Assembly (NCBI RefSeq): GCF_003670115.1
Contig: NZ_QQTY01000002.1
Span: forward strand, 744,001 to 808,000
Direction: 5' to 3'
Source: Natronorubrum halophilum
Lineage (GTDB): Archaea; Halobacteriota; Halobacteria; Halobacteriales; Natrialbaceae
DNA length: 64,000 nt
Numbering within the stretch: position 1 is the first letter of the stretch; every line of letters begins with the position of its first letter. Below the pieces are notes generated by a model, which saw nothing but the letters and a program-made list of their open reading frames with translations, was not told the DNA's origin and did not search any database. A program made the translations under genes and the position numbers. Below are positions 1-64,000 of this stretch, in pieces.

Positions 1-1103
1 GAGGGAACGTCGATATCGGGCCTGACGTCGAACGACCAGCCCCGATCCGATGGACGGGCGTCCGGCCAGAGTCGGACGGCGGGGCCGTATATCGTTACCC
101 GCCCGAGTCTGTCGTCGGCGTCTCCTGCGGTCTCGGTACCGTCGTCGGCCCCCTTCCCGCCCAGCTCCGCCGGCGTCCACACCCGCTCGTCCTCGAGTTC
201 GCGTTCGACCTCGCGAAGCTGGATGCTGGTGTTCTTGTCCGCGGGGGCCATCGCGAGCAGCGTCCCGTCCGGCGCGAGCATCTCGAGCGCCGAGCGGAGG
301 ACGGCCGTCGGGTCCTCGAGTTCGCTCACGACGTTCGCGGCGATGATGAGGTCGAAGCCGTCGTCGGGTGCGGTCGGCTCGAACCCGTCTCCGCCGGTAC
401 CCGCGTCGGCGACGACTCCCGGGTCGAACGCCTCCGCGGTCGTCCGGTGGATCGTCGGGTGGACGTTCCGGCCCGTCTCCGCGAGCAGTTCCTCGAGAAC
501 GTCCGCGGCCGCGCTGGGTTCGACCGCGTGGTAGTCGAGCAGGGAGTCCTGTGGCAGGAAGTCGGAAAGGCCCAGCGCGGGGCCGCCGACGCCGGCTCCG
601 ATATCGAGTACGCGCAGGTTTCGACCGAGGAGGCCGCGCTGGGCGAGATCGTTCAGGGCGTACTGGACGGCGGCGTAGTAGCCCGGCAGGTGATAGATCG
701 CGTAGCCCGCGGCGACGTCCTCGTCGTAGTCGACCGGTCGCCGGTCAAGGTACTCGGCCTTGAATCGCCGGATGGTCGACCGCAGGAGGTCGCCGGTCGC
801 GTCTTTGTGCCAGTCGACGCCGTAGCGTTCGACCAGCAGGTCCTCGAGTCGCCTTTCGTAGGCGGTCGGGAACTGCCGGACGGAGCCCTGCATTGGCGGA
901 ACCGGCTCGTCGTCGACGGGGACGAATGTGCCGTCGTCGCGCTCGAGCAAGCCGAGATCCGGGGCCGCCTCGCGGAGGTGCTGGCGAACGACGGCCGGGT
1001 GGGGGGTCTCCTCGATGTAGTCACAGACTTCTTCGGGGTCGATCGGTCTGACGTTGCGCAGGTACTTGGCGTTCGAGCGGACGGCCTCTCGGTGATCACT
1101 CAT
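1..1103 (-). CDS. Rsm22-like SAM-dependent methyltransferase (3' end cut by window edge)
   Basis: The reading frame starts at ATG 1101-1103 and is still open at base 1, so at least 367 residues are present and the C-terminus is missing. The segment YHLPGYYAAVQYAL followed by VLDIGAGVGG is the pre-domain plus SAM-binding motif I arrangement of the Rsm22/mitoribosomal small-subunit methyltransferase family. A later AANVVSELEDP segment fits motif IV. Its ATG overlaps the tyrA stop codon (ATGA), so it is probably co-transcribed and translationally coupled with tyrA. The role in small-subunit rRNA modification or assembly is inferred from family membership only; another class I methyltransferase cannot be excluded. 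Confidence 0.75.
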   Translation of the reverse strand, partial: MSDHREAVRSNAKYLRNVRPIDPEEVCDYIEETPHPAVVRQHLREAAPDLGLLERDDGTFVPVDDEPVPPMQGSVRQFPTAYERRLEDLLVERYGVDWHKDATGDLLRSTIRRFKAEYLDRRPVDYDEDVAAGYAIYHLPGYYAAVQYALNDLAQRGLLGRNLRVLDIGAGVGGPALGLSDFLPQDSLLDYHAVEPSAAADVLEELLAETGRNVHPTIHRTTAEAFDPGVVADAGTGGDGFEPTAPDDGFDLIIAANVVSELEDPTAVLRSALEMLAPDGTLLAMAPADKNTSIQLREVERELEDERVWTPAELGGKGADDGTETAGDADDRLGRVTIYGPAVRLWPDARPSDRGWSFDVRPDIDVP

Positions 1104-1951
1104 TCAGTGGGGTCTCCCTCGGTTGGTTCTTCGGTCGCGTCGTCGTCGATACGTTCGTCGGTATCGGTCGGCTCGGTACGACTCGCACGCTCGTCGGTAC
1201 CGTTCCCGTCCGGCTGCCACTGACGGGCCGCGTCTCTGTACAGCGACTCGAATTCGTCGGCGTCGGCGTCGGCGATCGCCGCGGCGGCGTCGGCGACCGC
1301 GTCGGCTCCCCCGAACGTCCGCTGGATATCGGCGTAGACGCGCGGCGTTCCCTCGGTCATTTTCTCGGCCAGCGCCCCGAGTCCCTTGTAGATCGGCGTC
1401 TCGAATCCCTCCGGCACCGACTCCGCGGCGAGGGCGAACGAGAGGACGGCGGCGTGGGTCGCCGCCTGAACCGTCTCCATCGACTCGTCGTGTTCCGCCG
1501 CCGTCGTCTCGAGACAGTCGTTGCCCCGGGCCGCGAACTGCTCGAGCAACGCGTCGATCGTCGGCCCCGCCTCGTCGCGGACGACGGCGATCGAGCCGGG
1601 CGCTCGTTCGGGCGCGAAGAGCGGGTGGAGGCTCGCTCGCTCGAGGCCCGGTGCGTGTTCCGCCATCGCCTCGAGCGGGGGTTCCATCACGCCCGAGACG
1701 TCGACGATCGCTCGTTCGGCCCGGTCGGCGTGGTCGGCGATCGCGTCGACCACGTAGGGCATCGGTACGGCGAGACAGACGACGTCGTAGCTGTCTTCGC
1801 CTTCGAGGGCGGCGGTTCCGGCGTCGCCCCCGACTGCGCCGGCTGCCGTGGTTGCGGCGTCGGCATCCACGTCGGCGAACGCGACCGTGGCGTCCGTGGC
1901 TCGGCCGAACCACGTCCCCATCGATCCCGCGCCGACGATCAGTACGTCCAT
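1100..1951 (-). CDS. tyrA: Prephenate/arogenate dehydrogenase
   Basis: NAD(P)-dependent oxidative decarboxylation of prephenate (or arogenate), the committed step to tyrosine. The protein begins MDVLIVGAGSMGTWFG, a Rossmann GxGxxG fold. The segment SLHPLFAPERAPGS matches the HPMFGP-type substrate loop, and a helical dimerisation domain follows from about residue 150. The tail is highly acidic and low in complexity (about residues 240-283). I prefer ATG 1951 over ATG 1960 because a weak TATA-like CTTTTGC lies about 28 nt upstream of it. The gene is first in an ATGA-coupled pair with the Rsm22-like gene. aroA and aroC lie 5-11 kb away on the other strand. Confidence 0.85.
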   Translation of the reverse strand: MDVLIVGAGSMGTWFGRATDATVAFADVDADAATTAAGAVGGDAGTAALEGEDSYDVVCLAVPMPYVVDAIADHADRAERAIVDVSGVMEPPLEAMAEHAPGLERASLHPLFAPERAPGSIAVVRDEAGPTIDALLEQFAARGNDCLETTAAEHDESMETVQAATHAAVLSFALAAESVPEGFETPIYKGLGALAEKMTEGTPRVYADIQRTFGGADAVADAAAAIADADADEFESLYRDAARQWQPDGNGTDERASRTEPTDTDERIDDDATEEPTEGDPTE

Positions 1952-2124
1952 CGACGTCATCTACCCCCCGGCGTTGCAAAAGGCGTTCGATCGCCCCGAC
2001 TCGAGCGATCGTTCGCCCGCTCGAGGTGCCGTCGCGACGGTTGCGTGATCGATTTCATCGCCCCGTTTCGTGTCACTTGGTAGCAATAGACAAGCTCTAA
2101 ATCCTCATTTTCCGTACGTGCGGT

Positions 2125-2856
2125 ATGGGAGCGACTGAACGACCGACGTTTGCAACCGACGCCAGCAGGCGTCTCTACGAGTACGTCGAGCGCAACGGGA
2201 CCGTCGAACGGCACAAGTTACTGGACGTCGTCTCGCTCTCGTCCGAGGAGTTTCAGTCCCACCTCGAGCGGTTGAAAGCGGACGGCTATCTGACAGAGGA
2301 GGACGGAACGCTGCGGATCGAACTCGAGTTCGGTGCGGTGACGGCGTACGATATCGACGACCTCCGATTCGTCGTTCGCCCCGGCCGCCAATCCGATTTT
2401 GACGGCCTTATCGAGACGATACGGGACGTCACGTCGGCCGAGACGTACGTCGTCGCGGAGACCATCGCCGAGGAACTGCTCTACGAACACGCCGTCACCA
2501 GACACAACACCGTGAAATCGCGGATGTTCTTCGTCGCGACGGTCGACGGCGACGTCGTCGGCTGGACCCACCTCGATCTCCCGCAGACAGAGCGGCTGCA
2601 GGGGACTGCACAGCAGACCGTCGGCGTCCGGGAGGCGTACCAAGGGAACGGAGTCGGGAACAAGCTCCTCCAGCGCGGCGTTGAGTGGGCCGAAGCCAAC
2701 GGCTACCGGAAGGTGTACAACAGCGTTCCGATCACCAACGACCGGGCGCTCGAGTTCCTGACGGTTCACGGCTGGGACACCGAGGCGATCCACAAAAACC
2801 ACTACGCGATCGACGGCGAGTACGTCGACGAAGTGGTGATGGCGCGCGAGCTGTAG
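2125..2856 (+). CDS. GNAT acetyltransferase with N-terminal winged helix
   Basis: 243 residues in two parts. Residues about 12-70 (RLYEYVERNGTVERHKLL... to GTLRIELEFG) look like a winged-helix DNA-binding or protein-binding domain. Residues about 79-240 are a GNAT acetyltransferase domain with motif A VREAYQGNGVGNKLL binding the pyrophosphate of acetyl-CoA, and an NDRALEFLTVHGW segment typical of motif B. The substrate is not evident. The fusion suggests an acetyltransferase that also binds DNA, or one regulated through the winged helix. It is divergent from tyrA; a TATA-like CTCTAAATCC lies about 30 nt before the ATG, consistent with a leaderless transcript. Confidence 0.75.
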   Translation: MGATERPTFATDASRRLYEYVERNGTVERHKLLDVVSLSSEEFQSHLERLKADGYLTEEDGTLRIELEFGAVTAYDIDDLRFVVRPGRQSDFDGLIETIRDVTSAETYVVAETIAEELLYEHAVTRHNTVKSRMFFVATVDGDVVGWTHLDLPQTERLQGTAQQTVGVREAYQGNGVGNKLLQRGVEWAEANGYRKVYNSVPITNDRALEFLTVHGWDTEAIHKNHYAIDGEYVDEVVMAREL

Positions 2857-2944
2857 CCGTCGCGGTCGGCGGGAACCGGGTCGGACGCCGTCGGCCCGCA
2901 CGGTCGGTGCCGGGATACTTGGGCGGCCGGCCCGTGTATCGACT

Positions 2945-3988
2945 ATGGTACGAATCGGTATCGTCGGCGCCGGCGTGGCCGCCGCAGCCGCGGCGCATGC
3001 GCTCGAAACCGCGCTCGAGAACCCGTCGGTGACGGTCCTCGAGAAATCCCGCGGGCTGGGTGGGCGGGCGGCCACGCGACGCCGCGGCGACGCGCGCTAC
3101 GATTACGGGGCGAATTACGTCAGGTCCGATGACCAGCGGGTGGTCGACCTCCTGACGGAGACGCTCGAGACCGAGGGGCTCGTCGACATCGTCGAACCGG
3201 TTTGGACGTTCGATAACGCGGGTGAGGTTTCGGAGGGCCGGGACGCCGACGACCACAAGTGGACCTACGAGTCAGGGCTGACCCAACTCGCGAAGCGACT
3301 CTTCGCCCGGACCGACGCGACGATTCGCCGCGAAACGCGCGTGGAGACGCTGCTCCGGGATTCCGAGGCCGGGACGTGGCGACTCGAGGACGCCGCCGGC
3401 GATCGGTGGGGTCCCTTCGATGCGGTGTTGCTAACCCCGCCGGCTCCACAGACCGCCGAACTGTTGCGATCGGCAGAGTGGGACAGCGACGTTCGACGAT
3501 CGCTCGTCGCAGCCGTCGGGACCGTCCCCTATCGAACGATCTGGACGGGGGTCTTTCATTACCCGTTCGAACTCGAGGTGCCCTACTACGCGCTGGTCAA
3601 CACTGACAAGGCCCACGAGATCGGCTGGATCTCCCGCGAGGAGTGTAAACGCGGCCACGTCCCCAGCGGCGAGTCGCTCCTGATCGTCCAGGCCAACCAC
3701 GAGTGGTCCGTCGATCGCTTCGACGAGGATCCCGCGGACACTCTCGAGGAACTCGCCGAACTGACCGCGGACGTGATCGGTGACGACCGGCTGCTCGAGC
3801 CCGACTGGACGGACCACCAGGGCTGGCGGTACGCGCTACCGGAGGCGGGTGTCGACCGAGAACCGCTCGAGCGAGCCGAAGCCGAAGGCCTGTACTGTCT
3901 CGGCGACTGGGTCGCCGGCGAGGGTCGGTTACACGTCGCGTTACGGCGCGGTCTCGAGGTCGGTGAACGCGTTTCGACCGAAAAATAA
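2945..3988 (+). CDS. FAD-dependent amine oxidase-like (renalase-type) oxidoreductase
   Basis: 347 residues. The N-terminal dinucleotide motif GIVGAGVAAAAAAHAL is followed by the second FAD segment EKSRGLGGRAATRR and the DYGANYV motif of the renalase/flavin amine oxidase branch. The C-terminus GLYCLGDWVAGEG is the usual FAD-closing motif. The family oxidises dihydronicotinamide isomers or amines; the archaeal substrate is unknown. The gene stands alone and is convergent with the M24 peptidase, with a strong inverted repeat between them. Confidence 0.75.
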   Translation: MVRIGIVGAGVAAAAAAHALETALENPSVTVLEKSRGLGGRAATRRRGDARYDYGANYVRSDDQRVVDLLTETLETEGLVDIVEPVWTFDNAGEVSEGRDADDHKWTYESGLTQLAKRLFARTDATIRRETRVETLLRDSEAGTWRLEDAAGDRWGPFDAVLLTPPAPQTAELLRSAEWDSDVRRSLVAAVGTVPYRTIWTGVFHYPFELEVPYYALVNTDKAHEIGWISREECKRGHVPSGESLLIVQANHEWSVDRFDEDPADTLEELAELTADVIGDDRLLEPDWTDHQGWRYALPEAGVDREPLERAEAEGLYCLGDWVAGEGRLHVALRRGLEVGERVSTEK

Positions 3989-4110
3989 GTTCGATGTCCA
4001 GTGCGGTACACTTCGAGATGTTCGCTGCTCACACTGGCAGCAGGGATTTCCACGTCCTCCCCAACCGATTCGCTCGTTCCCGGTAGTCACTCGCTCATCC
4101 CTCGCGGTTC

Positions 4111-4148
4111 GAATCGCGGTTCGCTGGCGCTGAACCGCGATTCAGCGC
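4111..4148. terminator. Overlapping inverted repeats between convergent genes
   Basis: GAATCGCGGTTC at 4111-4122 and GAACCGCGATTC at 4132-4143 form a perfect 12-bp stem with a 9-nt loop. A second perfect stem, GCGCTGAA (4128-4135) with TTCAGCGC (4141-4148), overlaps it, so the two hairpins exclude each other. They lie in the 189-bp gap between two convergent genes, where a bidirectional transcription stop would be expected. No T-tract is adjacent, so terminator function is inferred. The rest of the gap (3989-4110, 4149-4177) shows nothing recognisable. Confidence 0.5.
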
Positions 4149-4177
4149 GCCACTCGAAACCGAACCGTAACCGATTG

Positions 4178-5365
4178 TTACTCGCTCTTGGGCTCGAGTC
4201 CGACCCGGTACTCCGTCAGGTTCTCGTAGCCGTCCTCGGTGACGACGACCAGATCCTCGATCCGAACGCCGCCGACCGCGGGGTCGTAGATGCCGGGTTC
4301 GATCGAGATCACGTGGCCGGCCTCGAGTTCGCCGCCGGACGGCGAAACGCTTGGCTCTTCGTGGATGTCCAGGCCGACGCCGTGGCCGGTGCTGTGGATG
4401 AACCCCGTCTCGGTGCTCGGGTCGCTCCGCAGGGTGGCGTAGCCGGCGTCCTCGATCACGTCGCAGGCCACCCCGTGGACGTCCGCGCCGGTGACCCCCG
4501 CTTCGACGGCCTCGAGGGCGGCCTCGTAGGCGTTCTTCGTCACGTCGTACCGTCGCCGAGCTTCCTCGCCGGGGTCGCCGCGAGCGAAGGTGCGCGTCAT
4601 GTCCGCGAAGTAGCCCGTCTCCTTGTTCCGCGGGAAGATATCGATCACGATCAGTTCGTCGGCCTCGAGCGGGCCGCTCCCTCGGTCGTGGGGGTCGGCA
4701 CCGTCGGCTCCGCAGGCGACGATCGTGTCGTCGAGTCCGCAGCCGTGGCGGAGAAGCGTGATCTCGATCTCCGTCTTGACGCGCTCGCTGGTGAGCGGCT
4801 CGCCGTCCCGGAGGAGCGTTCCGTCTTCGACGGCCGCGGTCGCGATCAGTTCCTCGGCGGTCGCCATCGCCGCCTCGTTGGCCCGTTGGCTCGCCCGAAT
4901 CTGCTCGAGTTCCCAGTCGGTTTTCGTCGCGCGGATCCTCTCGATGATCCCCTCGGGTTCGACCGTTACCGAGACGTCCTGCTCTCGGAGTCCGTCCGCG
5001 GTTCCGGTCGGGAAGCTGCGCGGGACGGCGATCGAATCGACGCCGTGGTCGTCCAGAAACGCCGCGAGCATCCGGTACCTCGCCTCGGAGGAGCCGTACT
5101 CCGCGACGAGTTCCTGGTAGTCGTAGGCGGAGTAGCGCGTCACCGAATCGGCGCTCGAGTCCGTGCTCGCACGCCCGTACTCGAGCCCCGAGACGAGCAG
5201 ATGGATCCCGTCCCGGGTAACGAGCGTCTGATAGGGATCCGGCGCGGTAAAGCCGGAGACGTACCGCTGATCCGAATCCGACGCGTCGTCGTCGATCAGG
5301 TAGCCGTCCAGTTCGTTCGCCTCGAGGGACTCGTACAACGGAGTGAGATCGACGTCGACGCTCAT
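4178..5365 (-). CDS. M24 family metallopeptidase (Xaa-Pro dipeptidase type)
   Basis: 395 residues from ATG 5365 (MSVDVDLTP). An upstream in-frame extension to 5461 lacks family similarity. There is a creatinase-like N-terminal domain and a pita-bread catalytic domain from about residue 160. The five metal ligands can be placed: the Asp pair in VIDIFPRNKETGYFADMTRTF, the His in HSTGHGVGLDIHEEP, and Glu residues in SIEPGIY and VRIEDLVVV. It cleaves dipeptides or oligopeptides with Pro at P1' in the cytosol. It is divergent from the downstream lipoprotein gene; the short upstream region holds both promoters. Confidence 0.85.
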   Translation of the reverse strand: MSVDVDLTPLYESLEANELDGYLIDDDASDSDQRYVSGFTAPDPYQTLVTRDGIHLLVSGLEYGRASTDSSADSVTRYSAYDYQELVAEYGSSEARYRMLAAFLDDHGVDSIAVPRSFPTGTADGLREQDVSVTVEPEGIIERIRATKTDWELEQIRASQRANEAAMATAEELIATAAVEDGTLLRDGEPLTSERVKTEIEITLLRHGCGLDDTIVACGADGADPHDRGSGPLEADELIVIDIFPRNKETGYFADMTRTFARGDPGEEARRRYDVTKNAYEAALEAVEAGVTGADVHGVACDVIEDAGYATLRSDPSTETGFIHSTGHGVGLDIHEEPSVSPSGGELEAGHVISIEPGIYDPAVGGVRIEDLVVVTEDGYENLTEYRVGLEPKSE

Positions 5366-5494
5366 ACGGTGGTGTGTGGGGACCGACCACATAATTCCGA
5401 CGAGTTCACTCCGTCGAGGACCACGCTCGTGAGGTCGCTGGCAGAATCCGTTCGGATCCACAAGATTATCAATAAAAGAGGTACTCGAATGCGT

Positions 5495-6640
5495 ATGAAC
5501 CGTCGACGGGTTCTGGTGACGGGGGTCGCAGTCACGCTAGCCGGTTGTGTCAGTTATCCTGACGGCGAAACGGACGGACCGACCGGCGACGAACTCGTCG
5601 CGGACGCGATCGACACGCGCCGCCGGATGAGCGATCTTACGGCCCGTCGAATCGTGACGGTCAAAACGCCGGCGGACACGATCAAGCGCACGGAACGCGT
5701 CGTTCGCGAACCGCCGGCCAAACAGCGCATCGAGGTGCTCGAGTCGACCGACGAGAGCGTGCCGGTCGGCTCGATCAGCGTCACGAACCGGGAACGGACG
5801 TGGGAGTACAACCCGGCAACTGAGGTCGTCGACCTGCAGAACCACCCGAACAAGGTCGACACTGACCGGACGCTGAACGTCCTCGAATCCCTCCTCGAAG
5901 ACTACCGACTCGGGTACGAGGGGACGGCGACCGTCGATGGACGCGACGTCCACGTCGTCGAGACGGAGCCGCCGATCGACGAGAGCCGGATGGGGATCGA
6001 TCTCGTCGTCGGGGACACGACGTACGTTATTCCGCTGGACTCGAGCGACGACCTCGAGGAACTCGACGTCTCTCGAACGGTCTGGATCGACGACGAGCAT
6101 CGGTATCCCGTCAGGGAGGAGAACGCGGTCAGCGACGACGGCGAGACGCTCCATCGTGTCACGGTCACGTACGAGGACCTCGAGATTGATACGGGGGTCG
6201 ACTCGGAGACGTTCACCTACGTGCCGCCGGCGGATACGACCGTCGTTACCGACGGACCGAAACCCGACGGCGTCTTCGAAACGATTGGCGACGCGACGGC
6301 GGTCGCACCGTACGAGCTACCGGAGCCGGATACCCCGGAGCCGTACGTACTCGATCGGGTCACCGTCGTCGATCAGGGCGACCGGTTCGGGACGACGACG
6401 ACGTTGTGGTACGACGACCCCAACGTTGTCGCACGCGAACTCTACGTGACCGTTCGAGAGGTCCAGCGATTCAGTCCGGACGTCCTCGAGAAGATCGAAA
6501 TCGACGACCGGCCGGCGTACTACCGCGACGGCCGAATCCAGAGCGTCTTCTGGGCCTGCGACGAGTTGAACTACGAGGTTTCGAGTCTGACCGAGGGAGA
6601 GCCCCTGCGCGAGATCGCGGCGTCGATCGGCTGTTCGTGA
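5495..6640 (+). CDS. LolA-like/DUF4367-type secreted lipoprotein
   Basis: About 381 residues. The start [18 protein letters not shown] is a signal peptide with a lipobox, so the mature protein should be lipid-anchored outside the membrane. Residues about 25-230 resemble the LolA/LppX outer-membrane-lipoprotein sorting fold ([21 protein letters not shown]). The C-terminal part ending [12 protein letters not shown] resembles DUF4367. The same two-part layout occurs in the lipoprotein at 22052-23221. The frame stays open far upstream, but ATG 5495 is chosen because of the signal peptide and a TATA-like GATTAT about 28 nt upstream. ATG 5489 is an alternative. Function unknown. Confidence 0.75.
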
Positions 6641-6779
6641 GGCGTCCTGCTCGATAGCCGCCGTCTCACGCCACGGGGAGAATTTCCGTACTACTACAAG
6701 TCGGCTAACCCACATCGGACGCGGCTGCAATACTGCGAGTATCGGTATCGGTAAGGCGGGGCCAGCCGACAGATCGACC

Positions 6780-8084
6780 ATGAACGTCACGATCACGCCC
6801 TCGAGCGTCGAGGGATCGGCGCGGGCACCGCCCTCGAAGAGCTACACGCACCGGGCGATCCTCGCCGCGGGCTACGCGAACCGAACGACCGTTCGAGACG
6901 GCCTCTGGAGCGCGGACACGCGGGCAACCGCCCGCGCGGTCGAACTGTTCGGCGGCGACGTCGAGCGACGCGAGGACGGGACCCTCGAGATCGACGGCTT
7001 CGACGGACGGCCGAACGTCCCCGCGGACGTCATCGACTGTGATAACAGCGGGACGACGATGCGCCTGGTCACCGCGACGGCGGCGCTAGCCGACGGCACG
7101 TCGGTGCTCACCGGAGACGAGTCCCTGCGCTCGCGGCCGCAGGGGCCGCTGCTCGAGGCGATCACCGATCTCGGCGGCGGCGCGTTCAGTACTCGCGGAA
7201 ACGGCCAGGCTCCGCTGGTCGTCACCGGACCCCTCGCGGGCGGCGAGGTCTCCATTCCGGGCGACGTCTCCTCGCAGTACATCACCGCCCTGCTGATGGC
7301 CGGTGCGGTCACCGACGAGGGGATCGACGTCGTCCTCGAGACGGAACTCAAGTCCGCGCCCTACGTCGACGTGACGCTCGAGGTGCTCGCCGACTTCGGC
7401 GTCGACGCGCGCCAGACCGAGGACGGGTTCGCGGTCGACGGCGGACAGTCCTACGAACCGGTCGGCGGCGAGTACGCCGTCCCGGGTGACTTCTCGTCGA
7501 TTTCCTACCCGCTGGCGGCGGGTGCGATCGCCGGTGCTGACGGTGAGGAAGTGCGCATCGAGGGGGCGAATCCGAGCGCGCAGGGCGACACGGCCATCGT
7601 CGACATCGTCGATCGAATGGGAGCCGACGTCGAGTGGAATCGGGAGGCGGGCGTGATCGAGGTCTCGAGGGCTCCGCTCTCGGGGATCGAGGTCTCCGTC
7701 GAGGACACGCCGGACCTGTTGCCGACGATCGCGACGCTCGGTGCCGTCGCCGACGGCGACACGCACATCGCGAACGCCGAGCACGTCCGCTACAAGGAAA
7801 CCGACCGCGTGAGCGCGATGGCCGAAGAGCTCGGAAAGATGGGCGTCGAAACGACCGAAGAACGCGATTCGTTGACGGTCCATGGGAGTGACTCGAGCCT
7901 CTCGGGCGCGACCGTTCGCGGACGGAACGATCACCGCATCATCATGGCGCTCGCGCTCGCCGGACTGGTCGCCGACGGCGAGACGACCGTCGAAGGGGCC
8001 GACCACGTCGACGTCTCCTTTCCCGGGTTCTTCGCCATGCTCGAGGAGTTTGGCGTTTCGCTCGAGCGCGACAACGGGGAGTAG
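6780..8084 (+). CDS. aroA: 3-phosphoshikimate 1-carboxyvinyltransferase (EPSP synthase)
   Basis: 434 residues, normal length. Transfers enolpyruvate from PEP to shikimate-3-phosphate, step six of the shikimate pathway. The substrate-binding motifs are all present: [11 protein letters not shown] near the N-terminus, [15 protein letters not shown], the SSQY motif, [22 protein letters not shown] and [16 protein letters not shown]. The C-terminal [16 protein letters not shown] closes the fold. An EPSP synthase C-terminal fragment occurs again about 1.2 kb downstream (see 9230-9361). aroC follows at 12019. Confidence 0.95.
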
Positions 8085-8147
8085 CGACGGGGTGATGTCT
8101 CGTCCGAGAACGCCCGCGCGATCACCGCGCTCGAGGACGGTGACGGA

Positions 8148-9179
8148 TCACTCCGGGATCTGAAACCGGTCGAGAATGATGTAGTGTTCGTCCTCCGGTC
8201 CCCGCCACGCGATCCCGAGGTACTCACCGGGGTCGGCGCTCGGCACCTCGACCTCGAGCGAATCACCGACGCCGACCTCGCTGGAGAACTGGTCCTCGGA
8301 GACGCCGGCCTCGAATTCTACCTGAACGTTGTCGCCCTGAAACGACGGACCGCCCTCGTGGACGATCGTCACCGTCTTCGCGTCGGGATCGTACGCGAAC
8401 GAGAACTCGACCATCGGCGCCGGGTCGTCCTCGTCCACCTCGTCGTAGTCCGGACTCGGCGGGCCGACTCGAGCGATGCTCGTCGCGGCACCGCGTATCG
8501 ACTCCGCTTCCTCCAACGCCGACTCGTCCCACTCCCTGTTCGTGAGGAACACCTGTTTCGACCGGTCGAAGTCCTCGCTTTCGGGCGTCTCGCCGTACTC
8601 GAGCGTCGCGCGGTAGACGCCGTCGTGGTGTTCGGTGAATTCCGCGTCGCGTCCGCGGACCGACTGCTCCTCGTCCGATTCGGCGTAGAACCGACCGATC
8701 CAGAACTGATGGGTCTCTCTCCCCTCATAGTAGGCCTCGTCAGCGTAGGCGTGGATCTCCCACTGTTCGCCGTCGGCGTCGTACACTGGGGCCAGAAAGA
8801 GGTGCGCTGCGTCGTCGGTCGTGTCAATGACCGGATCGACTGTTAATTCGGGAGTCGACTCGTCCGATTCGGTCGACGGGTCGAACTCGAGAACGCGTTC
8901 GTACCACCAGACGACTTCGGAACCGCCGGCGTAGGTGAGCGTCTGGTCGTCGTCGAACGACACCGATCGATCGCTGACGGCGTCGACGTCGACCCGATAG
9001 ACGCCGTCGGCCGTGGACTCCAGATCCGACGGAACGTCCTCGTCGCCGTTTTCGGCGGATTCCGCGGACGGATCGTCGTCGGTTCCGTTATCGTCGGAGG
9101 GATCGTCGCTCACGCAGCCTGCGGTACCGGCCGATCCGGCGACGAGCGTCGCGAGTAGAATCTGACGGCGGTGGACCAT
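8148..9179 (-). CDS. Secreted lipoprotein of unknown function
   Basis: 343 residues. HRRQILLATLVAGSAGTAGC is a short signal with lipobox cysteine at residue 22; the Arg pair suggests possible Tat export. A Ser/Asp/Glu-rich linker (about residues 25-55) leads to a beta-rich domain. The last part (YDPDAKTVTIVHEGGPSFQG..., then DPGEYLGIAWRG) resembles small beta-sandwich type-IV pilin-like domains used in haloarchaeal extracellular proteins. No catalytic motif seen. It is convergent with aroA, 63 bp apart. Confidence 0.65.
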   Translation of the reverse strand: MVHRRQILLATLVAGSAGTAGCVSDDPSDDNGTDDDPSAESAENGDEDVPSDLESTADGVYRVDVDAVSDRSVSFDDDQTLTYAGGSEVVWWYERVLEFDPSTESDESTPELTVDPVIDTTDDAAHLFLAPVYDADGEQWEIHAYADEAYYEGRETHQFWIGRFYAESDEEQSVRGRDAEFTEHHDGVYRATLEYGETPESEDFDRSKQVFLTNREWDESALEEAESIRGAATSIARVGPPSPDYDEVDEDDPAPMVEFSFAYDPDAKTVTIVHEGGPSFQGDNVQVEFEAGVSEDQFSSEVGVGDSLEVEVPSADPGEYLGIAWRGPEDEHYIILDRFQIPE

Positions 9180-9229
9180 GTCGGATAGTTGTCAACGAAT
9201 CTAATAAGTTCTGCGGTGCGACACGTGTC

Positions 9230-9361
9230 GAAACGACGTTCACACTCGTGGGGCCGATCGTCGACGGCGAGACGGTCGAGGACTGCGACGCGGTCGCCGT
9301 CCCTTTCCCCGGCTTTTACGGGAGGCTCGAGGTGCGGGACGCGATCGCGACTCGCGCGTAA
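9230..9361 (+). pseudogene. Relic of the 3' end of an EPSP synthase gene
   Basis: In the frame ending TAA 9359-9361 the translation contains VDGETVEDCDAVAVPFPGF followed by YGRLE. This aligns with the aroA C-terminus [20 protein letters not shown] followed by FAMLE. Shared residues include DGET, E, D, V, V, FPGF and LE in register. There is no ATG and nothing resembling the rest of aroA upstream, and the preceding bases belong to the promoter region of the minus-strand lipoprotein. I read it as the tail of a duplicated or displaced aroA copy. Confidence 0.5.
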
Positions 9362-9442
9362 CCGGGTCGCGCCGCTCGAGCGGATCGTGCGCCGCGGTAC
9401 CGAACACGACCTTTTACGGCCGTCGCCGCCGATCCACCAGCC

Positions 9443-10680
9443 ATGCTTCAATCGGGTATCGAGGACCGACTGCGCGAGACGCACCTCCGGGACGGCTCCC
9501 TCTACCCGGCGTACGACTCGTTTTGCTTCGCGAACGTCCCGCACACCGTCGCGTCGCTCCTGGGCGCGGAAACGGGGCGGACGCTTCCCGACGAGGCGCT
9601 CGCAGGCGTCGAAACCGACGTCGAGACCGTCGTGGTCGTCCTGCTGGACGGCCTCGGACTGAACCGGTGGAAGAGCGGTCGGGGCGACGTCCCGTTCCTC
9701 GAGCGGTTCACCGAGCGCGGCACCGTCACGCCGCTGACGTCGGTCTACCCGTCTGAGACCGCGGCGGCGATGACGACCTACCACACGGGGTCGCTGCCTG
9801 CGGATCACGGCGTGATCGGGTGGAACGTCTACGAACCGAGCGTCGGAACGTCGTTCGAAGCCCTGCCCTTTGCGACCAAGGACGGCAAAGCGCCCGCGGG
9901 GCTCGAGCCCGAGGACGTTGCCGACGCCGCTCCGTGGATCGAGAGTCTCGAGCGCGACGTCGACGTCCGCTACGTCACGGGCTTCCCCGAGGACGACGCG
10001 TTCGTGACGAACCACGAGTACGAGGCCCTCGACGACCTCGGCGCGCCCCTCGAGCGAGCGGTCGACGCGGCCGACGCACCCGCCTACGTCTTCGCGTACG
10101 TGCCCCACCTCGACGCCGCCGCTCACCGACACGGGAGACGTCGGACGAGTACCGAGAGACGCTCGCGGACGCGTGTACGCAGCTCGAACGCGCGTTCGCG
10201 AGCGTCGATCCGGAGACCGCCGCCGAGACGCTGGTGCTCGTCACGGCCGACCACGGCCACGTCGACACCGACCCGGAGCGAAACGTCGACCTGACCGATT
10301 TCGACGCGCTCGAGGACGGTCTCGAGCGCGACCCCGACGGGGAGCCGATCCGCTACGCGGGGAGTCCGCGCAACGTCCACCTGCACCTGCGGGACGGGAC
10401 CGTCGAGCGCGTCCGCGAGGAACTGACCGATCGGCTCGACGCCCGCGTCTTTCGGCGCGAGACCGTCCTCGAAGGCGACCTGTTCGGCGACTGTGCGCCC
10501 TCCGAGACGTTCCGGCGCCGACTCGGCGACCTTGTCGTCAGCCACCGTGAGCTGGGCGTCTGGTACGGCGGCGCGTACGAACCCGACGAACTCGACCTCG
10601 TGGGGATGCACGGCGGACTCCACCCCGACGAGATGCTCGTACCGTTCGCGGCGTGCCGGCTCTCGGCGCTGCGGGAGTGA
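9443..10680 (+). pseudogene. Type I phosphodiesterase/nucleotide pyrophosphatase family, frameshifted
   Basis: The first reading frame runs from ATG 9443 and carries VVVLLDGLGLNRW (metal Asp), TSVYPSETAAAMTTYHTG (nucleophile Thr) and AAAHRHG. From about 10133 the homology moves to another frame with ETSDEYRETLADA, VTADHGHVDTD and the C-terminus to stop 10678-10680. Inserting one G in the GGG at 10133-10135 joins them into a normal protein of about 412 residues of the alkaline phosphatase superfamily. So it is either a recent one-base deletion or a sequencing error; everything else is intact. A TTTTA box about 30 nt before the ATG suggests a leaderless promoter. Confidence 0.75.
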
Positions 10681-10796
10681 GTCCATAGGATAACGTGCGT
10701 AACCATATATACAGTTCAAGTTTACAATGGATGGAAAACTCAGTGGACACTTACCGATGTACCTAGCTATATGTGGTCGCACGAACGTGATAAACC

Positions 10797-11939
10797 ATGG
10801 TAGATACCACGCCGGTAATCGTTAGCGCGGTGCGAACGGCACAGGGCAGGGAAGACGGCGCGCTCGCCGAGTTCCGCAGCGAGGACCTCTCGATCCCGCT
10901 GGTCAACGAGATGCTCGCGGAGACGGGGCTGTCGGGTGACGACATCGACGACCTGATGTGGGGTTGTGCACAGCAACGCGACGAGCAGCGGGCGAACGTC
11001 GCCCGACAGATCGCCCTCTTCTCGGATCTCGGGGAGGGCGTCCCGGCGACGACGATCGACCGCCAGTGTGCCTCCTCCGCGCAGGCGATCATCAGCGCCG
11101 CGGACTCGATCGCCGCGGGGCGCCAGCAGGCGGTGTTCGCCGGCGGCGTCGAGAGCATGAGTCGCGTAAAGATGGGCTCCGCAGAGAGCGGGAGCATGCA
11201 CCCGAAACTCGACGAGGAGTACGGCATGGAGAACCTCCAGATGGGGATGACCGCGGAGAAGGTTGCCGAGAAGTACGACGTCTCCCGCGAGGAACAGGAC
11301 GAGTACGGCGCGCGGAGCCAGCAGCGCGCCGTCGAGGCCACCGAGGAAGGCAAATTCGACGACGAGATCGTCCCCCTCGAGACCGAAGACGGGACTCACG
11401 ACGAGGACGAGGGCCTGCGTCCCGGGACCACGGCCGAGAAACTCACCGAACTTCCCTCCGTGTTCAAAGAAGACGGCACCGTCACGCCCGGCAACGCCTC
11501 CCAGATCGCCGACGGTGCGGCGGGCGTTCTCCTGACCAGTCGCGAGTTCGCCGACGAGAACGATCTCGCAGTCCTCGCCGAAGTCGGCACGAGCTACGTC
11601 GCCGGCGTCGATCCGACCGAAATGGGCGTCGGCCCGGTCCCCGCGATGGAGGGGCTGCTCGAGCGCGCCGGCCGCGAGATCGACGACTACGGGCTCGTCG
11701 AGATCAACGAAGCGTTCGCCAGTCAGATGCTCTACTCCCAGCGGGAACTCGGCATTCCGGACGACCGACTGAACGTCAACGGCGGGGCGATCGCCATCGG
11801 CCACCCGCTGGGCTGCTCCGGCGCGCGCCTGCCCGTCACGCTGATCCACGAGATGAACCGTCGCGGCGTCGAGCGCGGGATCGCAACCGAGTGCGTCGGC
11901 TTCGGTCAGGGCGTGGCGATCGAGTTCGAACTGGCCTGA
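10797..11939 (+). CDS. Acetyl-CoA acetyltransferase (thiolase)
   Basis: 380 residues. Condenses or cleaves acetyl-CoA/acetoacetyl-CoA units in fatty acid, ketone or polyhydroxyalkanoate metabolism. The nucleophile Cys91 lies in [11 protein letters not shown]. The catalytic base region is [10 protein letters not shown], and the second Cys/His pair is in [13 protein letters not shown]. Length and order match the thiolase family. A TATA-like AGCTATATG lies about 25 nt upstream of the ATG. The gene stands alone between the phosphodiesterase and aroC, so context does not fix the pathway. Confidence 0.9.
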
Positions 11940-12018
11940 GGCGACTCGAGCGTGGGTCCGGTGGTCCCGCCGACCGAACCCTGCACCGCTAAGTGTCCCC
12001 ATCCCCGAGAGTGGCGTA

Positions 12019-13170
12019 ATGAACGGCAACCGCTTCGGTCGCCTCTTTCAGGTGACCACGTTCGGCGAGAGCCACGGGGAGGCGATGGGCTGTACCGTCT
12101 CGGGGTGCCCCGCCGGCCTCGAACTCTCCGAAGAGGACATTCAGGAGGATCTGGACCGTCGGAAACCCGGGCAATCGATGATCACGACCAGTCGCGGCGA
12201 ACCCGACGCCGTCTCGATCAAATCGGGCGTCCAGGACGGCTACACGACGGGGACGCCGATCGGGCTGATCATCCAGAATAAGGACGCGCGCTCGGGCAAG
12301 TACGAACCGTTCATCACCGCGCCGCGGCCCAGCCACGGCGACTTCACCTACTCGGCGAAGTTCGGCACCCGCAACTGGGGCGGCGGCGGCCGCTCCTCCG
12401 CGCGCGAGACGGTCAACTGGGTCGCCGCGGGAGCTATCGCGAAGAAGCTGCTCTCCCAGGAAGGTATCACGCTCAAGGCCCACGTGAACCAGATCGGCGA
12501 CGTCGAGGCACCCGAGGTGAGTTTCGAGGAGATCCTCGAGCACAGCGAGGAGAACGACGTGCGGTGTGCCCACCCCGAATCGGCCGAGGAGATGCAGGAC
12601 CTGATCGCCGACTACCAGGAAGAGGGCGACTCCATCGGCGGGAGCATCTACTTCGAAGCGCGGGGCGTCCCCGTCGGTCTCGGCGCGCCGCGGTTCGACT
12701 CCCTCTCGGCGAGGCTCGGGCAGGCGATGATGGCGGTCCCGGCGACGACGGCCTTTGAGTTCGGCCTCGGCACCGAAGCCGCCGAGTGGACCGGGAAGGG
12801 TCGCAACGACGACTGGGAGTTCGATGACGGTGGCGACCCGACGCCCGTCGAGAACGATCATGGCGGGATTCAGGGCGGCATCTCGAGCGGCGAGCCGATC
12901 TACGGCGAAGTGACGCTCCACGCGCCCACGTCGATCCCGAAGAGCCAGCAGACGGCCGACTGGGAGACGGGGGAACTCAAAGAGGAGAAGGTCATCGGCC
13001 GTCACGACCCCGTCCTGCCGCCCCGCGGCGTGCCGGTCGTTGAGGCGATGCTCGCGCTCACCCTCGTGGACTTCATGCTGTTGTCGGGCCGGCTGAACCC
13101 GGACCGCGTCGACGGAAAGCCCGGCGAGTACGACACGGACTACCACCCGAGCAACCCGCAAAACGAGTAG
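12019..13170 (+). CDS. aroC: Chorismate synthase
   Basis: 383 residues, normal length. Converts EPSP to chorismate, last common step of aromatic amino acid synthesis, using reduced FMN. The signature GNRFGRLFQVTTFGESHGEA is at the start, GGGRSSARETVNWVAAGAIA in the middle, and the C-terminal RHDPVLPPRGVPVVEAM is present. With aroA and tyrA it makes a loose aromatic cluster split by unrelated genes, so each is probably transcribed on its own. Confidence 0.96.
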   Translation: MNGNRFGRLFQVTTFGESHGEAMGCTVSGCPAGLELSEEDIQEDLDRRKPGQSMITTSRGEPDAVSIKSGVQDGYTTGTPIGLIIQNKDARSGKYEPFITAPRPSHGDFTYSAKFGTRNWGGGGRSSARETVNWVAAGAIAKKLLSQEGITLKAHVNQIGDVEAPEVSFEEILEHSEENDVRCAHPESAEEMQDLIADYQEEGDSIGGSIYFEARGVPVGLGAPRFDSLSARLGQAMMAVPATTAFEFGLGTEAAEWTGKGRNDDWEFDDGGDPTPVENDHGGIQGGISSGEPIYGEVTLHAPTSIPKSQQTADWETGELKEEKVIGRHDPVLPPRGVPVVEAMLALTLVDFMLLSGRLNPDRVDGKPGEYDTDYHPSNPQNE

Positions 13171-13253
13171 GCGTATCGGACGGGGTCGGTGTGATCTTGA
13201 TGGGCGGTGTGCCTCGAGGAAAGGCTAGTGGTCGTTCGGCGCGAACCGATACT

Positions 13254-13688
13254 ATGGAAGCCCATATTCTCGTCCCCGTCGACGCCTCGTCCAGTTCCGA
13301 GAACGCCTTTGACTACGTCTTAGCGGAGATGCCGGAGCCGAGGATAACCCTTCTGCACGTGCTCAACCCGCTCACCCTGTTCAACTACCCGACCGCCGAG
13401 GGGTTCGATTTTGAGAGGGCGAAAGGAACGGAACGAGAGCGGCGTGAAGCCGTCCGGGAGATCTTCGAGCGGTACCGCGACAAGGATGAGGCGCGTGATC
13501 GAGAGATCGAGGCGGTCATCCAAGCGGGGCATCCCGCGGAGAAGATCCTCGAGTACGCCGAAACCGAGGACGTGGACCACATCGCGATGGGAAGCCGTGA
13601 TCGGAGCAAACTTGAGGAGGCAGTACTCGGGAGCGTAGCCAGGGGCGTCGTGAAGCGCTCGACGGTCCCCGTGACAATCGTCCCGTAA
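13254..13688 (+). CDS. Universal stress protein (UspA family)
   Basis: 144 residues from ATG 13254 (MEAHILVPVDASSSSENAF). A longer open frame upstream has no family similarity. Single USP domain. The nucleotide-binding region reads GSRDRSKLEEAVLGSVARGV, where the usual G-x2-G spacing is broken (Asp in place of the second Gly), so ATP binding may be weak. The C-terminus STVPVTIVP is canonical. It lies directly upstream of the dehydrogenase operon but has its own stop and about 118 bp to the next promoter. Confidence 0.85.
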   Translation: MEAHILVPVDASSSSENAFDYVLAEMPEPRITLLHVLNPLTLFNYPTAEGFDFERAKGTERERREAVREIFERYRDKDEARDREIEAVIQAGHPAEKILEYAETEDVDHIAMGSRDRSKLEEAVLGSVARGVVKRSTVPVTIVP

Positions 13689-13770
13689 ATCGATGCGAAA
13701 CGCGATCGATTTCGGCGAACGTACCTGCCGCACTGAATAGACGGTGGTACCATCATGTGGTGTCTGCTAG

Positions 13771-13780
13771 TATTTATTAT
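13771..13780 (+). promoter_or_regulatory. TATA box of the E1 operon
   Basis: TATTTATTAT lies about 30 nt before ATG 13807 and about 22 nt before GTG 13798. This is the usual haloarchaeal spacing for a nearly leaderless transcript and supports ATG 13807 as start. Confidence 0.6.
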
Positions 13781-13806
13781 GCGGGTCGTGGTAACGTGTG
13801 ACGACC

Positions 13807-14889
13807 ATGGCAGATTTCGACCTGGAGAGCGCGGAGGGAAGACTCGAGGCGCTGCGCCGAATGGTGACTATCCGCGCCTTCGACGAGGAGGCGGGGGATC
13901 GATTCGCCGACGGCGAGATACCGGGGTTCGTTCACCTCTACATCGGCGAGGAGGCGGTCGGCGTCGGGACCTGCGCGGCGCTCGAGTCAGACGACTACAT
14001 CGCGAGCACGCACCGCGGCCACGGCCACTGTATCGCGAAGGGATTGGACCCGAAGCTGATGATGGCCGAACTCTACGGCAAGGCCGACGGCTACTGCAAC
14101 GGGAAGGGCGGATCGATGCACATCGCCGACGTCGACGCCGGCATGCTCGGCGCGAACGGCATCGTCGGCGCGGGGCCGCCCCTGGCCACCGGCGCGGCGC
14201 TGACCATCGACTACCAGGACCGCGATCAGGTCGCGGTCTCCTTTTGCGGCGACGGCGCGGTCGCACAGGGGCAGGTCCACGAGGCCATCAACCTGGCGGC
14301 GACGTGGGACCTGCCGGCCGTTTTCGTCGTCGAGAACAACGGCTACGGCGAGGCGACGCCGCTGGACAAACAGCACAACGTCGAGAACCTGAGCGACACC
14401 GCCCAGGCCTACGACATTCCGGGATTGACCGTCGACGGAATGGACGTGACCGCCGTCGCGGAGGCCGTCGCGGAGGCTCGAGCGCGCGCCCGCGCCGGCG
14501 ACGGGCCGACGTTCATCGAGGCGAAGACCTACCGCTACCGCGGCCACTACGAGGGCGACGAAGAGCCCTACCGCGACGCCGACGAGATCGAGCGCTGGAA
14601 GGACAGAGACCCGATCGAGTCGTTCAAACGGCGGTTGATCGACCGCGGCGAACTGACCGAAGACGAGTTCGACGACCTGCAGGCCGAGGTCGACGCGATC
14701 ATCGAGGAGGCCTGCGCGTACGCCGAGGAAGCGCCCGCGCCGTCGCCCGCCGAGGCTTACGACGATATGTTCGTCGACACGCCGCCGGAGATCGAACGGT
14801 TCGCGGAGGCGGCGCGGACGCAGACGGACGGCGGACGTGCCGGGTACGGGAGCGGCGACGACACCGACGGCGACCACAGAGGTGACTGA
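13807..14889 (+). CDS. Thiamine-dependent 2-oxoacid (pyruvate/acetoin) dehydrogenase E1 alpha
   Basis: 360 residues. With the next gene forms the E1 decarboxylase that passes an acyl group to lipoylated E2. The thiamine diphosphate motif is complete: GDGAVAQGQVHEAINLAA to VENN. HRGHGHCIAKG and GKGGSMHI are the usual substrate-loop motifs of the acetoin/pyruvate E1 alpha branch. The C-terminus is Gly/Asp-rich. The start is set by the TATA box at 13771. The next gene starts two bases after the stop, and an AcoX-like gene follows, so an acetoin-dehydrogenase-like (aco) role is as likely as pyruvate dehydrogenase. Confidence 0.9.
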   Translation: MADFDLESAEGRLEALRRMVTIRAFDEEAGDRFADGEIPGFVHLYIGEEAVGVGTCAALESDDYIASTHRGHGHCIAKGLDPKLMMAELYGKADGYCNGKGGSMHIADVDAGMLGANGIVGAGPPLATGAALTIDYQDRDQVAVSFCGDGAVAQGQVHEAINLAATWDLPAVFVVENNGYGEATPLDKQHNVENLSDTAQAYDIPGLTVDGMDVTAVAEAVAEARARARAGDGPTFIEAKTYRYRGHYEGDEEPYRDADEIERWKDRDPIESFKRRLIDRGELTEDEFDDLQAEVDAIIEEACAYAEEAPAPSPAEAYDDMFVDTPPEIERFAEAARTQTDGGRAGYGSGDDTDGDHRGD

Positions 14890-14891
14890 TC

Positions 14892-15896
14892 ATGGCACAA
14901 ACGGAACTCGAGCGAGCGGAAGAGACCGAGACGATGACCGTCCGCGAGGCCATCCGACTGGCCCTGCGAGAGGAACTCGAGCGCGACGAGGACGTCTACC
15001 TGATGGGCGAGGACGTCGGCCTGTTCGGCGGCGTCCTCGAGGTGACCGGCGACCTCTACGAGGACTTCGGCGAGGAGCGCGTCCGGGATACCCCGATCAG
15101 CGAGGCCGGATTCATGGGTGCCGCGACCGGATCGGCGGCGACCGGCGCGCGCCCGGTCGTCGAGCTCATGTTCTCGGACTTCGCGGGCGTCTCGATGGAA
15201 CAGATCATGAACCAGATGGCGAAGATGCGCTACATGTTCGGCGGGAAGGCGGAGATGCCGGTCACCGTTCGGACCACCGAGGGCGGCGGTATGGGTGCCG
15301 CGAGCCAGCACTCGGGGACGATCCACAGCTGGATCGCCCACTTCCCGGGTCTGAAGGCGGTCGCGCCCGGCACCCCCGAAAGTGCGAAGGGGCTGACGAA
15401 GGCCGCCATCCGCTCGGACGATCCGGTGTTCGTCTTCGAGAACAAGATGATCTACGAGCAACGCGGCGAGGTCCCGACGGACGAGGACTTCGTTGCCCCG
15501 CTGGGAGCGGCCGCCGTCGAACGCGAGGGCGAGGACGTCACCGTCGTCGCGACTCAACGACTCGTCGGCGAATCGCTCGAGACGGCCGACGACCTCGCGG
15601 GCGACGTGAGCGTCGAGGTGATCGACCCGCGCTCGCTGTACCCCCTCGACACGGAGACGATCGTCGAGAGCGTCCGCAAGACGGGGCGGCTGATCGTCGC
15701 CGACGAGAGCCCGCTGTCGTACGGCACGCACGCCGAAATCGTCGCCCGCGTCCAGGAGGAGGCCTTCTTCAGCCTCGACGCGCCGATCCAGCGCGTCGGG
15801 ACGCCCGACACGCACATTCCGTTCAGCCCGACGCTCGAGCAGGAGGTCCTCCCCTCCGGCGACGACGTCAGAGACGCGATCGATCTGCTCACCTGA
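14892..15896 (+). CDS. 2-oxoacid (pyruvate/acetoin) dehydrogenase E1 beta
   Basis: 334 residues, full length. Transketolase pyrimidine-binding domain (EAIRLALREELERDEDVYLMGEDVG, then FGEERVRDTPISEAGFMGAA) and a C-terminal transketolase domain (GEDVTVVATQRLV, EVIDPRSLYPLDTETI). The phosphorylation-independent bacterial type is expected. Two bases separate it from E1 alpha, and 13 bases separate it from the AcoX-like gene, so the three form one operon. Substrate specificity (pyruvate, acetoin, branched 2-oxoacid) cannot be read from the sequence. Confidence 0.92.
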   Translation: MAQTELERAEETETMTVREAIRLALREELERDEDVYLMGEDVGLFGGVLEVTGDLYEDFGEERVRDTPISEAGFMGAATGSAATGARPVVELMFSDFAGVSMEQIMNQMAKMRYMFGGKAEMPVTVRTTEGGGMGAASQHSGTIHSWIAHFPGLKAVAPGTPESAKGLTKAAIRSDDPVFVFENKMIYEQRGEVPTDEDFVAPLGAAAVEREGEDVTVVATQRLVGESLETADDLAGDVSVEVIDPRSLYPLDTETIVESVRKTGRLIVADESPLSYGTHAEIVARVQEEAFFSLDAPIQRVGTPDTHIPFSPTLEQEVLPSGDDVRDAIDLLT

Positions 15897-15909
15897 GAGG
15901 AATCGAGCA

Positions 15910-16959
15910 GTGACACGCCCACGCGTCGGCGTGATCGCGAATCCCGCCGCGGGCCGCGACATCCGCCGACTTACCGGCGGCGCGAGCGTCGTGGACAACT
16001 ACGCGAAACGGCGGGTCGCCGAGTGCGTCTTGGAGGGGCTGACCGTCGCGGTCGACCGCGCGGAGGCCGCGTTCATGCCGGATCGAGCGGGTATCGCCCG
16101 CCACGCCATCACCGAATCACCGCCGGAAGTCGATGCGAGCGCGCTCGAGATGCCGGTCGAGAGCTCTGCAGCCGACACCCGTACGGCGGCGGCCCGGTTC
16201 CGGGACGGAGCGGACGCCGTCGACGTTGCGATCGTTCTCGGCGGCGACGGCACGACCAGAGACGTCTCCCTCGAGATCGGCGACGTGCCGATCGTGTCGG
16301 TCTCGACCGGAACGAACAACGTCGTTCCCACGCCGGTCGACGGCACCGTCGCCGGCGTCGCGGCGGGGCTGATCGCGAGCGGTGTCGTCTCCCCGGACGA
16401 GGCGACCTCGCGTCACGGGCTGGTCGAGGCGCGGGCGGAGACGCCCGCCGGCGAGCGCGAACTGACCGGGCTCGCGACGCTCGAGGTTTCCTCGCAGTCG
16501 TTCGTCGGAACGCGCGCGCTCCTCGATGCGAGCGACCTGCGGGGAGGCGTCGTTTCGCGCGCGCACCCTGGAGACATCGGCCTCGCAGCCATCGCTGGCT
16601 CCATCGAACCGGTGGAACCCGACGAACCCGGCGGGATCGGCCTCCGGCTCACCGACCCGGCGGACGCCTCTCGAACGGTTCGGGCGGTACTCGCACCGGG
16701 CGTGACCGCGACCGTCGGTATCGAGGCCGTAGAACGCCTCGAGTGGAACGAGCCCGTCCGCTTCGAGATCCCGGACGGCGTCGTCGGGGCTGACGGCGAA
16801 CGAGAACTCGAGCTGACAGACGCGGCGGTCGAGTTCGCGCCCGTTCCCGACGGTCCGCGGCTCGTCGACGTGGACGCGACGCTCGAGGCGGGCGCGCGAG
16901 CCGGTGCGCTCGAGGCAGATCGGATGCCGATCGAGGAGGACCGAGAGAACGCCGAGTAG
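15910..16959 (+). CDS. AcoX / ATP-NAD kinase-like protein
   Basis: 349 residues with GTG start at 15910. The N-terminus VGVIANPAAGRDIRRL and the internal VLGGDGTTRDVS with VSTGTNNVVPTP are the NAD-kinase-fold signatures, in the arrangement seen in AcoX proteins of bacterial acetoin operons. AcoX is not needed for acetoin dehydrogenase activity in vitro, and its substrate is unknown. Position third in the E1 operon supports the acetoin-like reading. The gene is convergent with the E2-OsmC gene, 8 bp between stop codons. Confidence 0.8.
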   Translation: MTRPRVGVIANPAAGRDIRRLTGGASVVDNYAKRRVAECVLEGLTVAVDRAEAAFMPDRAGIARHAITESPPEVDASALEMPVESSAADTRTAAARFRDGADAVDVAIVLGGDGTTRDVSLEIGDVPIVSVSTGTNNVVPTPVDGTVAGVAAGLIASGVVSPDEATSRHGLVEARAETPAGERELTGLATLEVSSQSFVGTRALLDASDLRGGVVSRAHPGDIGLAAIAGSIEPVEPDEPGGIGLRLTDPADASRTVRAVLAPGVTATVGIEAVERLEWNEPVRFEIPDGVVGADGERELELTDAAVEFAPVPDGPRLVDVDATLEAGARAGALEADRMPIEEDRENAE

Positions 16960-16967
16960 AACCTCCC

Positions 16968-18824
16968 TCAGACGCGCTCCCAGGAGAGATCCAACTCGAG
17001 GTCCTCGCGGAGCAGTTGCGAGACGTGACAGCCGCGTTCGCCGATCGTGACGATGCGGTCGATCGTCTCGTCGTCGGCGTCGGTCTCGAGACGGACCGTC
17101 GGTTCGATGTGTTCGACGGAACCGCGGTCGGGCGCTCCTTCCGCCGTGACGTCGATCGCTCCGATCGCGACGTCGCGCTTTTCCGCCTGATAGCGGATGC
17201 TCAAGGAGAGACACGACGCGAGCGAGCCGAGGAAGACGTCGACCGGCGTCGGCCCGGTTTCCGCGCCCCCAGCCTCCTCGGGCTCGTCGTATCGCCACTC
17301 GAACGACCCCGCTTCGACGCGACCGCCCATTCCGTCGGGGTTGTGCGCCGTGACGCGTCGGCCCGGCATCTCCGTTTCCGTCGCCGTCGCGTCGCCGGCG
17401 TCGCTCGCCGAGCGGGGTACTTCGTCCGGGAGCAGCGACCACGGGTCCTCGACGTGCGAAACGAGCGACTCGAGAAAGCGCGCGGCGTCGGCCCCGTCGA
17501 CCACTCGGTGGTCGAACGAGAGGTCGAACGGGAGGTGACGTCGCCACGTCGGGGCGTCGTTCTCCCCGCGGACGGGTCGTTCCGCGATCGCGCCGACGCC
17601 GAGGATGGCGACCTGCGGCGGGTTGATGACGGGATCGAACGACTCCACGCCGAACACGCCGAGGTTCGTCACGGTGAACGTCCCACCGGATAGATCGCCC
17701 ATCGTGTACTCGCCGCTGGTCGCCCGCTCGACGAGTTCTCGCCGATTCTTCGCGATTTCCGTCAGCGACGAGCCGCCGACGTCCTCGAGCACCGGCGCGA
17801 TGAGCCCCTGTTCGATGTCGACGGCGACCCCGACGTTGTGATCTTCCCACAGTTGGTGGACGTCGTCTTCGAACGTCGCATTGAACGCGGGGTGCTCCGT
17901 GAGCGCCGCCGACACCGCGAGCAAGAGCACGTCCTGAATGGAGACGTCCGCCTCGAGGGCCTCATCCGCGGCCTCGGCGGCGGCGAGCAGTTCTTCCGCG
18001 TCGCCCTCGCGGGAGACGGTGACGTGGACGGCCTCGCGGTAGCTCTCACCCAACCTCGAGGCGATCGTTCGGCGCATGCCGTCGAACGGGCGCTCCTCGC
18101 GGAGCGTTCTGGCGTCGCCGCCGGATCCGACGGCGTCGGATCGTTCCGCCGCAGCTTCGACGTCTGCTGCGCCGATAGCCCCCTGATAGCCCGTTCCGTC
18201 GACGGTCGCGAGGTCGACGCCCAGTTCGTCGGCCCGTTGTATCGCCCGCGGTGAGGCCCGTACGTCGTCCGCAGACCCTTCCTCGGAACCGCCCGAGTCG
18301 GCCGCCGCTTCGACATCGTCTTCGCTGATCGCTCCCTGATAGCCCGTCCCCTCGACGGTCGTAAGGTCGACGTCCAGTTCGTCGGCTCGCTCCCGCGCTC
18401 GAGGCGACGCGCTGATCTTCCCGCCGTCGCCGGTTCGGCTCGATTCCGTCGAACCGTCCGTCTCGGCCGTCGACGAACTCGCTTGTGCGGGCTCAGCGGC
18501 CGACTTCTGTGGCTTCGTTTCGGGTTCGGCCTCCTGTTCCTCGAGATCGGCCGTCGCTTCCCCCTCGAGGTCGCTAATGTCCTCGTCGGCCGGCGCGATG
18601 ATACCGATGGGGGTTCCCGGCGGAACCGTACCGCCCGCTTCGAGATACACGCGGTGAAGGACCCCATTTTCGCGGGCGTCGACGTCGGCCACACTCTTCT
18701 CGGATTCCACTTCGACGACGGTCTCGCCCTCCGAAACCGCGTCTCCCTCGTCGACGTGCCACTCGAGGAGTTCTCCGCGCTCCATCTCCAGACCCAGCTT
18801 CGGCATCCTGACAATATATCCCAT
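16968..18824 (-). CDS. Lipoyl E2 acyltransferase with two E3-binding domains fused to OsmC
   Basis: 618 residues. Order: lipoyl domain 1-80 with lipoyl Lys43 in VESEKSVADV; acidic linker; two tandem E3-binding domains at about 138-175 and 189-226 (both carry ADEL-VDL-TV-GTGYQGAI); acyltransferase domain 245-460 with active site SFDHRVVDG (His439); then an OsmC-like domain 486-618. The OsmC part keeps both thiol-peroxidase cysteines, Cys538 (SLASCLS) and Cys599 (ERGCHVSQLL). ATG 18824 is chosen over 18839 because the TATA box at 18845-18856 predicts transcription starting at about 18825. It should be the E2 of the convergent E1 operon. No E3 gene lies in the window. Confidence 0.88.
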   Translation of the reverse strand: MGYIVRMPKLGLEMERGELLEWHVDEGDAVSEGETVVEVESEKSVADVDARENGVLHRVYLEAGGTVPPGTPIGIIAPADEDISDLEGEATADLEEQEAEPETKPQKSAAEPAQASSSTAETDGSTESSRTGDGGKISASPRARERADELDVDLTTVEGTGYQGAISEDDVEAAADSGGSEEGSADDVRASPRAIQRADELGVDLATVDGTGYQGAIGAADVEAAAERSDAVGSGGDARTLREERPFDGMRRTIASRLGESYREAVHVTVSREGDAEELLAAAEAADEALEADVSIQDVLLLAVSAALTEHPAFNATFEDDVHQLWEDHNVGVAVDIEQGLIAPVLEDVGGSSLTEIAKNRRELVERATSGEYTMGDLSGGTFTVTNLGVFGVESFDPVINPPQVAILGVGAIAERPVRGENDAPTWRRHLPFDLSFDHRVVDGADAARFLESLVSHVEDPWSLLPDEVPRSASDAGDATATETEMPGRRVTAHNPDGMGGRVEAGSFEWRYDEPEEAGGAETGPTPVDVFLGSLASCLSLSIRYQAEKRDVAIGAIDVTAEGAPDRGSVEHIEPTVRLETDADDETIDRIVTIGERGCHVSQLLREDLELDLSWERV

Positions 18825-18844
18825 GATATAGTGACTCAATATCT

Positions 18845-18856
18845 GATTATATAAAG
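18845..18856 (-). promoter_or_regulatory. TATA box of the E2-OsmC gene
   Basis: On the minus strand CTTTATATAATC lies about 26 nt before ATG 18824, a strong haloarchaeal TATA box. It lies too close to ATG 18839 for that codon to be transcribed, so it decides the start. Confidence 0.65.
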
Positions 18857-19033
18857 CGTCCCCTCGCTCGTGTCCTCACCGAATTCGTACGTTTCAAACT
18901 CCAAATAACATTATCGTTCCACAATGTCGCTCGGCTTTACCTACGAATTTCACGGTCGTTCATTCTTCACGATAGATCTATGTTAATGTATAGCAAAGGC
19001 TTTAGGGTAAGTGGGACAAAATTCCGGTACGGT

Positions 19034-19047
19034 TGGCCAACTGGCCA
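19034..19047. promoter_or_regulatory. Twin TGGCCA palindromes in the porA leader
   Basis: TGGCCA occurs at 19034-19039 and again at 19042-19047, two bases apart, just before ATG 19058. A TATA-like GGCTTTAGGG at about 19003-19012 would place the transcript start near these sites. They could be an operator for porAB control; no regulator is known to me for this motif. The remaining 18857-19033 holds the divergent promoters and nothing else I recognise. Confidence 0.35.
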
Positions 19048-19057
19048 CTGATCTACT

Positions 19058-20962
19058 ATGAGCGACGACGAACTTATCTGGCGAATCGCAGGCGGTTCCG
19101 GTGACGGAATCGACTCGACGAGCCAGAACTTCGCGAAAGCGCTGATGCGCTCGGGGCTCGACGTATTCACTCACCGCCACTATCCGTCGCGGATCCGCGG
19201 TGGCCACACGTACGTCGAAATTCGGGCCGCAGCCGACGAGGTACAGTCACGAGGGGATGGCTACAACTTCCTGCTTTCACTGGGCGACTCCTTCGCCCGC
19301 AACCCGCAGGAAGAGGCCTATTACGGCAACGAAGAGATCAAGCCACTCTCGGAGAACTTAGACGAACTGCGAGAAGGAGGAATCATCGTGTACGACGAGG
19401 GCCTCATCAGCGAGGAGGACGTCGAAGCGATCAACCTCGAGGAGCGTGCCGAGGAGAACGACTGGCACGTCTTCCCGATGGACCTCCGCGGTCTCGCCAA
19501 GGAACACGGCCGCGAGGTCATGCGGAACACGGCCGGCGTCGGCGTCACCGCAGCGCTGTTGGACATGGATCTCGAGCACATCGAGAACCTGATGTCCGAT
19601 GCGATGTCCGACGACATTCTCGAGGCGAACCTCGAGATTCTCCACGAGGCCTACGAGACCGTCAACGAGGAGTACGAGTTCGAACACGACCTTCGTGTCC
19701 CGACCGGCGAGCACGAGACCGAACAGGCGCTCCTGTCGGGTTCGAACGCGATCGCCTACGGCGCGATCGACGGTGGCTGCCGATTCATCGCGGGCTACCC
19801 GATGACGCCGTGGACGGACGTGTTCACCATCCTCACCCAGAACTTCCCGGAGATGGGCGGTATCTCCGAACAGGTCGAGGACGAGATCGCCGCCGCCGCG
19901 CTGGCCGTCGGTGCGAGCCACGCCGGTGTCAAAGCCATGTCCGGCTCCTCCGGCGGTGGCTTCGCGCTGATGAGCGAACCGCTCGGACTCGCCGAGATGA
20001 CCGAGACGCCGCTGGTCCTCGTCGAGTCGATGCGCGCCGGTCCCTCGACCGGACTGCCGACCAAACCGGAACAGGCTGACCTCGAGTTCGTTCTCTACAC
20101 GAGCCAGGGCGACTCCTCGCGGGTCGTCTTCGCGCCGGGGAACATCGAGGAGGCCTACGAGCAGACCCGCCTGGCGTTCGACATCGCCTGGGAGTACCAG
20201 ATCCCGACGATCATCATCTACGACCAGAAGCTCTCCGGCGAGAACAAGAACGTCGACGTCGAGTTCTTCGACCGCGAACCGGAACCGGGACTCGGATCGA
20301 CGCTGACCGAGGAGGAACTGAAGGAAGCCGCCCACGACGTGAGCGGCAAGTTCAAACGCTTCAACTACGAGGACGCCGAGAACAACGTCGCCCCGCGGTC
20401 GCTTCCCGGCCAGAAGGGCGGACGGTACCTCGCGACCGGCAACGAACACAGTCCGGTCGGACACATCGAAGAGGATCCCGACAACCGCGTCGCCCAGATG
20501 ACGCGGCGGGTCGAGAAACTCGAGTCCATCCGCGAGGAACTCGACGAAGAACATCCCTCGAACCAGACCTACTTCGGCGACGAAACGGCCGACTACGGGA
20601 TTATCACGTGGGGTTCGAGTCACGGCGCCGTCGCAGAGGCCGTCGAACGCCTGAACGACGATGGTCACTCCGTCAAGGGAATCACCGTCTCGGACATGAT
20701 GCCGTTCCCCGAGCAAGAGGTGACCGAGTTCATCGAGAGCGTCGACGAAGCGATGGTCGTCGAGATGAACGCCACCGCACAGTTCCGCGGCCTGATCCAG
20801 AAGGAACTGGGTCGCTTCGGCGAGAAACTCACGAGCCTGCTCAAGTACAACGGCAACCCGTTCGAACCCGCAGAGGTCGTCGAAGGATACGAGGTCAACC
20901 TCGCCGAGGATGACCGCGAACCGACCGCGCAGGTCCGAATCGAACCTGCTGCAGGTGATTAA
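19058..20962 (+). CDS. porA: Pyruvate (2-oxoacid):ferredoxin oxidoreductase, fused gamma-alpha subunit
   Basis: 634 residues. Oxidises a 2-oxoacid to acyl-CoA with ferredoxin as acceptor, the main haloarchaeal route from pyruvate to acetyl-CoA. Residues about 1-190 are the gamma domain (RIAGGSGDGIDSTSQNFAKA, RIRGGHTYVEIRA); from about 215 the alpha PFOR domain (NAIAYGAIDGGCRFIAGYPM, SGSSGGGFALMSEP, THE-type segment KPEQADLEFVLYTSQGD). The length fits haloarchaeal PorA (about 630) better than KorA (about 590), from memory, so 2-oxoglutarate specificity is not ruled out. porB follows two bases downstream. Confidence 0.88.
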   Translation: MSDDELIWRIAGGSGDGIDSTSQNFAKALMRSGLDVFTHRHYPSRIRGGHTYVEIRAAADEVQSRGDGYNFLLSLGDSFARNPQEEAYYGNEEIKPLSENLDELREGGIIVYDEGLISEEDVEAINLEERAEENDWHVFPMDLRGLAKEHGREVMRNTAGVGVTAALLDMDLEHIENLMSDAMSDDILEANLEILHEAYETVNEEYEFEHDLRVPTGEHETEQALLSGSNAIAYGAIDGGCRFIAGYPMTPWTDVFTILTQNFPEMGGISEQVEDEIAAAALAVGASHAGVKAMSGSSGGGFALMSEPLGLAEMTETPLVLVESMRAGPSTGLPTKPEQADLEFVLYTSQGDSSRVVFAPGNIEEAYEQTRLAFDIAWEYQIPTIIIYDQKLSGENKNVDVEFFDREPEPGLGSTLTEEELKEAAHDVSGKFKRFNYEDAENNVAPRSLPGQKGGRYLATGNEHSPVGHIEEDPDNRVAQMTRRVEKLESIREELDEEHPSNQTYFGDETADYGIITWGSSHGAVAEAVERLNDDGHSVKGITVSDMMPFPEQEVTEFIESVDEAMVVEMNATAQFRGLIQKELGRFGEKLTSLLKYNGNPFEPAEVVEGYEVNLAEDDREPTAQVRIEPAAGD

Positions 20963-20964
20963 TC

Positions 20965-21900
20965 ATGAGTGCATTCAACGCAATCGGTGAAGAACGAGAG
21001 ATCGACCGGGACGAGTTCACGCCCGGTGTCGAACCGCAGCCGACCTGGTGTCCGGGCTGTGGCGACTTCGGGGTCCTGAAATCGCTGAAACAGGCCCTCC
21101 CCGAAGTCGGCAGGACGCCTGAAGAAGTGCTGACGGTGACCGGGATCGGCTGTTCCGGCAAGCTGAACAGCTACCTGGACACGTACGGCTTCCACACGAT
21201 CCACGGGCGCTCGCTGCCCGTCGCTCGTGCCGCGAAGCTCGCGAACCCGGAACTCGAGGTCATCGCCGCGGGCGGTGACGGCGACGGCTACGGGATCGGT
21301 GGCAACCACTGGATCCACACGGCCCGGGAGAACCACGACATCACGTACATCGTCTTCAACAACGAGATTTTCGGCCTGACGAAGGGACAGACCTCGCCGA
21401 CGAGTCCGAAGGGTCACAAGTCCAAGACGCAGCCCTCGGGCAGCGCGAAGACGCCGCTGCGACCGCTGTCGATGTCGCTGAACGCCGGCGCGAGCTACGT
21501 CGCTCGGACGGCCGCCGTCAACCCGAACCAGGCAAAGGAGATCATCGCGGAGGCCATCGAACACGACGGCTTCGCCCACGTCGACTTCCTGACGCAGTGT
21601 CCGACGTGGAACAAGGACGCCCGTCAGTACGTGCCCTACATCGACGTCCAGGAGTCCGACGATTACGACTTCGACATCCACGACCGGCGCGAAGCCGCCG
21701 AGATGATGCACGAGACCGAGGACGTGCTCAAGGACGGAACCGTCCTCACCGGTCGGTACTACGTCGACGACGACCGACCGTCCTACCAGCAAGAGAAGAC
21801 CGCCGTCGGCGAGATGCCCGACGAACCGCTCGCGGAGCGGTACTTCGACGACGACGCCGAGTGGGAGCGCAGCTACGACCTGCTCGAGCGCCACACCTGA
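20965..21900 (+). CDS. porB: Pyruvate (2-oxoacid):ferredoxin oxidoreductase, beta subunit
   Basis: 311 residues. Carries thiamine diphosphate (GGDGDGYGIGGNHWIHT to FNNEIFGLTKGQ) and one [4Fe-4S] cluster. The four cluster ligands are visible: Cys29 and Cys32 (TWCPGCGD), Cys63 (GIGCSG) and Cys212 (LTQCPTWN). This is the haloarchaeal two-subunit type lacking the extra ferredoxin domain. It has a GGTGATT Shine-Dalgarno-like sequence before the ATG. The T8 tract at 21939 probably ends the porAB transcript. Confidence 0.9.
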   Translation: MSAFNAIGEEREIDRDEFTPGVEPQPTWCPGCGDFGVLKSLKQALPEVGRTPEEVLTVTGIGCSGKLNSYLDTYGFHTIHGRSLPVARAAKLANPELEVIAAGGDGDGYGIGGNHWIHTARENHDITYIVFNNEIFGLTKGQTSPTSPKGHKSKTQPSGSAKTPLRPLSMSLNAGASYVARTAAVNPNQAKEIIAEAIEHDGFAHVDFLTQCPTWNKDARQYVPYIDVQESDDYDFDIHDRREAAEMMHETEDVLKDGTVLTGRYYVDDDRPSYQQEKTAVGEMPDEPLAERYFDDDAEWERSYDLLERHT

Positions 21901-21938
21901 ACGCGACGGCCGATATCGAGACGCGGTTCGGCGTTCGA

Positions 21939-21946
21939 TTTTTTTT
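21939..21946 (+). terminator. T-tract terminator after porAB
   Basis: Eight consecutive T residues 39 bases after the porB stop in an otherwise GC-rich stretch. Archaeal termination commonly uses such oligo-T tracts. Confidence 0.6.
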
Positions 21947-22051
21947 GGGACGAACGGAGAGCAACGGGAGACGTGAGTCCGATCACCGCTCGTTTTCGGC
22001 CGGTCGCCGGCGCGAGCGATCCGGACGCGAGTACGATTCTGGACGCGGGAT

Positions 22052-23221
22052 TCAACAGTTCGTTTCGAGCGACTCACCGACTGAAACGGCCGTCCCGCGC
22101 TCGTACGACGCATCGGCGAAAACCGAGTAGTACACGCCGTCGCACGACCATTGGAGTTCCGTTCCCTCGTCAGTACGCTCGATCGCTCCCGATACGTCGC
22201 CGACGGTGACCGACTCCCCGGTGGTCGCGAACAGACGCGGTCCGTCGCTCGTGGTGACCGTAACCGGGCTTTGGTCCCCGTTTCGGTAGGACAGCGACAC
22301 CTGCGTTCGATTTTCGTCGGGGAACTCGTATTCGGTGACGCCGTCGAGTTCGACGGCGTCGGGGAGCGCTTCAGCCGCCGGTTCGGCGACCGCGAACGGA
22401 ACGGTCGCATCGGCCTCGTCGATCGTGTCGTACTGTTCGATCGACGGGAACGAGAACTCGGAGGCGTTTTCGTCGCCATCGCTTTCGTTCTCATCGGTCG
22501 ACGTCTCCGGCGGTTCGAACAGGTCCTCCTCGAGTCCCGCGTCGATCGAGAGGTTCCAGTAGGTCGTCTCAAGTTCGATACCGTCGCCGGCGATCGCGTG
22601 TTTGACCGGGAACATCGTCTCCTGATCGAGCCAGAGTTCGACCCGGTCGGCGCTTCGTTCGTAGGGTTCTCCCTCGGCCGTCTCGAGCGCAAGCACGTAC
22701 TCCGTATCCCCGACCCGAACGCTAATCGAGCGCTCGATCGTCTCGTTCCCCGGGGGATCGAGCGCGACGCGGTAGACGTCTCGACCGTCGATCGTCGTCT
22801 CCTCGATGGACGTCACGTCGTACGCCTCGACGTACTTCTCGGGTTGCCCGTAGAGCCCCTCGAGGAGGGATTTCGCGTCCGGATCGATCTCGAAACTGCG
22901 CACCGAGTCGTTCTCGAGATCGTGGAAGTAGCGTTCGGTGCCGTCGTTGACGATGACCATGTCACCCGTCTCGATCCGACTGCTGCCGTCGGCGCGCAGC
23001 CAGACGGTTTCCGTGTGCGTGGACGTTTCACCGTCGATCGTTTCGCGAACTTCGACCGTCGCGGCGAGTTCGTCGGGCGCGTTCGTCTCGTCGAGTCGCT
23101 CCTCGAGATGGGCCTGTGAGACGCCCTCGTCGGGGAGTGCGACACAGCCGGCAGTCAGGAGTGCGAGTACGGAAACCACCAGGAAGCAGACGGGGACGCG
23201 GCCGGCGTCGCTGGAGACCAT
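22052..23221 (-). CDS. LolA-like/DUF4367-type secreted lipoprotein
   Basis: 389 residues. Signal sequence CFLVVSVLALLTAGC with lipobox cysteine near residue 26. Residues about 35-230 have LolA-like features (ELWLDQETMFPVKHAI, ATTYWNLSIDAGLEED-type strand). A low-complexity acidic linker rich in Asn/Glu/Asp follows. The C-terminal domain (about 265-389) ends LQWSCDGVYYSVF. The same two-domain layout and a WxCD-Y-V ending occur in the lipoprotein at 5495-6640, so the two are paralogues. Minus-strand TATA-like CATAATATG lies about 28 nt upstream. Likely a cell-surface lipid or lipoprotein handling protein; unproven. Confidence 0.75.
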   Translation of the reverse strand: MVSSDAGRVPVCFLVVSVLALLTAGCVALPDEGVSQAHLEERLDETNAPDELAATVEVRETIDGETSTHTETVWLRADGSSRIETGDMVIVNDGTERYFHDLENDSVRSFEIDPDAKSLLEGLYGQPEKYVEAYDVTSIEETTIDGRDVYRVALDPPGNETIERSISVRVGDTEYVLALETAEGEPYERSADRVELWLDQETMFPVKHAIAGDGIELETTYWNLSIDAGLEEDLFEPPETSTDENESDGDENASEFSFPSIEQYDTIDEADATVPFAVAEPAAEALPDAVELDGVTEYEFPDENRTQVSLSYRNGDQSPVTVTTSDGPRLFATTGESVTVGDVSGAIERTDEGTELQWSCDGVYYSVFADASYERGTAVSVGESLETNC

Positions 23222-23347
23222 AGTCGATGAATCGGGAGCCGACGCATATTATGTCATCGGTCGCGAGTGACACACGGGCTGGACCGAGAGGAGAACGATC
23301 GTCTCCGAGACTGTGGCGCGCCGGGGGAACGGGTTTCGGTGACGGCC

Positions 23348-23674
23348 CTACTGATCGTACTCGCCGCGGTAGCCCACGCCCCGTGCGAACAGTTTCGTGA
23401 GGTAGCTCAGAACGAGCAAGGTGACGATCAACCCGCCGAGCGCGACGGGCTGGAAGCCGTAGATCATCTCCCGAACCGCGTAGGCGACGACGAGAACCCC
23501 CATGAACAAGGCCGTTCCGCCGGCCCACCGGGAGACGTAAGCCGGATCGACCGACTCGTCGTAGTCGGCGTGGAGGTCGGCCCGCCCGCGGATACCGATG
23601 AGGTAGCCGAGGCCCACAATTGCGATTCCGCAGACCAACCAGACGGCCCCGCTGATGATGTTCGGGTCGACCAT
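23348..23674 (-). CDS. Small membrane protein, three transmembrane segments
   Basis: 108 residues. Hydrophobic helices at about 5-27 (IISGAVWLVCGIAIVGLGYLI), 48-68 and 76-93, with a polar DLHADYDESVDP loop after helix 1. It resembles DUF3784-type small membrane proteins, but I do not claim the family. No catalytic residues. It is divergent from the Lrp regulator, whose promoter region lies about 200 bp away. Confidence 0.65.
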   Translation of the reverse strand: MVDPNIISGAVWLVCGIAIVGLGYLIGIRGRADLHADYDESVDPAYVSRWAGGTALFMGVLVVAYAVREMIYGFQPVALGGLIVTLLVLSYLTKLFARGVGYRGEYDQ

Positions 23675-23878
23675 GTCGTTCGCTGAAACTGGGATCAGCG
23701 GGCGAATAAGTCCGACGGTCCAGCGGCCGAACGAGACCCGCGCCGAACACCGGTCGGCAGTTCGATGATAGGTATCCGAATTCGAGAGAGTTACCCCTCG
23801 AACACCGACGCTTCCGTCGGGTTACCGGTCGTTTTCATATACAAAAGATATTTTTCCGTCGGAGCAAAACAGAGTAGT

Positions 23879-24307
23879 ATGAGTACACAGGCGACGGAAG
23901 ATCGCATCCTCGAGGTTCTCGAGGAGGATGCCCAGGCGTCCTACGCCGAGATCGCCGACCGGGCAAGCGTTTCGAAACCGACGGTGCGAAAGTACATCAA
24001 CCAACTCGAGGAGGACGGCGTGATCGTCGGCTACTCGGCCGACATCGATCCCAAGAAGCTCTCGAGTAAGACCATCGCGCTGGTCGGACTCGACGTCGCG
24101 AGCGAGCGCTACGTCGAGGCGACGAAGGCGCTCAAGGATTTAGCGGAGATCGAGGCTCTCTACAGTTCGAGCGGCGATCACATGCTGATGGCCGAAGTTC
24201 GCGCCGAAGACGGCGATGCGCTCGGCGAGATCATCTCCGAGAACTTGCTCGAAATCGACGGCGTCACCGCGGCTCACCCCTCTTTCCTGCAGGAACGGCT
24301 GAAGTAG
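23879..24307 (+). CDS. Lrp/AsnC family transcriptional regulator
   Basis: 142 residues from ATG 23879 (MSTQATEDRILEVLEEDAQA). The upstream open frame is not coding. N-terminal helix-turn-helix (SYAEIADRASVSKPTVRKYINQLEEDGVI), then a RAM ligand-binding domain (VGLDVASERYVEATKAL, LYSSSGDHMLMAEV). Such proteins bind DNA as dimers or octamers and sense amino acids. TATA-like GATATTTTT about 29 nt upstream. A CCGACG-cttc-CGTCGG inverted repeat at 23805-23820 upstream might be an autoregulatory site. Targets unknown. Confidence 0.88.
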   Translation: MSTQATEDRILEVLEEDAQASYAEIADRASVSKPTVRKYINQLEEDGVIVGYSADIDPKKLSSKTIALVGLDVASERYVEATKALKDLAEIEALYSSSGDHMLMAEVRAEDGDALGEIISENLLEIDGVTAAHPSFLQERLK

Positions 24308-24382
24308 TCAGCCCGTTCGACAGTCTCGACCACACACTGTATGGCTATCCCGTTTTCACCCCGGCCAGCGTAGGGCGACGCG

Positions 24383-24880
24383 ATGCCATCGTACGACCGT
24401 CAGACGACGATCGACGCACCGCTCGAGGACGTCTGGCAATTTCACTCGGGGATCGAGGCGCTCGAGGCGGTGACGCCCGAGTGGATGGGGCTTCGTGTCG
24501 AGTCGGTGATCGGACCGGACGGAGAGCCGGATCCGGAGCGACTCGAGGCCGGGTCCGAAATCTCGCTGTCGATGCGGCCGTTCGACGCGGGGCCGCGACA
24601 GTACTGGACGTCGCTGATCACGGAGCGTGAGCGCGGTGACGGGAGCGCGTACTTCCGCGACGAGATGGTCCGCGGGCCGTTCGATCGCTGGGAGCACACG
24701 CACGCCTTTTACGCCGACGGCGATCGGACGCTGCTCCGGGACCGCGTCGAGTACGACCTTCCGCTCGGTGGTGTCGACGAGATCGGCGGGATCAACAGCG
24801 TCGTGTCCGCGGTCTCGCAATTCGGTTTCGAGACCATGTTTCGGCCGCGTCATCGGGCGACGAAGGCGCGCCTCGAGTGA
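24383..24880 (+). CDS. SRPBCC (START-like) family protein
   Basis: 165 residues. MPSYDRQTTIDAPLEDVWQF is the N-terminal strand-helix of the polyketide cyclase/SRPBCC fold. The central FRDEMVRGPFDRWEHTHAF and C-terminal LLRDRVEYDLPLGG strands with a long final helix match the hydrophobic-pocket fold. The ligand is unknown. The next gene starts 93 bp downstream. Confidence 0.8.
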   Translation: MPSYDRQTTIDAPLEDVWQFHSGIEALEAVTPEWMGLRVESVIGPDGEPDPERLEAGSEISLSMRPFDAGPRQYWTSLITERERGDGSAYFRDEMVRGPFDRWEHTHAFYADGDRTLLRDRVEYDLPLGGVDEIGGINSVVSAVSQFGFETMFRPRHRATKARLE

Positions 24881-24972
24881 GTACCGCAAAACCGGTTCGT
24901 TCGGAGACGATCGGCCGCTCGTTCAACGATCGAACCACGCTCGTTTTGGTGGTCGGTTCGGTAGCTCTACGT

Positions 24973-25590
24973 ATGAGCGAACACGATGATCCCCCCATCG
25001 CCCGACGGCGGCTTCTGGGTCTGCTCGGCACGGGAGCGGCGATCGGTCTCTCGGGTTGCATCGGCGATGGCATTGGGGGGCTCGGGAGCGACGATACCGG
25101 GGGTGAGACCGACGGCGCGGACACGAGTCAGTCCTACGCGCCGAACGTCGACCAGCACCCGGGCGACGAACCGATCGAGTTCGACGAGAGCCACCACTGT
25201 GCGGTCTGTAATATGAAACCGATCGACTACCCCCAGTGGCGGAGTCAACTCGCCCACGAAAACGGCGAGGGCGCGGTTTTCGATACACCCGGCTGCCTGT
25301 TCGCCTACACCGTCGCGACGTCGTCCGGCTCGGAGATCGTCGGGGCCTGGACGACCGAGTTCGAGACGGACACCCTCCTCGATGCCAGCGAGGCGCACTT
25401 CGTACTGATCACCGACGCGGACGCCGCTGACGATCCGATGAAGATCAATCCGCGCGTGTTCGGCAACTACGACGACGCCGTCGCGTACCTCGACGAGTGG
25501 GAGGCAGAAGCGCTCACGGAAGACGACATCATCGGTCTGGACGACGTCGATCGCGAGACCGCGTCGATATACCGCGAAAACCGCATCTAA
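24973..25590 (+). CDS. NosL-like secreted lipoprotein (copper-site protein)
   Basis: 205 residues from ATG 24973. ARRRLLGLLGTGAAIGLSGC gives a Tat-type signal with a lipobox. The segment HHCAVCNMKPIDYP is the Cys-x2-Cys-x-Met metal motif of NosL, a copper chaperone for nitrous oxide reductase. Later parts (FDTPGCLFAYTV, KINPRVFGNYDDAVAYLDEW) also follow the NosL pattern. No nosZ or other denitrification gene is nearby, so it may serve another extracellular copper enzyme. An upstream in-frame extension is discarded because the signal peptide starts here. Confidence 0.75.
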   Translation: MSEHDDPPIARRRLLGLLGTGAAIGLSGCIGDGIGGLGSDDTGGETDGADTSQSYAPNVDQHPGDEPIEFDESHHCAVCNMKPIDYPQWRSQLAHENGEGAVFDTPGCLFAYTVATSSGSEIVGAWTTEFETDTLLDASEAHFVLITDADAADDPMKINPRVFGNYDDAVAYLDEWEAEALTEDDIIGLDDVDRETASIYRENRI

Positions 25591-25630
25591 TCGGCCTCGG
25601 TCGGAGCCGTCGACCGCTCTCCGTTCGTTT

Positions 25631-26494
25631 TCACCGGCGGATCGCGAGAACGCCGGCGACGATCAGTCCACCGCCGACGACCGTCGTCGCCGTCACCTGT
25701 TCGCCGAGCGCCACGGCGCCGAAGACGACGGCCACGGCCGGTTCGATCGTACTCGCGATACCCGCTTTGCTCGAGCCGATCCGTCGCAATCCGGCGTACA
25801 GCAGGAGGATCGGCGCTGCGGTCGAGAGCAGCGCCAGCGCGGCCAACAAGCCCCAGGCCGTCGTCTCGGTCGCCGACGGAACTGCGAACGTCCCCATTGC
25901 GAGGCCGATTCCGAGGAACGAGATTCCGGCCGCCGGCAGGACGTGCGCCGAAAGCAACTGCGAACCGACCGACTCGAGAACGCGCTCGCTTCCCATCATG
26001 TACCCCGCGTAGCTCACGGCGGCGACGAGGACGAGGAGGACGCCCCGGGGGTCGACGCCGCTCGGATCCGCGCCGACGATCAGGGCCACGCCCCCGAGCG
26101 ACAGACAGAGCGCGGCGAGGAGTCTTCGATCGACCCGCCGGGGATTCGTGACGGCGGTGACGGTGATGATTATCGCCGGATACGTGTAGAGAACGATGGC
26201 GACCAGTCCCGCGGTCAGATACTCGAGCCCCCAGAAGTAGAAGCCGCTCATGGAGCCGTAGCCGGCGACGCCGAGGACGATCGCCCAGCCGAGCGTTCGG
26301 CCGGTGAGAATCCGGGCTCGCCCTCGAACGGCGAGGAGGAGCCAGAGAGTAATCGAGGCGAAACCGAATCGGAACGCGAGTACGGTCGGGATCGACAGTC
26401 CGACGTCGTTCGCGACGATACCGAAGACGCCCAGGGTACCGAACCCCGCAGCCGACGCGAGGACGTACGCGATCCCGACCGTCTCCTCGTCCAT
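25631..26494 (-). CDS. EamA/DMT family transporter
   Basis: 287 residues, about ten transmembrane helices in two EamA halves (MDEETVGIAYVLASAAGFGT at the start; SRVL-type second half beginning about residue 148). The end ALGEQVTATTVVGGGLIVAGV is the family's signature last pair of helices. Exports metabolites such as amino acids; substrate unknown. Convergent with the NosL-like gene, divergent from a second EamA gene 155 bp away. Confidence 0.85.
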   Translation of the reverse strand: MDEETVGIAYVLASAAGFGTLGVFGIVANDVGLSIPTVLAFRFGFASITLWLLLAVRGRARILTGRTLGWAIVLGVAGYGSMSGFYFWGLEYLTAGLVAIVLYTYPAIIITVTAVTNPRRVDRRLLAALCLSLGGVALIVGADPSGVDPRGVLLVLVAAVSYAGYMMGSERVLESVGSQLLSAHVLPAAGISFLGIGLAMGTFAVPSATETTAWGLLAALALLSTAAPILLLYAGLRRIGSSKAGIASTIEPAVAVVFGAVALGEQVTATTVVGGGLIVAGVLAIRR

Positions 26495-26648
26495 GTGTCG
26501 AGTATCGTGTTCTCGAGCCTATATCGTCGGCGGTCCGGCGTTCCCCTGTCGTCTCGTCGATGGCCCGTGAGACCCACGAGTTGCGACCGGTCGGGCGGAC
26601 CGTTTCGGAATCGGTTTGCGTGATCGCGGTATTCACACCGACGTACGC

Positions 26649-27548
26649 GTGTCCGATCTCGAGGTGGCGCCGACCGTCGCGCTCGCGTTTGCGGTGTTCG
26701 CGGCGAGCACCAGCGCCGTTTTGGTCCGCTGGAGCACGGCTCCGAGTTCGGTCGCCGCCTTCTATCGGGTGTTGTTTACCACGGCGATGGTCGCCCCCGT
26801 CGCCTTCCTGTGGCATCGCGAGGAGTTCGCGCGGCTCTCGCGGCGCGATCTCGGCTTCGCCGCCGTCGCCGGGGTCGCGCTCGCGATTCACTTCGCGGCG
26901 TGGTTCGAGAGCTTGAATTACACGAGCGTCGCGGCGAGCGTCACCATCGTCCAGGGCCAGCCCGTTTTCGTGGCGCTCGGCGCTGGGCTCCTGCTCGGCG
27001 AACGGATTAGCCGCGAGACGGTGCTCGGCATCGCCGTCGCGATTGGCGGTGCCGCCGTGATGTCCCTCGGCGGTGCCGGGACGGCACCCCTCCCCGATGC
27101 GACGCTGTACGGCAACTCGCTCGCGCTGCTCGGCGCGATCACCGTCGCGGGCTACGTGCTCACCGGTCGATCGGTCCGCCAGCGCGTTTCCCTGTTCCCC
27201 TACGTTACCGTCGTCTACACCGCCTGTGCCCTGACGCTGTGCGTGCTCGTCGGCGTACAGGACCACGACTACGTCGCGTATCCGGCCCGCGAGTGGCTGC
27301 TCTTTTTCGCCATGGCCGTCGGCCCCGGCGTCTTCGGACACACCGTCGTCAACTGGGTGCTCAAACACCTCGAGTCGGTCGTTGTCAGCGTCGCGTGGCT
27401 GGGCGAACCCGTCGGCGCGACGATACTCGCGCTCGTCTTGCTCGCGGAGGTTCCCGACGCGGTAACGGTAGTCGGCGGGCTCGTCGTCCTCGCGGGAATC
27501 TACGTGACGACGATCGAGCGAGAACGGCGGCGCAAACCGGCGGAGTAA
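26649..27548 (+). CDS. EamA/DMT family transporter
   Basis: 299 residues from GTG 26649 (MSDLEVAPTVALAF); a TTG at 26616 would add 11 residues. Ten helices in two EamA domains. The first ends at LLLGERISRETVLGIAVAIG, the second at WLGEPVGATILALVLLAEVP. It is a distant paralogue of the divergently transcribed transporter next to it; both control regions share 26495-26648. Substrate unknown. Confidence 0.82.
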   Translation: MSDLEVAPTVALAFAVFAASTSAVLVRWSTAPSSVAAFYRVLFTTAMVAPVAFLWHREEFARLSRRDLGFAAVAGVALAIHFAAWFESLNYTSVAASVTIVQGQPVFVALGAGLLLGERISRETVLGIAVAIGGAAVMSLGGAGTAPLPDATLYGNSLALLGAITVAGYVLTGRSVRQRVSLFPYVTVVYTACALTLCVLVGVQDHDYVAYPAREWLLFFAMAVGPGVFGHTVVNWVLKHLESVVVSVAWLGEPVGATILALVLLAEVPDAVTVVGGLVVLAGIYVTTIERERRRKPAE

Positions 27549-27571
27549 CGGCCGTCGGTGCGGCGAAACTG

Positions 27572-27787
27572 CTACTCCGTGAGCGTCACGAGATAGGCCT
27601 CTCCGGTGTCCGTGATAGTGTAGACGCCACCGGCAATCTGTCGAACGTGACCGTCGGACTGGAGCTCACAGCACTGCTTGGTGACGGTCACCGGATGCGC
27701 CTCGAGCGCCGCCGCCAGCGACGTCACTTCGGTTGGCCCGCGCTCGGCGAGGAGGTCCAAGAGCCCCCGGGTCGAGCAGTGGGTCAT
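27572..27787 (-). CDS. Small winged-helix DNA-binding protein
   Basis: 71 residues from ATG 27787 (MTHCSTRGLLDLLAERGPTE). A single helix-turn-helix/wing: VTSLAAALEAHPVTVTKQCCELQ is the recognition region, and GGVYTITDTGEAYL the wing. A TATA-like CATATTTTACC about 26 nt upstream predicts a leaderless transcript from this ATG, so the longer frame to 27871 is rejected. Convergent with the EamA gene; possibly its regulator, but nothing shows that directly. Confidence 0.7.
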   Translation of the reverse strand: MTHCSTRGLLDLLAERGPTEVTSLAAALEAHPVTVTKQCCELQSDGHVRQIAGGVYTITDTGEAYLVTLTE

Positions 27788-27896
27788 TGTGGTAACACAG
27801 ATCACGGTAAAATATGCCATAATATTTTCGGTGAACAGGGAAGTGAGACGAATCGACGTCACGTCTCCCATTCGGCGGACTCGCGAGCGACTGCGC

Positions 27897-28739
27897 TCAG
27901 AGGCCGAGGATCTCTCGTGCCTGCTCCGGCGTCGCGACCTCGCGACCGAGTTCGGTGGCGACGCGAACGACCCGCTCGACGAGCTGGGCGTTGCTTTCGG
28001 CGAGTTCTCCCTGCCGGTAGTAGACGTTGTCCTCGAGCCCGACGCGGACGTGCCCGCCGAAGAGCGTCCCCATCGTCGCGAACGGCAGTTGGTGACGGCC
28101 GAAGCCGAGCGTGTTGAACAGCGCGCCCTCGGGCAAATTGTCGATCGCGTTCAGGAAGTTTCGCGGCCGCGGCGGGGTCAGCGTCCCCGGCCCGAAGATG
28201 AGCGTTGCGTACACCGGCTCGGCGAGGTCGCTGCGCTCGAGCAGTCCGTGAACCTCGTTCAGGTGGCCGTCGTTGAACACCTCGAGTTCGGGCTTGATCC
28301 CGCGGTCGACCATCTCCGCGTGCAGCGAGTCGACCAGTCCGCGGGTGTTCTCGCTGGTGAGGTGGTCGTACCGGTTCAACGGCCCCATGTCGAGCGACGC
28401 CATCTCCGGTGCCGGATCGGTTCGTAGCGGGAGGTGGCGGGCGTCGTCGGGCGCGCCGGTTCCGCCGGTCGAGTGCTGGATGATCACGTCGTCGGCACGG
28501 CGGCGGATCGCGTCGTCGATCTCTTGGAAGCGCTCGGTCTCGAAGGTGCGTTCCCCGTTCGGCCGACGCGCGTGAACGTGGACGACGGCGGCACCGGCCG
28601 CTTCAACCGCGGCCGCCACGCGGCCGATCTCCTCGGGCGTCTCCGGGAGGTTCGGCGTCGTTTCCTTGCCGTGGACGCCCCCAGTCAGCGCCGCCGTGAT
28701 AATCAGCGGTTCGCCCTCGAGAAAGTCCGCGTAGCTCAT
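27897..28739 (-). CDS. BKACE family beta-keto acid cleavage enzyme
   Basis: 280 residues from ATG 28739 (MSYADFLEGEPLIITAALTG). A TIM-barrel enzyme of the family formerly DUF849, which cleaves beta-keto acids with acetyl-CoA (for example 3-keto-5-aminohexanoate). Zinc ligands are in AAVVHVHARRPNG; the substrate loop HSTGGTG and the C-terminal GHVRVGLEDNVYYRQGELA are typical. The longer Arg-rich extension to 28835 belongs to the preceding gene read out of frame. Its ATG overlaps the stop of the four-cysteine gene, so they form one operon. Substrate unknown. Confidence 0.88.
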   Translation of the reverse strand: MSYADFLEGEPLIITAALTGGVHGKETTPNLPETPEEIGRVAAAVEAAGAAVVHVHARRPNGERTFETERFQEIDDAIRRRADDVIIQHSTGGTGAPDDARHLPLRTDPAPEMASLDMGPLNRYDHLTSENTRGLVDSLHAEMVDRGIKPELEVFNDGHLNEVHGLLERSDLAEPVYATLIFGPGTLTPPRPRNFLNAIDNLPEGALFNTLGFGRHQLPFATMGTLFGGHVRVGLEDNVYYRQGELAESNAQLVERVVRVATELGREVATPEQAREILGL

Positions 28740-28984
28740 TCGTCGCCTCCGGTTTCGCTTCCGTCGGCGGCGTTTCCGGTCCGCCGATCGGTAGCGCCGC
28801 CGTCGGTACCGGCGTGCTCGAGGAAGATCTCGCAATGTCGATCGTGTGCGAGGTCGTACCGGTCGTTACAGATGTCGGCGCGCATCGGCTGTACGAAGCG
28901 GTCGGCCGCGGTACAGTAGGCCCGCGGTTCGTCGAAGCGCCGATCGTCCGATTCGTCCCGATACGCCAGATACGGGCAGGTCAT
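28736..28984 (-). CDS. Small four-cysteine protein coupled to BKACE
   Basis: 82 residues. MTCPYLAYRDESDDRRFDEP is followed by RAYCTAADRF, ADICNDRYDL and RHCEIF: four Cys (3, 24, 39, 51) in the ordered N-terminal 53 residues, which could bind a Zn or Fe-S centre. The tail is low-complexity Gly/Asp/Thr and probably disordered. The stop overlaps the BKACE start (ATGA), so co-translation is likely and a role with that enzyme is possible. Family not recognised with certainty. Confidence 0.7.
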   Translation of the reverse strand: MTCPYLAYRDESDDRRFDEPRAYCTAADRFVQPMRADICNDRYDLAHDRHCEIFLEHAGTDGGATDRRTGNAADGSETGGDE

Positions 28985-29099
28985 GCAGTAGTGTTGTTCT
29001 CGAAGGCCGTTAACGATTCGTCGGCACCGCCGCGTCAGTGACGCCGCTCGCGGGGCGGGATTCGTGCGATCGATAGTCGAAGTCGTAACACGGAGTGGG

Positions 29100-29726
29100 T
29101 TACCACGACTCGAGGTCGCGCGCCGCGAGTTTCGGATACGACTGGGTGCCGCCGCTCGAGTTGCGAGCGACGAGCGTGGCGACCGCGGCGATCCCGCCGG
29201 CGACCGGACGGCGGCGCTCCTCGTAGGAGAGGATCGTCAAGTCGAGGCACGCCCGGAGGAGGTCGTTCGAGCGGTACCGATAGCGCTCGCTCGAGGGGCC
29301 GACCTCGACGGGGTCGCTCGAGCGAAGGTGGTGTTCGTAGACGAACACGCCGCCGGGTGCCAGCGCCGCTTTGAGCGCGGGCAGGTGCTCGAGCGCCGAG
29401 AAGAAACTCACCGTGATCACGTCGTAGGCGTCGTCCGCGAGGTCGAGATCGGCCAGATCCGCCCGCAGCCAGTTCACGTCGACGCCGCGTTCGTCGGCGC
29501 GCGCCTCGGCTCGCTCGAGTGCCGCGTCGGAGATGTCGACCGCGTCGACGTCGTAGCCGTGATCGGCGAGAAAGAGCGCGTTGCGCCCGGTGCCGGTGGC
29601 GACGTCCAGCGCCCGCCCGTCCGGAAGGGTGGTCAGCCGGCGTTCGAGTTCCGGAACGGGGTCGTCGGGGAGTTCGAACTCGACGCTGCTGTACTTCTCG
29701 TTCCACCGTTCGCGTTCGCCCGTCAT
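29100..29726 (-). CDS. Class I SAM-dependent methyltransferase
   Basis: 208 residues from ATG 29726 (MTGERERWNEKYSSVEFELP). SAM motif I ALDVATGTGRNALFLADHG, acidic motif II VDAVDIS, motif IV DVITVSFF. The WNEKYS start and overall length resemble the TehB/YcgJ-like small-molecule methyltransferases. Substrate unknown. The longer upstream frame is out of family. 29727-30015 between this gene and the divergent TlpA-like gene holds only their promoters as far as I can see. Confidence 0.82.
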   Translation of the reverse strand: MTGERERWNEKYSSVEFELPDDPVPELERRLTTLPDGRALDVATGTGRNALFLADHGYDVDAVDISDAALERAEARADERGVDVNWLRADLADLDLADDAYDVITVSFFSALEHLPALKAALAPGGVFVYEHHLRSSDPVEVGPSSERYRYRSNDLLRACLDLTILSYEERRRPVAGGIAAVATLVARNSSGGTQSYPKLAARDLESW

Positions 29727-30015
29727 AGCCGTGTCAACGGGCGAGATCCATTTGATCGTTCGCACCGTTGTGGCCGCTTGCCCGCTTCGGTGGCGCTCGA
29801 TCACCCAACTCGAGCGCTTTCGGAGCGGTCGCGCGATTCCCGTATCGAACCAGTGGACCCTTTTCCCTGTAACTCGTAGGGTCGCCCATGCAGCGTCCCT
29901 CGTTTCAGTGGGGTACCCGTTCGATACCGTATTCGAGCCGGCGTTCGGCTGGCGAAACCCGCACTCACCGTTCCGGTATCGGCGCTGGCGGTCGTCCGGC
30001 GGCGGTGGTAACGCC

Positions 30016-30642
30016 ATGAATCGGCGCGAACTCGTCGCCGGGATCGGCAGCGTCGGCGTGCTCGGCGGCGGGGTGGGTGTACTCCGGCGTGGTCTCCCGT
30101 CGTTCGCCACCGACGATTCGGGGACGGACGAGGACAGCTACGACCCGCTCGAGGTCGAGACGATCGACGCTCGAGGAAGTGAGGCCGGATCGCTCACCGT
30201 TCCGGACGGGGCGGTCACGGCGATCATGTTCTTTACGACCGGCTGTGGGAACTGCCAGGCCCAGATGCCACAACTCGCGGCGGCCCGCGAGCAACTCGTC
30301 GACCAGCACGACGACGCGGTTCAATTTCTCTCGGTGACCTACCAACAGCCCGAAACGATGTCCGACGACGACCTCCGGGAGTGGTGGACCACCCACGGCG
30401 GGGACTGGAACGTCGGCTACGATTCAGGCCTCGCCAGTTCCTACGGCGTCGTCGGTTTTCCGGTGACGATCGTCGTCGACGCGAGCGGTGACAAACACTG
30501 GCAGGAAAACGGCGTGCAGCGCTCCGAGACGATCGTTCGGGCCGTCGAATCCGTTCTCGAGGAGGAGGAAACCGATACGGGCGACAGTCCCGAAAACGAT
30601 TCGGACGGGAACGCATCAGAGGCGGATGGGGACTCCGTTTGA
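30016..30642 (+). CDS. TlpA-like thioredoxin-fold protein, membrane-anchored
   Basis: 208 residues from ATG 30016. MNRRELVAGIGSVGVLGGGV is an N-terminal signal anchor with an Arg pair. The thioredoxin fold follows from about residue 45, with active site FFTTGCGNCQAQMPQL (CxxC) and cis-Pro region YGVVGFPVTIVVDASG. A Ser/Asp/Glu-rich tail ends the protein. It should act outside the membrane on disulfides, for example in cytochrome or copper-protein maturation. Convergent with the Xre gene. Confidence 0.85.
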   Translation: MNRRELVAGIGSVGVLGGGVGVLRRGLPSFATDDSGTDEDSYDPLEVETIDARGSEAGSLTVPDGAVTAIMFFTTGCGNCQAQMPQLAAAREQLVDQHDDAVQFLSVTYQQPETMSDDDLREWWTTHGGDWNVGYDSGLASSYGVVGFPVTIVVDASGDKHWQENGVQRSETIVRAVESVLEEEETDTGDSPENDSDGNASEADGDSV

Positions 30643-30684
30643 GAGGAGTTGTGCTTTTCGCTGAACAGTGTACGTACGTCTCAG

Positions 30685-30876
30685 TTATTCCGGACTGAAC
30701 AGGTCCTCTATCGTACAGTCAAAATACTCGGCGAGTGCGAAGGCGAGTTCGAGCGACGGGTTGTACCGCCCCGTTTCGATGGCGTTGATCGTCTGCCGGG
30801 TGACTCCCACTTCTTTGGCCAGTTCTTCCTGTGTGATGTCGCGTTTGGCCCGGTAAACCTTCAATTCGGTGTTCAT
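30685..30876 (-). CDS. Xre-type helix-turn-helix regulator
   Basis: 63 residues, a complete minimal Cro/C1-type HTH: MNTELKVYRAKRDITQEELA, recognition helix VTRQTINAIETGRYNPS, then LAFALAEYFDCTIEDLF. These single-domain proteins often repress their own operon. Start lies three bases after the stop of the upstream membrane gene, so the two are one transcript. Pairing of this HTH with a DUF2178 membrane protein is common in prokaryotes; the signal sensed is unknown. Confidence 0.88.
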   Translation of the reverse strand: MNTELKVYRAKRDITQEELAKEVGVTRQTINAIETGRYNPSLELAFALAEYFDCTIEDLFSPE

Positions 30877-30879
30877 GAA

Positions 30880-31275
30880 TTACTCGAGGTACGTGTAGTA
30901 GCCGAAGTACAAACAGTAGATCAGCAGTCCACCGAACACGTACGCTATTCCAGCGATCTCCTCGGGGAAGATACCGAACGCGACATCGACCAGTATTATC
31001 GACATCAATATCCAAAACGAGTTGATTCCAACCCGTCCGTACACGTTACCAGTTCGCTCATCTCCCAGCGCCTTTCGGTCGCGGCTTGCAGACACCGCCC
31101 GATACCCGAGAAACGCGAGAATGTTCACCGGAACGAGCAGTATCAGATAGCTCACTACCGGAAACTCGTAGTGCTGAAGCGCAGCGACACTCCCGACGAA
31201 AGCTACGACAGCACTCGCTAACAAGACGTATCCAATTCGTTTCTGACGTGAGATATTCGCGGAGACATCACTCAT
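30880..31275 (-). CDS. DUF2178-like four-helix membrane protein
   Basis: 131 residues from ATG 31275 (MSDVSANISRQKRIGYVLLA). Helices at about 13-33, 41-61, 85-107 and 110-130, with a basic loop RAVSASRDRKALGDERTGNV between the second and third. That loop with DER is the DUF2178 hallmark. First gene of the pair with the Xre regulator. A TATA-like CATATTGT (31345-31352) gives a transcript starting near 31323 and thus a short leader. Function unknown; possibly the membrane partner that controls the regulator. Confidence 0.78.
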   Translation of the reverse strand: MSDVSANISRQKRIGYVLLASAVVAFVGSVAALQHYEFPVVSYLILLVPVNILAFLGYRAVSASRDRKALGDERTGNVYGRVGINSFWILMSIILVDVAFGIFPEEIAGIAYVFGGLLIYCLYFGYYTYLE

Positions 31276-31584
31276 ACTTCCACCCCGTGCGTTGATGCGG
31301 TACAGATAGCCCAACGAGCCGATAAGCAACGTCGTGTTTTAGCGACAATATGGTAAGCTCATTTCCCATAATGAGTAGCATAGTATACGCTCACTTAAGT
31401 TTTCCTCCAACCATGGATAACAGAAATAAGACGCGTACACGTGGCTGGTATCTTCTCGTGATCGGCAATCTGGGATGTGAGCGATGATCCACGGACGGCT
31501 GCCGAAACTGGACCGCGGAGGGAGCCCATCGCGGAACTCGCGAAAATAATTGCTCGAGCGGTTCGAAAGGGAGGCGACCGCCGC
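31276..31584. other. AT-richer intergenic region between DUF2178 and topA genes
   Basis: 309 bases, less GC-rich than the neighbours. It holds the DUF2178 promoter on the minus strand, a CTCAT/ATGAG inverted repeat at about 31353-31371, and a plus-strand TATA-like AGTATACG before the 24-codon ORF at 31413. The part from 31488 to 31584 shows nothing. Confidence 0.5.
31413..31487 (+). CDS. Possible leaderless 24-residue small protein
   Basis: ATG 31413 to TGA 31485-31487 gives MDNRNKTRTRGWYLLVIGNL plus GCER: a basic N-terminus and a short hydrophobic run. A TATA-like AGTATACG lies about 26 nt before the ATG, the spacing of a leaderless transcript. It could be a real small protein or the leftover start of a membrane protein gene. 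No homologue is claimed. Confidence 0.3.
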   Translation: MDNRNKTRTRGWYLLVIGNLGCER

Positions 31585-34068
31585 TCAGGCCTTGGCCTGC
31601 CAGGTCCGAACTCGGTCGGCGCTGACGCCCTCGACGTCCGCGGCGATAGCGTCCGGATCGGCCTCGGTCAGATCGGCGAGGCTCTCGACGCCCGCGTCGG
31701 CGAGCTTTTCGACCGTCTTCGCACCGACGCCGTCGAGCGCCTCGAGGTCGGAGCCGGTGTCGCTCTCGCGGGCCTGGAACTCCTGGTAGTTACAGATCGG
31801 ACAGCCCAGTTCCCAGGGCTCGTCGCCGCTGTGGATGACGAGTTCGGGTAACTCGTGTTCCTCGCAGCGGTCGTCCGTGACTTCGATATCGCCCCGCCGC
31901 GGCAGCGGCAGGGAGTACTCGCAGTCGGGGTAGCGCGTACAGCCGACGAGGCGTGAGCCGCTCTGGAGGGTCTTGACGGCGAGTTCGCCGTCGTGCGCTT
32001 CGCCACAGTCGGGACACGCCCCCAGAACTGGCCCCTCGCCCGCATCCTCGGACTTACAGAGCGGACAGCCGTGGACGAAGGTCTGGCGTCCGGCGAGCAT
32101 CTTGATCTCGTTCAGGCCGTGCTCTTCGCACTCGTCCTCGAGGATCAGCGGCTTGCCCGTCGACGGCAGCGGTAACGTGTTTTCGCAGTCGGGATAGCCG
32201 TCGCAGCCGACGAAGTAGGAGCCGTGGCGACTGCGCCGAACGAGCAGGTCCTCGCCGCACTCAGGGCAGGGACCCAGCCGCTTGTCGTCCTTGAGGGACT
32301 TCCGAAGCTGGTCGCCGATCTCGTCCCGGGAGTCCGCGAGGTTCGCGAAGATTTCGTCCAGCATCTCCCGCGATTCGTCGGTGACGTCGTCGAGCGTCGC
32401 CTCGCCGCTCGCGATGGCGTCCATATCGGCCTCGAGTTGGGCGGTCATCCCCTCGCTGACGACGCGGTCGGCGTAGCCCTCGGCGGCCTCGACGACGGCC
32501 ATCGCGAGTCGAGTCGGCCGCGGCGGATCGCTCTCGACGTAGCCGCGGTCGTACAGCTTCTCGATGATGTTGTGACGGGTCGACTTCGTCCCCACCCCGA
32601 GGTCCTCCATGGTCTCGATGAGCCGGGACTGGCCGTAGCGCCGCGGCGGCTGGGTCTCTTTCTCCTCGAGTTCGACGTCGGTCAGCGAGAGCTCCTCCCC
32701 CTCGTCGACGTCGGGGACGAAGTTCTCGCTGGTATTGAAGTAGGGGTAGACGTCGTGGTAGCCCGGCTCGACGAGCCGTTTTCCGTTGGATTTGAGGCGG
32801 TAGTCCTCGACCTCGCTGACGACCTTGAGGTGCTCCCAGACGGCGGCCTCGGCGACCGTCGCGTAGAACCGGCGGACGACGAGTTCGAAGATCTCCCACT
32901 CGTCGTCGCTCACGTCGCCGCGGGTCGGAATCTCGCCCGTCGGATGGATCGGCGGGTGGTCGGTCGTCTCCTCGTCGCCCTCGGTCGGGTCGATCTCGTC
33001 GGCCTCGAGCAGGGACTCGGCCGATTCGCCGAGCGTCGGGTGACCGACGAACTCGTCGAGCAGTTCGTCGGGCTCGAGGTCGTCGGGGTAGACGGTGTTG
33101 TCGGTTCGCGGGTAGGTGATGTAGCCGGCCGTGTAGAGGTCCTCGGCGATCGACATCGCTCGCTTTGCGGTGTAGCCGATCGCGCTCGCCGCGCGGATGA
33201 ACTGGGTCGTGTTGAACGGCGTCGGCGGCGTGTCGGTACGGGTTCGGCGGTTGACGTCGACGACCGTCGCTGTATCGCGCTCGGCGAGCGTCTCGTAGAC
33301 CTCGGTGGCGACCGCTTCCTCCCAGACGCGTTCGGCCTCGTTGTCGTCCTCGTCGCGGTAGAAGTACTGCGCGTCGAACGTCGCTTCGTCCGCCTTCGCG
33401 AGGTCGGCGAACAGCTCCCAGTAGGTCTCGGGGTCGAAGGCCTCGATCTCGCGTTCGCGGTCGACGATCAGCTTGAGCGTCGGCGACTGCACGCGACCGA
33501 CGGAGATGAAGTCGTTGCCCAGCTGGCCGGCCGACAGCGAGAGGAACCGGGTTAGCGCCGCGCCCCAGATGAGGTCGATGATCTGGCGGGCCTCGCCGGC
33601 CGCGGCGAGGTCGAAGTCGAGTTCGTCCGGTTCATCGAAGGCGCTCTGGACCTCGTTTTCCGTGATCGAGGAGAACCGAACGCGGCGGATCGGAATCTCG
33701 TCGTTGACCTCGCGGACGATCTCGTAGGCCTCCTTGCCGATGAGTTCGCCCTCGCGGTCGTAGTCAGTCGCGATGGTCGCGCGCTGGGCCTTCCGGGCGA
33801 GGATGCGCAGCGTGGCGACGATGTTCTCCTTGGTAGCCGTCTTCTCGACGTCGGCGTGAATGAGTTCGGCCGGTTCGACGTCCCGCCAGTCCGAGTACTC
33901 CGAGGGGAAGTCGACACCGACGACGTGGCCCGATAGCCCCACGCAGCGCTTGCCGCCCCACTCGTAGACGTTGACGCCGTTCTCGCGACTCGAGTCGAAC
34001 GTGCCCCCGCTCAGGATGTCGGCGATCCGTCTCGCGGCGTTGTCCTTCTCCGTGACGATCAGTTCCAC
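31585..34068 (-). CDS. topA: DNA topoisomerase I (type IA)
   Basis: 827 residues, GTG start at 34068. Relaxes negative supercoils through a transient 5'-phosphotyrosine. Toprim domain at the N-terminus with ATDYDREGELIG (Asp102, Asp104, Glu108). The active-site Tyr319 is in YITYPRTDNTVYP. From about residue 620 there are Cys4-type zinc ribbons (GPCPECGEDLLVRRS then FVGCDGYPDCENT; ACPDCGEAHDGEL then VGCTRYPDCEYS). A helix-hairpin-helix domain (LDGVGAKTVEKLADAGVES) ends the protein. It stands alone. A perfect Shine-Dalgarno sequence precedes the GTG, unusual here. Confidence 0.96.
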   Translation of the reverse strand: MELIVTEKDNAARRIADILSGGTFDSSRENGVNVYEWGGKRCVGLSGHVVGVDFPSEYSDWRDVEPAELIHADVEKTATKENIVATLRILARKAQRATIATDYDREGELIGKEAYEIVREVNDEIPIRRVRFSSITENEVQSAFDEPDELDFDLAAAGEARQIIDLIWGAALTRFLSLSAGQLGNDFISVGRVQSPTLKLIVDREREIEAFDPETYWELFADLAKADEATFDAQYFYRDEDDNEAERVWEEAVATEVYETLAERDTATVVDVNRRTRTDTPPTPFNTTQFIRAASAIGYTAKRAMSIAEDLYTAGYITYPRTDNTVYPDDLEPDELLDEFVGHPTLGESAESLLEADEIDPTEGDEETTDHPPIHPTGEIPTRGDVSDDEWEIFELVVRRFYATVAEAAVWEHLKVVSEVEDYRLKSNGKRLVEPGYHDVYPYFNTSENFVPDVDEGEELSLTDVELEEKETQPPRRYGQSRLIETMEDLGVGTKSTRHNIIEKLYDRGYVESDPPRPTRLAMAVVEAAEGYADRVVSEGMTAQLEADMDAIASGEATLDDVTDESREMLDEIFANLADSRDEIGDQLRKSLKDDKRLGPCPECGEDLLVRRSRHGSYFVGCDGYPDCENTLPLPSTGKPLILEDECEEHGLNEIKMLAGRQTFVHGCPLCKSEDAGEGPVLGACPDCGEAHDGELAVKTLQSGSRLVGCTRYPDCEYSLPLPRRGDIEVTDDRCEEHELPELVIHSGDEPWELGCPICNYQEFQARESDTGSDLEALDGVGAKTVEKLADAGVESLADLTEADPDAIAADVEGVSADRVRTWQAKA

Positions 34069-34072
34069 GGCG

Positions 34073-34082
34073 GATCACCTCC
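34073..34082 (-). promoter_or_regulatory. Full-length Shine-Dalgarno sequence of topA
   Basis: GGAGGTGATC on the minus strand is complementary to the canonical 3' end of archaeal 16S rRNA over all ten bases and lies 4 nt before the GTG start at 34068. It confirms the GTG as start and implies a leadered transcript, in contrast to most genes here. Confidence 0.7.
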
Positions 34083-34398
34083 TCGAGCAGTCGGTTCCGC
34101 TTTGCGTGTACTCGGTTGCATTGTCGCTCGCTACGACTGAGGATCTGATAACGCTTTCGCCAAAACCGGACGACAGCGCGGGTGTGCGTGCGCTCGAGCG
34201 GTTGCGCGTGCGCGAGGACCGTGAATACCGGAACGCACCGAACGGTCCATCCGACCCGGCGGACTGTTCGTAATACTGAGATCAGTGTCGAACGGGATCA
34301 TCGTGACCGACGAGCGCTCGAAGGAGGGAAGAAAAACGCCCGTATTCGGGTCTCGCGTGGCCGGATCGGTGCTCGTCCGCGGCGGTTGTCGATTCCGG
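34083..34398. other. Intergenic region upstream of topA
   Basis: 316 bases with the topA promoter and leader and the 3' side of the small membrane gene. I see no further gene, hairpin or repeat. Confidence 0.5.
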
Positions 34399-34626
34399 CT
34401 ACTCGGTCAGCGGGAGGAGCACGCCGAAGATCCAGGGCGTGAAAAAGGCGACGACGAGGCCGAGCGCTTCGCTGTACAGAAACAACGTGTGTTCCCAGGC
34501 GGGGAGCGTTTCGAACAGCATCGAGCCGAGGAGTTCCCCGCCGGCACCCAGCGTGAACAGGCTGAGCCCGGTGAGAAATCCGGCTTTGATCAACAGTGGA
34601 TAATCGAGGTTGCCGTACCGTCCCAT
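34399..34626 (-). CDS. Small two-helix membrane protein
   Basis: 75 residues from ATG 34626 (MGRYGNLDYPLLIKAGFLTG). Two hydrophobic helices at about 11-32 and 47-72 with a Gly-rich GAGGELLG turn. A minus-strand TATA-like GATTATTTTG lies about 26 nt upstream, so the leaderless ATG is preferred over the frame start at 34734. It looks like one of the conserved haloarchaeal small membrane families; function unknown. Divergent from the MATE gene. Confidence 0.7.
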   Translation of the reverse strand: MGRYGNLDYPLLIKAGFLTGLSLFTLGAGGELLGSMLFETLPAWEHTLFLYSEALGLVVAFFTPWIFGVLLPLTE

Positions 34627-34749
34627 ACCCACTATACTTGGCGGCTCAAAATAATCGTTTTGACCCGCCGGCCGCGCGAGATCCGGCAACCCGTCCCGCG
34701 AGGCGAGCCCTTTTCTCTCGCCCGGGAGAGACACCGACAGACACGAGAC

Positions 34750-36249
34750 GTGACAGAAGCAGACGCGGAACCCGAGCGCAAGCGCGTCGATATGACGACC
34801 GGGGCGATCCCCCCGAAACTGTTACACCTCGCGTGGCCGCTGGTGCTCGGCAACCTGCTCCAGACGGTGTACAACCTCGCGGACGTGTTCTGGGTCGGCC
34901 GCGTGAGCAGCGAGGCCGTTGCCGCCGTCTCCCTCATGTTCCCCCTCTCGTGGATGTTCGTCTCGACGGCGATGGGGATCACCGCGGCGACCATCGCGCT
35001 CGTCTCCCAGTACGTCGGCTCCGACGACGACCGGATGGCCGACAGGGTCGTCGCCCAGACCGTCTTGCTCACGCTGGTCGTCTCGAGCGTCCTCGCCGTT
35101 CTCGGCCTCTCGTTCCGACGCTCCCTGCTCACCCTTATCGGTGCCCGCGAGCAGGTGTTCGTGGAAGCTCTCGCCTACATCGAGGTGATCTTCCTCGCCT
35201 TGCCGCTCACCTTCCTCTTTTTCGCGTTCCGATCGTCGCTGCAGGGTGCCGGCGACACGAAGACGGCGATGTGGCTCGTCTTCGTCTCCGCGGGGATCAA
35301 CGTCGTCCTCGACCCGTTCCTCATCCTCGGCTGGGGGCCGTTCCCCGCGATGGGCACCCGCGGTGCGGCTATCGCGACGTTCGTCTCCCGCGCGTTCGCC
35401 ACCGTCGCCGGGATTTACATCCTGCTCGACGGCCGCTTCGGCGTTCGCCTGCGACTCGCGGATCTCACACCCGACGCGGCCATCCTGAAGCAGTTGGTCG
35501 ATATCGGCTACCCGTCGACGATCGACGGCTGGGCGCGCAGTTTCGCGTCGGTCGCGATGGCCGGCTTCGTCGCCCGCTTCGGGGCGAACCCGACGGCGGC
35601 GTACGGCATCGGCCTGCGCCTGATGTCGGTCACGTGGGCGGTTTCGGGTGCGGTGGGGAACGCGACGGCGACTGGCGTCGGCCAGAACCTCGGCGCGAAA
35701 ACGCCCGCTCGAGCGGCGGCCGTCGTGCGAACGGCAACTGCGGGGACGATGGTCCTGATCGGCGGTGTCGCGGCCGTGCTGATCGCCTTCCCGGCACGGG
35801 CCATGCGGATCTTCGTCGGCGATCCCGACGTGATCGCCGAGGGGGTCGTCTTCCTGCGGATCATCGCGCCGTTCTGGGCGCTGTTCGCCGGCGTGATGGT
35901 GATCCAGGGAGCGCTCCGCGGTGCCGGCAACACGAAAGCGGCGATGGTCCTCTCGTTTCTCTCGCGGTGGATATTCCGGGTGCCCGTCGCCCTCGTTCTC
36001 GCCTTCGCCTGGACGCTTTCGGTTCCCCGGTTCGGGCTCACGATTCGCGGCCTCGAGTGGGGGATCGACGGAATCTGGTGGGCTTACGCGTTCGGAATGG
36101 CCGCCTCGTTCGTCGTCGCCGTCGTCTGGTTTCGACTCGGAACGTGGACGGACGGCGTTATCGACGACGGGGGCAACTCGGACGACGCGTCGGGGCCGCA
36201 ACCGGGGCGGTCAGGGAGCGAACACGACGAGGAACTGATCGACGACTGA
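34750..36249 (+). CDS. MATE family efflux transporter
   Basis: 499 residues from GTG 34750 (MTEADAEPERKRVDMTTGAI). Twelve helices in two MatE halves; repeated half motifs are LLQTVYNLADVFWVGRVS with LQGAGDTKTAMW in the first, and GQNLGAKTPARAAAVV with LRGAGNTKAAMV in the second. Expels drugs or metabolites in exchange for H+ or Na+. The frame is open upstream to 34285, but that part is not membrane-like. The C-terminus is a short acidic tail. Convergent with the flippase gene. Confidence 0.9.
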   Translation: MTEADAEPERKRVDMTTGAIPPKLLHLAWPLVLGNLLQTVYNLADVFWVGRVSSEAVAAVSLMFPLSWMFVSTAMGITAATIALVSQYVGSDDDRMADRVVAQTVLLTLVVSSVLAVLGLSFRRSLLTLIGAREQVFVEALAYIEVIFLALPLTFLFFAFRSSLQGAGDTKTAMWLVFVSAGINVVLDPFLILGWGPFPAMGTRGAAIATFVSRAFATVAGIYILLDGRFGVRLRLADLTPDAAILKQLVDIGYPSTIDGWARSFASVAMAGFVARFGANPTAAYGIGLRLMSVTWAVSGAVGNATATGVGQNLGAKTPARAAAVVRTATAGTMVLIGGVAAVLIAFPARAMRIFVGDPDVIAEGVVFLRIIAPFWALFAGVMVIQGALRGAGNTKAAMVLSFLSRWIFRVPVALVLAFAWTLSVPRFGLTIRGLEWGIDGIWWAYAFGMAASFVVAVVWFRLGTWTDGVIDDGGNSDDASGPQPGRSGSEHDEELIDD

Positions 36250-36281
36250 CGGGAAGAGCGCGTCCCACGATCGTCGACCGC

Positions 36282-37853
36282 TCAGTTGATCGGGAGCCAC
36301 TTTCGGAGCGTCGGACTGAACTCGGCGGCCATCTGGGCGTCTTCGTCGGTGAACGCGTTCGTCGCGATCAGCGTGAACGCGTAGGTACCGACGACGACGA
36401 TCGGGAGCACGGCGGCGGTGAGTGCGTCCGACTCGAGGACGTAGACGACGGGGAGGCCGGCGACGATCGCCGGAACGCCGGCGCCGACGATCTTGGCGAA
36501 GTCCCTCGTGAAGGGATGGATGCCGTCGAAGTGGTAGATCTCGACGAGGGTGAGTCCGCCGACGAGAAAGAGCGCGGTCGCGGAGCCGATCGCGGCCCCC
36601 TCGATCCCGACGATGGGGACGAGCACGAACGAGACGACGAGGTTTACGCCGAAGAGCACGAGCGTATTGGCGAAGACGATCCGCGAGTAGCCCAGTCCCT
36701 GTAACAGCGAGCCGTCGGGGCCGCCGAAGGTGACGTTGAACAGGAACGCGCCGGCGAGGAGGACGACGACCAGGTTTGCTTCGGCGTACTGGGGCGTGTA
36801 CAACACCGCGAGGTAGGAACTCGAGCCGAGCGAGAGGAAAATCGCGATCGGCAGCGTGATCCCGGCGATCCAGCGGGCCATGATCCGGAACCGCTGTTCG
36901 ACGAGGTCGATATCGTCCCGCGTTTCGGCGATCAGGGGCTTGAACACGGGCGAGAGGGAGTTGAAGATGATCATCAGTCCCGAGCCGAGCATGTACCCGA
37001 CGCGATAGATGCCGATATCGTCCGAGTTGAGGAAGAAGCCGAGCACGAAGTAATCGACGTGCCCCATCAGAACGAAGACGACGCTGGTCATCGCCAGCGG
37101 GACCGAGTACTTGACGAGCGGGGCCGGTGCAACGAGTTCGATCTCGGCCGTCAGCAGGTCCCAGGCCTTGTAGACGAAGACGGCCGTGCCGATCGTAATC
37201 GCGACGAAGAGGCCGACGACGTAGCCGACGATGAGTCCGAGCAGCCCGTAGCCGACGAGCAGGAGGCCCGCGGTAACGGCGAATCTGACGGTCGGACGAA
37301 CCAGATCGCGCATGATGACCCGGTACTGGAGTTTCTTGATACTGTAGTAGGAGGTCAACAGGACGTTGTAGACCGCCAGCATGGGAATCGTGACAGACAG
37401 GAACAGGAGTGCGATCCGCATCGCCGGCTCCTGAAAGAGGTCGCCGATGTACCCGGCGCTGAGGGCGAGCGCGCCCGCAACCAGCGACGAGGTGACGAGG
37501 ACGGTCGCGGTCACCTGCACGATCACGCCCTTCGCCTTCCCGCGCTCGCCGTCGGCTAGATACTGCGGAACGAAGTAGTCGATCGCCAGCGGCAGGCCGA
37601 GGTTCGCAAAGACCTGCATGAACAGGATCACCGAGGTCGCCAGCACGAACAGCCCGTAGACCGAGGGGCTGACGTATCGGGTCATCAGCATGACGATCGC
37701 GAAACCGAAAGCCCCCTTCATGACGTTCCCGACGAACGTGATGCTCCCTTGCTTTGCGAGCGTGGAGACGCCTTCGTCGCGGTCGGATTCCGAACCGGAG
37801 TTGGGACCGGGTTCTAGACCGTCGCGGTCGGGGTTCGGATCTGGCTCAGTCAT
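36282..37853 (-). CDS. Polysaccharide biosynthesis flippase (Wzx/RfbX-like)
   Basis: 523 residues from ATG 37853 (MTEPDPNPDRDGLEPG). After an acidic 35-residue lead, 12-14 helices follow. TLAKQGSITFVGNVMKGAFG and RYVSPSVYGLFVLATSV are the standard N-terminal motifs of the oligosaccharide flippase family. Translocates lipid-linked sugars for surface glycans or S-layer glycosylation. No glycosyltransferases lie next to it, so it is an isolated copy. The C-terminus (AEFSPTLRKWLPIN) is cytosolic. Confidence 0.88.
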   Translation of the reverse strand: MTEPDPNPDRDGLEPGPNSGSESDRDEGVSTLAKQGSITFVGNVMKGAFGFAIVMLMTRYVSPSVYGLFVLATSVILFMQVFANLGLPLAIDYFVPQYLADGERGKAKGVIVQVTATVLVTSSLVAGALALSAGYIGDLFQEPAMRIALLFLSVTIPMLAVYNVLLTSYYSIKKLQYRVIMRDLVRPTVRFAVTAGLLLVGYGLLGLIVGYVVGLFVAITIGTAVFVYKAWDLLTAEIELVAPAPLVKYSVPLAMTSVVFVLMGHVDYFVLGFFLNSDDIGIYRVGYMLGSGLMIIFNSLSPVFKPLIAETRDDIDLVEQRFRIMARWIAGITLPIAIFLSLGSSSYLAVLYTPQYAEANLVVVLLAGAFLFNVTFGGPDGSLLQGLGYSRIVFANTLVLFGVNLVVSFVLVPIVGIEGAAIGSATALFLVGGLTLVEIYHFDGIHPFTRDFAKIVGAGVPAIVAGLPVVYVLESDALTAAVLPIVVVGTYAFTLIATNAFTDEDAQMAAEFSPTLRKWLPIN

Positions 37854-37973
37854 GCGAGTTGGTTCCTCCGTGCGGTCGTGTCCGTCCTCGCGCCCGTCGG
37901 CGCACCGGTCCGCGCTCACTCGCGAACCGTTCGAACGAGTCGATCCGGCGTTTCGAGGCTGTGCTCGTGGCCA

Positions 37974-38363
37974 TCAGACCCCCGTCGCTGGCTCGAGTTC
38001 GTACGTCGCGACGGCGGCCGCATCCGCACCGAATCGGGGAAACTCGACGTCGAACGGCCACTCCTCGTCCTCCGGGTCGTCCACGTCGACGCTCTCGATG
38101 ACGCTCTCGAGTTCCTCGCCCTCCTCGTCGAAGAACGTCGCCCGGATCTCGATGTAGCTGAGCGTTCTCTCGCCGGCGTTCCTGACGACGCCCCAGACGA
38201 CCACGCGTTCGTCTTCGGTGCCCGGGTTCTCCCGAACGAGGTCGTCCCAGACGATCTCGACGTCGCCCGGTTCGGTGATCTCCTCGCCGTTGTCTTCGAG
38301 AAACTCGAGACAGCCCGAAAACGGAACGAGGACGGCAAGCGAGAGAAACGCACGACGGTGCAT
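37974..38363 (-). CDS. FxLYD-like secreted lipoprotein
   Basis: 129 residues. MHRRAFLSLAVLVPFSGC is a signal peptide with lipobox cysteine 18. A single beta-sandwich follows: VVVWGVVRNAGERTLSYIEI, RATFFDEEGEELES, and a final DVEFPRFGADAAAVATYELE. This order matches FxLYD-type extracellular domains that support protein or membrane contact. It lies 120 bp upstream of the flippase gene on the same strand and may share a transcript. 38364-38625 holds the thi4 upstream region. Confidence 0.72.
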   Translation of the reverse strand: MHRRAFLSLAVLVPFSGCLEFLEDNGEEITEPGDVEIVWDDLVRENPGTEDERVVVWGVVRNAGERTLSYIEIRATFFDEEGEELESVIESVDVDDPEDEEWPFDVEFPRFGADAAAVATYELEPATGV

Positions 38364-38625
38364 CTGGCTACTGTAGACGAGGCTGATCCTTCAGCGTTCG
38401 GGTATCATTGCAACTGAAAGTATAGCAGCCGCTATCGAACTCGAATCGGACCCGCGGGTCGCGTTTCGGGACCGACTCGAGCACCCACCTTCCGAGCGGG
38501 AGCCGGCCACGGCGTCGATACCGAGGACGAACGCTCTCCGACGATTACGCTGTTATCCGTCGAAAAACGGTTTGAAAGTCGAATATTCAGCTATCGAGCA
38601 TCACGACAGACTTTTCACCACCGGA

Positions 38626-38635
38626 TCCTACCACC
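38626..38635 (+). promoter_or_regulatory. Candidate ThiR-binding motif before thi4
   Basis: TCCTACCACC ends 7 nt before ATG 38643, at the predicted transcript start (TATA-like GACTTTTC about 30 nt upstream of the ATG). The same ten bases precede thiR (48620-48629) at nearly the same distance. ACCACC also occurs once more 11 bases upstream (about 38617). A role as operator is inferred. Confidence 0.45.
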
Positions 38636-38642
38636 TAGTTGT

Positions 38643-39572
38643 ATGAGCGACTTCGAACAGTTCAGTCAGGTCGGCGAAGCCGACGTAACGCGCGCAATCG
38701 GACAGGAGTGGACCGAGGAGTTCATGGACTTCTCGGACTCGGACGTCATCATCGTCGGCGGCGGCCCCTCGGGGCTGACGGCCGCGAAGGAACTCTCCGA
38801 GCGCGGCGTGAAGGTCATGGTCGTCGAGAAGAACAACTACCTCGGCGGCGGCTTCTGGCTCGGGGGTTTCCTGATGAACAAGGTGACCGTCCGCGACCCG
38901 GCCCAGCGGGTCCTCGACGAACTCGAGGTCTCCTACAAACAGTCCCAGGATAGCGAGGGGCTCTACGTCGCGAACGGGCCCGAGGCCTGTTCCGGGCTGA
39001 TCAAGGCCTCCTGCGACGCCGGCGCGAAGATGCAGAACATGACCGAGTTCACGGACATCGTCATCCGCGAGAACCACCGCGTCGGCGGCATCGTCATGAA
39101 CTGGACGCCCGTCCACGCGCTGCCTCGAGAGATCACCTGCGTCGACCCGATCGCCGTCGAGGCGGATCTGGTCATCGACGCGACGGGCCACGACGCGATG
39201 GCGGTCACCAAACTCAACGAGCGCGGCGTCCTCGACGCGCCCGGTATTCAGGACGCGAAAGAGCGCGGTCAGGTCATGGATCAGACCGATTCGGACACCT
39301 ACGGCGCGCCCGGCCACGACTCGCCCGGCCACGACTCGATGTGGGTCGGCGAAAGCGAGGACGCCGTCGTCGAACACACCGGACTCGTCCACGAGGGCTT
39401 GATCGCCACCGGGATGGCCACCGCGACGACCTACGGCCTCCCGCGAATGGGGCCGACGTTCGGTGCCATGCTCGTCTCGGGCAAGCGCGCCGCACAGGTC
39501 GCACTCGACGAACTCGAGGTCGACGCCGCCCCCGTCGAACTGACCTCGCGGGCAACACCCGCAGACGACTAA
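38643..39572 (+). CDS. thi4: Thiazole synthase Thi4 (ADP-thiazole forming)
   Basis: 309 residues. Builds the thiazole half of thiamine from NAD and glycine. FAD/NAD-binding motif [20 protein letters not shown], then [16 protein letters not shown]. The sulfur-donor position has a cysteine: Cys166 in [12 protein letters not shown], matching the haloarchaeal and yeast suicide-type enzyme rather than the His of methanogen Thi4. [17 protein letters not shown] and the C-terminal [16 protein letters not shown] are family hallmarks. Isolated gene. Control by ThiR (47711-48610) is likely. Confidence 0.93.
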
Positions 39573-39793
39573 GACGGCCCGTCGTACCGATTTCCCGGCG
39601 CAACCGCGGGACGTTCGACGGTGCGTCGTAACTGACGGACAACGGTCCGTATGAACGCCGCGTCTCGAGTCGCTGGTCGCCCGATCGGATCGACACCGGG
39701 CCGCAGGCGCGGGGCGATCGCTCGCTCGAGTTTTTGGCGATACAGTTCAACAACAAAAGAAATTATTTCTATCCGTAATCGAGAGGGTACGTC

Positions 39794-39856
39794 ATGACGG
39801 ACCGAGGACCGACGATCGTTCTCCGACCGACGCGCGGGGTGACCGCGACCGAATGA
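39794..39856 (+). CDS. Possible 20-residue leader peptide coupled to the AAA gene
   Basis: ATG 39794 to TGA 39854-39856 encodes MTDRGPTIVLRPTRGVTATE. A TATA-like AAATTATTTC lies about 30 nt before the ATG, so the transcript would be leaderless at this codon. Its stop overlaps the next ATG (ATGA at 39853-39856), suggesting translational coupling. It may instead be a chance ORF. 39573-39793 otherwise shows only this promoter. Confidence 0.35.
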   Translation: MTDRGPTIVLRPTRGVTATE

Positions 39857-41581
39857 TCTCCGAGAGGATCGAAACCGACCGATCGTTACCGCCCGCCGGA
39901 GCGATCAGCCACGCGCTCGAGTCCCACGCCGCGAGGGCGGTCGGTCCCGACGCACGACTCACCAGACTCCACCGCGTCTTCTACCCGGTGTTCAGAGTCG
40001 AGTACCGCTACAGCGGGTCCGGCGGACTTCCCTGGAGCGACCGAACCGACCGCGGCGCGACGCTGCTCGACGGTCTCTGGTCGGACAACCACGCCGCCCT
40101 CCAGCGGTATCGGTCGGGTACCGACTCCACCGAAACCGTCTCGCTCGAACCGTACGACTTCGGCCACGACGAGGCGGGGCTGGGCCGAACGGTGTTGCTC
40201 GACTTCCAGGTGTCGACCCAGCAGGCCCGACGACTGCTCCCCGAGCGACTCAAGGACGTCGCCGAGTCGGCGGCGTTCGGGGACCCGGAATCGATCACGG
40301 CCTCCTTCGCCGATCAACTGCGCGAGACGTTCGGCCTTCCGGCCGATCTCGACCCCGGCTCGTTTCAGGGGATCACCGACGTGACGCGGGTCTATCTACC
40401 GTTCTGGGTCTGCGAGGTGTATCGGCCCGACGAGCGCGACCTCATCGGTGCCGTCCGGGACCGCGCGGACACACGAGCGGACGGCGACTCCCGTCACGAG
40501 TGGCTGTCCGCGTTCTTCCGCGAGGACAAGAGTCGCCTCGCGCGGTACACGCACTCGTCGATCCGCCGAACGACCGAACCGAGCGACGCTTCCGGGCGGG
40601 ACGACCGCGACGACACCGACGACGGTGGAGCCACGTCCCCGGCGGACACGTCCGACGAAGTCGACGACAGCGGTTCCGAGGCCGACGACCGGAAAATCGA
40701 AGATCGATCGTCGGAGGACTCGACCTCCCCCGGAAACGACGCCGCGGAGCGGCGAGCGGATCGAGACGACGCGGTACAGCCCGAGGAGGCGGACCTCGAC
40801 GCCGAGACGCTCGTCGATCCGAGTCCGGACCGCTGTTTCGGCGACGTCGGCGGGATGATCGAGTTAGAGCAGACGCTTCGCCGGTCCGTCGTCGGTCCCG
40901 TCCAGCGGTCCGACGAGTTCCGCGAGTACGGGCTCGAAAACCTACGTCGCCGGCGCGCTCGCGGGCGAACTCGGGGTCGCCTTCCTCGACGTCTCGCCCG
41001 CGGAGTTGACGAGCAAGTGGATGGGCAAACCCGCACAGAACGTCGCCGACCTCTTCGAAATCGCTCGGCAGAACGCTCCGTGTCTGGTCTTCGTAGACGA
41101 ACTCGACGCCATTGCCGGCACTCGCGGCGGCCACGACGGCGCGAGCCAGCGCCAGATGGTCAACCAGTTGTTGACCGAACTCGAGGCCCTCGACGGGGAG
41201 GTCGTCGTCGTCGCGGCGACGAACCGCCTCGAGGACGTCGACGACGCGGTGTTACGGTCCGGTCGCTTCGACGAGCGCGTCGAGGTTCGCCCGCCGGACG
41301 CTTCCGCACGAAAGGCCATTCTCGAGGTCCACCTCGGGGAACGGCCCGTCGTCGACGACTGCGACTGGAGCGAGATCGTCGACCGCACCGACGGGTACGC
41401 TGCGAGCGACCTCGCCTTGCTGGCGGACAACGCGGCCCGTCGCGCGATGCACGACGGCGACCCCGTCCGAGAACGACACCTCCTCGAGGCGGCGTCGGAG
41501 CTGTCCTCGAGCCTCGCGACGGCCGGCGAGCAGGCTACCGCCGCCGGGGTCTCCGATCGGCGATCCGACACCTGGTACTAA
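39853..41581 (+). pseudogene. AAA ATPase gene lacking the Walker A segment, frame broken
   Basis: The first frame (from ATG 39853) carries an N-terminal domain to about residue 240, an acidic low-complexity linker (about 245-325), and the lead-in FGDVGGMIELEQTL to REYGLE of a CDC48-like ATPase. At about 40935-40939 homology jumps to the next frame as KTYVAGALAGELGVAFLDVS, then WMGKPAQNVADLF, Walker B CLVFVDELDAIAG, sensor VVVVAATNRLED and arginine finger RSGRFDERVEV, to stop 41579-41581. The region that should encode GPPGTGK is absent. So a small deletion, not a multiple of three, removed the ATP site. It is a decayed gene or an assembly gap. Confidence 0.75.
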
Positions 41582-41599
41582 CGAACCGGCTCGGTGAGC

Positions 41600-41644
41600 G
41601 CCACTCCGGCTCTCTTGAAACCTTCTGAGAGTGACAGGAGTGGC
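41600..41644. repeat. Inverted repeat after the AAA gene
   Basis: GCCACTCC (41600-41607) pairs with GGAGTGGC (41637-41644), and inside it CTCTC pairs with GAGAG. This hairpin lies 18 bases after the AAA stop and could end its transcript or be an element end. It marks the left side of an AT-richer stretch. 41645-41802 holds the promoter of the next gene. Confidence 0.5.
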
Positions 41645-41802
41645 ATAGTGAATATAGAGGAGGAGTTCAGCACAGCGACCCGGTTTATTTCATGGAGAGT
41701 CCAATAGATACGGCGTTCAGTAGCTATGCCTGTCGAGCGCTTCGAGAAGGGTCAAAAATCGGATTGTCCCTGGGAAAGTATTTATTTGCATGCCAAATCA
41801 GA

Positions 41803-42384
41803 ATGAATATGAAACGACGTACGTTCGTTGCGGGCACTGGAATCGCTTTCTCTCTGACCGTCACTGGCTGTCTTGATGAGGTTTCCACTTCCAGAACGCC
41901 TGATGGCAATGATGACGCTACTGAAGATTCCAACGAGCAAAACGACGAGACGGGTAGCCAGCCAGTTGACGACGACTCGTACACCTACGACGAATCGAGG
42001 CACGACCCGATATTTGTAGAGAACACGATAGAGACGGAGATCGTCGTGGAATTACACGTCGAACGGAAATCCGATGAAAAAGTCCTCATCGATAACGTGT
42101 ACGCCGTCCCCCCAGAAACGGGGATTGAGATTCCAGATATTGCCAAGGTAGGGAACGAATATACAATCACAGCCAAATATAACGAAATGGTTGATACGTT
42201 TGACTGGAAGGTTCCTACATGCGCTCATGTGGATGGGCCTGAAGTGGGTGGCGAGGATGCTCTCGGGGTAAAAATAATCGACGATGAGCCACATATTTTT
42301 AGTACCCCTTGTGATGTGGCAGGCGCAGGAGACGATCTAGATTTGACGTACAGTGATCACGAGAAGTACGTGAAAGATACATAG
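41803..42384 (+). CDS. Secreted lipoprotein of unknown function
   Basis: 193 residues from ATG 41803 (or 41809). MKRRTFVAGTGIAFSLTVTGC is a signal with lipobox cysteine. A Ser/Asp/Asn/Glu-rich linker leads to a small beta domain (ENTIETEIVVELHVERKSDE, EYTITAKYNEMVDTFDWKVP). A conserved-looking Cys pair follows (PTCAHVDG, STPCDVAG). A TATA-like AGTATTTATT about 25 nt upstream sets the start, so the longer frame from 41692 is rejected. Codon use is less GC-rich than its neighbours. Related haloarchaeal lipoproteins exist; no function can be given. Confidence 0.65.
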   Translation: MNMKRRTFVAGTGIAFSLTVTGCLDEVSTSRTPDGNDDATEDSNEQNDETGSQPVDDDSYTYDESRHDPIFVENTIETEIVVELHVERKSDEKVLIDNVYAVPPETGIEIPDIAKVGNEYTITAKYNEMVDTFDWKVPTCAHVDGPEVGGEDALGVKIIDDEPHIFSTPCDVAGAGDDLDLTYSDHEKYVKDT

Positions 42385-42705
42385 TGGAGCGGTATCTGCT
42401 CCCTCTGTACTGAGCGTTCGCCCCCTTCGCGTTGAACGCGCTCTACGGAGTGCTCCGTTCGCGCTATCTACTCATCTGAGCGTTCTACCAGAATACGTAT
42501 GGGAACAGCGTGCGAGATACAGGGTCTATCGCCGGCATATTGGAGAGAGCGTTATAGAGCGACTCCAGCGTGCCTGATAGGTCACCTGCTGATTCGCTCA
42601 GTGTGGGAAATTATGGTACCGCGTCGGCGGATCGTTTTCAGCGTTCGTAGAGACCAGCGTAAAGAATGCAGTAGAAAGAGGTAGTAACACGACATCGGGT
42701 TGTCG
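42385..42705. other. Intergenic region with a hairpin, no convincing gene
   Basis: 321 AT-richer bases. A hairpin at 42438-42464 (GCGC outer arms, ACGGAG-tg-CTCCGT inner stem) lies 54 bases after the lipoprotein stop and may be its terminator. A 61-codon ORF at 42499-42684 is Arg-rich with no start signal and is not accepted. Confidence 0.5.
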
Positions 42706-42879
42706 TTAGACGACTTGCATATGTTCGTTCTGGAGTTCGTCCTCCGTGTACTCTTGCCCGTGAACCTCCTGCATGTGTTTTTGGGCCAGTTCGACCGCCT
42801 CTTCTTCGTTTTCCGATTGAATGATGAATCGACACGTATCCGAGACCGATTCACAATCGAGTTTGTGCGCTTGTGCCAT
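42706..42879 (-). CDS. DUF1059 family small protein
   Basis: 57 residues from ATG 42879 (MAQAHKLDCESVSDTCRFII). DCESVSDTCRFIIQSENEEE and AQKHMQEVHGQEYT match the DUF1059 pattern, in which two Cys and a late His pair may hold a metal. A 17-residue upstream extension is not part of the family. Function unknown. It stands alone in the AT-richer islet. Confidence 0.8.
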   Translation of the reverse strand: MAQAHKLDCESVSDTCRFIIQSENEEEAVELAQKHMQEVHGQEYTEDELQNEHMQVV

Positions 42880-43240
42880 GGAGTCTCTCCCCGTTCTACC
42901 AGTTCTGTTAGCGCTCGATAATGTGTGCAATGATACCGAGCACCAAGACTACTACTCCAATACAGTACTTAGTTGTATTTGGGAAGGCGGGTTACAACTA
43001 CGCAGAGAATCCAGCAATCGTCCGTCCATCGGAGTACACACAGTTCCGTGATCGAGCGGATCTTCTATCAGAGCCTTACTCGAGATGATCCTGCCTGGCA
43101 CCGTTTGAAAGTACCGAGTACGCGCCCCGTATTCAGCATGGCCTCGAGGTACTGTCAGCGAATGTCGAGTTCAACGGAGCCGCCGCTACCACACTGCACG
43201 AATCCACACTATTTTCGCGGTGCAAGCGCAGGATTCGGGT
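42880..43240. other. Intergenic region with a possible gene remnant
   Basis: 361 bases. On the minus strand about 42919-42981 reads, in one frame, FPNTTKYCIGVVVLVLGI followed by IAHIIER and a stop. This looks like the membrane end of a small haloarchaeal membrane protein, but an in-frame stop lies just upstream and there is no start codon. It may be a remnant. A TATA-like ACTATTTT at 43208-43215 serves the next gene. Nothing else seen. Confidence 0.4.
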
Positions 43241-44143
43241 ATGAACCTCGTCGTTACCGGTGCAACCGGCGGTGCGGGTAGCTGGGTCGTCGATCACTTC
43301 GCGAGCGCGGGCCACGATGTCGTCGGTATCGACCTCGAGCGGCCGCCGCGCGAGCCCGAGAACGCGACCTTCCTCGCGGCCGATCTCGCCGAGCAGGGAC
43401 AGGCGTGGGAGGCCGTCCTCGATTCGGACCCGGACGCGGTGATCCACTTCGCGGGGGTTCCGCGGATGGGGATCGCGTCCGGCACCGAGACGTTTCTGAA
43501 CAACGTCTCGAGCACCTACCACGTCTTCGAGGCCGCGGGTCGGGCCGGTGCGGACGTGATCTGGTCCTCGAGCGAGAGCCTGTACGGAATGCCGTTCGCC
43601 GCGGAGCCGTTCCTACCGGAGTACCTGCCGATCGACGAGGCGCATCCGATGCGACCGGAAGACGGCTACGGGGCCTCGAAACTCGTCGGCGAGGAACTGG
43701 CCGCGAAGACGGTCCGAAAGCACGGGGTTTCGGTCGCCTCGATCCGTCCCTCGTGGATCCAGTACCCCGGCGAGTATCGGGCGACCGACGGCAACGACGC
43801 GTTCGATCCTCGGACGGCCGAGCCCAGCGGCAATTTCTGGTCGTACGTCGACGTGCGCGACGTCGTCTCGATCGTCGACGCCGCCGTCGATGCGGTTCTC
43901 GAGGGCGATATCGACGGCCACGAAGCCTACCACGCGATGGCCGCGGAGAACTATCTCGGACGCCCCACCGTCGAGGTGATCGAAGCCGTCTTCGGTGATC
44001 TCCCCGATGACTGCTCGCTCGAGGGCGAACAGTCGGCGTTCTCGACGGCGAAGGCGCGGACGGAACTGGGCTGGGAGCCCGAACACTCCTGGCGCGAGGC
44101 GGAAGACGAGACCGTCGACGGACCGGCGTTTCTGGAGGGGTAA
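43241..44143 (+). CDS. NAD-dependent epimerase/dehydratase (extended SDR)
   Basis: 300 residues from ATG 43241 (MNLVVTGATGGAGSWVVDHF). The extended SDR fold shows the TGATGGAGSWV nucleotide motif, the Ser of WSSSESLYG, and the catalytic YGASKLVGEE. The C-terminal half holds the sugar-binding SIRPSWIQYPGEY. The substrate is probably a nucleotide sugar or sugar acid. A TATA-like ACTATTTT about 29 nt upstream supports a leaderless start. No sugar pathway genes adjoin. Confidence 0.85.
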   Translation: MNLVVTGATGGAGSWVVDHFASAGHDVVGIDLERPPREPENATFLAADLAEQGQAWEAVLDSDPDAVIHFAGVPRMGIASGTETFLNNVSSTYHVFEAAGRAGADVIWSSSESLYGMPFAAEPFLPEYLPIDEAHPMRPEDGYGASKLVGEELAAKTVRKHGVSVASIRPSWIQYPGEYRATDGNDAFDPRTAEPSGNFWSYVDVRDVVSIVDAAVDAVLEGDIDGHEAYHAMAAENYLGRPTVEVIEAVFGDLPDDCSLEGEQSAFSTAKARTELGWEPEHSWREAEDETVDGPAFLEG

Positions 44144-44203
44144 CGCGGAACCGTTCGAACGCGACCGCAAGCGTTTCACTTTATGGTACCACTAGGTAGT
44201 AGC

Positions 44204-44964
44204 ATGGCCGATCGAGTGATTCTATACCGCGCCCCGACGACCGTCGCCGACGTCGATGCGATCGGCGACTGGCTCGAGTCCCGAATCGACGCGTCGGTGA
44301 CGGTTCGCGACCGCTTTCTCGACGTTCACCGGACCGACGAACTCGCCGAACGCTTCGCCGAAGCGAGGGTTACCTCGCCCTACGAGCGGTCGACGGGGAA
44401 CGCGATGCTCGGCACGATTCGGTACGAAGAACGCGCGCTCGAGGCCCCCGAACGCGAGGGTGGCGTGCTCTACGACGGCATCCAGATCCAGCGGGCGCTC
44501 AACAGCGCGGTTCCGGGGGACGAGCGCGGCCTCGAGACGCTCCACGTGCCGATTCTGGATCGAGCGATCGGCACGTGGGGCGATCACGACGGCCGATGGC
44601 ACAAGCGGGTGTCCGTCCTCGGACAGCCGGCGCTGGTGTCGGTCCCGGGACTCTACGAGGCCCCGCAAAGCCCGAGGCGTACTACAGAGAAAAACAGCGC
44701 CACGCGCTGCTGTCGGGCGACGCGCCGCCGCGGGAGGTCCTCGAGAATCGGGTCGACGGCGAGTTTCTGGTCGCGGACGACCCTCGAACGACCGACGCGC
44801 TGAAGGGGTACGTTCTGCAGGCCGTCCACTACCTCGAGACCGGCGAGGCGTTCTGCGATCGGGAGGCGTGTCGCCTCTACAACGCGCACTACCACGAGGA
44901 ACTGATCGACGCCCAGTTGCGCGACCCCCAGTTCTGTCCGTCGCACGCTCGAGCGTACGAGTAG
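44204..44964 (+). pseudogene. Conserved archaeal protein, frameshifted
   Basis: ATG 44204 (MADRVILYRAPTTVADVDAI) starts a frame with a first domain to about residue 153 ending VSVPGLYEAP. Homology then continues one frame over as KPEAYYREKQRHALLSG to the C-terminus CDREACRLYNAHYHEELIDA and QFCPSHARAYE, stop 44962-44964. One extra base near 44660-44665 (CCCCGCAAAG, expected CCCCGGCAAAG) would restore about 253 residues. Cys and His in the last 40 residues suggest a metal site. The family is archaeal and uncharacterised; I do not name it. A TATA-like TTCACTTTAT lies upstream. Confidence 0.65.
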
Positions 44965-45073
44965 GGCCGGAGCAGCGCCCGAATGGGATCGAACGGTGTC
45001 GCGAATTCGCACGCCGGAGCCGGGATTGCCAGAACCGGAGCCCTCTTTTGCGCCAGTCGGTTTTGACGACACA

Positions 45074-45484
45074 ATGGCTTCGCCCTTCACCGTCGACGTC
45101 CCCGTTCGGTATCGCGACCTCGACCCGCTGAACCACGTCAACCACGCCGTCTACGCGAGCTACCTCGAGGCGTCCCGCACCGACTATCTCGAGGATATCG
45201 TCGGGATCGCCGCCGAGAACATCTCCTTCGTCATCGCGAACCTCGATATCGACTACGACCGTCCGATCACCATGGGCGACGATCCCACCGTTGCGCTGTG
45301 GGTTCCTCGACTCGGCGACTCGAGTTGCACCATGGAGTACGAGATTCGCGTCGACGGCGAGGTGGCCGCGACGGCCGAGACGACCATGGTTCATATCGAT
45401 CCCGAGACGAAACGACCGTCGCCGCTTCCCGAGGAGATTCGCCGGCCGATCGCGGCGTACGAGGGCCTCGAAGTCACGGCCTAA
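45074..45484 (+). CDS. Acyl-CoA thioesterase (hot-dog fold, YbgC/4HBT type)
   Basis: 136 residues from ATG 45074 (MASPFTVDVPVRYRDLDPLN). Hydrolyses acyl-CoA thioesters. The motif RYRDLDPLNHVNHAVYASYLE holds the catalytic Asp and the hot-dog helix. VIANLDIDYDRPI and TTMVHIDPETKRPSPLPEEI complete the single domain. The upstream in-frame extension to 44996 has no similarity. Separate from the neighbours by about 70-110 bp each side. Confidence 0.88.
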   Translation: MASPFTVDVPVRYRDLDPLNHVNHAVYASYLEASRTDYLEDIVGIAAENISFVIANLDIDYDRPITMGDDPTVALWVPRLGDSSCTMEYEIRVDGEVAATAETTMVHIDPETKRPSPLPEEIRRPIAAYEGLEVTA

Positions 45485-45556
45485 CGTTCGGCGGGGTATC
45501 CGCTCCTGTGCTGCCGGGAGCACCACTTTACGTGTCGGCCTCGAAGGTCCGTTCCG

Positions 45557-46897
45557 ATGGCCGACGACGCCGACGGCCCGGTTTACTACGTGATCAGCGA
45601 CCTCCATATCGGCGGCGACGAACAGCTGGGGGAGGTCGATTTTCTGGACGAGTTGCTCGGATTTCTCGAGCGCCTGGAGACGACCGACGAGGACGCGGAG
45701 CTACTGATCAACGGCGACGCGTTCGGACTGTGGGAGTTCACCGAGGTCGACGGTCTCGAGAAGTTCGACATCCTGACCGAGCGCTACCCCGAACTGTTCG
45801 AGCAGTTGCAGGCGACCGGCGAGTCGGTCCCGATCACGCTGTTGCCGGGCAATCACGACAGCGAACTCGCCGCGTACGACGAGTACGTCGAGCGGTTGGC
45901 CGAGTACAACGTCGACCTCGTCCAGTCCGAGTCGATCACCCGGTCGATCGGCGATCGGACGATCTGGTTCGAGCACGGGCACCAGCAGGATCCGAACAAC
46001 CGATTCGAGGACTTCGGAAACGCCTACGAGACGCCGCTCGGCTACTTCTACAACACCCACGTGACGAGCCGGGCGGGCCGATTGTCCGATCGCGGGCGGT
46101 ACAACTGGTTGAAGGACGTTCAGGCGATCACGCCGACCGAGCGCGTGCCTCGCTGGCTCCTCTCGAAGTACTTCTACCGCGAAATGAATCCGCTCTTGCG
46201 CTACGCCGTGATTCCGTTTCTGTTGCTGTTCAATATCAGCGTCCTCCTCGCGGTGCTGGCGGGACTGGACGTGATGGGCATCTGGACGATGCCGGTCGCG
46301 ACGACGGATGCGGTTCTCGCCCGGTTGGGCCTGGTCGGAGAGGCCGTCCACTTCCTTCTCGTCGTGAACGTCGCTGTTGCCGGCATGATCATCCTCATCG
46401 GTATCCCGGTGTACTTCGTCCTTCGTGACGTCGGAGAGACCGTCGAGCGGTTCGGTATTTTCGAGACGGATCTCACGGTCGACCCCGAGGAGCCGTACGA
46501 GGAGGCCGCCCGGGAGGTGTTCGCCGATCGGCCGGAGACGGCGGTGTTTTGCTACGGCCACACCCATCGGCCGGGGGTCACCGAAGTCGACGGCAGGTTG
46601 CTCGTCAACACCGGAACGTGGCTCAAGCGCCTCCACCGGCGAGACGTCGTTGCCGGGGTACTCCCGCCGGTGTTCTACCCGTCGTATCAGCTGTGCGCCG
46701 TTCGCATCAGCGCCGTCCCCGACGGCGTGGCTGTCGAGTACGAGGAGATCGGAAAGCCAAGCCCCAGCGCGGAAGAGATCACCCTTACCGAGCGCCTGCT
46801 CACGCTGGGCCGGGAGCCGACACCGGAGCTGCCCGAGCGATCGGTCGTCAGCGCCCGGGTGCCGGAATCCGCGTCCGCGTCCACCGCGGACGAATGA
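45557..46897 (+). CDS. Metallophosphoesterase with two central membrane helices
   Basis: 446 residues. The calcineurin-like catalytic motifs are split around a membrane hairpin: SDLHIGGDE, GDAFGLWE, LLPGNHDSE and FEHGHQQD before it, and CYGHTHRPG after it. Two hydrophobic helices lie at about residues 215-237 and 265-290. All metal ligands are present, so it should be an active membrane-tied phosphatase or phosphodiesterase on the cytosolic face. Substrate unknown. The Ser/Ala/Glu tail is disordered. Confidence 0.85.
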   Translation: MADDADGPVYYVISDLHIGGDEQLGEVDFLDELLGFLERLETTDEDAELLINGDAFGLWEFTEVDGLEKFDILTERYPELFEQLQATGESVPITLLPGNHDSELAAYDEYVERLAEYNVDLVQSESITRSIGDRTIWFEHGHQQDPNNRFEDFGNAYETPLGYFYNTHVTSRAGRLSDRGRYNWLKDVQAITPTERVPRWLLSKYFYREMNPLLRYAVIPFLLLFNISVLLAVLAGLDVMGIWTMPVATTDAVLARLGLVGEAVHFLLVVNVAVAGMIILIGIPVYFVLRDVGETVERFGIFETDLTVDPEEPYEEAAREVFADRPETAVFCYGHTHRPGVTEVDGRLLVNTGTWLKRLHRRDVVAGVLPPVFYPSYQLCAVRISAVPDGVAVEYEEIGKPSPSAEEITLTERLLTLGREPTPELPERSVVSARVPESASASTADE

Positions 46898-46956
46898 CCG
46901 AACTCGAGCCGCGTCCGATCGACGGCGATCAGTCACTCGAGACGACCGTCCGTTCG

Positions 46957-47709
46957 TCACTCGAGTCGTCCGCCGGTTAACCGAACGACGCCGAAGACGT
47001 GCGTCTCGTCTGCGACGGCCGCCGACCGCTCGCGGAGACGCGTGTGGGCGGCGTCGATCTTCGCGTCGAGTTTCAGATGGGGCTCGTTCTCGTAGCGCAG
47101 TTTCGTCGTCGGCGGCGTCGAGAGGACGACGATCGCCCGAAAGACGGCGTTGACCGGCGGCGCGTACCACGCCTCGCTCCGAGCGGCGTTGGCGAGAACG
47201 ACGTGCCCGCCGGGACCGACGAGGTCACACCAGTCGTCGACCGCGCCGGCGGGGTCCTCGAGCATGCCGACGACGAACGTCGCGAGGAGCGCGTCGACGT
47301 CCGTTCCGGCGTCCAGCGTACCACCGTCCTCGTCGCTTCCGCCGTCATCGCCGGGCGGACCCAGCGGCGGCCGCGTCGCATCACCCCGAACGACGTGGAC
47401 GTTGTCGTACTCGACCGTCAATTCTCGCGCCCGCTCGAGGACCGGGCCGGTGAAATCGATCCCGATCACGGTTCCGTCTGAACCGACCTGCTCGCGCAGA
47501 TACGGCAGGTTCGCGCCCGTCCCGCAACCCATCTCGACGACGGTATCGCCGGGCTCGAGTCGGCAGGCGGCGGCCGCCCGTTTGCGTAGCGACGGAATAC
47601 CCGGCGTTCGACGCGCGATGACGTCGTAGAGCGCCGCCCAACGGCCGTAAAACGCCTGCGCGTCTTCGGGTCCCACGCGCGCTCGCAGCGTGGAGCGAAC
47701 TCCCGGCAT
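46957..47709 (-). CDS. Class I SAM-dependent methyltransferase
   Basis: 250 residues. GDTVVEMGCGTGANLPYLRE is SAM motif I; VIGIDFTGPVLERARELT is motif II; an acidic loop with GSDEDGGTLDAGTD interrupts before motif IV. The preceding FYGRWAALYDVIARRTPGI resembles the UbiE/phospholipid N-methyltransferase branch. It starts one base after the thiR stop, so the two genes form an operon, which would place it under ThiR autoregulation. No link to thiamine chemistry is evident in the sequence. Confidence 0.82.
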   Translation of the reverse strand: MPGVRSTLRARVGPEDAQAFYGRWAALYDVIARRTPGIPSLRKRAAAACRLEPGDTVVEMGCGTGANLPYLREQVGSDGTVIGIDFTGPVLERARELTVEYDNVHVVRGDATRPPLGPPGDDGGSDEDGGTLDAGTDVDALLATFVVGMLEDPAGAVDDWCDLVGPGGHVVLANAARSEAWYAPPVNAVFRAIVVLSTPPTTKLRYENEPHLKLDAKIDAAHTRLRERSAAVADETHVFGVVRLTGGRLE

Positions 47710-47710
47710 C

Positions 47711-48610
47711 TCAGATCAGCGAGCGGACCGTATCCGAAACCGATTCCGCGTCCGGGCCGAGGACGTAGATCAGCGGCTCGATACCCATCCCGCCGGTCTG
47801 GTATAGCACCGTCGCCGCCGGCTCGTCTTCGATCGCAGCGCCGATGCTCGAGGCGATGTCACTCGACTCGTCGAACTCGGCGATGACGTGCCCGCCCTCG
47901 GTCACCTCGGCGAGCAGATCGGGATCGTATCTGATGTTGATCGCCGCTGACGCGTCCGCGCCGTGGTTGCGTGCGGCGAGCAACACCGTCGCGACGTGTT
48001 CGGAGACGCCGAACTCGGGATCGGCCGGCACCGTCGCCTTGCCCTTGACGTCGAAGATTCGTCCCGGAACGCCCGCGACGTCGTCGACGTCCTCCGCGTC
48101 GGGGGTGCAGGCGACCAGGTTCGAACCGACCGCCGGGATCAGCCCCGCGAAGCCGCTTGCGTTCTCGAGGATGCGGAGCCCGCGCCGGAGCGAGGAGAGC
48201 ACCCGCTCGCTGGTGCGCAGATCGTTTTCGGGGTCGTGGACGCGGAAACTCGAGCCGTGATCGGCGAGTTCGGGAACGGCGTCCTCGTGAAGCTGTGCCA
48301 GCAGGTCTCCGCCGGTCTCGAGGGTCCGGATCAGCACCTCGATCTCGATCAGCGCCTGGACGGGCGTGACGTCGCCGTCTGCCAGCCCGTCGGCGAGTTC
48401 CCCGACCAGCGCCTCGACGCGTTCGTCGCCGGCGATCCGGTCGTTGGTTGCGACGTCGCCGTGGGCGTACTTCGAAACGGCGCTCTGGCTGATGCCGAGA
48501 ACCTCGGCGACCTCTCTCTGGGTGAGTCCCCGCTCGCGGAGCTCGGCCGCGAGTAGCGACCGAACCGTGGGCAGAAACTCGTCGACGACGATCTCTTCAA
48601 CGAATTGCAT
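47711..48610 (-). CDS. thiR: Thiamine-responsive transcriptional regulator (HTH + ThiN)
   Basis: 299 residues. The N-terminal HTH has LTQREVAEVLGISQSAVSKY (about residues 29-48). From about residue 130 follows a ThiN-type domain (GFAGLIPAVGSNLVACTPDA, PGRIFDVKGKATVPADPEFG, AINIRYDPDLLAEV), the thiamine-phosphate-synthase fold used here as ligand sensor. Family knowledge: archaeal ThiR proteins repress thiamine synthesis and transport genes when thiamine phosphate is present. A TATA-like GTTATCCC lies about 30 nt upstream. The motif at 48620 may be an autoregulatory site. The likely target in this window is thi4. Confidence 0.88.
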   Translation of the reverse strand: MQFVEEIVVDEFLPTVRSLLAAELRERGLTQREVAEVLGISQSAVSKYAHGDVATNDRIAGDERVEALVGELADGLADGDVTPVQALIEIEVLIRTLETGGDLLAQLHEDAVPELADHGSSFRVHDPENDLRTSERVLSSLRRGLRILENASGFAGLIPAVGSNLVACTPDAEDVDDVAGVPGRIFDVKGKATVPADPEFGVSEHVATVLLAARNHGADASAAINIRYDPDLLAEVTEGGHVIAEFDESSDIASSIGAAIEDEPAATVLYQTGGMGIEPLIYVLGPDAESVSDTVRSLI

Positions 48611-48619
48611 TTGTTATTC

Positions 48620-48629
48620 GGTGGTAGGA
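48620..48629 (-). promoter_or_regulatory. Candidate ThiR autoregulatory motif
   Basis: On the minus strand TCCTACCACC lies 9 nt before the thiR ATG (48610), downstream of its TATA-like box. It is identical to the ten bases before thi4 at 38626-38635. Confidence 0.4.
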
Positions 48630-48862
48630 CAGGGCGCGGGATAACTCTGTATCCTCGGTGCTCGCGACGGCTGGGGTCGCTTCTGGAGCCGCCGCGCGTT
48701 CGGTCGCACACGTCCATTCGCGCTCGAACGATCCCGCTCGTCACCGGCCCGGAACTGGAGCCCGCACTGGGTGTCTCCCCGGGACGGACGATCCGTCGTG
48801 GCGCTACCGCTGTGTGAGAAATGACCAAAACGTCCTATAGCAGGGTAATATACCGCCGTCAT

Positions 48863-50761
48863 ATGGCTGACGGCGATATCTCTCGACGCGAGTACGCTAA
48901 ACTGACTGCACTGGGCGGGGGTGTCGCGGCGCTCGCAGGGTGTATGGAGTTCGGCGGAACCGACGATCCATCGGACGGCGAGTCGGCGGCCGAGATCCCG
49001 CCGGCACGAATGGAGACCGCCGGGTTCGCCGCCGTGCGGCGGTTCGACAACGGGAACTACAAACGAATGCACACCTACCGCAAGCGTCGGGCGATCGAGA
49101 CGCTCCTGACCGATCCGGAGGTGCAGGCGCTCGTCGACGACTGGATCGGGAGCTTCGAGGCCTACGAGGTGCTTACCAACCACCTCGAGACGGTTAGCCT
49201 CCAGGGTCCGACGTCGCTCCGCGTCGACGAGAGCGGGTTCCCGGACGGCGAGCAGGGCGAGTTCGAGGTCACGGCGGAGAATCGACAGACGGTCTACGGC
49301 ATCGTCGATCGCCGCCGCGACCAGATCGTCGCGCTCGAGATTACCGAGCCCCAGGATATCAGCTGGACGGTGACTCAGAGCCCCTACCAGATGGCGCTGG
49401 GGGAGGCGATCCACGACGCCGAGGCGGTCCAGGACGCGTTCGGCGACATGAGCGAGCGGGAGTGGTACCCGTCCTGGAAGGGGGCGACCGGGAGTTACAC
49501 GGGACTCGCGGACCTCCCGCACGGTGCCGGCGGAACTGCGGTGATGCACGTGAAAGACGACGGCGAGTTGCAGATCGTCAGCGCGTTTATCGACGGATCG
49601 GACCCCCAACAACCGGAGATCATCGACGTCTCGATCCTCGATCGGGCCGTCGAGTACCCGCCCACCGAACTCGTCGAGACGATCGAGCCGGCCGCGGAGT
49701 CGGTGCTGGACGCGGTTCCGGGCGTTCCGACGGAGCAGCGGCCGTACTATACGGCCAACGACGGCCACCACCGGATCGAAGCGCCCGACGAGTCGTTCGA
49801 GCAGGATGAGTGGGCCGTCGAGTGGGAGCGCGCGGACGCCCAGGGGGTGACCGTCGGCGCGTCCTACCGGGACAGCCCGGTGTTCGAGGCGATGAACAGC
49901 CCGATCACGTACACGGGATACTACCTGCCCCCGCGAGAGGGGCGAAACACTCGCGAGTGGTACTTTCCGGACGACGACACCGTCTTCAGCGGCGACCTCC
50001 TCTTCTGGGACCTCCACAGCTCGGACGTCGGCGGCCCAGGACTACTCGGGAAACTCGACTTCGCCGCGCGCGCGAACGTCCCGAGCGGGTTCCAGCTGAA
50101 GACCCACTACCACTCGAGTGCGATCGGCTCCGAAAGTATCGACTTTCACTCCGGGCTCCGATTCGGCCCCTACAACTACGATCTGGCTTACGAGTTCTAC
50201 GCGGACGGGACGTTCACGCCGATCTTCCGGCGAACCGGCCCGGGTTTCCTCACGAAGTTCACCCAAAAAGTGGACGAGAACGCCGAGACCTACGGCGAGG
50301 GCGGTTCCTACGAGGAGCCCGTCGTCCAGCATTACGTCTCGACCCAGGCGATCGACGTGACGCCCGGCACCGAGGACGGAGTCGCGGTGGAACTGTTCGA
50401 CGGCGACGAGTGGACGGCACCGGAAACGGAGTTCTACCTCGAGGGCGAGCTGGGGATGATCGCCCGATTCAGCAACCCCGACGGGTCGGAGACGATCGAT
50501 ATCCCCCTCCGTGACGACCTCGAGATCGTGGTGGTTCGACGGGACGAGTCGGAGATCGGGCCGGGAGAGTATCCGGCCCATCGGCTTTCTGATGCGGAGG
50601 CCGATCTCTATCACCCGGCCCAGTACGTCGACGACCAGCCCATTCAGGGCGAACGCGTCGTCGTCTGGCTGCTCATGATCGGGGCGATCGATCAGGCGCC
50701 GTATCCGTCGGGGCTGACGAACTTCGTCACGACAGCGCGGCTGACGCTCTCGGGGTACTGA
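48863..50761 (+). CDS. Secreted copper-amine-oxidase-like protein, ligand residues altered
   Basis: 632 residues from ATG 48863 (MADGDISRREYAKLTALGGG). Tat-like signal SRREYAKLTALGGGVAALAG with lipobox Cys. The N-terminal half resembles the CAO N-domains (YPSWKGATGSYTGLADLPHG, IDVSILDRAVEYPP). The C-terminal half has FGPYNYDLAYEFYADGTFTP, where Tyr439 sits at the TPQ-precursor Tyr of NYD. The copper HxH motif reads VQH (His490) and the last His site appears replaced (GAIDQAPYP), so copper binding is doubtful. Six bases separate it from the DyP-like gene, so one operon. Family placed from memory of motifs, not by search. Confidence 0.6.
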   Translation: MADGDISRREYAKLTALGGGVAALAGCMEFGGTDDPSDGESAAEIPPARMETAGFAAVRRFDNGNYKRMHTYRKRRAIETLLTDPEVQALVDDWIGSFEAYEVLTNHLETVSLQGPTSLRVDESGFPDGEQGEFEVTAENRQTVYGIVDRRRDQIVALEITEPQDISWTVTQSPYQMALGEAIHDAEAVQDAFGDMSEREWYPSWKGATGSYTGLADLPHGAGGTAVMHVKDDGELQIVSAFIDGSDPQQPEIIDVSILDRAVEYPPTELVETIEPAAESVLDAVPGVPTEQRPYYTANDGHHRIEAPDESFEQDEWAVEWERADAQGVTVGASYRDSPVFEAMNSPITYTGYYLPPREGRNTREWYFPDDDTVFSGDLLFWDLHSSDVGGPGLLGKLDFAARANVPSGFQLKTHYHSSAIGSESIDFHSGLRFGPYNYDLAYEFYADGTFTPIFRRTGPGFLTKFTQKVDENAETYGEGGSYEEPVVQHYVSTQAIDVTPGTEDGVAVELFDGDEWTAPETEFYLEGELGMIARFSNPDGSETIDIPLRDDLEIVVVRRDESEIGPGEYPAHRLSDAEADLYHPAQYVDDQPIQGERVVVWLLMIGAIDQAPYPSGLTNFVTTARLTLSGY

Positions 50762-50767
50762 CGACGG

Positions 50768-52084
50768 ATGGGACCGCCGTCGCCACCCGTCGATCGACCG
50801 GACGCGACGACGACGGAAGGCCGGTCGCGACGAGCGATTCTGCGCGCGGCGGTTGCGACCGGCGGAGCCGCCGCGCTCGCCGCCTGTCTTAACGATGACC
50901 CGATGGTGGATGCCCCCTCGGGCATCGGGGACCCCGGCTCGCTCCCGGATCGCCAGCACGCCTGGAACGACGTGCTGGCGGAGGACCGGGACGGCAACGT
51001 CAGCCCCCCGGAACACCACGTCTTCTTGCGACTGGCGCTGTCGACGGAGCCGACTGACGCGGCCCGCGACACCGTGACGACGGCGCTCGAGGAGGTCGAA
51101 CGCGCGATCGAATGGAGCCCGGAGGGAATCCTCTTCACGCTCGGGTACACGCCCGCGTACTTCGGTCGCTTCGACGCGCCACTCGACGACGCCGTCGATC
51201 TCCCTGAACCGGATCCGATCGCCGTCCTCGCGGCCGAGAGCGACGTCAGCATCGATACGAACGACGCGCTCTTGCACCTCGCGAGCGACGACGCCGCCAC
51301 GGTGCTCGCTGTCGAAAACGCCCTGTTCAGCGACCGCGATCGACTCAACGGGCGGTCGATGTCGGTATCACTCGAGGGAGTCTTCGAGCGGACGGGTCGT
51401 CGGACGGGGTTCGTCGGACCGGGCCTGCCGGCCGACCGACAGCGCGGGCTCGAGGGCATTCCGGACGGCGAGCCGGTGCCCGAGGAGGCGCCGTTCTTCG
51501 TGGGGTTTCGGTCAGGGTTTCGATCGAGTCAGGCGACCGAAGATCGGGTGACGATTCGAGAAGGCGCCTTCGCCGGCGGATCGACGCAACACGTCGAGAC
51601 GCTCGACCTCGACCTCGACGTCTGGTTCGACGCGAACGACCACGACGAACGCGTCGCGCGCCTGTTCAGCCCCGATCACGCCGAGCGAGAAGCCGTCGGC
51701 GAGTACGGCGAGCGCCTCGGAACCGACACCGACGTCGCAGCGGTCGCAGATGCCGTCCACGACCATGCCAGCGAGCGAGGTATCGTCGGACACGCCCAGA
51801 AGCTCGCTCGAGCGCGCGAAGACGGGGATCCGGTGTTGCTCCGTCGCGACGTGAACACGACCGACGGCGACGTGTGTGGCCTCCACTTTGTCTCGCTCCA
51901 GCGAGAACTGAGCGAGTTCACCCGGGTGAGAGAAGCGATGACTGGCGACGAATTTCGACGACACGGCGTCGGCCCGCGCCAGGGGAACGGCATCCTTCGG
52001 TATATCCGCTTGCGGCGCTGGGGCGACTATCTCGTGCCGCCCCGGTCGATTCGTGCGCTTCCGACGCCGGCTCCTGAGACGTGA
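50768..52084 (+). CDS. Tat-exported DyP-like heme peroxidase-type protein
   Basis: 438 residues. SRRAILRAAVATGGAAALAAC is a Tat signal with lipobox. FVGFRSGFRSSQATEDRVTI, VGHAQKLARARED and the late GDPVLLRRDVNTTDGDVCGL with HFVSLQRELSEFTRVREAM follow the order of the dye-decolourising peroxidase/deferrochelatase family: proximal-His region, then Arg-rich loop, then GLHF strand. The catalytic GxxDG motif is not seen in its usual form. It shares an operon with the amine-oxidase-like gene and would sit on the same outer surface. Known in haloarchaea as an uncharacterised family. Confidence 0.65.
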   Translation: MGPPSPPVDRPDATTTEGRSRRAILRAAVATGGAAALAACLNDDPMVDAPSGIGDPGSLPDRQHAWNDVLAEDRDGNVSPPEHHVFLRLALSTEPTDAARDTVTTALEEVERAIEWSPEGILFTLGYTPAYFGRFDAPLDDAVDLPEPDPIAVLAAESDVSIDTNDALLHLASDDAATVLAVENALFSDRDRLNGRSMSVSLEGVFERTGRRTGFVGPGLPADRQRGLEGIPDGEPVPEEAPFFVGFRSGFRSSQATEDRVTIREGAFAGGSTQHVETLDLDLDVWFDANDHDERVARLFSPDHAEREAVGEYGERLGTDTDVAAVADAVHDHASERGIVGHAQKLARAREDGDPVLLRRDVNTTDGDVCGLHFVSLQRELSEFTRVREAMTGDEFRRHGVGPRQGNGILRYIRLRRWGDYLVPPRSIRALPTPAPET

Positions 52085-52153
52085 ATCGTCGACGGAGAGT
52101 GACCGAGCGTCCGCCGCTCGAGGAGCCGGTCCCCGGCGCGGAGGGCGAGCCGG

Positions 52154-52756
52154 TCACTCCCCGCGCTCGAGCTGGTCGCCGCCGAACTCGTCGTCGCTCT
52201 GGATGCGCGAGGCCTGCGGGCCGGCCTGATCCTGGTACTTCGAGCCGCGGTCGCTGCCGTAGGGTCGCTCGGCCTCCGTTTTGAGCTCCGTAAACGTCAG
52301 CTGCGAGATCCGCATGCCCGGCGTAAGCGCGACCGGAGCCGAACCGAGATTCGAAAGCTCGAGCGTGATCTGGCCCCGGTAGCCGGGGTCGCAGAGCCCG
52401 GCCGTCGCGTGAACGACGACCGCAAGCCGGCCGAGCGACGACCGCCCTTCGACGTGGGCGATCAGGTCCGCCGGAATCTCGACGCGCTCGTGGGTGGTTC
52501 CCAGCACGAAATCGCCGGGATGGAGGATGAAGTCGTCGCCGTCGTCGACGACCGTTTCGCTCACGTACTCGTCGACTTCGTTCTCCGAGTTCGGATGGAT
52601 ACAGGGGATGTTCGTCCGCTGGAACTCGAGGAACTCCCGGCCGAGACGGAGGTCGACGCTCGCCGGCTGAATCTGTAGTTCGGGGTCGTCGAGCGGGTCG
52701 ACGACGAGGTCACCGTCCTCGAGGCGTCGCAGGATGTCCGCGTCGGAGAGGATCAT
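52154..52756 (-). CDS. dcd: dCTP deaminase
   Basis: 200 residues. Deaminates dCTP to dUTP for dTTP synthesis (or also cleaves dUTP if bifunctional). [20 protein letters not shown], the trimer motif [20 protein letters not shown] and the active-site [19 protein letters not shown] with its Glu are all present. The C-terminus is Gln/Asp-rich. Single gene, convergent with the DyP-like gene; its promoter lies at about 52780. Confidence 0.93.
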
Positions 52757-52815
52757 ACGCGAGCAATCGAACGGCGGGGTGTAAACGATTCGGGTTCAGA
52801 CCGACGACCGGCAAC

Positions 52816-53388
52816 TCAGGCTACCGACGGGAGAATCGGGACGAGCAACAGCCCCGCACAGATCGCCGCCGCGAGCAGGGCGGTCGCCGTCGCAGTCGAT
52901 CGATCGAGGTCGAAGTCGGCCTGAAGTCCGCCCCGCCAGATGTAGGCGGCCCAGCCGCAGGCGAGCAGCGTGAGCGGAACGAACAGCCAGATATCGGTTC
53001 CGGCGGGACTCCCCGTCGAATCGGCCTCGAGCAGGACGAGCGCGTAGAGGAGGAGATTCGAGACCACCTGTCCGGCCAGCAACGGGACGAGTCCCCAGGC
53101 CGCGAGAGTCAGCGCGTCGGCCGGCTCGCCCGAAGCGCCGATCACGTATCCGAGTCCGTAGAGGACGACCGTCGGAACCACCCAGTAGAGCAACGTCGCC
53201 TCGAGGGTTTGCAGCACGAACGACACCGTCACGGGAGCGAGGTCGAAATCGCCGGTGACTCGCCAGAGGATCGCGACGGCGACGGAGCCGAGCCAGTACG
53301 CAAGCGCGAGTCCTACTGCTCGCTGCAGGGAGAACGCGTCCGTTCGGTTGAAGTACTCGCTGGGGGCAACGAGTGGCGTGTCCAACAT
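52816..53388 (-). CDS. Yip1-domain membrane protein
   Basis: 190 residues with five helices (about 25-45, 58-80, 92-115, 120-140, 168-188). [20 protein letters not shown] at the start and the helix pattern fit haloarchaeal Yip1-type proteins. Function unknown. Divergent from pth2, with about 90 bp between starts. Confidence 0.75.
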
Positions 53389-53479
53389 ATTTCAGACGAA
53401 ACAGACAGGTAGTAAAACAGTTCGGGTTCGCGCTATCGCTTTCGCCGCGGCTATAGGGACCGACGTTCTCGGATCGAGC

Positions 53480-53818
53480 ATGAAACAGGCCATCGTCGCC
53501 CGCACCGACATCGGAATGGGACAGGGAAAGCTCGCCGCGCAGGTCGCTCACGCGTCGCTGTCGGCCTTCGAGAAGGCGGACAGCCAGCTCCAGAACCAGT
53601 GGAAACAGAGCGGCCAGAAGAAGGTCGTCCTGAAAGGCGAGAGCGAACGGCAACTGCACGAACTCGCCGCGATCGCCGACAGCGAGGGGATTCCGAACGC
53701 GATCGTCAGAGACGCGGGTCACACCCAACTCGAGCCCGGAACCGTCACCACGCTGGCCGTCGGCCCGGCGGCGGACGACCGCGTCGACAGCGTCACCGGC
53801 GAACTCTCGCTGTTCTGA
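53480..53818 (+). CDS. pth2: Peptidyl-tRNA hydrolase, archaeal type
   Basis: 112 residues from ATG 53480 ([20 protein letters not shown]). Frees tRNA from dropped peptidyl-tRNA. The motif [20 protein letters not shown], the [12 protein letters not shown] strand and [20 protein letters not shown] are characteristic. The frame opens upstream to 53255 but the extension is not family sequence. truD, a frequent haloarchaeal partner, lies 1.9 kb downstream. Confidence 0.94.
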
Positions 53819-53857
53819 GTTCCGCTGAAGCGACGACGGAGAGCGCGGCCTCGAGGC

Positions 53858-54457
53858 TCAGTCGCACCGGTTTCGTCGCCATTCCGCCCGCGAAATGCTG
53901 TAGCGGATGGAATCGCGGGGCTCGCCGTCGATGATGATGTCGTTCCGAATCCGGCCTTCCTTCTGCCCGCCGAAGCGGTCGACGTACGCCTCGATGGCCC
54001 GCCGTGAGGAGTCGTTCTCGGGGTCGTGCGTGACCGCGACGACCTCGAGATCGAGTCGATCGAACGCGAGCTCGAGGAGCCGTCCCGCCCGTTCGCCCGA
54101 ATAGCCGCGTCCCCAGAACGGCTTTCGAAGCCAGACGCCGAGGATCGCCAGGCGTCGCTCCCAGTCCGGATCGAGGCCGGCGAGCCCGGCCAGTTCCCCC
54201 GCGCGCTCGCCCTCCTTCGGACGGATCACGTAGGTCGCGGTCTCGCCAGCTTCGAACTGGTCGCCACACTGTTCGACCCAGTCGAACGCCTTCTTCGGCT
54301 GGGTGTAGGGCTCCCAGGTGACGTACCGCGTTATCTCCTCGATGTCCGGCGCGCCGACGCGGACGTGCTCGTACAACTCGAACGCGTCGATACCGTCGGG
54401 GTGCAGTCGCTCGTACCGGAGCCGTTCGCTCTCCATCTCGGCGGGAAATAGCGACAT
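53858..54457 (-). CDS. GNAT acetyltransferase (RimJ/RimL-like)
   Basis: 199 residues from ATG 54457. A single GNAT domain of the RimJ/L type: DIEEITRYVTWEPYTQPKKA near the front, then LAGLAGLDPDWERRLAILGV, and the CoA motif KPFWGRGYSGERAGRLLELA. Conserved DPENDSSRRAIEAYVDRFGG precedes the C-terminus. It acetylates protein N-termini or small amines; target unknown. Convergent with pth2. Confidence 0.82.
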   Translation of the reverse strand: MSLFPAEMESERLRYERLHPDGIDAFELYEHVRVGAPDIEEITRYVTWEPYTQPKKAFDWVEQCGDQFEAGETATYVIRPKEGERAGELAGLAGLDPDWERRLAILGVWLRKPFWGRGYSGERAGRLLELAFDRLDLEVVAVTHDPENDSSRRAIEAYVDRFGGQKEGRIRNDIIIDGEPRDSIRYSISRAEWRRNRCD

Positions 54458-54590
54458 AGTACGAACAGCCGGATACTCGTAGAAAAACGTATCTTTCGCG
54501 ACCGACCTGGCGCAAACTGAGTGGGGAACCCGTCCGGTTCCGTCGAGATCAATAGATACTTATCTATCCGACAACATATTTCCGGTTACA

Positions 54591-54848
54591 ATGTCAGTCC
54601 TCTCGACAGAAGACGAAGGGAAGTTCCTGATGGACGTCAGGGGCGAACAGATCGGTATCGTCACGGAGATCGATCCCATCGAACAGGTCGCCTTCGTCGA
54701 TCCCGAGCCCAGTCTCACGAACGCGTGGATCCAGAGTCTCGGGCGCGGCGACGCCGGCGAGGACGACCTCGAGATTCCGAGCGAAAACATCGAAACGATC
54801 ACCGACTCGGAGGTCCGCGTCGACGCGGACCTGAGTAGCGAAACGTAA
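54591..54848 (+). CDS. Small PRC-barrel-like protein
   Basis: 85 residues. GKFLMDVRGEQIGIVTEIDP and QVAFVDPEPSLTNAWIQSLG form the beta-strand pattern of a PRC-barrel-like fold, followed by an acidic EDDLEIPSENIETITDSEVR end. Such proteins bind partners through the barrel; no enzyme motif. A TATA-like TACTTATCTA about 32 nt upstream indicates a short or absent leader. Confidence 0.7.
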   Translation: MSVLSTEDEGKFLMDVRGEQIGIVTEIDPIEQVAFVDPEPSLTNAWIQSLGRGDAGEDDLEIPSENIETITDSEVRVDADLSSET

Positions 54849-54939
54849 CGCCGCGTCCGTCGCACGCGATGGCCGTCCGCGGACCGGTCCCCGAGACCGA
54901 CACTCTTTCGTAGCCGTCGGGTGGATTCCGTCAGTTCAG

Positions 54940-55022
54940 TATAGTAATAACTGAAAGTCAATGCACGCCCCATCGCGTAGCCGTCATGCGATGGGGTGTA
55001 AATCGTTTCAGTTGTTACTATA
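54940..55022. repeat. 83-bp MITE-like inverted repeat
   Basis: The ends TATAGTAATAACTGAAA (54940-54956) and TTTCAGTTGTTACTATA (55006-55022) match at 16 of 17 positions as inverted repeats. The centre adds CCCCATCGC (54968-54976) with GCGATGGGG (54988-54996), so the whole unit can fold into one long hairpin. No ORF inside. This fits a small non-autonomous element or a collapsed insertion sequence. It lies on the 3' end of the next gene. Confidence 0.6.
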
Positions 55023-55257
55023 GCCAGAGCGCCGCGCCGAGGAGGAGTACCAGTACGACCGTCGCGCCGATCCGGGCCGTTCGTTGCTCGAGCGGGCCGT
55101 CGATGCTCGCGAGCGCCACAAGAAAAACCGGGACGAGTCCCATCCCGAGCAGGAATGCCGGACTGGGCCACTCGCCCGTCACGAGCGAGACGAGACCGAT
55201 TCCGATAGCCAGCCCGAGCGCCATCTGGAGCGCCCGACGAGCGTCCACGCGATCCAT
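55018..55257 (-). CDS. Small membrane protein ending in the repeat
   Basis: 79 residues, two or three helices: LQMALGLAIGIGLVSLVTG, SPAFLLGMGLVPVFLVALAS and IGATVVLVLLLGAALWL. The stop codon TAG (55018-55020) lies inside the terminal repeat of the MITE-like element, so the original C-terminus may have been replaced. An Arg/Asp N-terminus MDRVDARRA keeps it in the cytosol. Function unknown. 55258-55418 is intergenic with no other feature seen. Confidence 0.6.
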   Translation of the reverse strand: MDRVDARRALQMALGLAIGIGLVSLVTGEWPSPAFLLGMGLVPVFLVALASIDGPLEQRTARIGATVVLVLLLGAALWL

Positions 55258-55418
55258 ACGGCTCCTTCGGCGGACCTGTCAATAACGTGTTCGGTATCTG
55301 GACTCGATATCGGTGCTTTGTATCAGCAGTCGGTATCGGCACTGAGTATCGGTACTTGAGAATTCGAGTCGGAGCGACTCCGACACGGGAGAGTCGCGTG
55401 ATCGCGGGACGACGATGC

Positions 55419-55580
55419 TCAGTCAGCGACGGACTGCGCTCCGGTCGGACCGTGTTGTGAAACCAGGTGACCGGCGACTTCGCGATGCGTGTGGCTCCCG
55501 ACGAGATGATCGTCGAGGCTGCGGTCGAGGGCCAGCGTCTCCTGACAGATCGGACACGTGGTCGGCAGTTGGAATGTCAC
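55419..55580 (-). CDS. Small C2H2 zinc-finger protein
   Basis: 53 residues from GTG 55580 ([20 protein letters not shown]). [20 protein letters not shown], then [16 protein letters not shown] gives two Cys and several His, with H30 or H35 and a later His completing a C2H2-type site. The N-terminal extension in the open frame to 55715 is not used. Haloarchaea have many such single-finger proteins; this would be a DNA-binding or protein-binding regulator. Overlaps nothing; divergent from truD. Confidence 0.55.
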
Positions 55581-55720
55581 GTTCCACGAGTCGGTCCCTG
55601 CGGACAAACCGAAACAGCCTGCATACGCTCGCCCGTTGGGTTCGATTCGACCCCTCGTCGTCAGCGTCGCTGCGAGAACGAACCGATTTATCCCCCGCAG
55701 CCGAAGCACCGCCAATCAGC

Positions 55721-57079
55721 ATGCGCCCCGCCCATCCTACAGAGCAGGCCGTCGGTATGGCACACTACGTCAGCGACGCCGACGGCGTCGGCGGCCACCT
55801 GCGCGAGGACGACGAGCACTTCCGGGTGCGCGAACTCGAGCGCTTTTCGACCGAGCCGATCGACGCGCCCACGGACGCCTACCCCCATCTCGTCTTTCGG
55901 GCGACGCTCTCGGGGTGGGATACCAACGACTTCGCGTCCCGGCTCTCGAACGCGCTCGAGATGTCTCGAGAGCGGGTCAACTGGGCCGGCACGAAGGACA
56001 AGTACGCGGTGACGACGCAGCTGTTCTCGGTCTACGGCGTCGACCCCGAAGACCTGCCGGACGTCGACGGTGCGGAGGTGGAGGTGGTCGGACGGGCGGG
56101 CCGATCCCTCGAGTTCGGCGACCTCGCGGGCAACGCGTTCGAACTCGTCGTCAGCGATCTCGGCCGGCCGGAAAACGCAGCGGCGATCGCGGCGGAACTG
56201 CACGCGTTCGGCGGCCTCGAGTCGGCGAGCTCCGACGACGAAACTTCGGTCTCGGTCGGCGTCCCCAACTTCTTCGGCCAGCAGCGCTTCGGCAGCCGTC
56301 GGCCGGTGACGCACGAGGTGGGCCTCGAGATCGCCCGCAGAGACTGGGAGGGAGCCGTGATGGCCTACCTCGGCAATCCCACCGATGCGGAACCCGAGGG
56401 TACGCAGGCGGCCAGAGCGTTCGTTCAGGAAACCCGCGACTGGCAGGAAGCCCTCGAGCGCTTCCCCAACCGCCTGCGCTACGAGCGTTCGATGCTCCAC
56501 GGCGTCGTGGAGTGCGACGGCGAGCCCGGTCCCAAGGACTTCAGGGCCGCCCTCGAGCGCGTCCCCTCGAACCTCCAGCGGCTGTTCGTCCACGCCGCCC
56601 AGTCCTACGCGTTCAACCTGATGCTCAGCGAGCGTCTCGAGCGCGGCCTGCCGTTCGACCGCCCCGTCGAGGGTGACGTCGCCTGTTTCGCCGACACCGA
56701 CGCCCCCGAGGGTCTCGAGTTGCCCGACACCGATCGCCTCCAGCGGGTCGACGAGCGCCGCGTGTCGTCGGTGACGCGCCACTGCGAGCGCGGCCGGGCG
56801 TTCGTCACCGCCCCGCTGGTCGGCACCGAGACCGAACTCGCCGACGGCGAGCAGGGCGAGATCGAACACGCCGTCCTCGACGACCTCGGCCTCGAGCCCG
56901 CGGACTTCGACCTTCCCGGGGAGTTCCACTCGACCGGCACCCGGCGGGCGATCCTGGTTCGGACGCCCCTCGAGTACGAGACCGACCCGCTCACGCTCTC
57001 CTTTGCGCTGCCGAAGGGATCGTACGCGACGGTCGTCCTGCGGGAGTTCCTGAAGGTCGATCCGGTCGATCTGGGCTGA
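55721..57079 (+). CDS. truD: tRNA pseudouridine(13) synthase TruD
   Basis: 452 residues from ATG 55721 ([20 protein letters not shown]). Makes pseudouridine 13 in tRNAs. The catalytic Asp sits in [44 protein letters not shown] and the TRUD-domain insert (about residues 210-360) fit the archaeal family. The C-terminal [20 protein letters not shown] is family-typical. The frame opens upstream, but the MRPAH start is in the expected place. A TATA-like GATTTATCC lies about 35 nt before. Confidence 0.94.
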
Positions 57080-57197
57080 GGTCACGGCATCGATCGCTCG
57101 TCACCGGCGCTGGCGGCAGATTCATGTCGCCACGGCGAATGGTTTCGAGACAGCTGTCGGCAAGCCGCGGCGAGCCGGCGCAGGTGCTCACACGATC

Positions 57198-57509
57198 ATG
57201 ATCGGACCGAATCAGGATTCCGAACTCGTCGACTGGCGGAAAACCACCGTCGACGGGCGGACGGTGTACGAACTCGAGTACGACGGCCCCGTTTCGGAGC
57301 CGACCGGCCAGCCGCGAACGCTGTTCGGCGCGAGCAGTGGCGGCACGGTCCCCGCCGGCGAGCAGCGCGTTCGCTTACCGGACGGTGAGCAGATTCCGGC
57401 GACCGAAGCGACGTTCGAGGCCGAGGGGTCGACGCTCCGAATCCGCCGCGAAGAGTCGTCGGCGCTGGACCGGTTCTTGCGATACCTTCCCTGGTGGACT
57501 CGAGCGTGA
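57198..57509 (+). CDS. Hypothetical protein, haloarchaeal
   Basis: 103 residues from ATG 57198. MIGPNQDSELVDWRKTTVDG, then PTGQPRTLFGASSGGTVPAG and a final RRPLWWTRA-like WWTRA tail. Beta-strand prediction by eye; no motif. A gene because codon positions are strongly GC3-biased and it fits the gap between truD and a convergent membrane gene. Function unknown. Confidence 0.5.
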   Translation: MIGPNQDSELVDWRKTTVDGRTVYELEYDGPVSEPTGQPRTLFGASSGGTVPAGEQRVRLPDGEQIPATEATFEAEGSTLRIRREESSALDRFLRYLPWWTRA

Positions 57510-57567
57510 GCGATGGCGTCGAACGGGACGAGCGCTCGCGCGAGGCGAATGCGGTTCCCTGCCGACC

Positions 57568-58083
57568 TCAGTCGAGATAATCCCGGAGCACCGCACCGAA
57601 GCCGGCGGCAGCGATACAGAGCGAGAGGAGGCCGCCGATCCCGGTCAGCGCGAGCGCGCCACTGAGTCCGGCGGCGACGAGCAACGGTTTCAGCCAGCCG
57701 TCCTCGCGTCCGACCAGTCGGTCGGCGATGGCGAGGTACGCGATGACGCTGCCGATCGCCCCCACCAGATACGCGACGATCGCGAGCGGAATGGCCACGA
57801 TGATTCCGACGATGGTGATGACGAGTAGCAGCGTCAGGACGAACAGACCGATCAGCGAGAGGATCCCGTAGACGAACGCGTTCACCGGATCCTCGAGTAC
57901 GTCGGCCATCATTCGCTCCGTGTACTCGGGGGCGACCGCGACCATGATCGCCCCGACGACCAACGTCGTCAGGAACGACCCGATGGCACTGCCGACGAGG
58001 CCGCCGGTCGTGCCGATGTCGACCCCCGGGTCGACCTGTACGACCAGTAGCTCCGCCATCACCGAGTGAACGAGTTCGATCAC
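57568..58083 (-). CDS. Membrane protein with four to five helices
   Basis: 171 residues (or 163 from the internal ATG at 58059). Helices about 28-52, 76-110 as a hairpin, 112-132 and 145-165. FLTTLVVGAIMVAVAPEYTE with an RMMADVLEDPVNAFVYGILS loop resembles membrane tails of haloarchaeal bactofilin-like proteins, but that domain is missing here. Function unknown. Convergent with the small hypothetical. Confidence 0.7.
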   Translation of the reverse strand: MIELVHSVMAELLVVQVDPGVDIGTTGGLVGSAIGSFLTTLVVGAIMVAVAPEYTERMMADVLEDPVNAFVYGILSLIGLFVLTLLLVITIVGIIVAIPLAIVAYLVGAIGSVIAYLAIADRLVGREDGWLKPLLVAAGLSGALALTGIGGLLSLCIAAAGFGAVLRDYLD

Positions 58084-58203
58084 GACTACTGACGACTAAC
58101 TGCAGCGAAATAAACGATCCTGTTGGAAGCCTGTCCCCTCAGACGAACGAACTTACTCCCTCCGCGCTAACAGGCTTTTGTTCGCTCGAGTCCTCCTCTC
58201 CCC

Positions 58204-58647
58204 ATGCGAAGTACTCGCTTGCAACAGCAGATGGACGACCTCGTGGCACAGGGCTGGACGCTCGAGGACGAGGACCGCGACCGCGTCGTCATGGTCGATC
58301 GGGAGTTCGGCTCGGTCGGCTCGCACATCCTCGTCGCGCTACTGACGATCTGGTGGACCATGGGGATCGGAAACGTCCTCTGGGGGGCGTACAACTACGT
58401 CTCGAACTCTCAGCGACGGGTGCTCTGGGAGGACACGACCGGGTGTCCGTCCTGCGGAGCGGACGTCGCCGTGGATGCCGCCTACTGTCCCGCCTGTGGT
58501 GACGACCTCGAGCGCAGCGTCGAGAACGCGGCTATCGACGAGAACGGGTTCGCCTGCCCGGCGTGTGAGGCGGTCGTCACCGAAGGCTCGCGGTACTGTC
58601 CGGCCTGCGGGACGAAACTCGCGGACGTGATGGAGCCGTCGGAGTGA
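58204..58647 (+). CDS. Membrane protein with two double zinc-ribbon motifs
   Basis: 147 residues. An N-terminal helix with DDLVAQGWTLEDEDRDRVV (a short motif seen in proteins that bind membranes), one transmembrane segment (SHILVALLTIWWTMGIGNVL), then two pairs of CxxC: CPSCGADVAVDAAYCPACG and CPACEAVVTEGSRYCPACG. These form two zinc ribbons of the double-zinc-ribbon type on the cytosolic side. Role unknown. Stands just upstream of surE but has its own spacing (72 bp). Confidence 0.78.
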   Translation: MRSTRLQQQMDDLVAQGWTLEDEDRDRVVMVDREFGSVGSHILVALLTIWWTMGIGNVLWGAYNYVSNSQRRVLWEDTTGCPSCGADVAVDAAYCPACGDDLERSVENAAIDENGFACPACEAVVTEGSRYCPACGTKLADVMEPSE

Positions 58648-58719
58648 TCGCGAGGCCTCCCTCGGATCGCTCGCGGTGAATAGATACTCGTATCCAGCCC
58701 CGTCCCCAACCCGGACGGT

Positions 58720-59550
58720 ATGGACGAGCAACCGAACATTCTCCTGACGAACGACGACGGGATCGACGCGCCGGGCATTCGGGCGCTCTACGAGGCGCTT
58801 TCGACCGTCGGTTCGGTCACGACCATCGCGCCGGACCGGAACCAGAGCGCGGTCGGCCGATCGCTCTCCTACGGCCGCACGAGTTCAGAGACCGACGACC
58901 GCTCGCTGGATCTCGAGGGCAGTGCCTTCACCTCGCCGGTCCCTCACACCGATCACGAGATCGGCTATGCCGTCAACGGAACGCCCTGTGACTGCGCCAT
59001 CGTCGGCGTCAACGCCATCGAGCCCGAACCCGACCTCGTCGTCTCGGGCTGTAACGCCGGGGCCAATCTCGGAGCCTACGTCTTCTCGCGCTCGGGCACC
59101 GTCAGCGCCGCGATGGAGGCCGCTTTCCTCGATACGCCGTCGATCGCCATCTCGCTGGACACGCTCGGACTCGAGGGTGACCTCGAGCCCGCACAGTTCG
59201 AACGCGCCGGTGAGATCGCCGCGACGCTCGCGAGCGGCGTCCCCGGTACGGGCCTGTTCGACCGCGTCGACTATCTGAACGTCAACGTGCCGCGTCCGGA
59301 TAGAGAGCCGAGCGGCTTCGAACTCACCCGTCCGACCGAGGTGTACGAGATGGATGCCACCCTCGAGAACGGCCGGTTCCAGTTGACCAACCGGCTCTGG
59401 CAGCAGATGGCGAACCGGGACATCCCCGATCCAGACGATACGGACCGCCACGCGCTGCTCGAGGGGAAGGTCTCGGTGTCCCCGATGACGGTCCCCTACG
59501 ACGTCGTGGACACGGAGCCGGTTCGGAACATCCTCGAGCGGATTCTATAG
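58720..59550 (+). CDS. surE: 5'-nucleotidase SurE
   Basis: 276 residues, family length. Dephosphorylates nucleoside monophosphates. The metal motif NILLTNDDGIDAPGIRALYE (Asp12, Asp13), the Ser of NQSAVGRS, and Asn in SGCNAGANLG are in place; FTSPVPHTDHEIGYAVNGTP forms the second metal region. Archaeal SurE proteins are dimers. Single gene. Confidence 0.94.
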   Translation: MDEQPNILLTNDDGIDAPGIRALYEALSTVGSVTTIAPDRNQSAVGRSLSYGRTSSETDDRSLDLEGSAFTSPVPHTDHEIGYAVNGTPCDCAIVGVNAIEPEPDLVVSGCNAGANLGAYVFSRSGTVSAAMEAAFLDTPSIAISLDTLGLEGDLEPAQFERAGEIAATLASGVPGTGLFDRVDYLNVNVPRPDREPSGFELTRPTEVYEMDATLENGRFQLTNRLWQQMANRDIPDPDDTDRHALLEGKVSVSPMTVPYDVVDTEPVRNILERIL

Positions 59551-59627
59551 CGGTAGGTTGCGTTTGCTACGTGTGCGAGCGCACGAAGGGATCTCACGTG
59601 AGGAGGGTAGTGACTGGGGCGATCGCG

Positions 59628-60926
59628 TTACTCCGGCGATTGGCTCGTCTCGGTTTGTAGACCGAAGTCGCTCGGCGTGGCCGCTTCAACGGCAGGGAGC
59701 CGTCGAAGCCGTGGACGCAGGAGGACGTAGACGGCTGTAAAACCGAAGCCGCTAGCGGCCAGTGCCATGGTTGTCGTTGTTCCCACGGACTCGGCGACGA
59801 TGCCGCCGACAAGTGAACCCAGCGGAAGCGTCGCCCCCGAGGCAGTGCCCTTCGTCGCGGAGACTCGACCGAGCAGGTCCGGCGGGAACACCCGCTGATT
59901 CAGGGTCGACGTAAGTACGCCTGAAACGCCAGCAGGAACCCATGCGAGACCGAACAAGACGATCGTGAGCGCCGCCGATGGTGCGAACACCGCCGCGATC
60001 CAGAAACACGCACCCAACCCGTGCGAAATGAGTACTGTCCCATAGGGAATGCCTTCGACGTACGGGCCGACGACCGATCCGATGAGGCGGCCAATGCCAA
60101 GCGCTCCCAGCAGCAAGCCGTAGGCCGCGGCTCCGCCGAGACCGTCGCCGAACGCCGGGAGAATCGCCAGCGTGACCCCGATCGTGAAGTTTGCGACGGC
60201 GGTTGTCAGCATCAGTTCGATGAAGACAGTCCCCCGGAGGATATCAACACCGGCCCGTAGATCTGATCCGTACGATCGGAGTACGGATTCGACGGTCGGT
60301 TCGGATTCGTTGGTTCCCTCCGTCTTGTCCGAATTCACGGGAGTCCCCAGCGTGATACCGGCGAATAGTACCGCAGCGGCGGCGAAGGTGAGCGAGTCGG
60401 CGAGGAATAGCGCCGTCACCCCGAAGACGGCGATGAAACCGCCTCCGAGCGCATCGAATACCATATCCAGTCCGAGCGTCACCGTCGCTAAGGCGGAGTT
60501 GGCCCCGGAGAGTCGGTCGTCATCGACGATACGAGGGAGGAGTGCGGACTCCATCGGTGCCATTAGCAGCGTTGCGAGCATGAGAACCGGAGCGACGGCG
60601 AACAACACGCCGACGCGTAGCTGTCCGGTTACCGCTGTGAGCGGCAGGACGAGTACGACAATGCCCTGGATCACCTGCGATCCGACGAGGATGGATCTGA
60701 GCGGCAGGCGGTCGACGAGTGGCCCGGCGAATACTTGCAACAGCCACGGGAGCAGCAGTATCGCGTTCAGAGCGCCAGTGACGAGACTCGAGCCGCTTAG
60801 CTCGAACGCGAGCCAGAGGACGGCTACCGTGTAGAGGCTATCGCCAGCGTTCGTCACGAACTGTCCGGCAAAGAAGCGCCGGAAGTCACGGTTCCTACAC
60901 AGCGAGCGCTCGGTGGCGGCGGTCAT
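59628..60926 (-). CDS. MFS transporter
   Basis: 432 residues from ATG 60926 (MTAATERSLCRNRDFRRFFA). Twelve helices in the bacterial MFS_3/enterobactin-exporter-like arrangement: FFAGQFVTNAGDSLYTVAVL, PLVDRLPLRSILVGSQVIQG, ALLPRIVDDDRLSGANSALA, and QRVFPPDLLGRVSATKGTAS. Exports drugs or siderophore-like compounds by family, unproven here. The TATA box is about 300 bp upstream, so a long leader or a second promoter must exist. Confidence 0.85.
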   Translation of the reverse strand: MTAATERSLCRNRDFRRFFAGQFVTNAGDSLYTVAVLWLAFELSGSSLVTGALNAILLLPWLLQVFAGPLVDRLPLRSILVGSQVIQGIVVLVLPLTAVTGQLRVGVLFAVAPVLMLATLLMAPMESALLPRIVDDDRLSGANSALATVTLGLDMVFDALGGGFIAVFGVTALFLADSLTFAAAAVLFAGITLGTPVNSDKTEGTNESEPTVESVLRSYGSDLRAGVDILRGTVFIELMLTTAVANFTIGVTLAILPAFGDGLGGAAAYGLLLGALGIGRLIGSVVGPYVEGIPYGTVLISHGLGACFWIAAVFAPSAALTIVLFGLAWVPAGVSGVLTSTLNQRVFPPDLLGRVSATKGTASGATLPLGSLVGGIVAESVGTTTTMALAASGFGFTAVYVLLRPRLRRLPAVEAATPSDFGLQTETSQSPE

Positions 60927-61208
60927 TGCGTCCCACCCCCGGGGAGCGTCAGCGAGTCTCCGGGTGGTGCGAGTGAACGGTTCGACTCCGGTTCGAACGT
61001 GAGTACGTGGTCGTGTGAGCCCCGGCAGTAGACCGGAAACTCGGCGGATGTCGGCATGTGCGTGTGCGTAGTCGAGAGGAAGTGCGTCTACCGAGGAGGT
61101 AGCGAAACGAGCCCGAATGCTGCAGCTATCGGGCCCGTCCAGAAGCCGGAGGCGAACGGGGGTTGAACACCGGGCGAACCGCAAGCCGGCAGGTCATAAA
61201 CGAACTAT
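60927..61208 (-). promoter_or_regulatory. Long untranslated leader of the MFS gene
   Basis: If transcription starts near 61200 from the TATA at 61228-61240, the leader before ATG 60926 is about 270 nt. The first ATG (61197) opens a 23-codon frame (MTCRLAVRPVFNPRSPPASG..., stop at 61126). No gene similarity in this stretch. The leader could carry control by upstream translation, or a nearer promoter was missed. Confidence 0.4.
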
Positions 61209-61225
61209 CACTACCGTTCGTAGTG
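61209..61225. promoter_or_regulatory. Operator-like palindrome in the MFS promoter
   Basis: CACTAC (61209-61214) and GTAGTG (61220-61225) form a perfect 6+6 inverted repeat with a 5-bp spacer. It lies directly between the minus-strand TATA-like CATATTTAAC (61228-61240) and the expected transcript start near 61200, where a repressor would block transcription. Confidence 0.5.
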
Positions 61226-61426
61226 TCGGTTAAATATGTTTTGGTACGTGCCTTTCTTTGGATTTGACACCGAGCGAACGGGTGGTCAGTAGAACGGCGA
61301 TACCGAGAGCGAGTTGCACGAGTGGTTCCGAATACCAAAACCGTACTCCTGACACGACCGCCGAGAGGCGGCGAGCGTCCCGGTCGAAAACCCGTCGGTT
61401 TTACACGCGCGTCGTGAACCACCGCT

Positions 61427-62182
61427 ATGGAGTGTCGCCACTGCGCCTCGCCGCTCGAGAAACCCGGGGACTACTGCCTCGTCTGCCGGGCACAGAACAC
61501 CGAGGCGATCGTCCTCGAGGCGGGACGCGATCGAGCGACGCTGACGATGCTCGCGGGCGACGGCGACGACGAAGACCCGTCGACGACCGAGATGGACGAT
61601 CCGGTACTGGGCGAGACGACGATCACCACGACGCCCGAAGACGGCGAGAACGAGGTCGTCGAACTGCGGAACTTCGCGGGCCAGATCGGCGACGAAATTC
61701 GGCGCAAGCGGCCCGAAGAGGTCTACGCGGGCGGGGAGCGCGAGGTGATCCGAGCCGTTCGAGAGGACATCCACCACCCCTTCTACCGCGTCGGCGACGA
61801 GGATCCCGTCGAGGCGGTCCTCGAGCGCCGCGGCAATCGCGCCCTCGACGTCGTCAACACGCCGCCGGCGGAGAAGATCGGCGGCAGCCACACGACGCTC
61901 ATCGGAGGCCGCACGGGGATGCGGGTCATCCACACCGTGGCGGATCATCCCCACGTCAAGAAGGTCATCCCGGGACCCATCGACGCCGGCGGGAAAGGCT
62001 CCCAGTCTGGCCTCCGGGCGAAGGTCACCCGCGCCGACGACGGCGGCAACGTTCGCATGCTCATCCGGGACGGCTCGAGCGTCCAGGAAAACCGCGTCGT
62101 CACGACCGCTCGAGATCGAGAGATGGGCGAGCGGATCCGAGACGACCTGAACGACGTACTGGACGAGTCGGAGTTTCAGTGA
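61427..62182 (+). CDS. DUF2103 predicted metal-binding protein
   Basis: 251 residues. The N-terminus MECRHCASPLEKPGDYCLVC has two CxxC pairs, a zinc ribbon. The rest (EVVELRNFAGQIGDEIRRKR, PPAEKIGGSHTTLIGGRTGM, RVIHTVADHPHVKKVIPGPI) matches the DUF2103 archaeal family. A TATA-like GGTTTTACAC lies about 28 nt before the ATG. Function unknown; may act on RNA. Divergent from the MFS leader. Confidence 0.8.
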   Translation: MECRHCASPLEKPGDYCLVCRAQNTEAIVLEAGRDRATLTMLAGDGDDEDPSTTEMDDPVLGETTITTTPEDGENEVVELRNFAGQIGDEIRRKRPEEVYAGGEREVIRAVREDIHHPFYRVGDEDPVEAVLERRGNRALDVVNTPPAEKIGGSHTTLIGGRTGMRVIHTVADHPHVKKVIPGPIDAGGKGSQSGLRAKVTRADDGGNVRMLIRDGSSVQENRVVTTARDREMGERIRDDLNDVLDESEFQ

Positions 62183-62298
62183 CCGCCGCGACGACCCGGA
62201 CCGTTCTCGGGCAAATACTGTCACGACCTGACGGAAGTGACACTGCCTGCTGGTTGTCGGCCCCTTATCCGACCGGGCGTAATTAGATATAATTAGCC

Positions 62299-62502
62299 AT
62301 GCTCGAGCGTCCCGACGCCGTCCTGGCCGCGATTCCGCTGCTCGCGGTAAGCGGGCTCGCCCTCCGATCGGTCATCGTAGTGACGGGGCTCGGAACGGGA
62401 CTGCTTGCCGCCCCGCTGGCCCCCGTCGGCTACCTCGCCGCCCTCGCGTTGGTCGTCCGGGAGTTGTTCAGCGGGCCGGTCGCGGAACGGGCCGACGGGT
62501 AG
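62299..62502 (+). CDS. Small two-helix membrane protein
   Basis: 67 residues. Hydrophobic helices AAIPLLAVSGLALRSVIVVT and LAAPLAPVGYLAALALVVRE with short polar ends. A plain small membrane protein; no motif. Lies just before rpl37ae on the same strand, 73 bp away, with the rpl37ae promoter between. Confidence 0.6.
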   Translation: MLERPDAVLAAIPLLAVSGLALRSVIVVTGLGTGLLAAPLAPVGYLAALALVVRELFSGPVAERADG

Positions 62503-62575
62503 GCGGTGAGCGCGGCGGTTCGGTCCGTCGCGACTCAACAGGTTTAAGAATCCGCTGGGGATAGCTAGTCCTACT

Positions 62576-62839
62576 ATGGCCAATAACGGAATCGTTGGTA
62601 GCGCAGGCCGCTTTGGTGCACGCTACGGTCGTGTTGCTCGACGTCGCGTCAGCGAAATCGAAGACGACATGCAAAGCTCCCAGGTCGACGGTGACGACGT
62701 GACGCGCGTCGGCACCGGTATCTGGAAGAACGAAGAAACGGGAGAGGTCTTCACCGGCGGTGCCTACCGGCCGGAGACGCCCGCCGGCCAAACCGTCAAG
62801 CGTTCGATCCGCGCTGCACTGGCCGAAGACGACGAATAA
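62576..62839 (+). CDS. rpl37ae: 50S ribosomal protein L37Ae without zinc-binding cysteines
   Basis: 87 residues. The ends are plainly L37Ae: [20 protein letters not shown] at the front and [20 protein letters not shown] with [14 protein letters not shown] at the back. Typical archaeal L37Ae has two CxxC pairs between and around GTGIW; here those regions read [10 protein letters not shown] and KNEETGEVF, and the protein has no Cys at all. The frame is continuous, so this is not a sequencing shift. It is followed by rpoP and pcc1, the usual archaeal order, so it is the normal gene copy. It binds 23S rRNA in the large subunit; the fold must be held without zinc. Confidence 0.85.
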
Positions 62840-62861
62840 CGACGACCGACACTGATTCAGT

Positions 62862-62996
62862 ATGAGTTACAAATGCTCCCGCTGTAAACGCGACGTCCAG
62901 ATCGACGAGTACGGCGGCGTCCGCTGTCCCTACTGTGGCCACCGCGTGCTCCTGAAAGAGCGCAGCCGCGACGTCAAGGAAGTCGCCGTCGAGTAA
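62862..62996 (+). CDS. rpoP: DNA-directed RNA polymerase subunit P (Rpo12)
   Basis: 44 residues. [20 protein letters not shown] and [20 protein letters not shown] give the four Cys of the RpoP/Rpb12 zinc ribbon. It sits at the Rpo3-Rpo10 platform of archaeal RNA polymerase. Twenty-two bases after rpl37ae and followed by pcc1 ten bases on; one operon. Confidence 0.95.
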
Positions 62997-63006
62997 CGAT
63001 TCGCCC

Positions 63007-63273
63007 GTGTCTTCTCACGACGCGACTCTCGAATTTTCGTACGAGACGCCGTCTTGCGCACGGATCGTCGCCGAAAGCGTCGCCCGCGAGATCGGCGAGA
63101 TCGACGACGAGCGCTCCCGAACGACGGTCGAGCGCGACGGGTCGGTCGTCCGAATCGAGATCGCCGCCGCGGACCTGATCGCGCTTCGAGCCGCGCTCAA
63201 CACCTGGTTCTCGCTGGTCGACGTGGCCGAGCGAACGGCAGCTATCGGTGTAGCGTCGCTCGAAGGGCGTTGA
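63007..63273 (+). CDS. pcc1: KEOPS complex subunit Pcc1
   Basis: 88 residues from GTG 63007 (MSSHDATLEFSYETPSCARI). Pcc1 dimerises the KEOPS complex, which makes t6A37 in tRNAs. RTTVERDGSVVRIEIAAADL and RAALNTWFSLVDVAERTAAI match the family's fold and C-terminal helix. Third in the rpl37ae-rpoP-pcc1 operon. Confidence 0.88.
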   Translation: MSSHDATLEFSYETPSCARIVAESVAREIGEIDDERSRTTVERDGSVVRIEIAAADLIALRAALNTWFSLVDVAERTAAIGVASLEGR

Positions 63274-63364
63274 TCGACGAGGGCGCGTCGGTCCACGTCG
63301 GGTGCTCGCGAACGCCTCGAGCGAGTCGACGATTCCGTCTCGGGATGGCAGTTGCCTGTTTCCG

Positions 63365-63370
63365 TTTTTT
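63365..63370 (+). terminator. T-tract downstream of pcc1
   Basis: Six T residues about 90 bases after the pcc1 stop and 25 bases before the next ATG. It may end the ribosomal operon, though the same tract could serve as a weak promoter element for the next gene. Confidence 0.35.
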
Positions 63371-63394
63371 GCCCGTCGAGGGTGAGGATGAGTT

Positions 63395-63889
63395 ATGACG
63401 ACGGTCACCAGTACCCGACGCCGGCTCCTGCTGGCGGGCGGGGCGATCGGGTTCGGGTTCGGCGCTGTTATCGACACCGTGCTCTTCCACCTGATATTCC
63501 AGACGCACCACCTCCTCTCGGGGTACTACGATCCGTACAGTCTCGACGGACTGCGGACGAACGTCATGTTCGACGGGCTCTTCTTGCTGGCCACGCTCGG
63601 GATCACGGCCGCCGGACTCGGGCTACTCTGGGTCACCGTCAACGGGACCGCCGAACGGTTCTCGACGCGGTACCTCGTCGGTTGGATCGTCGTCGGCGCG
63701 GGCGTGTTCAACGTCTACGACGGCATCGTCGACCACTACGTGCTCGACCTGCACAACGTCGTCCACGGCACCGAGGCGTGGAACCCCCCGTGGATCGGCG
63801 TGAGCCTCTTGTTGCTCGCGCTCGGATGGGGTATCCTTCGAACGGTCGACGGGCACGTCCCGTCCGCCGACGCGAGCCGGCTCGAATAA
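63395..63889 (+). CDS. DUF2243-like membrane protein
   Basis: 164 residues, four helices. GFGFGAVIDTVLFHLIFQTH with HHLLSGYYDPY is the DUF2243 hallmark: a buried Asp and a run of His. GWIVVGAGVFNVYDGIVDHY with HNVVHGTEAWN repeats the Asp/His pattern in the second half. Predicted to bind metal in the membrane; no function known. Stands alone after the ribosomal operon. Confidence 0.78.
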   Translation: MTTVTSTRRRLLLAGGAIGFGFGAVIDTVLFHLIFQTHHLLSGYYDPYSLDGLRTNVMFDGLFLLATLGITAAGLGLLWVTVNGTAERFSTRYLVGWIVVGAGVFNVYDGIVDHYVLDLHNVVHGTEAWNPPWIGVSLLLLALGWGILRTVDGHVPSADASRLE

Positions 63890-63929
63890 CGAATTCCGCC
63901 GGCACCGAGCAGACTGACGGACGGCGACG

Positions 63930-64000
63930 CTATCCGTCGAAGGGGATCGTCACCGTGTTCCGCTCGAGGAACGCCGTTTCGTACCCCTCGTGGCGTGCCA
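63930..64000 (-). CDS. C-terminal end of a gene cut by the right edge
   Basis: A minus-strand frame ending TAG (63930-63932) reads ARHEGYETAFLERNTVTIPF plus DG and is open to the window edge. Codon bias fits coding. Too short to name. Confidence 0.4.
   Translation of the reverse strand, partial: ARHEGYETAFLERNTVTIPFDG

What the first reader, a model, noticed from the sequence alone, without database searches (positions are those of the whole stretch)
16968..18824. E2 acyltransferase fused to an OsmC peroxiredoxin-like domain
One protein carries a lipoyl domain, two tandem E3-binding domains, the acyltransferase and an OsmC domain with both redox Cys. OsmC and E2 both use thiols; lipoamide reduces OsmC peroxidases in bacteria. 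The fusion could couple dehydrogenase lipoamide to hydroperoxide removal, protecting the complex.
Basis: partly seen in the sequence, partly recalled or inferred. Interest (0 to 1): 0.65.

Follow-up and report, generated by a model that had tools for sequence, protein, structure and literature searches.

The report
Dehydrogenase E2 fused to OsmC domain
In many salt-loving archaea the lipoate-carrying core subunit of a dehydrogenase complex is one protein with a two-cysteine OsmC domain. That domain lacks the residues OsmC peroxidases use and survives when the dehydrogenase is lost, so its job is probably thiol redox chemistry, not simply peroxide protection of the complex.

Summary
Window 16968-18824, minus strand, is one 618-aa ORF: lipoyl domain, two E3-binding domains, acyltransferase core, OsmC domain with both Cys. 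It is not an isolated accident: the full fusion occurs in about 40 of 125 sampled genomes of this family and in other haloarchaeal families, usually convergent with E1-alpha, E1-beta and an AcoX-like gene.

The peroxidase interpretation is weakened. The two Cys are invariant, but the Arg and Glu of Ohr/OsmC peroxidases are replaced, as in the uncharacterised YhfA class (PMC8945050). An esterase with a fused OsmC domain showed no peroxidase activity (PMC5113044). Ten genomes lost the E3-binding domains, the core and the lipoyl lysine, and nine of them the neighbouring E1 and AcoX genes, but kept OsmC with both Cys; in the pairs measured OsmC is still under purifying selection while the dead lipoyl domain drifts. 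Four others have an unrelated E2 and OsmC as a separate gene.

Best reading: a YhfA-type thiol-redox module tethered to an E2, probably exchanging electrons with dihydrolipoyl groups, with a function separable from the dehydrogenase.

The parts
16968..18824 (-). E2-OsmC fusion gene, 618 aa
18585..18824 (-). lipoyl domain, aa 1-80; lipoyl Lys43 at 18696-18698
   Evidence: Pfam PF00364; ESEK motif
18309..18413 (-). E3-binding domain 1, aa 138-172
   Evidence: Pfam PF02817; helices in model
18150..18260 (-). E3-binding domain 2, about aa 189-225
   Evidence: second PF02817 stretch; motif GTGYQG; helices in model
17430..18098 (-). acyltransferase core, aa 243-465, with HRVVDG at 17493-17510
   Evidence: Pfam PF00198 E 4e-67
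17364..17408 (-). low-confidence linker, aa 473-487; contains an in-frame ATG at 17367-17369
   Evidence: pLDDT below 50; ATG conservation
16971..17375 (-). OsmC domain, aa 484-618; Cp Cys538 at 17211-17213, Cr Cys599 at 17028-17030
   Evidence: PF02566 E 1.5e-15; AlphaFold pLDDT 95.7; fold matches
13798..14889 (+). E1 alpha subunit gene (E1_dh)
14892..15896 (+). E1 beta subunit gene
15910..16959 (+). AcoX-like gene with an ATP-NAD kinase domain, convergent with the fusion; the name AcoX is from my own knowledge
   Evidence: PF01513; no solved relative found; cluster conserved
19058..20962 (+). 2-oxoacid:ferredoxin oxidoreductase alpha (Kor/PorA), divergent neighbour; named from the sequence, not scanned
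   Evidence: ORF; conserved neighbour in most Natrialbaceae loci
20965..21900 (+). 2-oxoacid:ferredoxin oxidoreductase beta; named from the sequence, not scanned
   Evidence: ORF

Best explanation
The gene encodes the E2 core of an AcoABX-like 2-oxoacid (possibly acetoin) dehydrogenase complex with a YhfA-like OsmC domain at its C-terminus. In the complex the lipoyl arm would visit E1, the acyltransferase site and E3 (established E2 chemistry; the residues are shown). I infer that the OsmC Cys pair forms a dithiol/disulfide couple that dihydrolipoyl groups can reduce: the on-chain arm in intact fusions, other lipoyl proteins such as GcvH in genomes where that arm is gone. I infer that its oxidising substrate is not mainly organic hydroperoxide, or is one handled without the Ohr-type Arg/Glu. 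Shown: fusion, conservation, residue replacements, separability from the dehydrogenase. Inferred: electron exchange with lipoate, and the nature of the oxidant.
For: Both Cys invariant in 38 OsmC domains down to 36% identity. All full fusions with a readable lipoyl domain keep the Lys. Solved Ohr structures with dihydrolipoamide exist among the fold matches (6ebg, 6ebd). Arg column not conserved as Arg, Glu column Val 37/38, acid at Cp-9 as in E. coli YhfA; the YhfA structure 1ml8 is among the closest folds (TM 0.83/0.85, Z 15.3). Separability: ten lipoyl-remnant-OsmC genes (LDO) and four stand-alone OsmC genes. Changes to the LDO state forced by supported branches: at least 4 on the OsmC tree and 3 on the independent KorA tree. 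dN/dS of OsmC 0.16-0.18 in three close LDO pairs against 0.08-0.26 in full fusions; of the lipoyl remnant 0.43 and 0.30 in the only two LDO pairs measured, against 0.04-0.23 in full fusions. Lipoamide dehydrogenase in all 13 and GcvH in 12 of 13 LDO/stand-alone genomes tested, so reduction in trans is possible.
Against: No direct evidence that lipoate reduces this OsmC domain. Persistence without on-chain lipoate would also fit a function unrelated to lipoate. A nearly invariant Asp at Cp-9 and Arg at domain position 6 could form an alternative peroxidase site, so peroxidase activity is not excluded. dN/dS rests on few hand-picked pairs and a simple counting method.
Confidence: 0.5

Rival explanations
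1. One reading: the domain is a lipoyl-dependent organic hydroperoxidase coupled to the complex and protecting it.
For: Both Cys and lipoyl Lys conserved in intact fusions; lipoyl proteins reduce Ohr and OsmC (PMC8945050, PMC5962072); full OsmC fold.
Against: Ohr catalytic Arg and Glu replaced; fused OsmC of an esterase inactive as peroxidase (PMC5113044); OsmC kept where the E2 core, lipoyl Lys and, in nine genomes, neighbouring E1 are gone.
Confidence: 0.25
2. The OsmC domain is a passenger enzyme whose own reaction has nothing to do with lipoate; the fusion only gives shared expression or a scaffold.
For: OsmC persists as a separate gene or behind a dead lipoyl remnant; unfused close E2s exist without OsmC; OsmC domains are also fused to esterases.
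Against: The fusion to this particular lipoyl enzyme is kept across several haloarchaeal families, and the family's known chemistry is lipoyl-linked.
Confidence: 0.2
3. The OsmC domain is a non-catalytic structural or regulatory domain of the E2 core.
For: YhfA-type residues; removal of OsmC from the esterase changed activity only modestly (PMC5113044).
Against: Both Cys invariant in 38 of 38 sequences, and purifying selection continues after loss of the E2 core.
Confidence: 0.05

Closest known systems
Ohr/OsmC lipoyl-dependent peroxidases
   Same: Fold, Cys pair, known use of lipoyl proteins as reductant
   Different: Catalytic Arg and Glu not conserved here; fused to the lipoyl enzyme instead of a free protein
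YhfA subfamily of the Ohr/OsmC family (E. coli YhfA, 1ml8)
   Same: Two Cys kept, Arg and Glu lacking, acid at Cp-9, close fold
   Different: E. coli YhfA is a free protein; its biochemistry is stated as uninvestigated in PMC8945050
EstO/EstRM esterases with C-terminal OsmC domain (PMC5113044)
   Same: C-terminal OsmC fusion to an unrelated enzyme, both Cys; same acid position in the hydrolase-OsmC of L063
   Different: Partner is an esterase, not a lipoyl E2; no peroxidase activity found for EstRM
E2 (dihydrolipoyl acyltransferase) of 2-oxoacid/acetoin dehydrogenase complexes
   Same: Lipoyl, E3-binding and acyltransferase domains, E1 genes adjacent, AcoX-like gene
   Different: Two E3-binding domains and an added OsmC domain
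Trichomonas OsmC with the glycine decarboxylase complex
   Same: OsmC works with a lipoyl system in peroxide detoxification (title of a reference in PMC10332631; paper itself not read)
   Different: Separate proteins, not a fusion (own knowledge)

Membership tests
E2 of 2-oxoacid dehydrogenase complexes | Lipoyl domain with acceptor Lys | tested here: met
   PF00364, ESEK Lys43
E2 of 2-oxoacid dehydrogenase complexes | Peripheral subunit (E3) binding domain | tested here: met
   Two PF02817 stretches
E2 of 2-oxoacid dehydrogenase complexes | Acyltransferase core with HxxxDG | tested here: met
   PF00198, HRVVDG
E2 of 2-oxoacid dehydrogenase complexes | Partner E1 genes and an E3 in the genome | tested here: met
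   E1 alpha/beta adjacent; lipoamide dehydrogenase over cut-off on contig C4
E2 of 2-oxoacid dehydrogenase complexes | Acyltransferase activity and substrate | not testable with these tools
   Substrates of most haloarchaeal complexes are unknown (PMC8305020)
Ohr/OsmC peroxidases | OsmC fold | tested here: met
   pLDDT 95.7; family structures at Z 12-16
Ohr/OsmC peroxidases | Peroxidatic and resolving Cys | tested here: met
   38 of 38
Ohr/OsmC peroxidases | Catalytic Arg (Arg19 of XfOhr) | tested here: not met
   Aligned position is Leu in the profile and Met in the window, no conserved Arg there
Ohr/OsmC peroxidases | Catalytic Glu at Cp-10 (Glu51 of XfOhr) | tested here: not met
   Val in 37 of 38, Pro in 1
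Ohr/OsmC peroxidases | Hydroperoxide reduction | not testable with these tools
   needs an enzyme assay
YhfA subfamily | Two Cys kept, catalytic Arg and Glu absent | tested here: met
   definition from PMC8945050
YhfA subfamily | Monophyly with E. coli YhfA | not tested
   no family-wide OsmC tree was built; closest PDB sequence match is Ta0195
Acetoin dehydrogenase (Aco) system | AcoX-like gene beside E1 genes | tested here: inconclusive
   A PF01513 gene sits in the conserved cluster; no AcoX-specific model was matched
Acetoin dehydrogenase (Aco) system | Activity on acetoin | not testable with these tools
   only homology, for a Haloferax paralogue pair

The most novel reading that the evidence does not exclude
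The YhfA class of OsmC proteins, which has no assigned biochemistry, is a lipoyl-linked thiol oxidoreductase with a substrate other than organic hydroperoxide, and haloarchaea have hard-wired it to an E2 so that dihydrolipoyl groups can drain electrons to it.
Probability: 0.3. Interest if true: 0.75.

Novelty: new variant of a known kind. Interest (0 to 1): 0.52.

Why it matters
The function of the YhfA class is open. A conserved covalent link to a lipoyl enzyme names a candidate electron donor, and the natural series (intact fusion, lipoyl-dead remnant, stand-alone OsmC) gives ready-made constructs to test whether the link is required. In the papers searched I found no description of an E2-OsmC fusion, though most subscription papers and domain-architecture databases were not available.

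Tried and rejected
Plasmid search gave no place covering 80% of the query; the haloarchaeal hits listed were E2 matches without the OsmC part. The two other OsmC-family genes of this genome both have the acid at Cp-9 and one lacks Cr; by that criterion I found no canonical Ohr/OsmC here. The idea that the L132 gene is a different fusion was dropped: it reads as a lipoyl remnant with a low-complexity insert plus OsmC. Shine-Dalgarno-like motifs precede the internal ATG in only 7 of 44, so no case for internal translation was made. An E3 query made from L137 was a spurious antisense ORF and its hits were ignored. A PDB search for the AcoX-like gene found nothing.

Full report
Observation. The minus-strand ORF from 18824 to 16968 encodes 618 aa with lipoyl, two E3-binding, acyltransferase and OsmC domains. 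The whole genome has one such gene. AlphaFold of the full protein (mean pLDDT 79.3, pTM 0.42) gives folded domains separated by low-confidence stretches, among them 100-135, 178-186, 230-237 and 473-487; the OsmC domain alone gives pLDDT 95.7.

Distribution. Among 125 genomes of the same family, 55 carry the OsmC domain at E <= 1e-15. By open-frame length and, for most, by reading the domains, 40 are full fusions, one lacks a working lipoyl domain (G063), nine are short lipoyl-remnant-OsmC genes (here LDO), four are stand-alone OsmC, and one more (G353) reads as an LDO. Full fusions also occur in other haloarchaeal families. The usual cluster is E1 alpha, E1 beta, AcoX-like, convergent with the fusion; in most Natrialbaceae loci a ferredoxin oxidoreductase pair is the divergent neighbour. 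On the core tree, unfused E2s lie inside the fused clade, which suggests an old fusion with later losses, though at least three changes are forced and long branches make single placements unsure.

The domain is YhfA-like. In 38 OsmC domains both Cys are invariant. Against Ohr structures the Arg position falls on Leu (Met in the window) and the Glu on Val; the conserved acid is at Cp-9, as in E. coli YhfA, not Cp-10. YhfA proteins are described as keeping both Cys but lacking that Arg and Glu, with biochemistry still to be investigated (PMC8945050). The YhfA structure 1ml8 is among the best fold matches; Ohr and OsmC structures match too, so fold alone does not assign the class. The esterase EstRM, with a C-terminal OsmC domain and both Cys, showed no significant peroxidase activity with H2O2 or cumene hydroperoxide (PMC5113044); that assay used DTT, not lipoamide.

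A natural experiment. Where the gene is LDO, the E3-binding domains, core and lipoyl Lys are gone but OsmC and both Cys remain. In nine of these the neighbouring E1 and AcoX genes are also absent from the locus; genome-wide, no E1 beta of 80% identity or more and no AcoX match at E <= 1e-15 was found in eight of the nine, while G316 has such a cluster elsewhere. Some of these genomes are incomplete (G330 85%, G353 70%). The LDO state needs at least four changes on the OsmC tree and three on the KorA tree at supported branches.

Selection was estimated by a Nei-Gojobori count on hand-picked pairs. For OsmC, three close LDO pairs gave 0.16, 0.17 and 0.18, a more distant LDO pair 0.31, and full-fusion pairs 0.08-0.26. 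For the lipoyl domain only two LDO-LDO pairs had values, 0.43 (L117-L118) and 0.30 (L068-L116), against 0.04-0.23 in full fusions. LDO-to-full pairs gave 0.29-0.36 for the lipoyl remnant and 0.17-0.28 for OsmC. The remaining LDO genes were not measured for the lipoyl remnant, so relaxation there is shown for few lineages.

Replacement and trans reduction. In genus g18 the E2 of the cluster is a distant unfused one and OsmC is a separate gene beside E1 alpha. GcvH was found in 12 and lipoamide dehydrogenase in all 13 of the LDO and stand-alone genomes tested, so reduction in trans remains possible.

Judgement. The fusion is real and conserved. A lipoyl link is plausible because full fusions keep the Lys and the family's known reductants are lipoyl proteins. 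The specific claim of peroxide protection of the complex is weakened by the residue replacements and by OsmC outliving the dehydrogenase, but not excluded. The substrate of the dehydrogenase is unknown; for one Haloferax paralogue pair the characterised homologues listed are acetoin dehydrogenases (PMC8305020). I did not test whether the window's E1 is the orthologue of that pair.

Noticed in passing
window 18150-18413: Two tandem E3-binding domains; a motif count gave two in most intact fusions read and one or none in some.
   Followed up: partly
L123 4542-6668: E1 alpha and E1 beta lie in one 709-aa ORF beside a second E2-OsmC fusion in G310.
   Followed up: no
L123 6775-8523, L126 6396-8270, L031 1480-3420: Core motif reads HRVVNG instead of HRVVDG in this subgroup.
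   Followed up: no
L127 7191-8669: Intermediate gene: lipoyl Lys and E3-binding domains lost, core and OsmC kept, no E1 match in 16 kb.
   Followed up: partly
L124 7593-7982: Extra OsmC fragment in G336 with a stop inside the match, likely a decayed copy.
   Followed up: no
L150 9686-14286: G316 has a second E1-AcoX cluster with an unfused E2, and a lipoamide dehydrogenase match lies nearby.
   Followed up: partly
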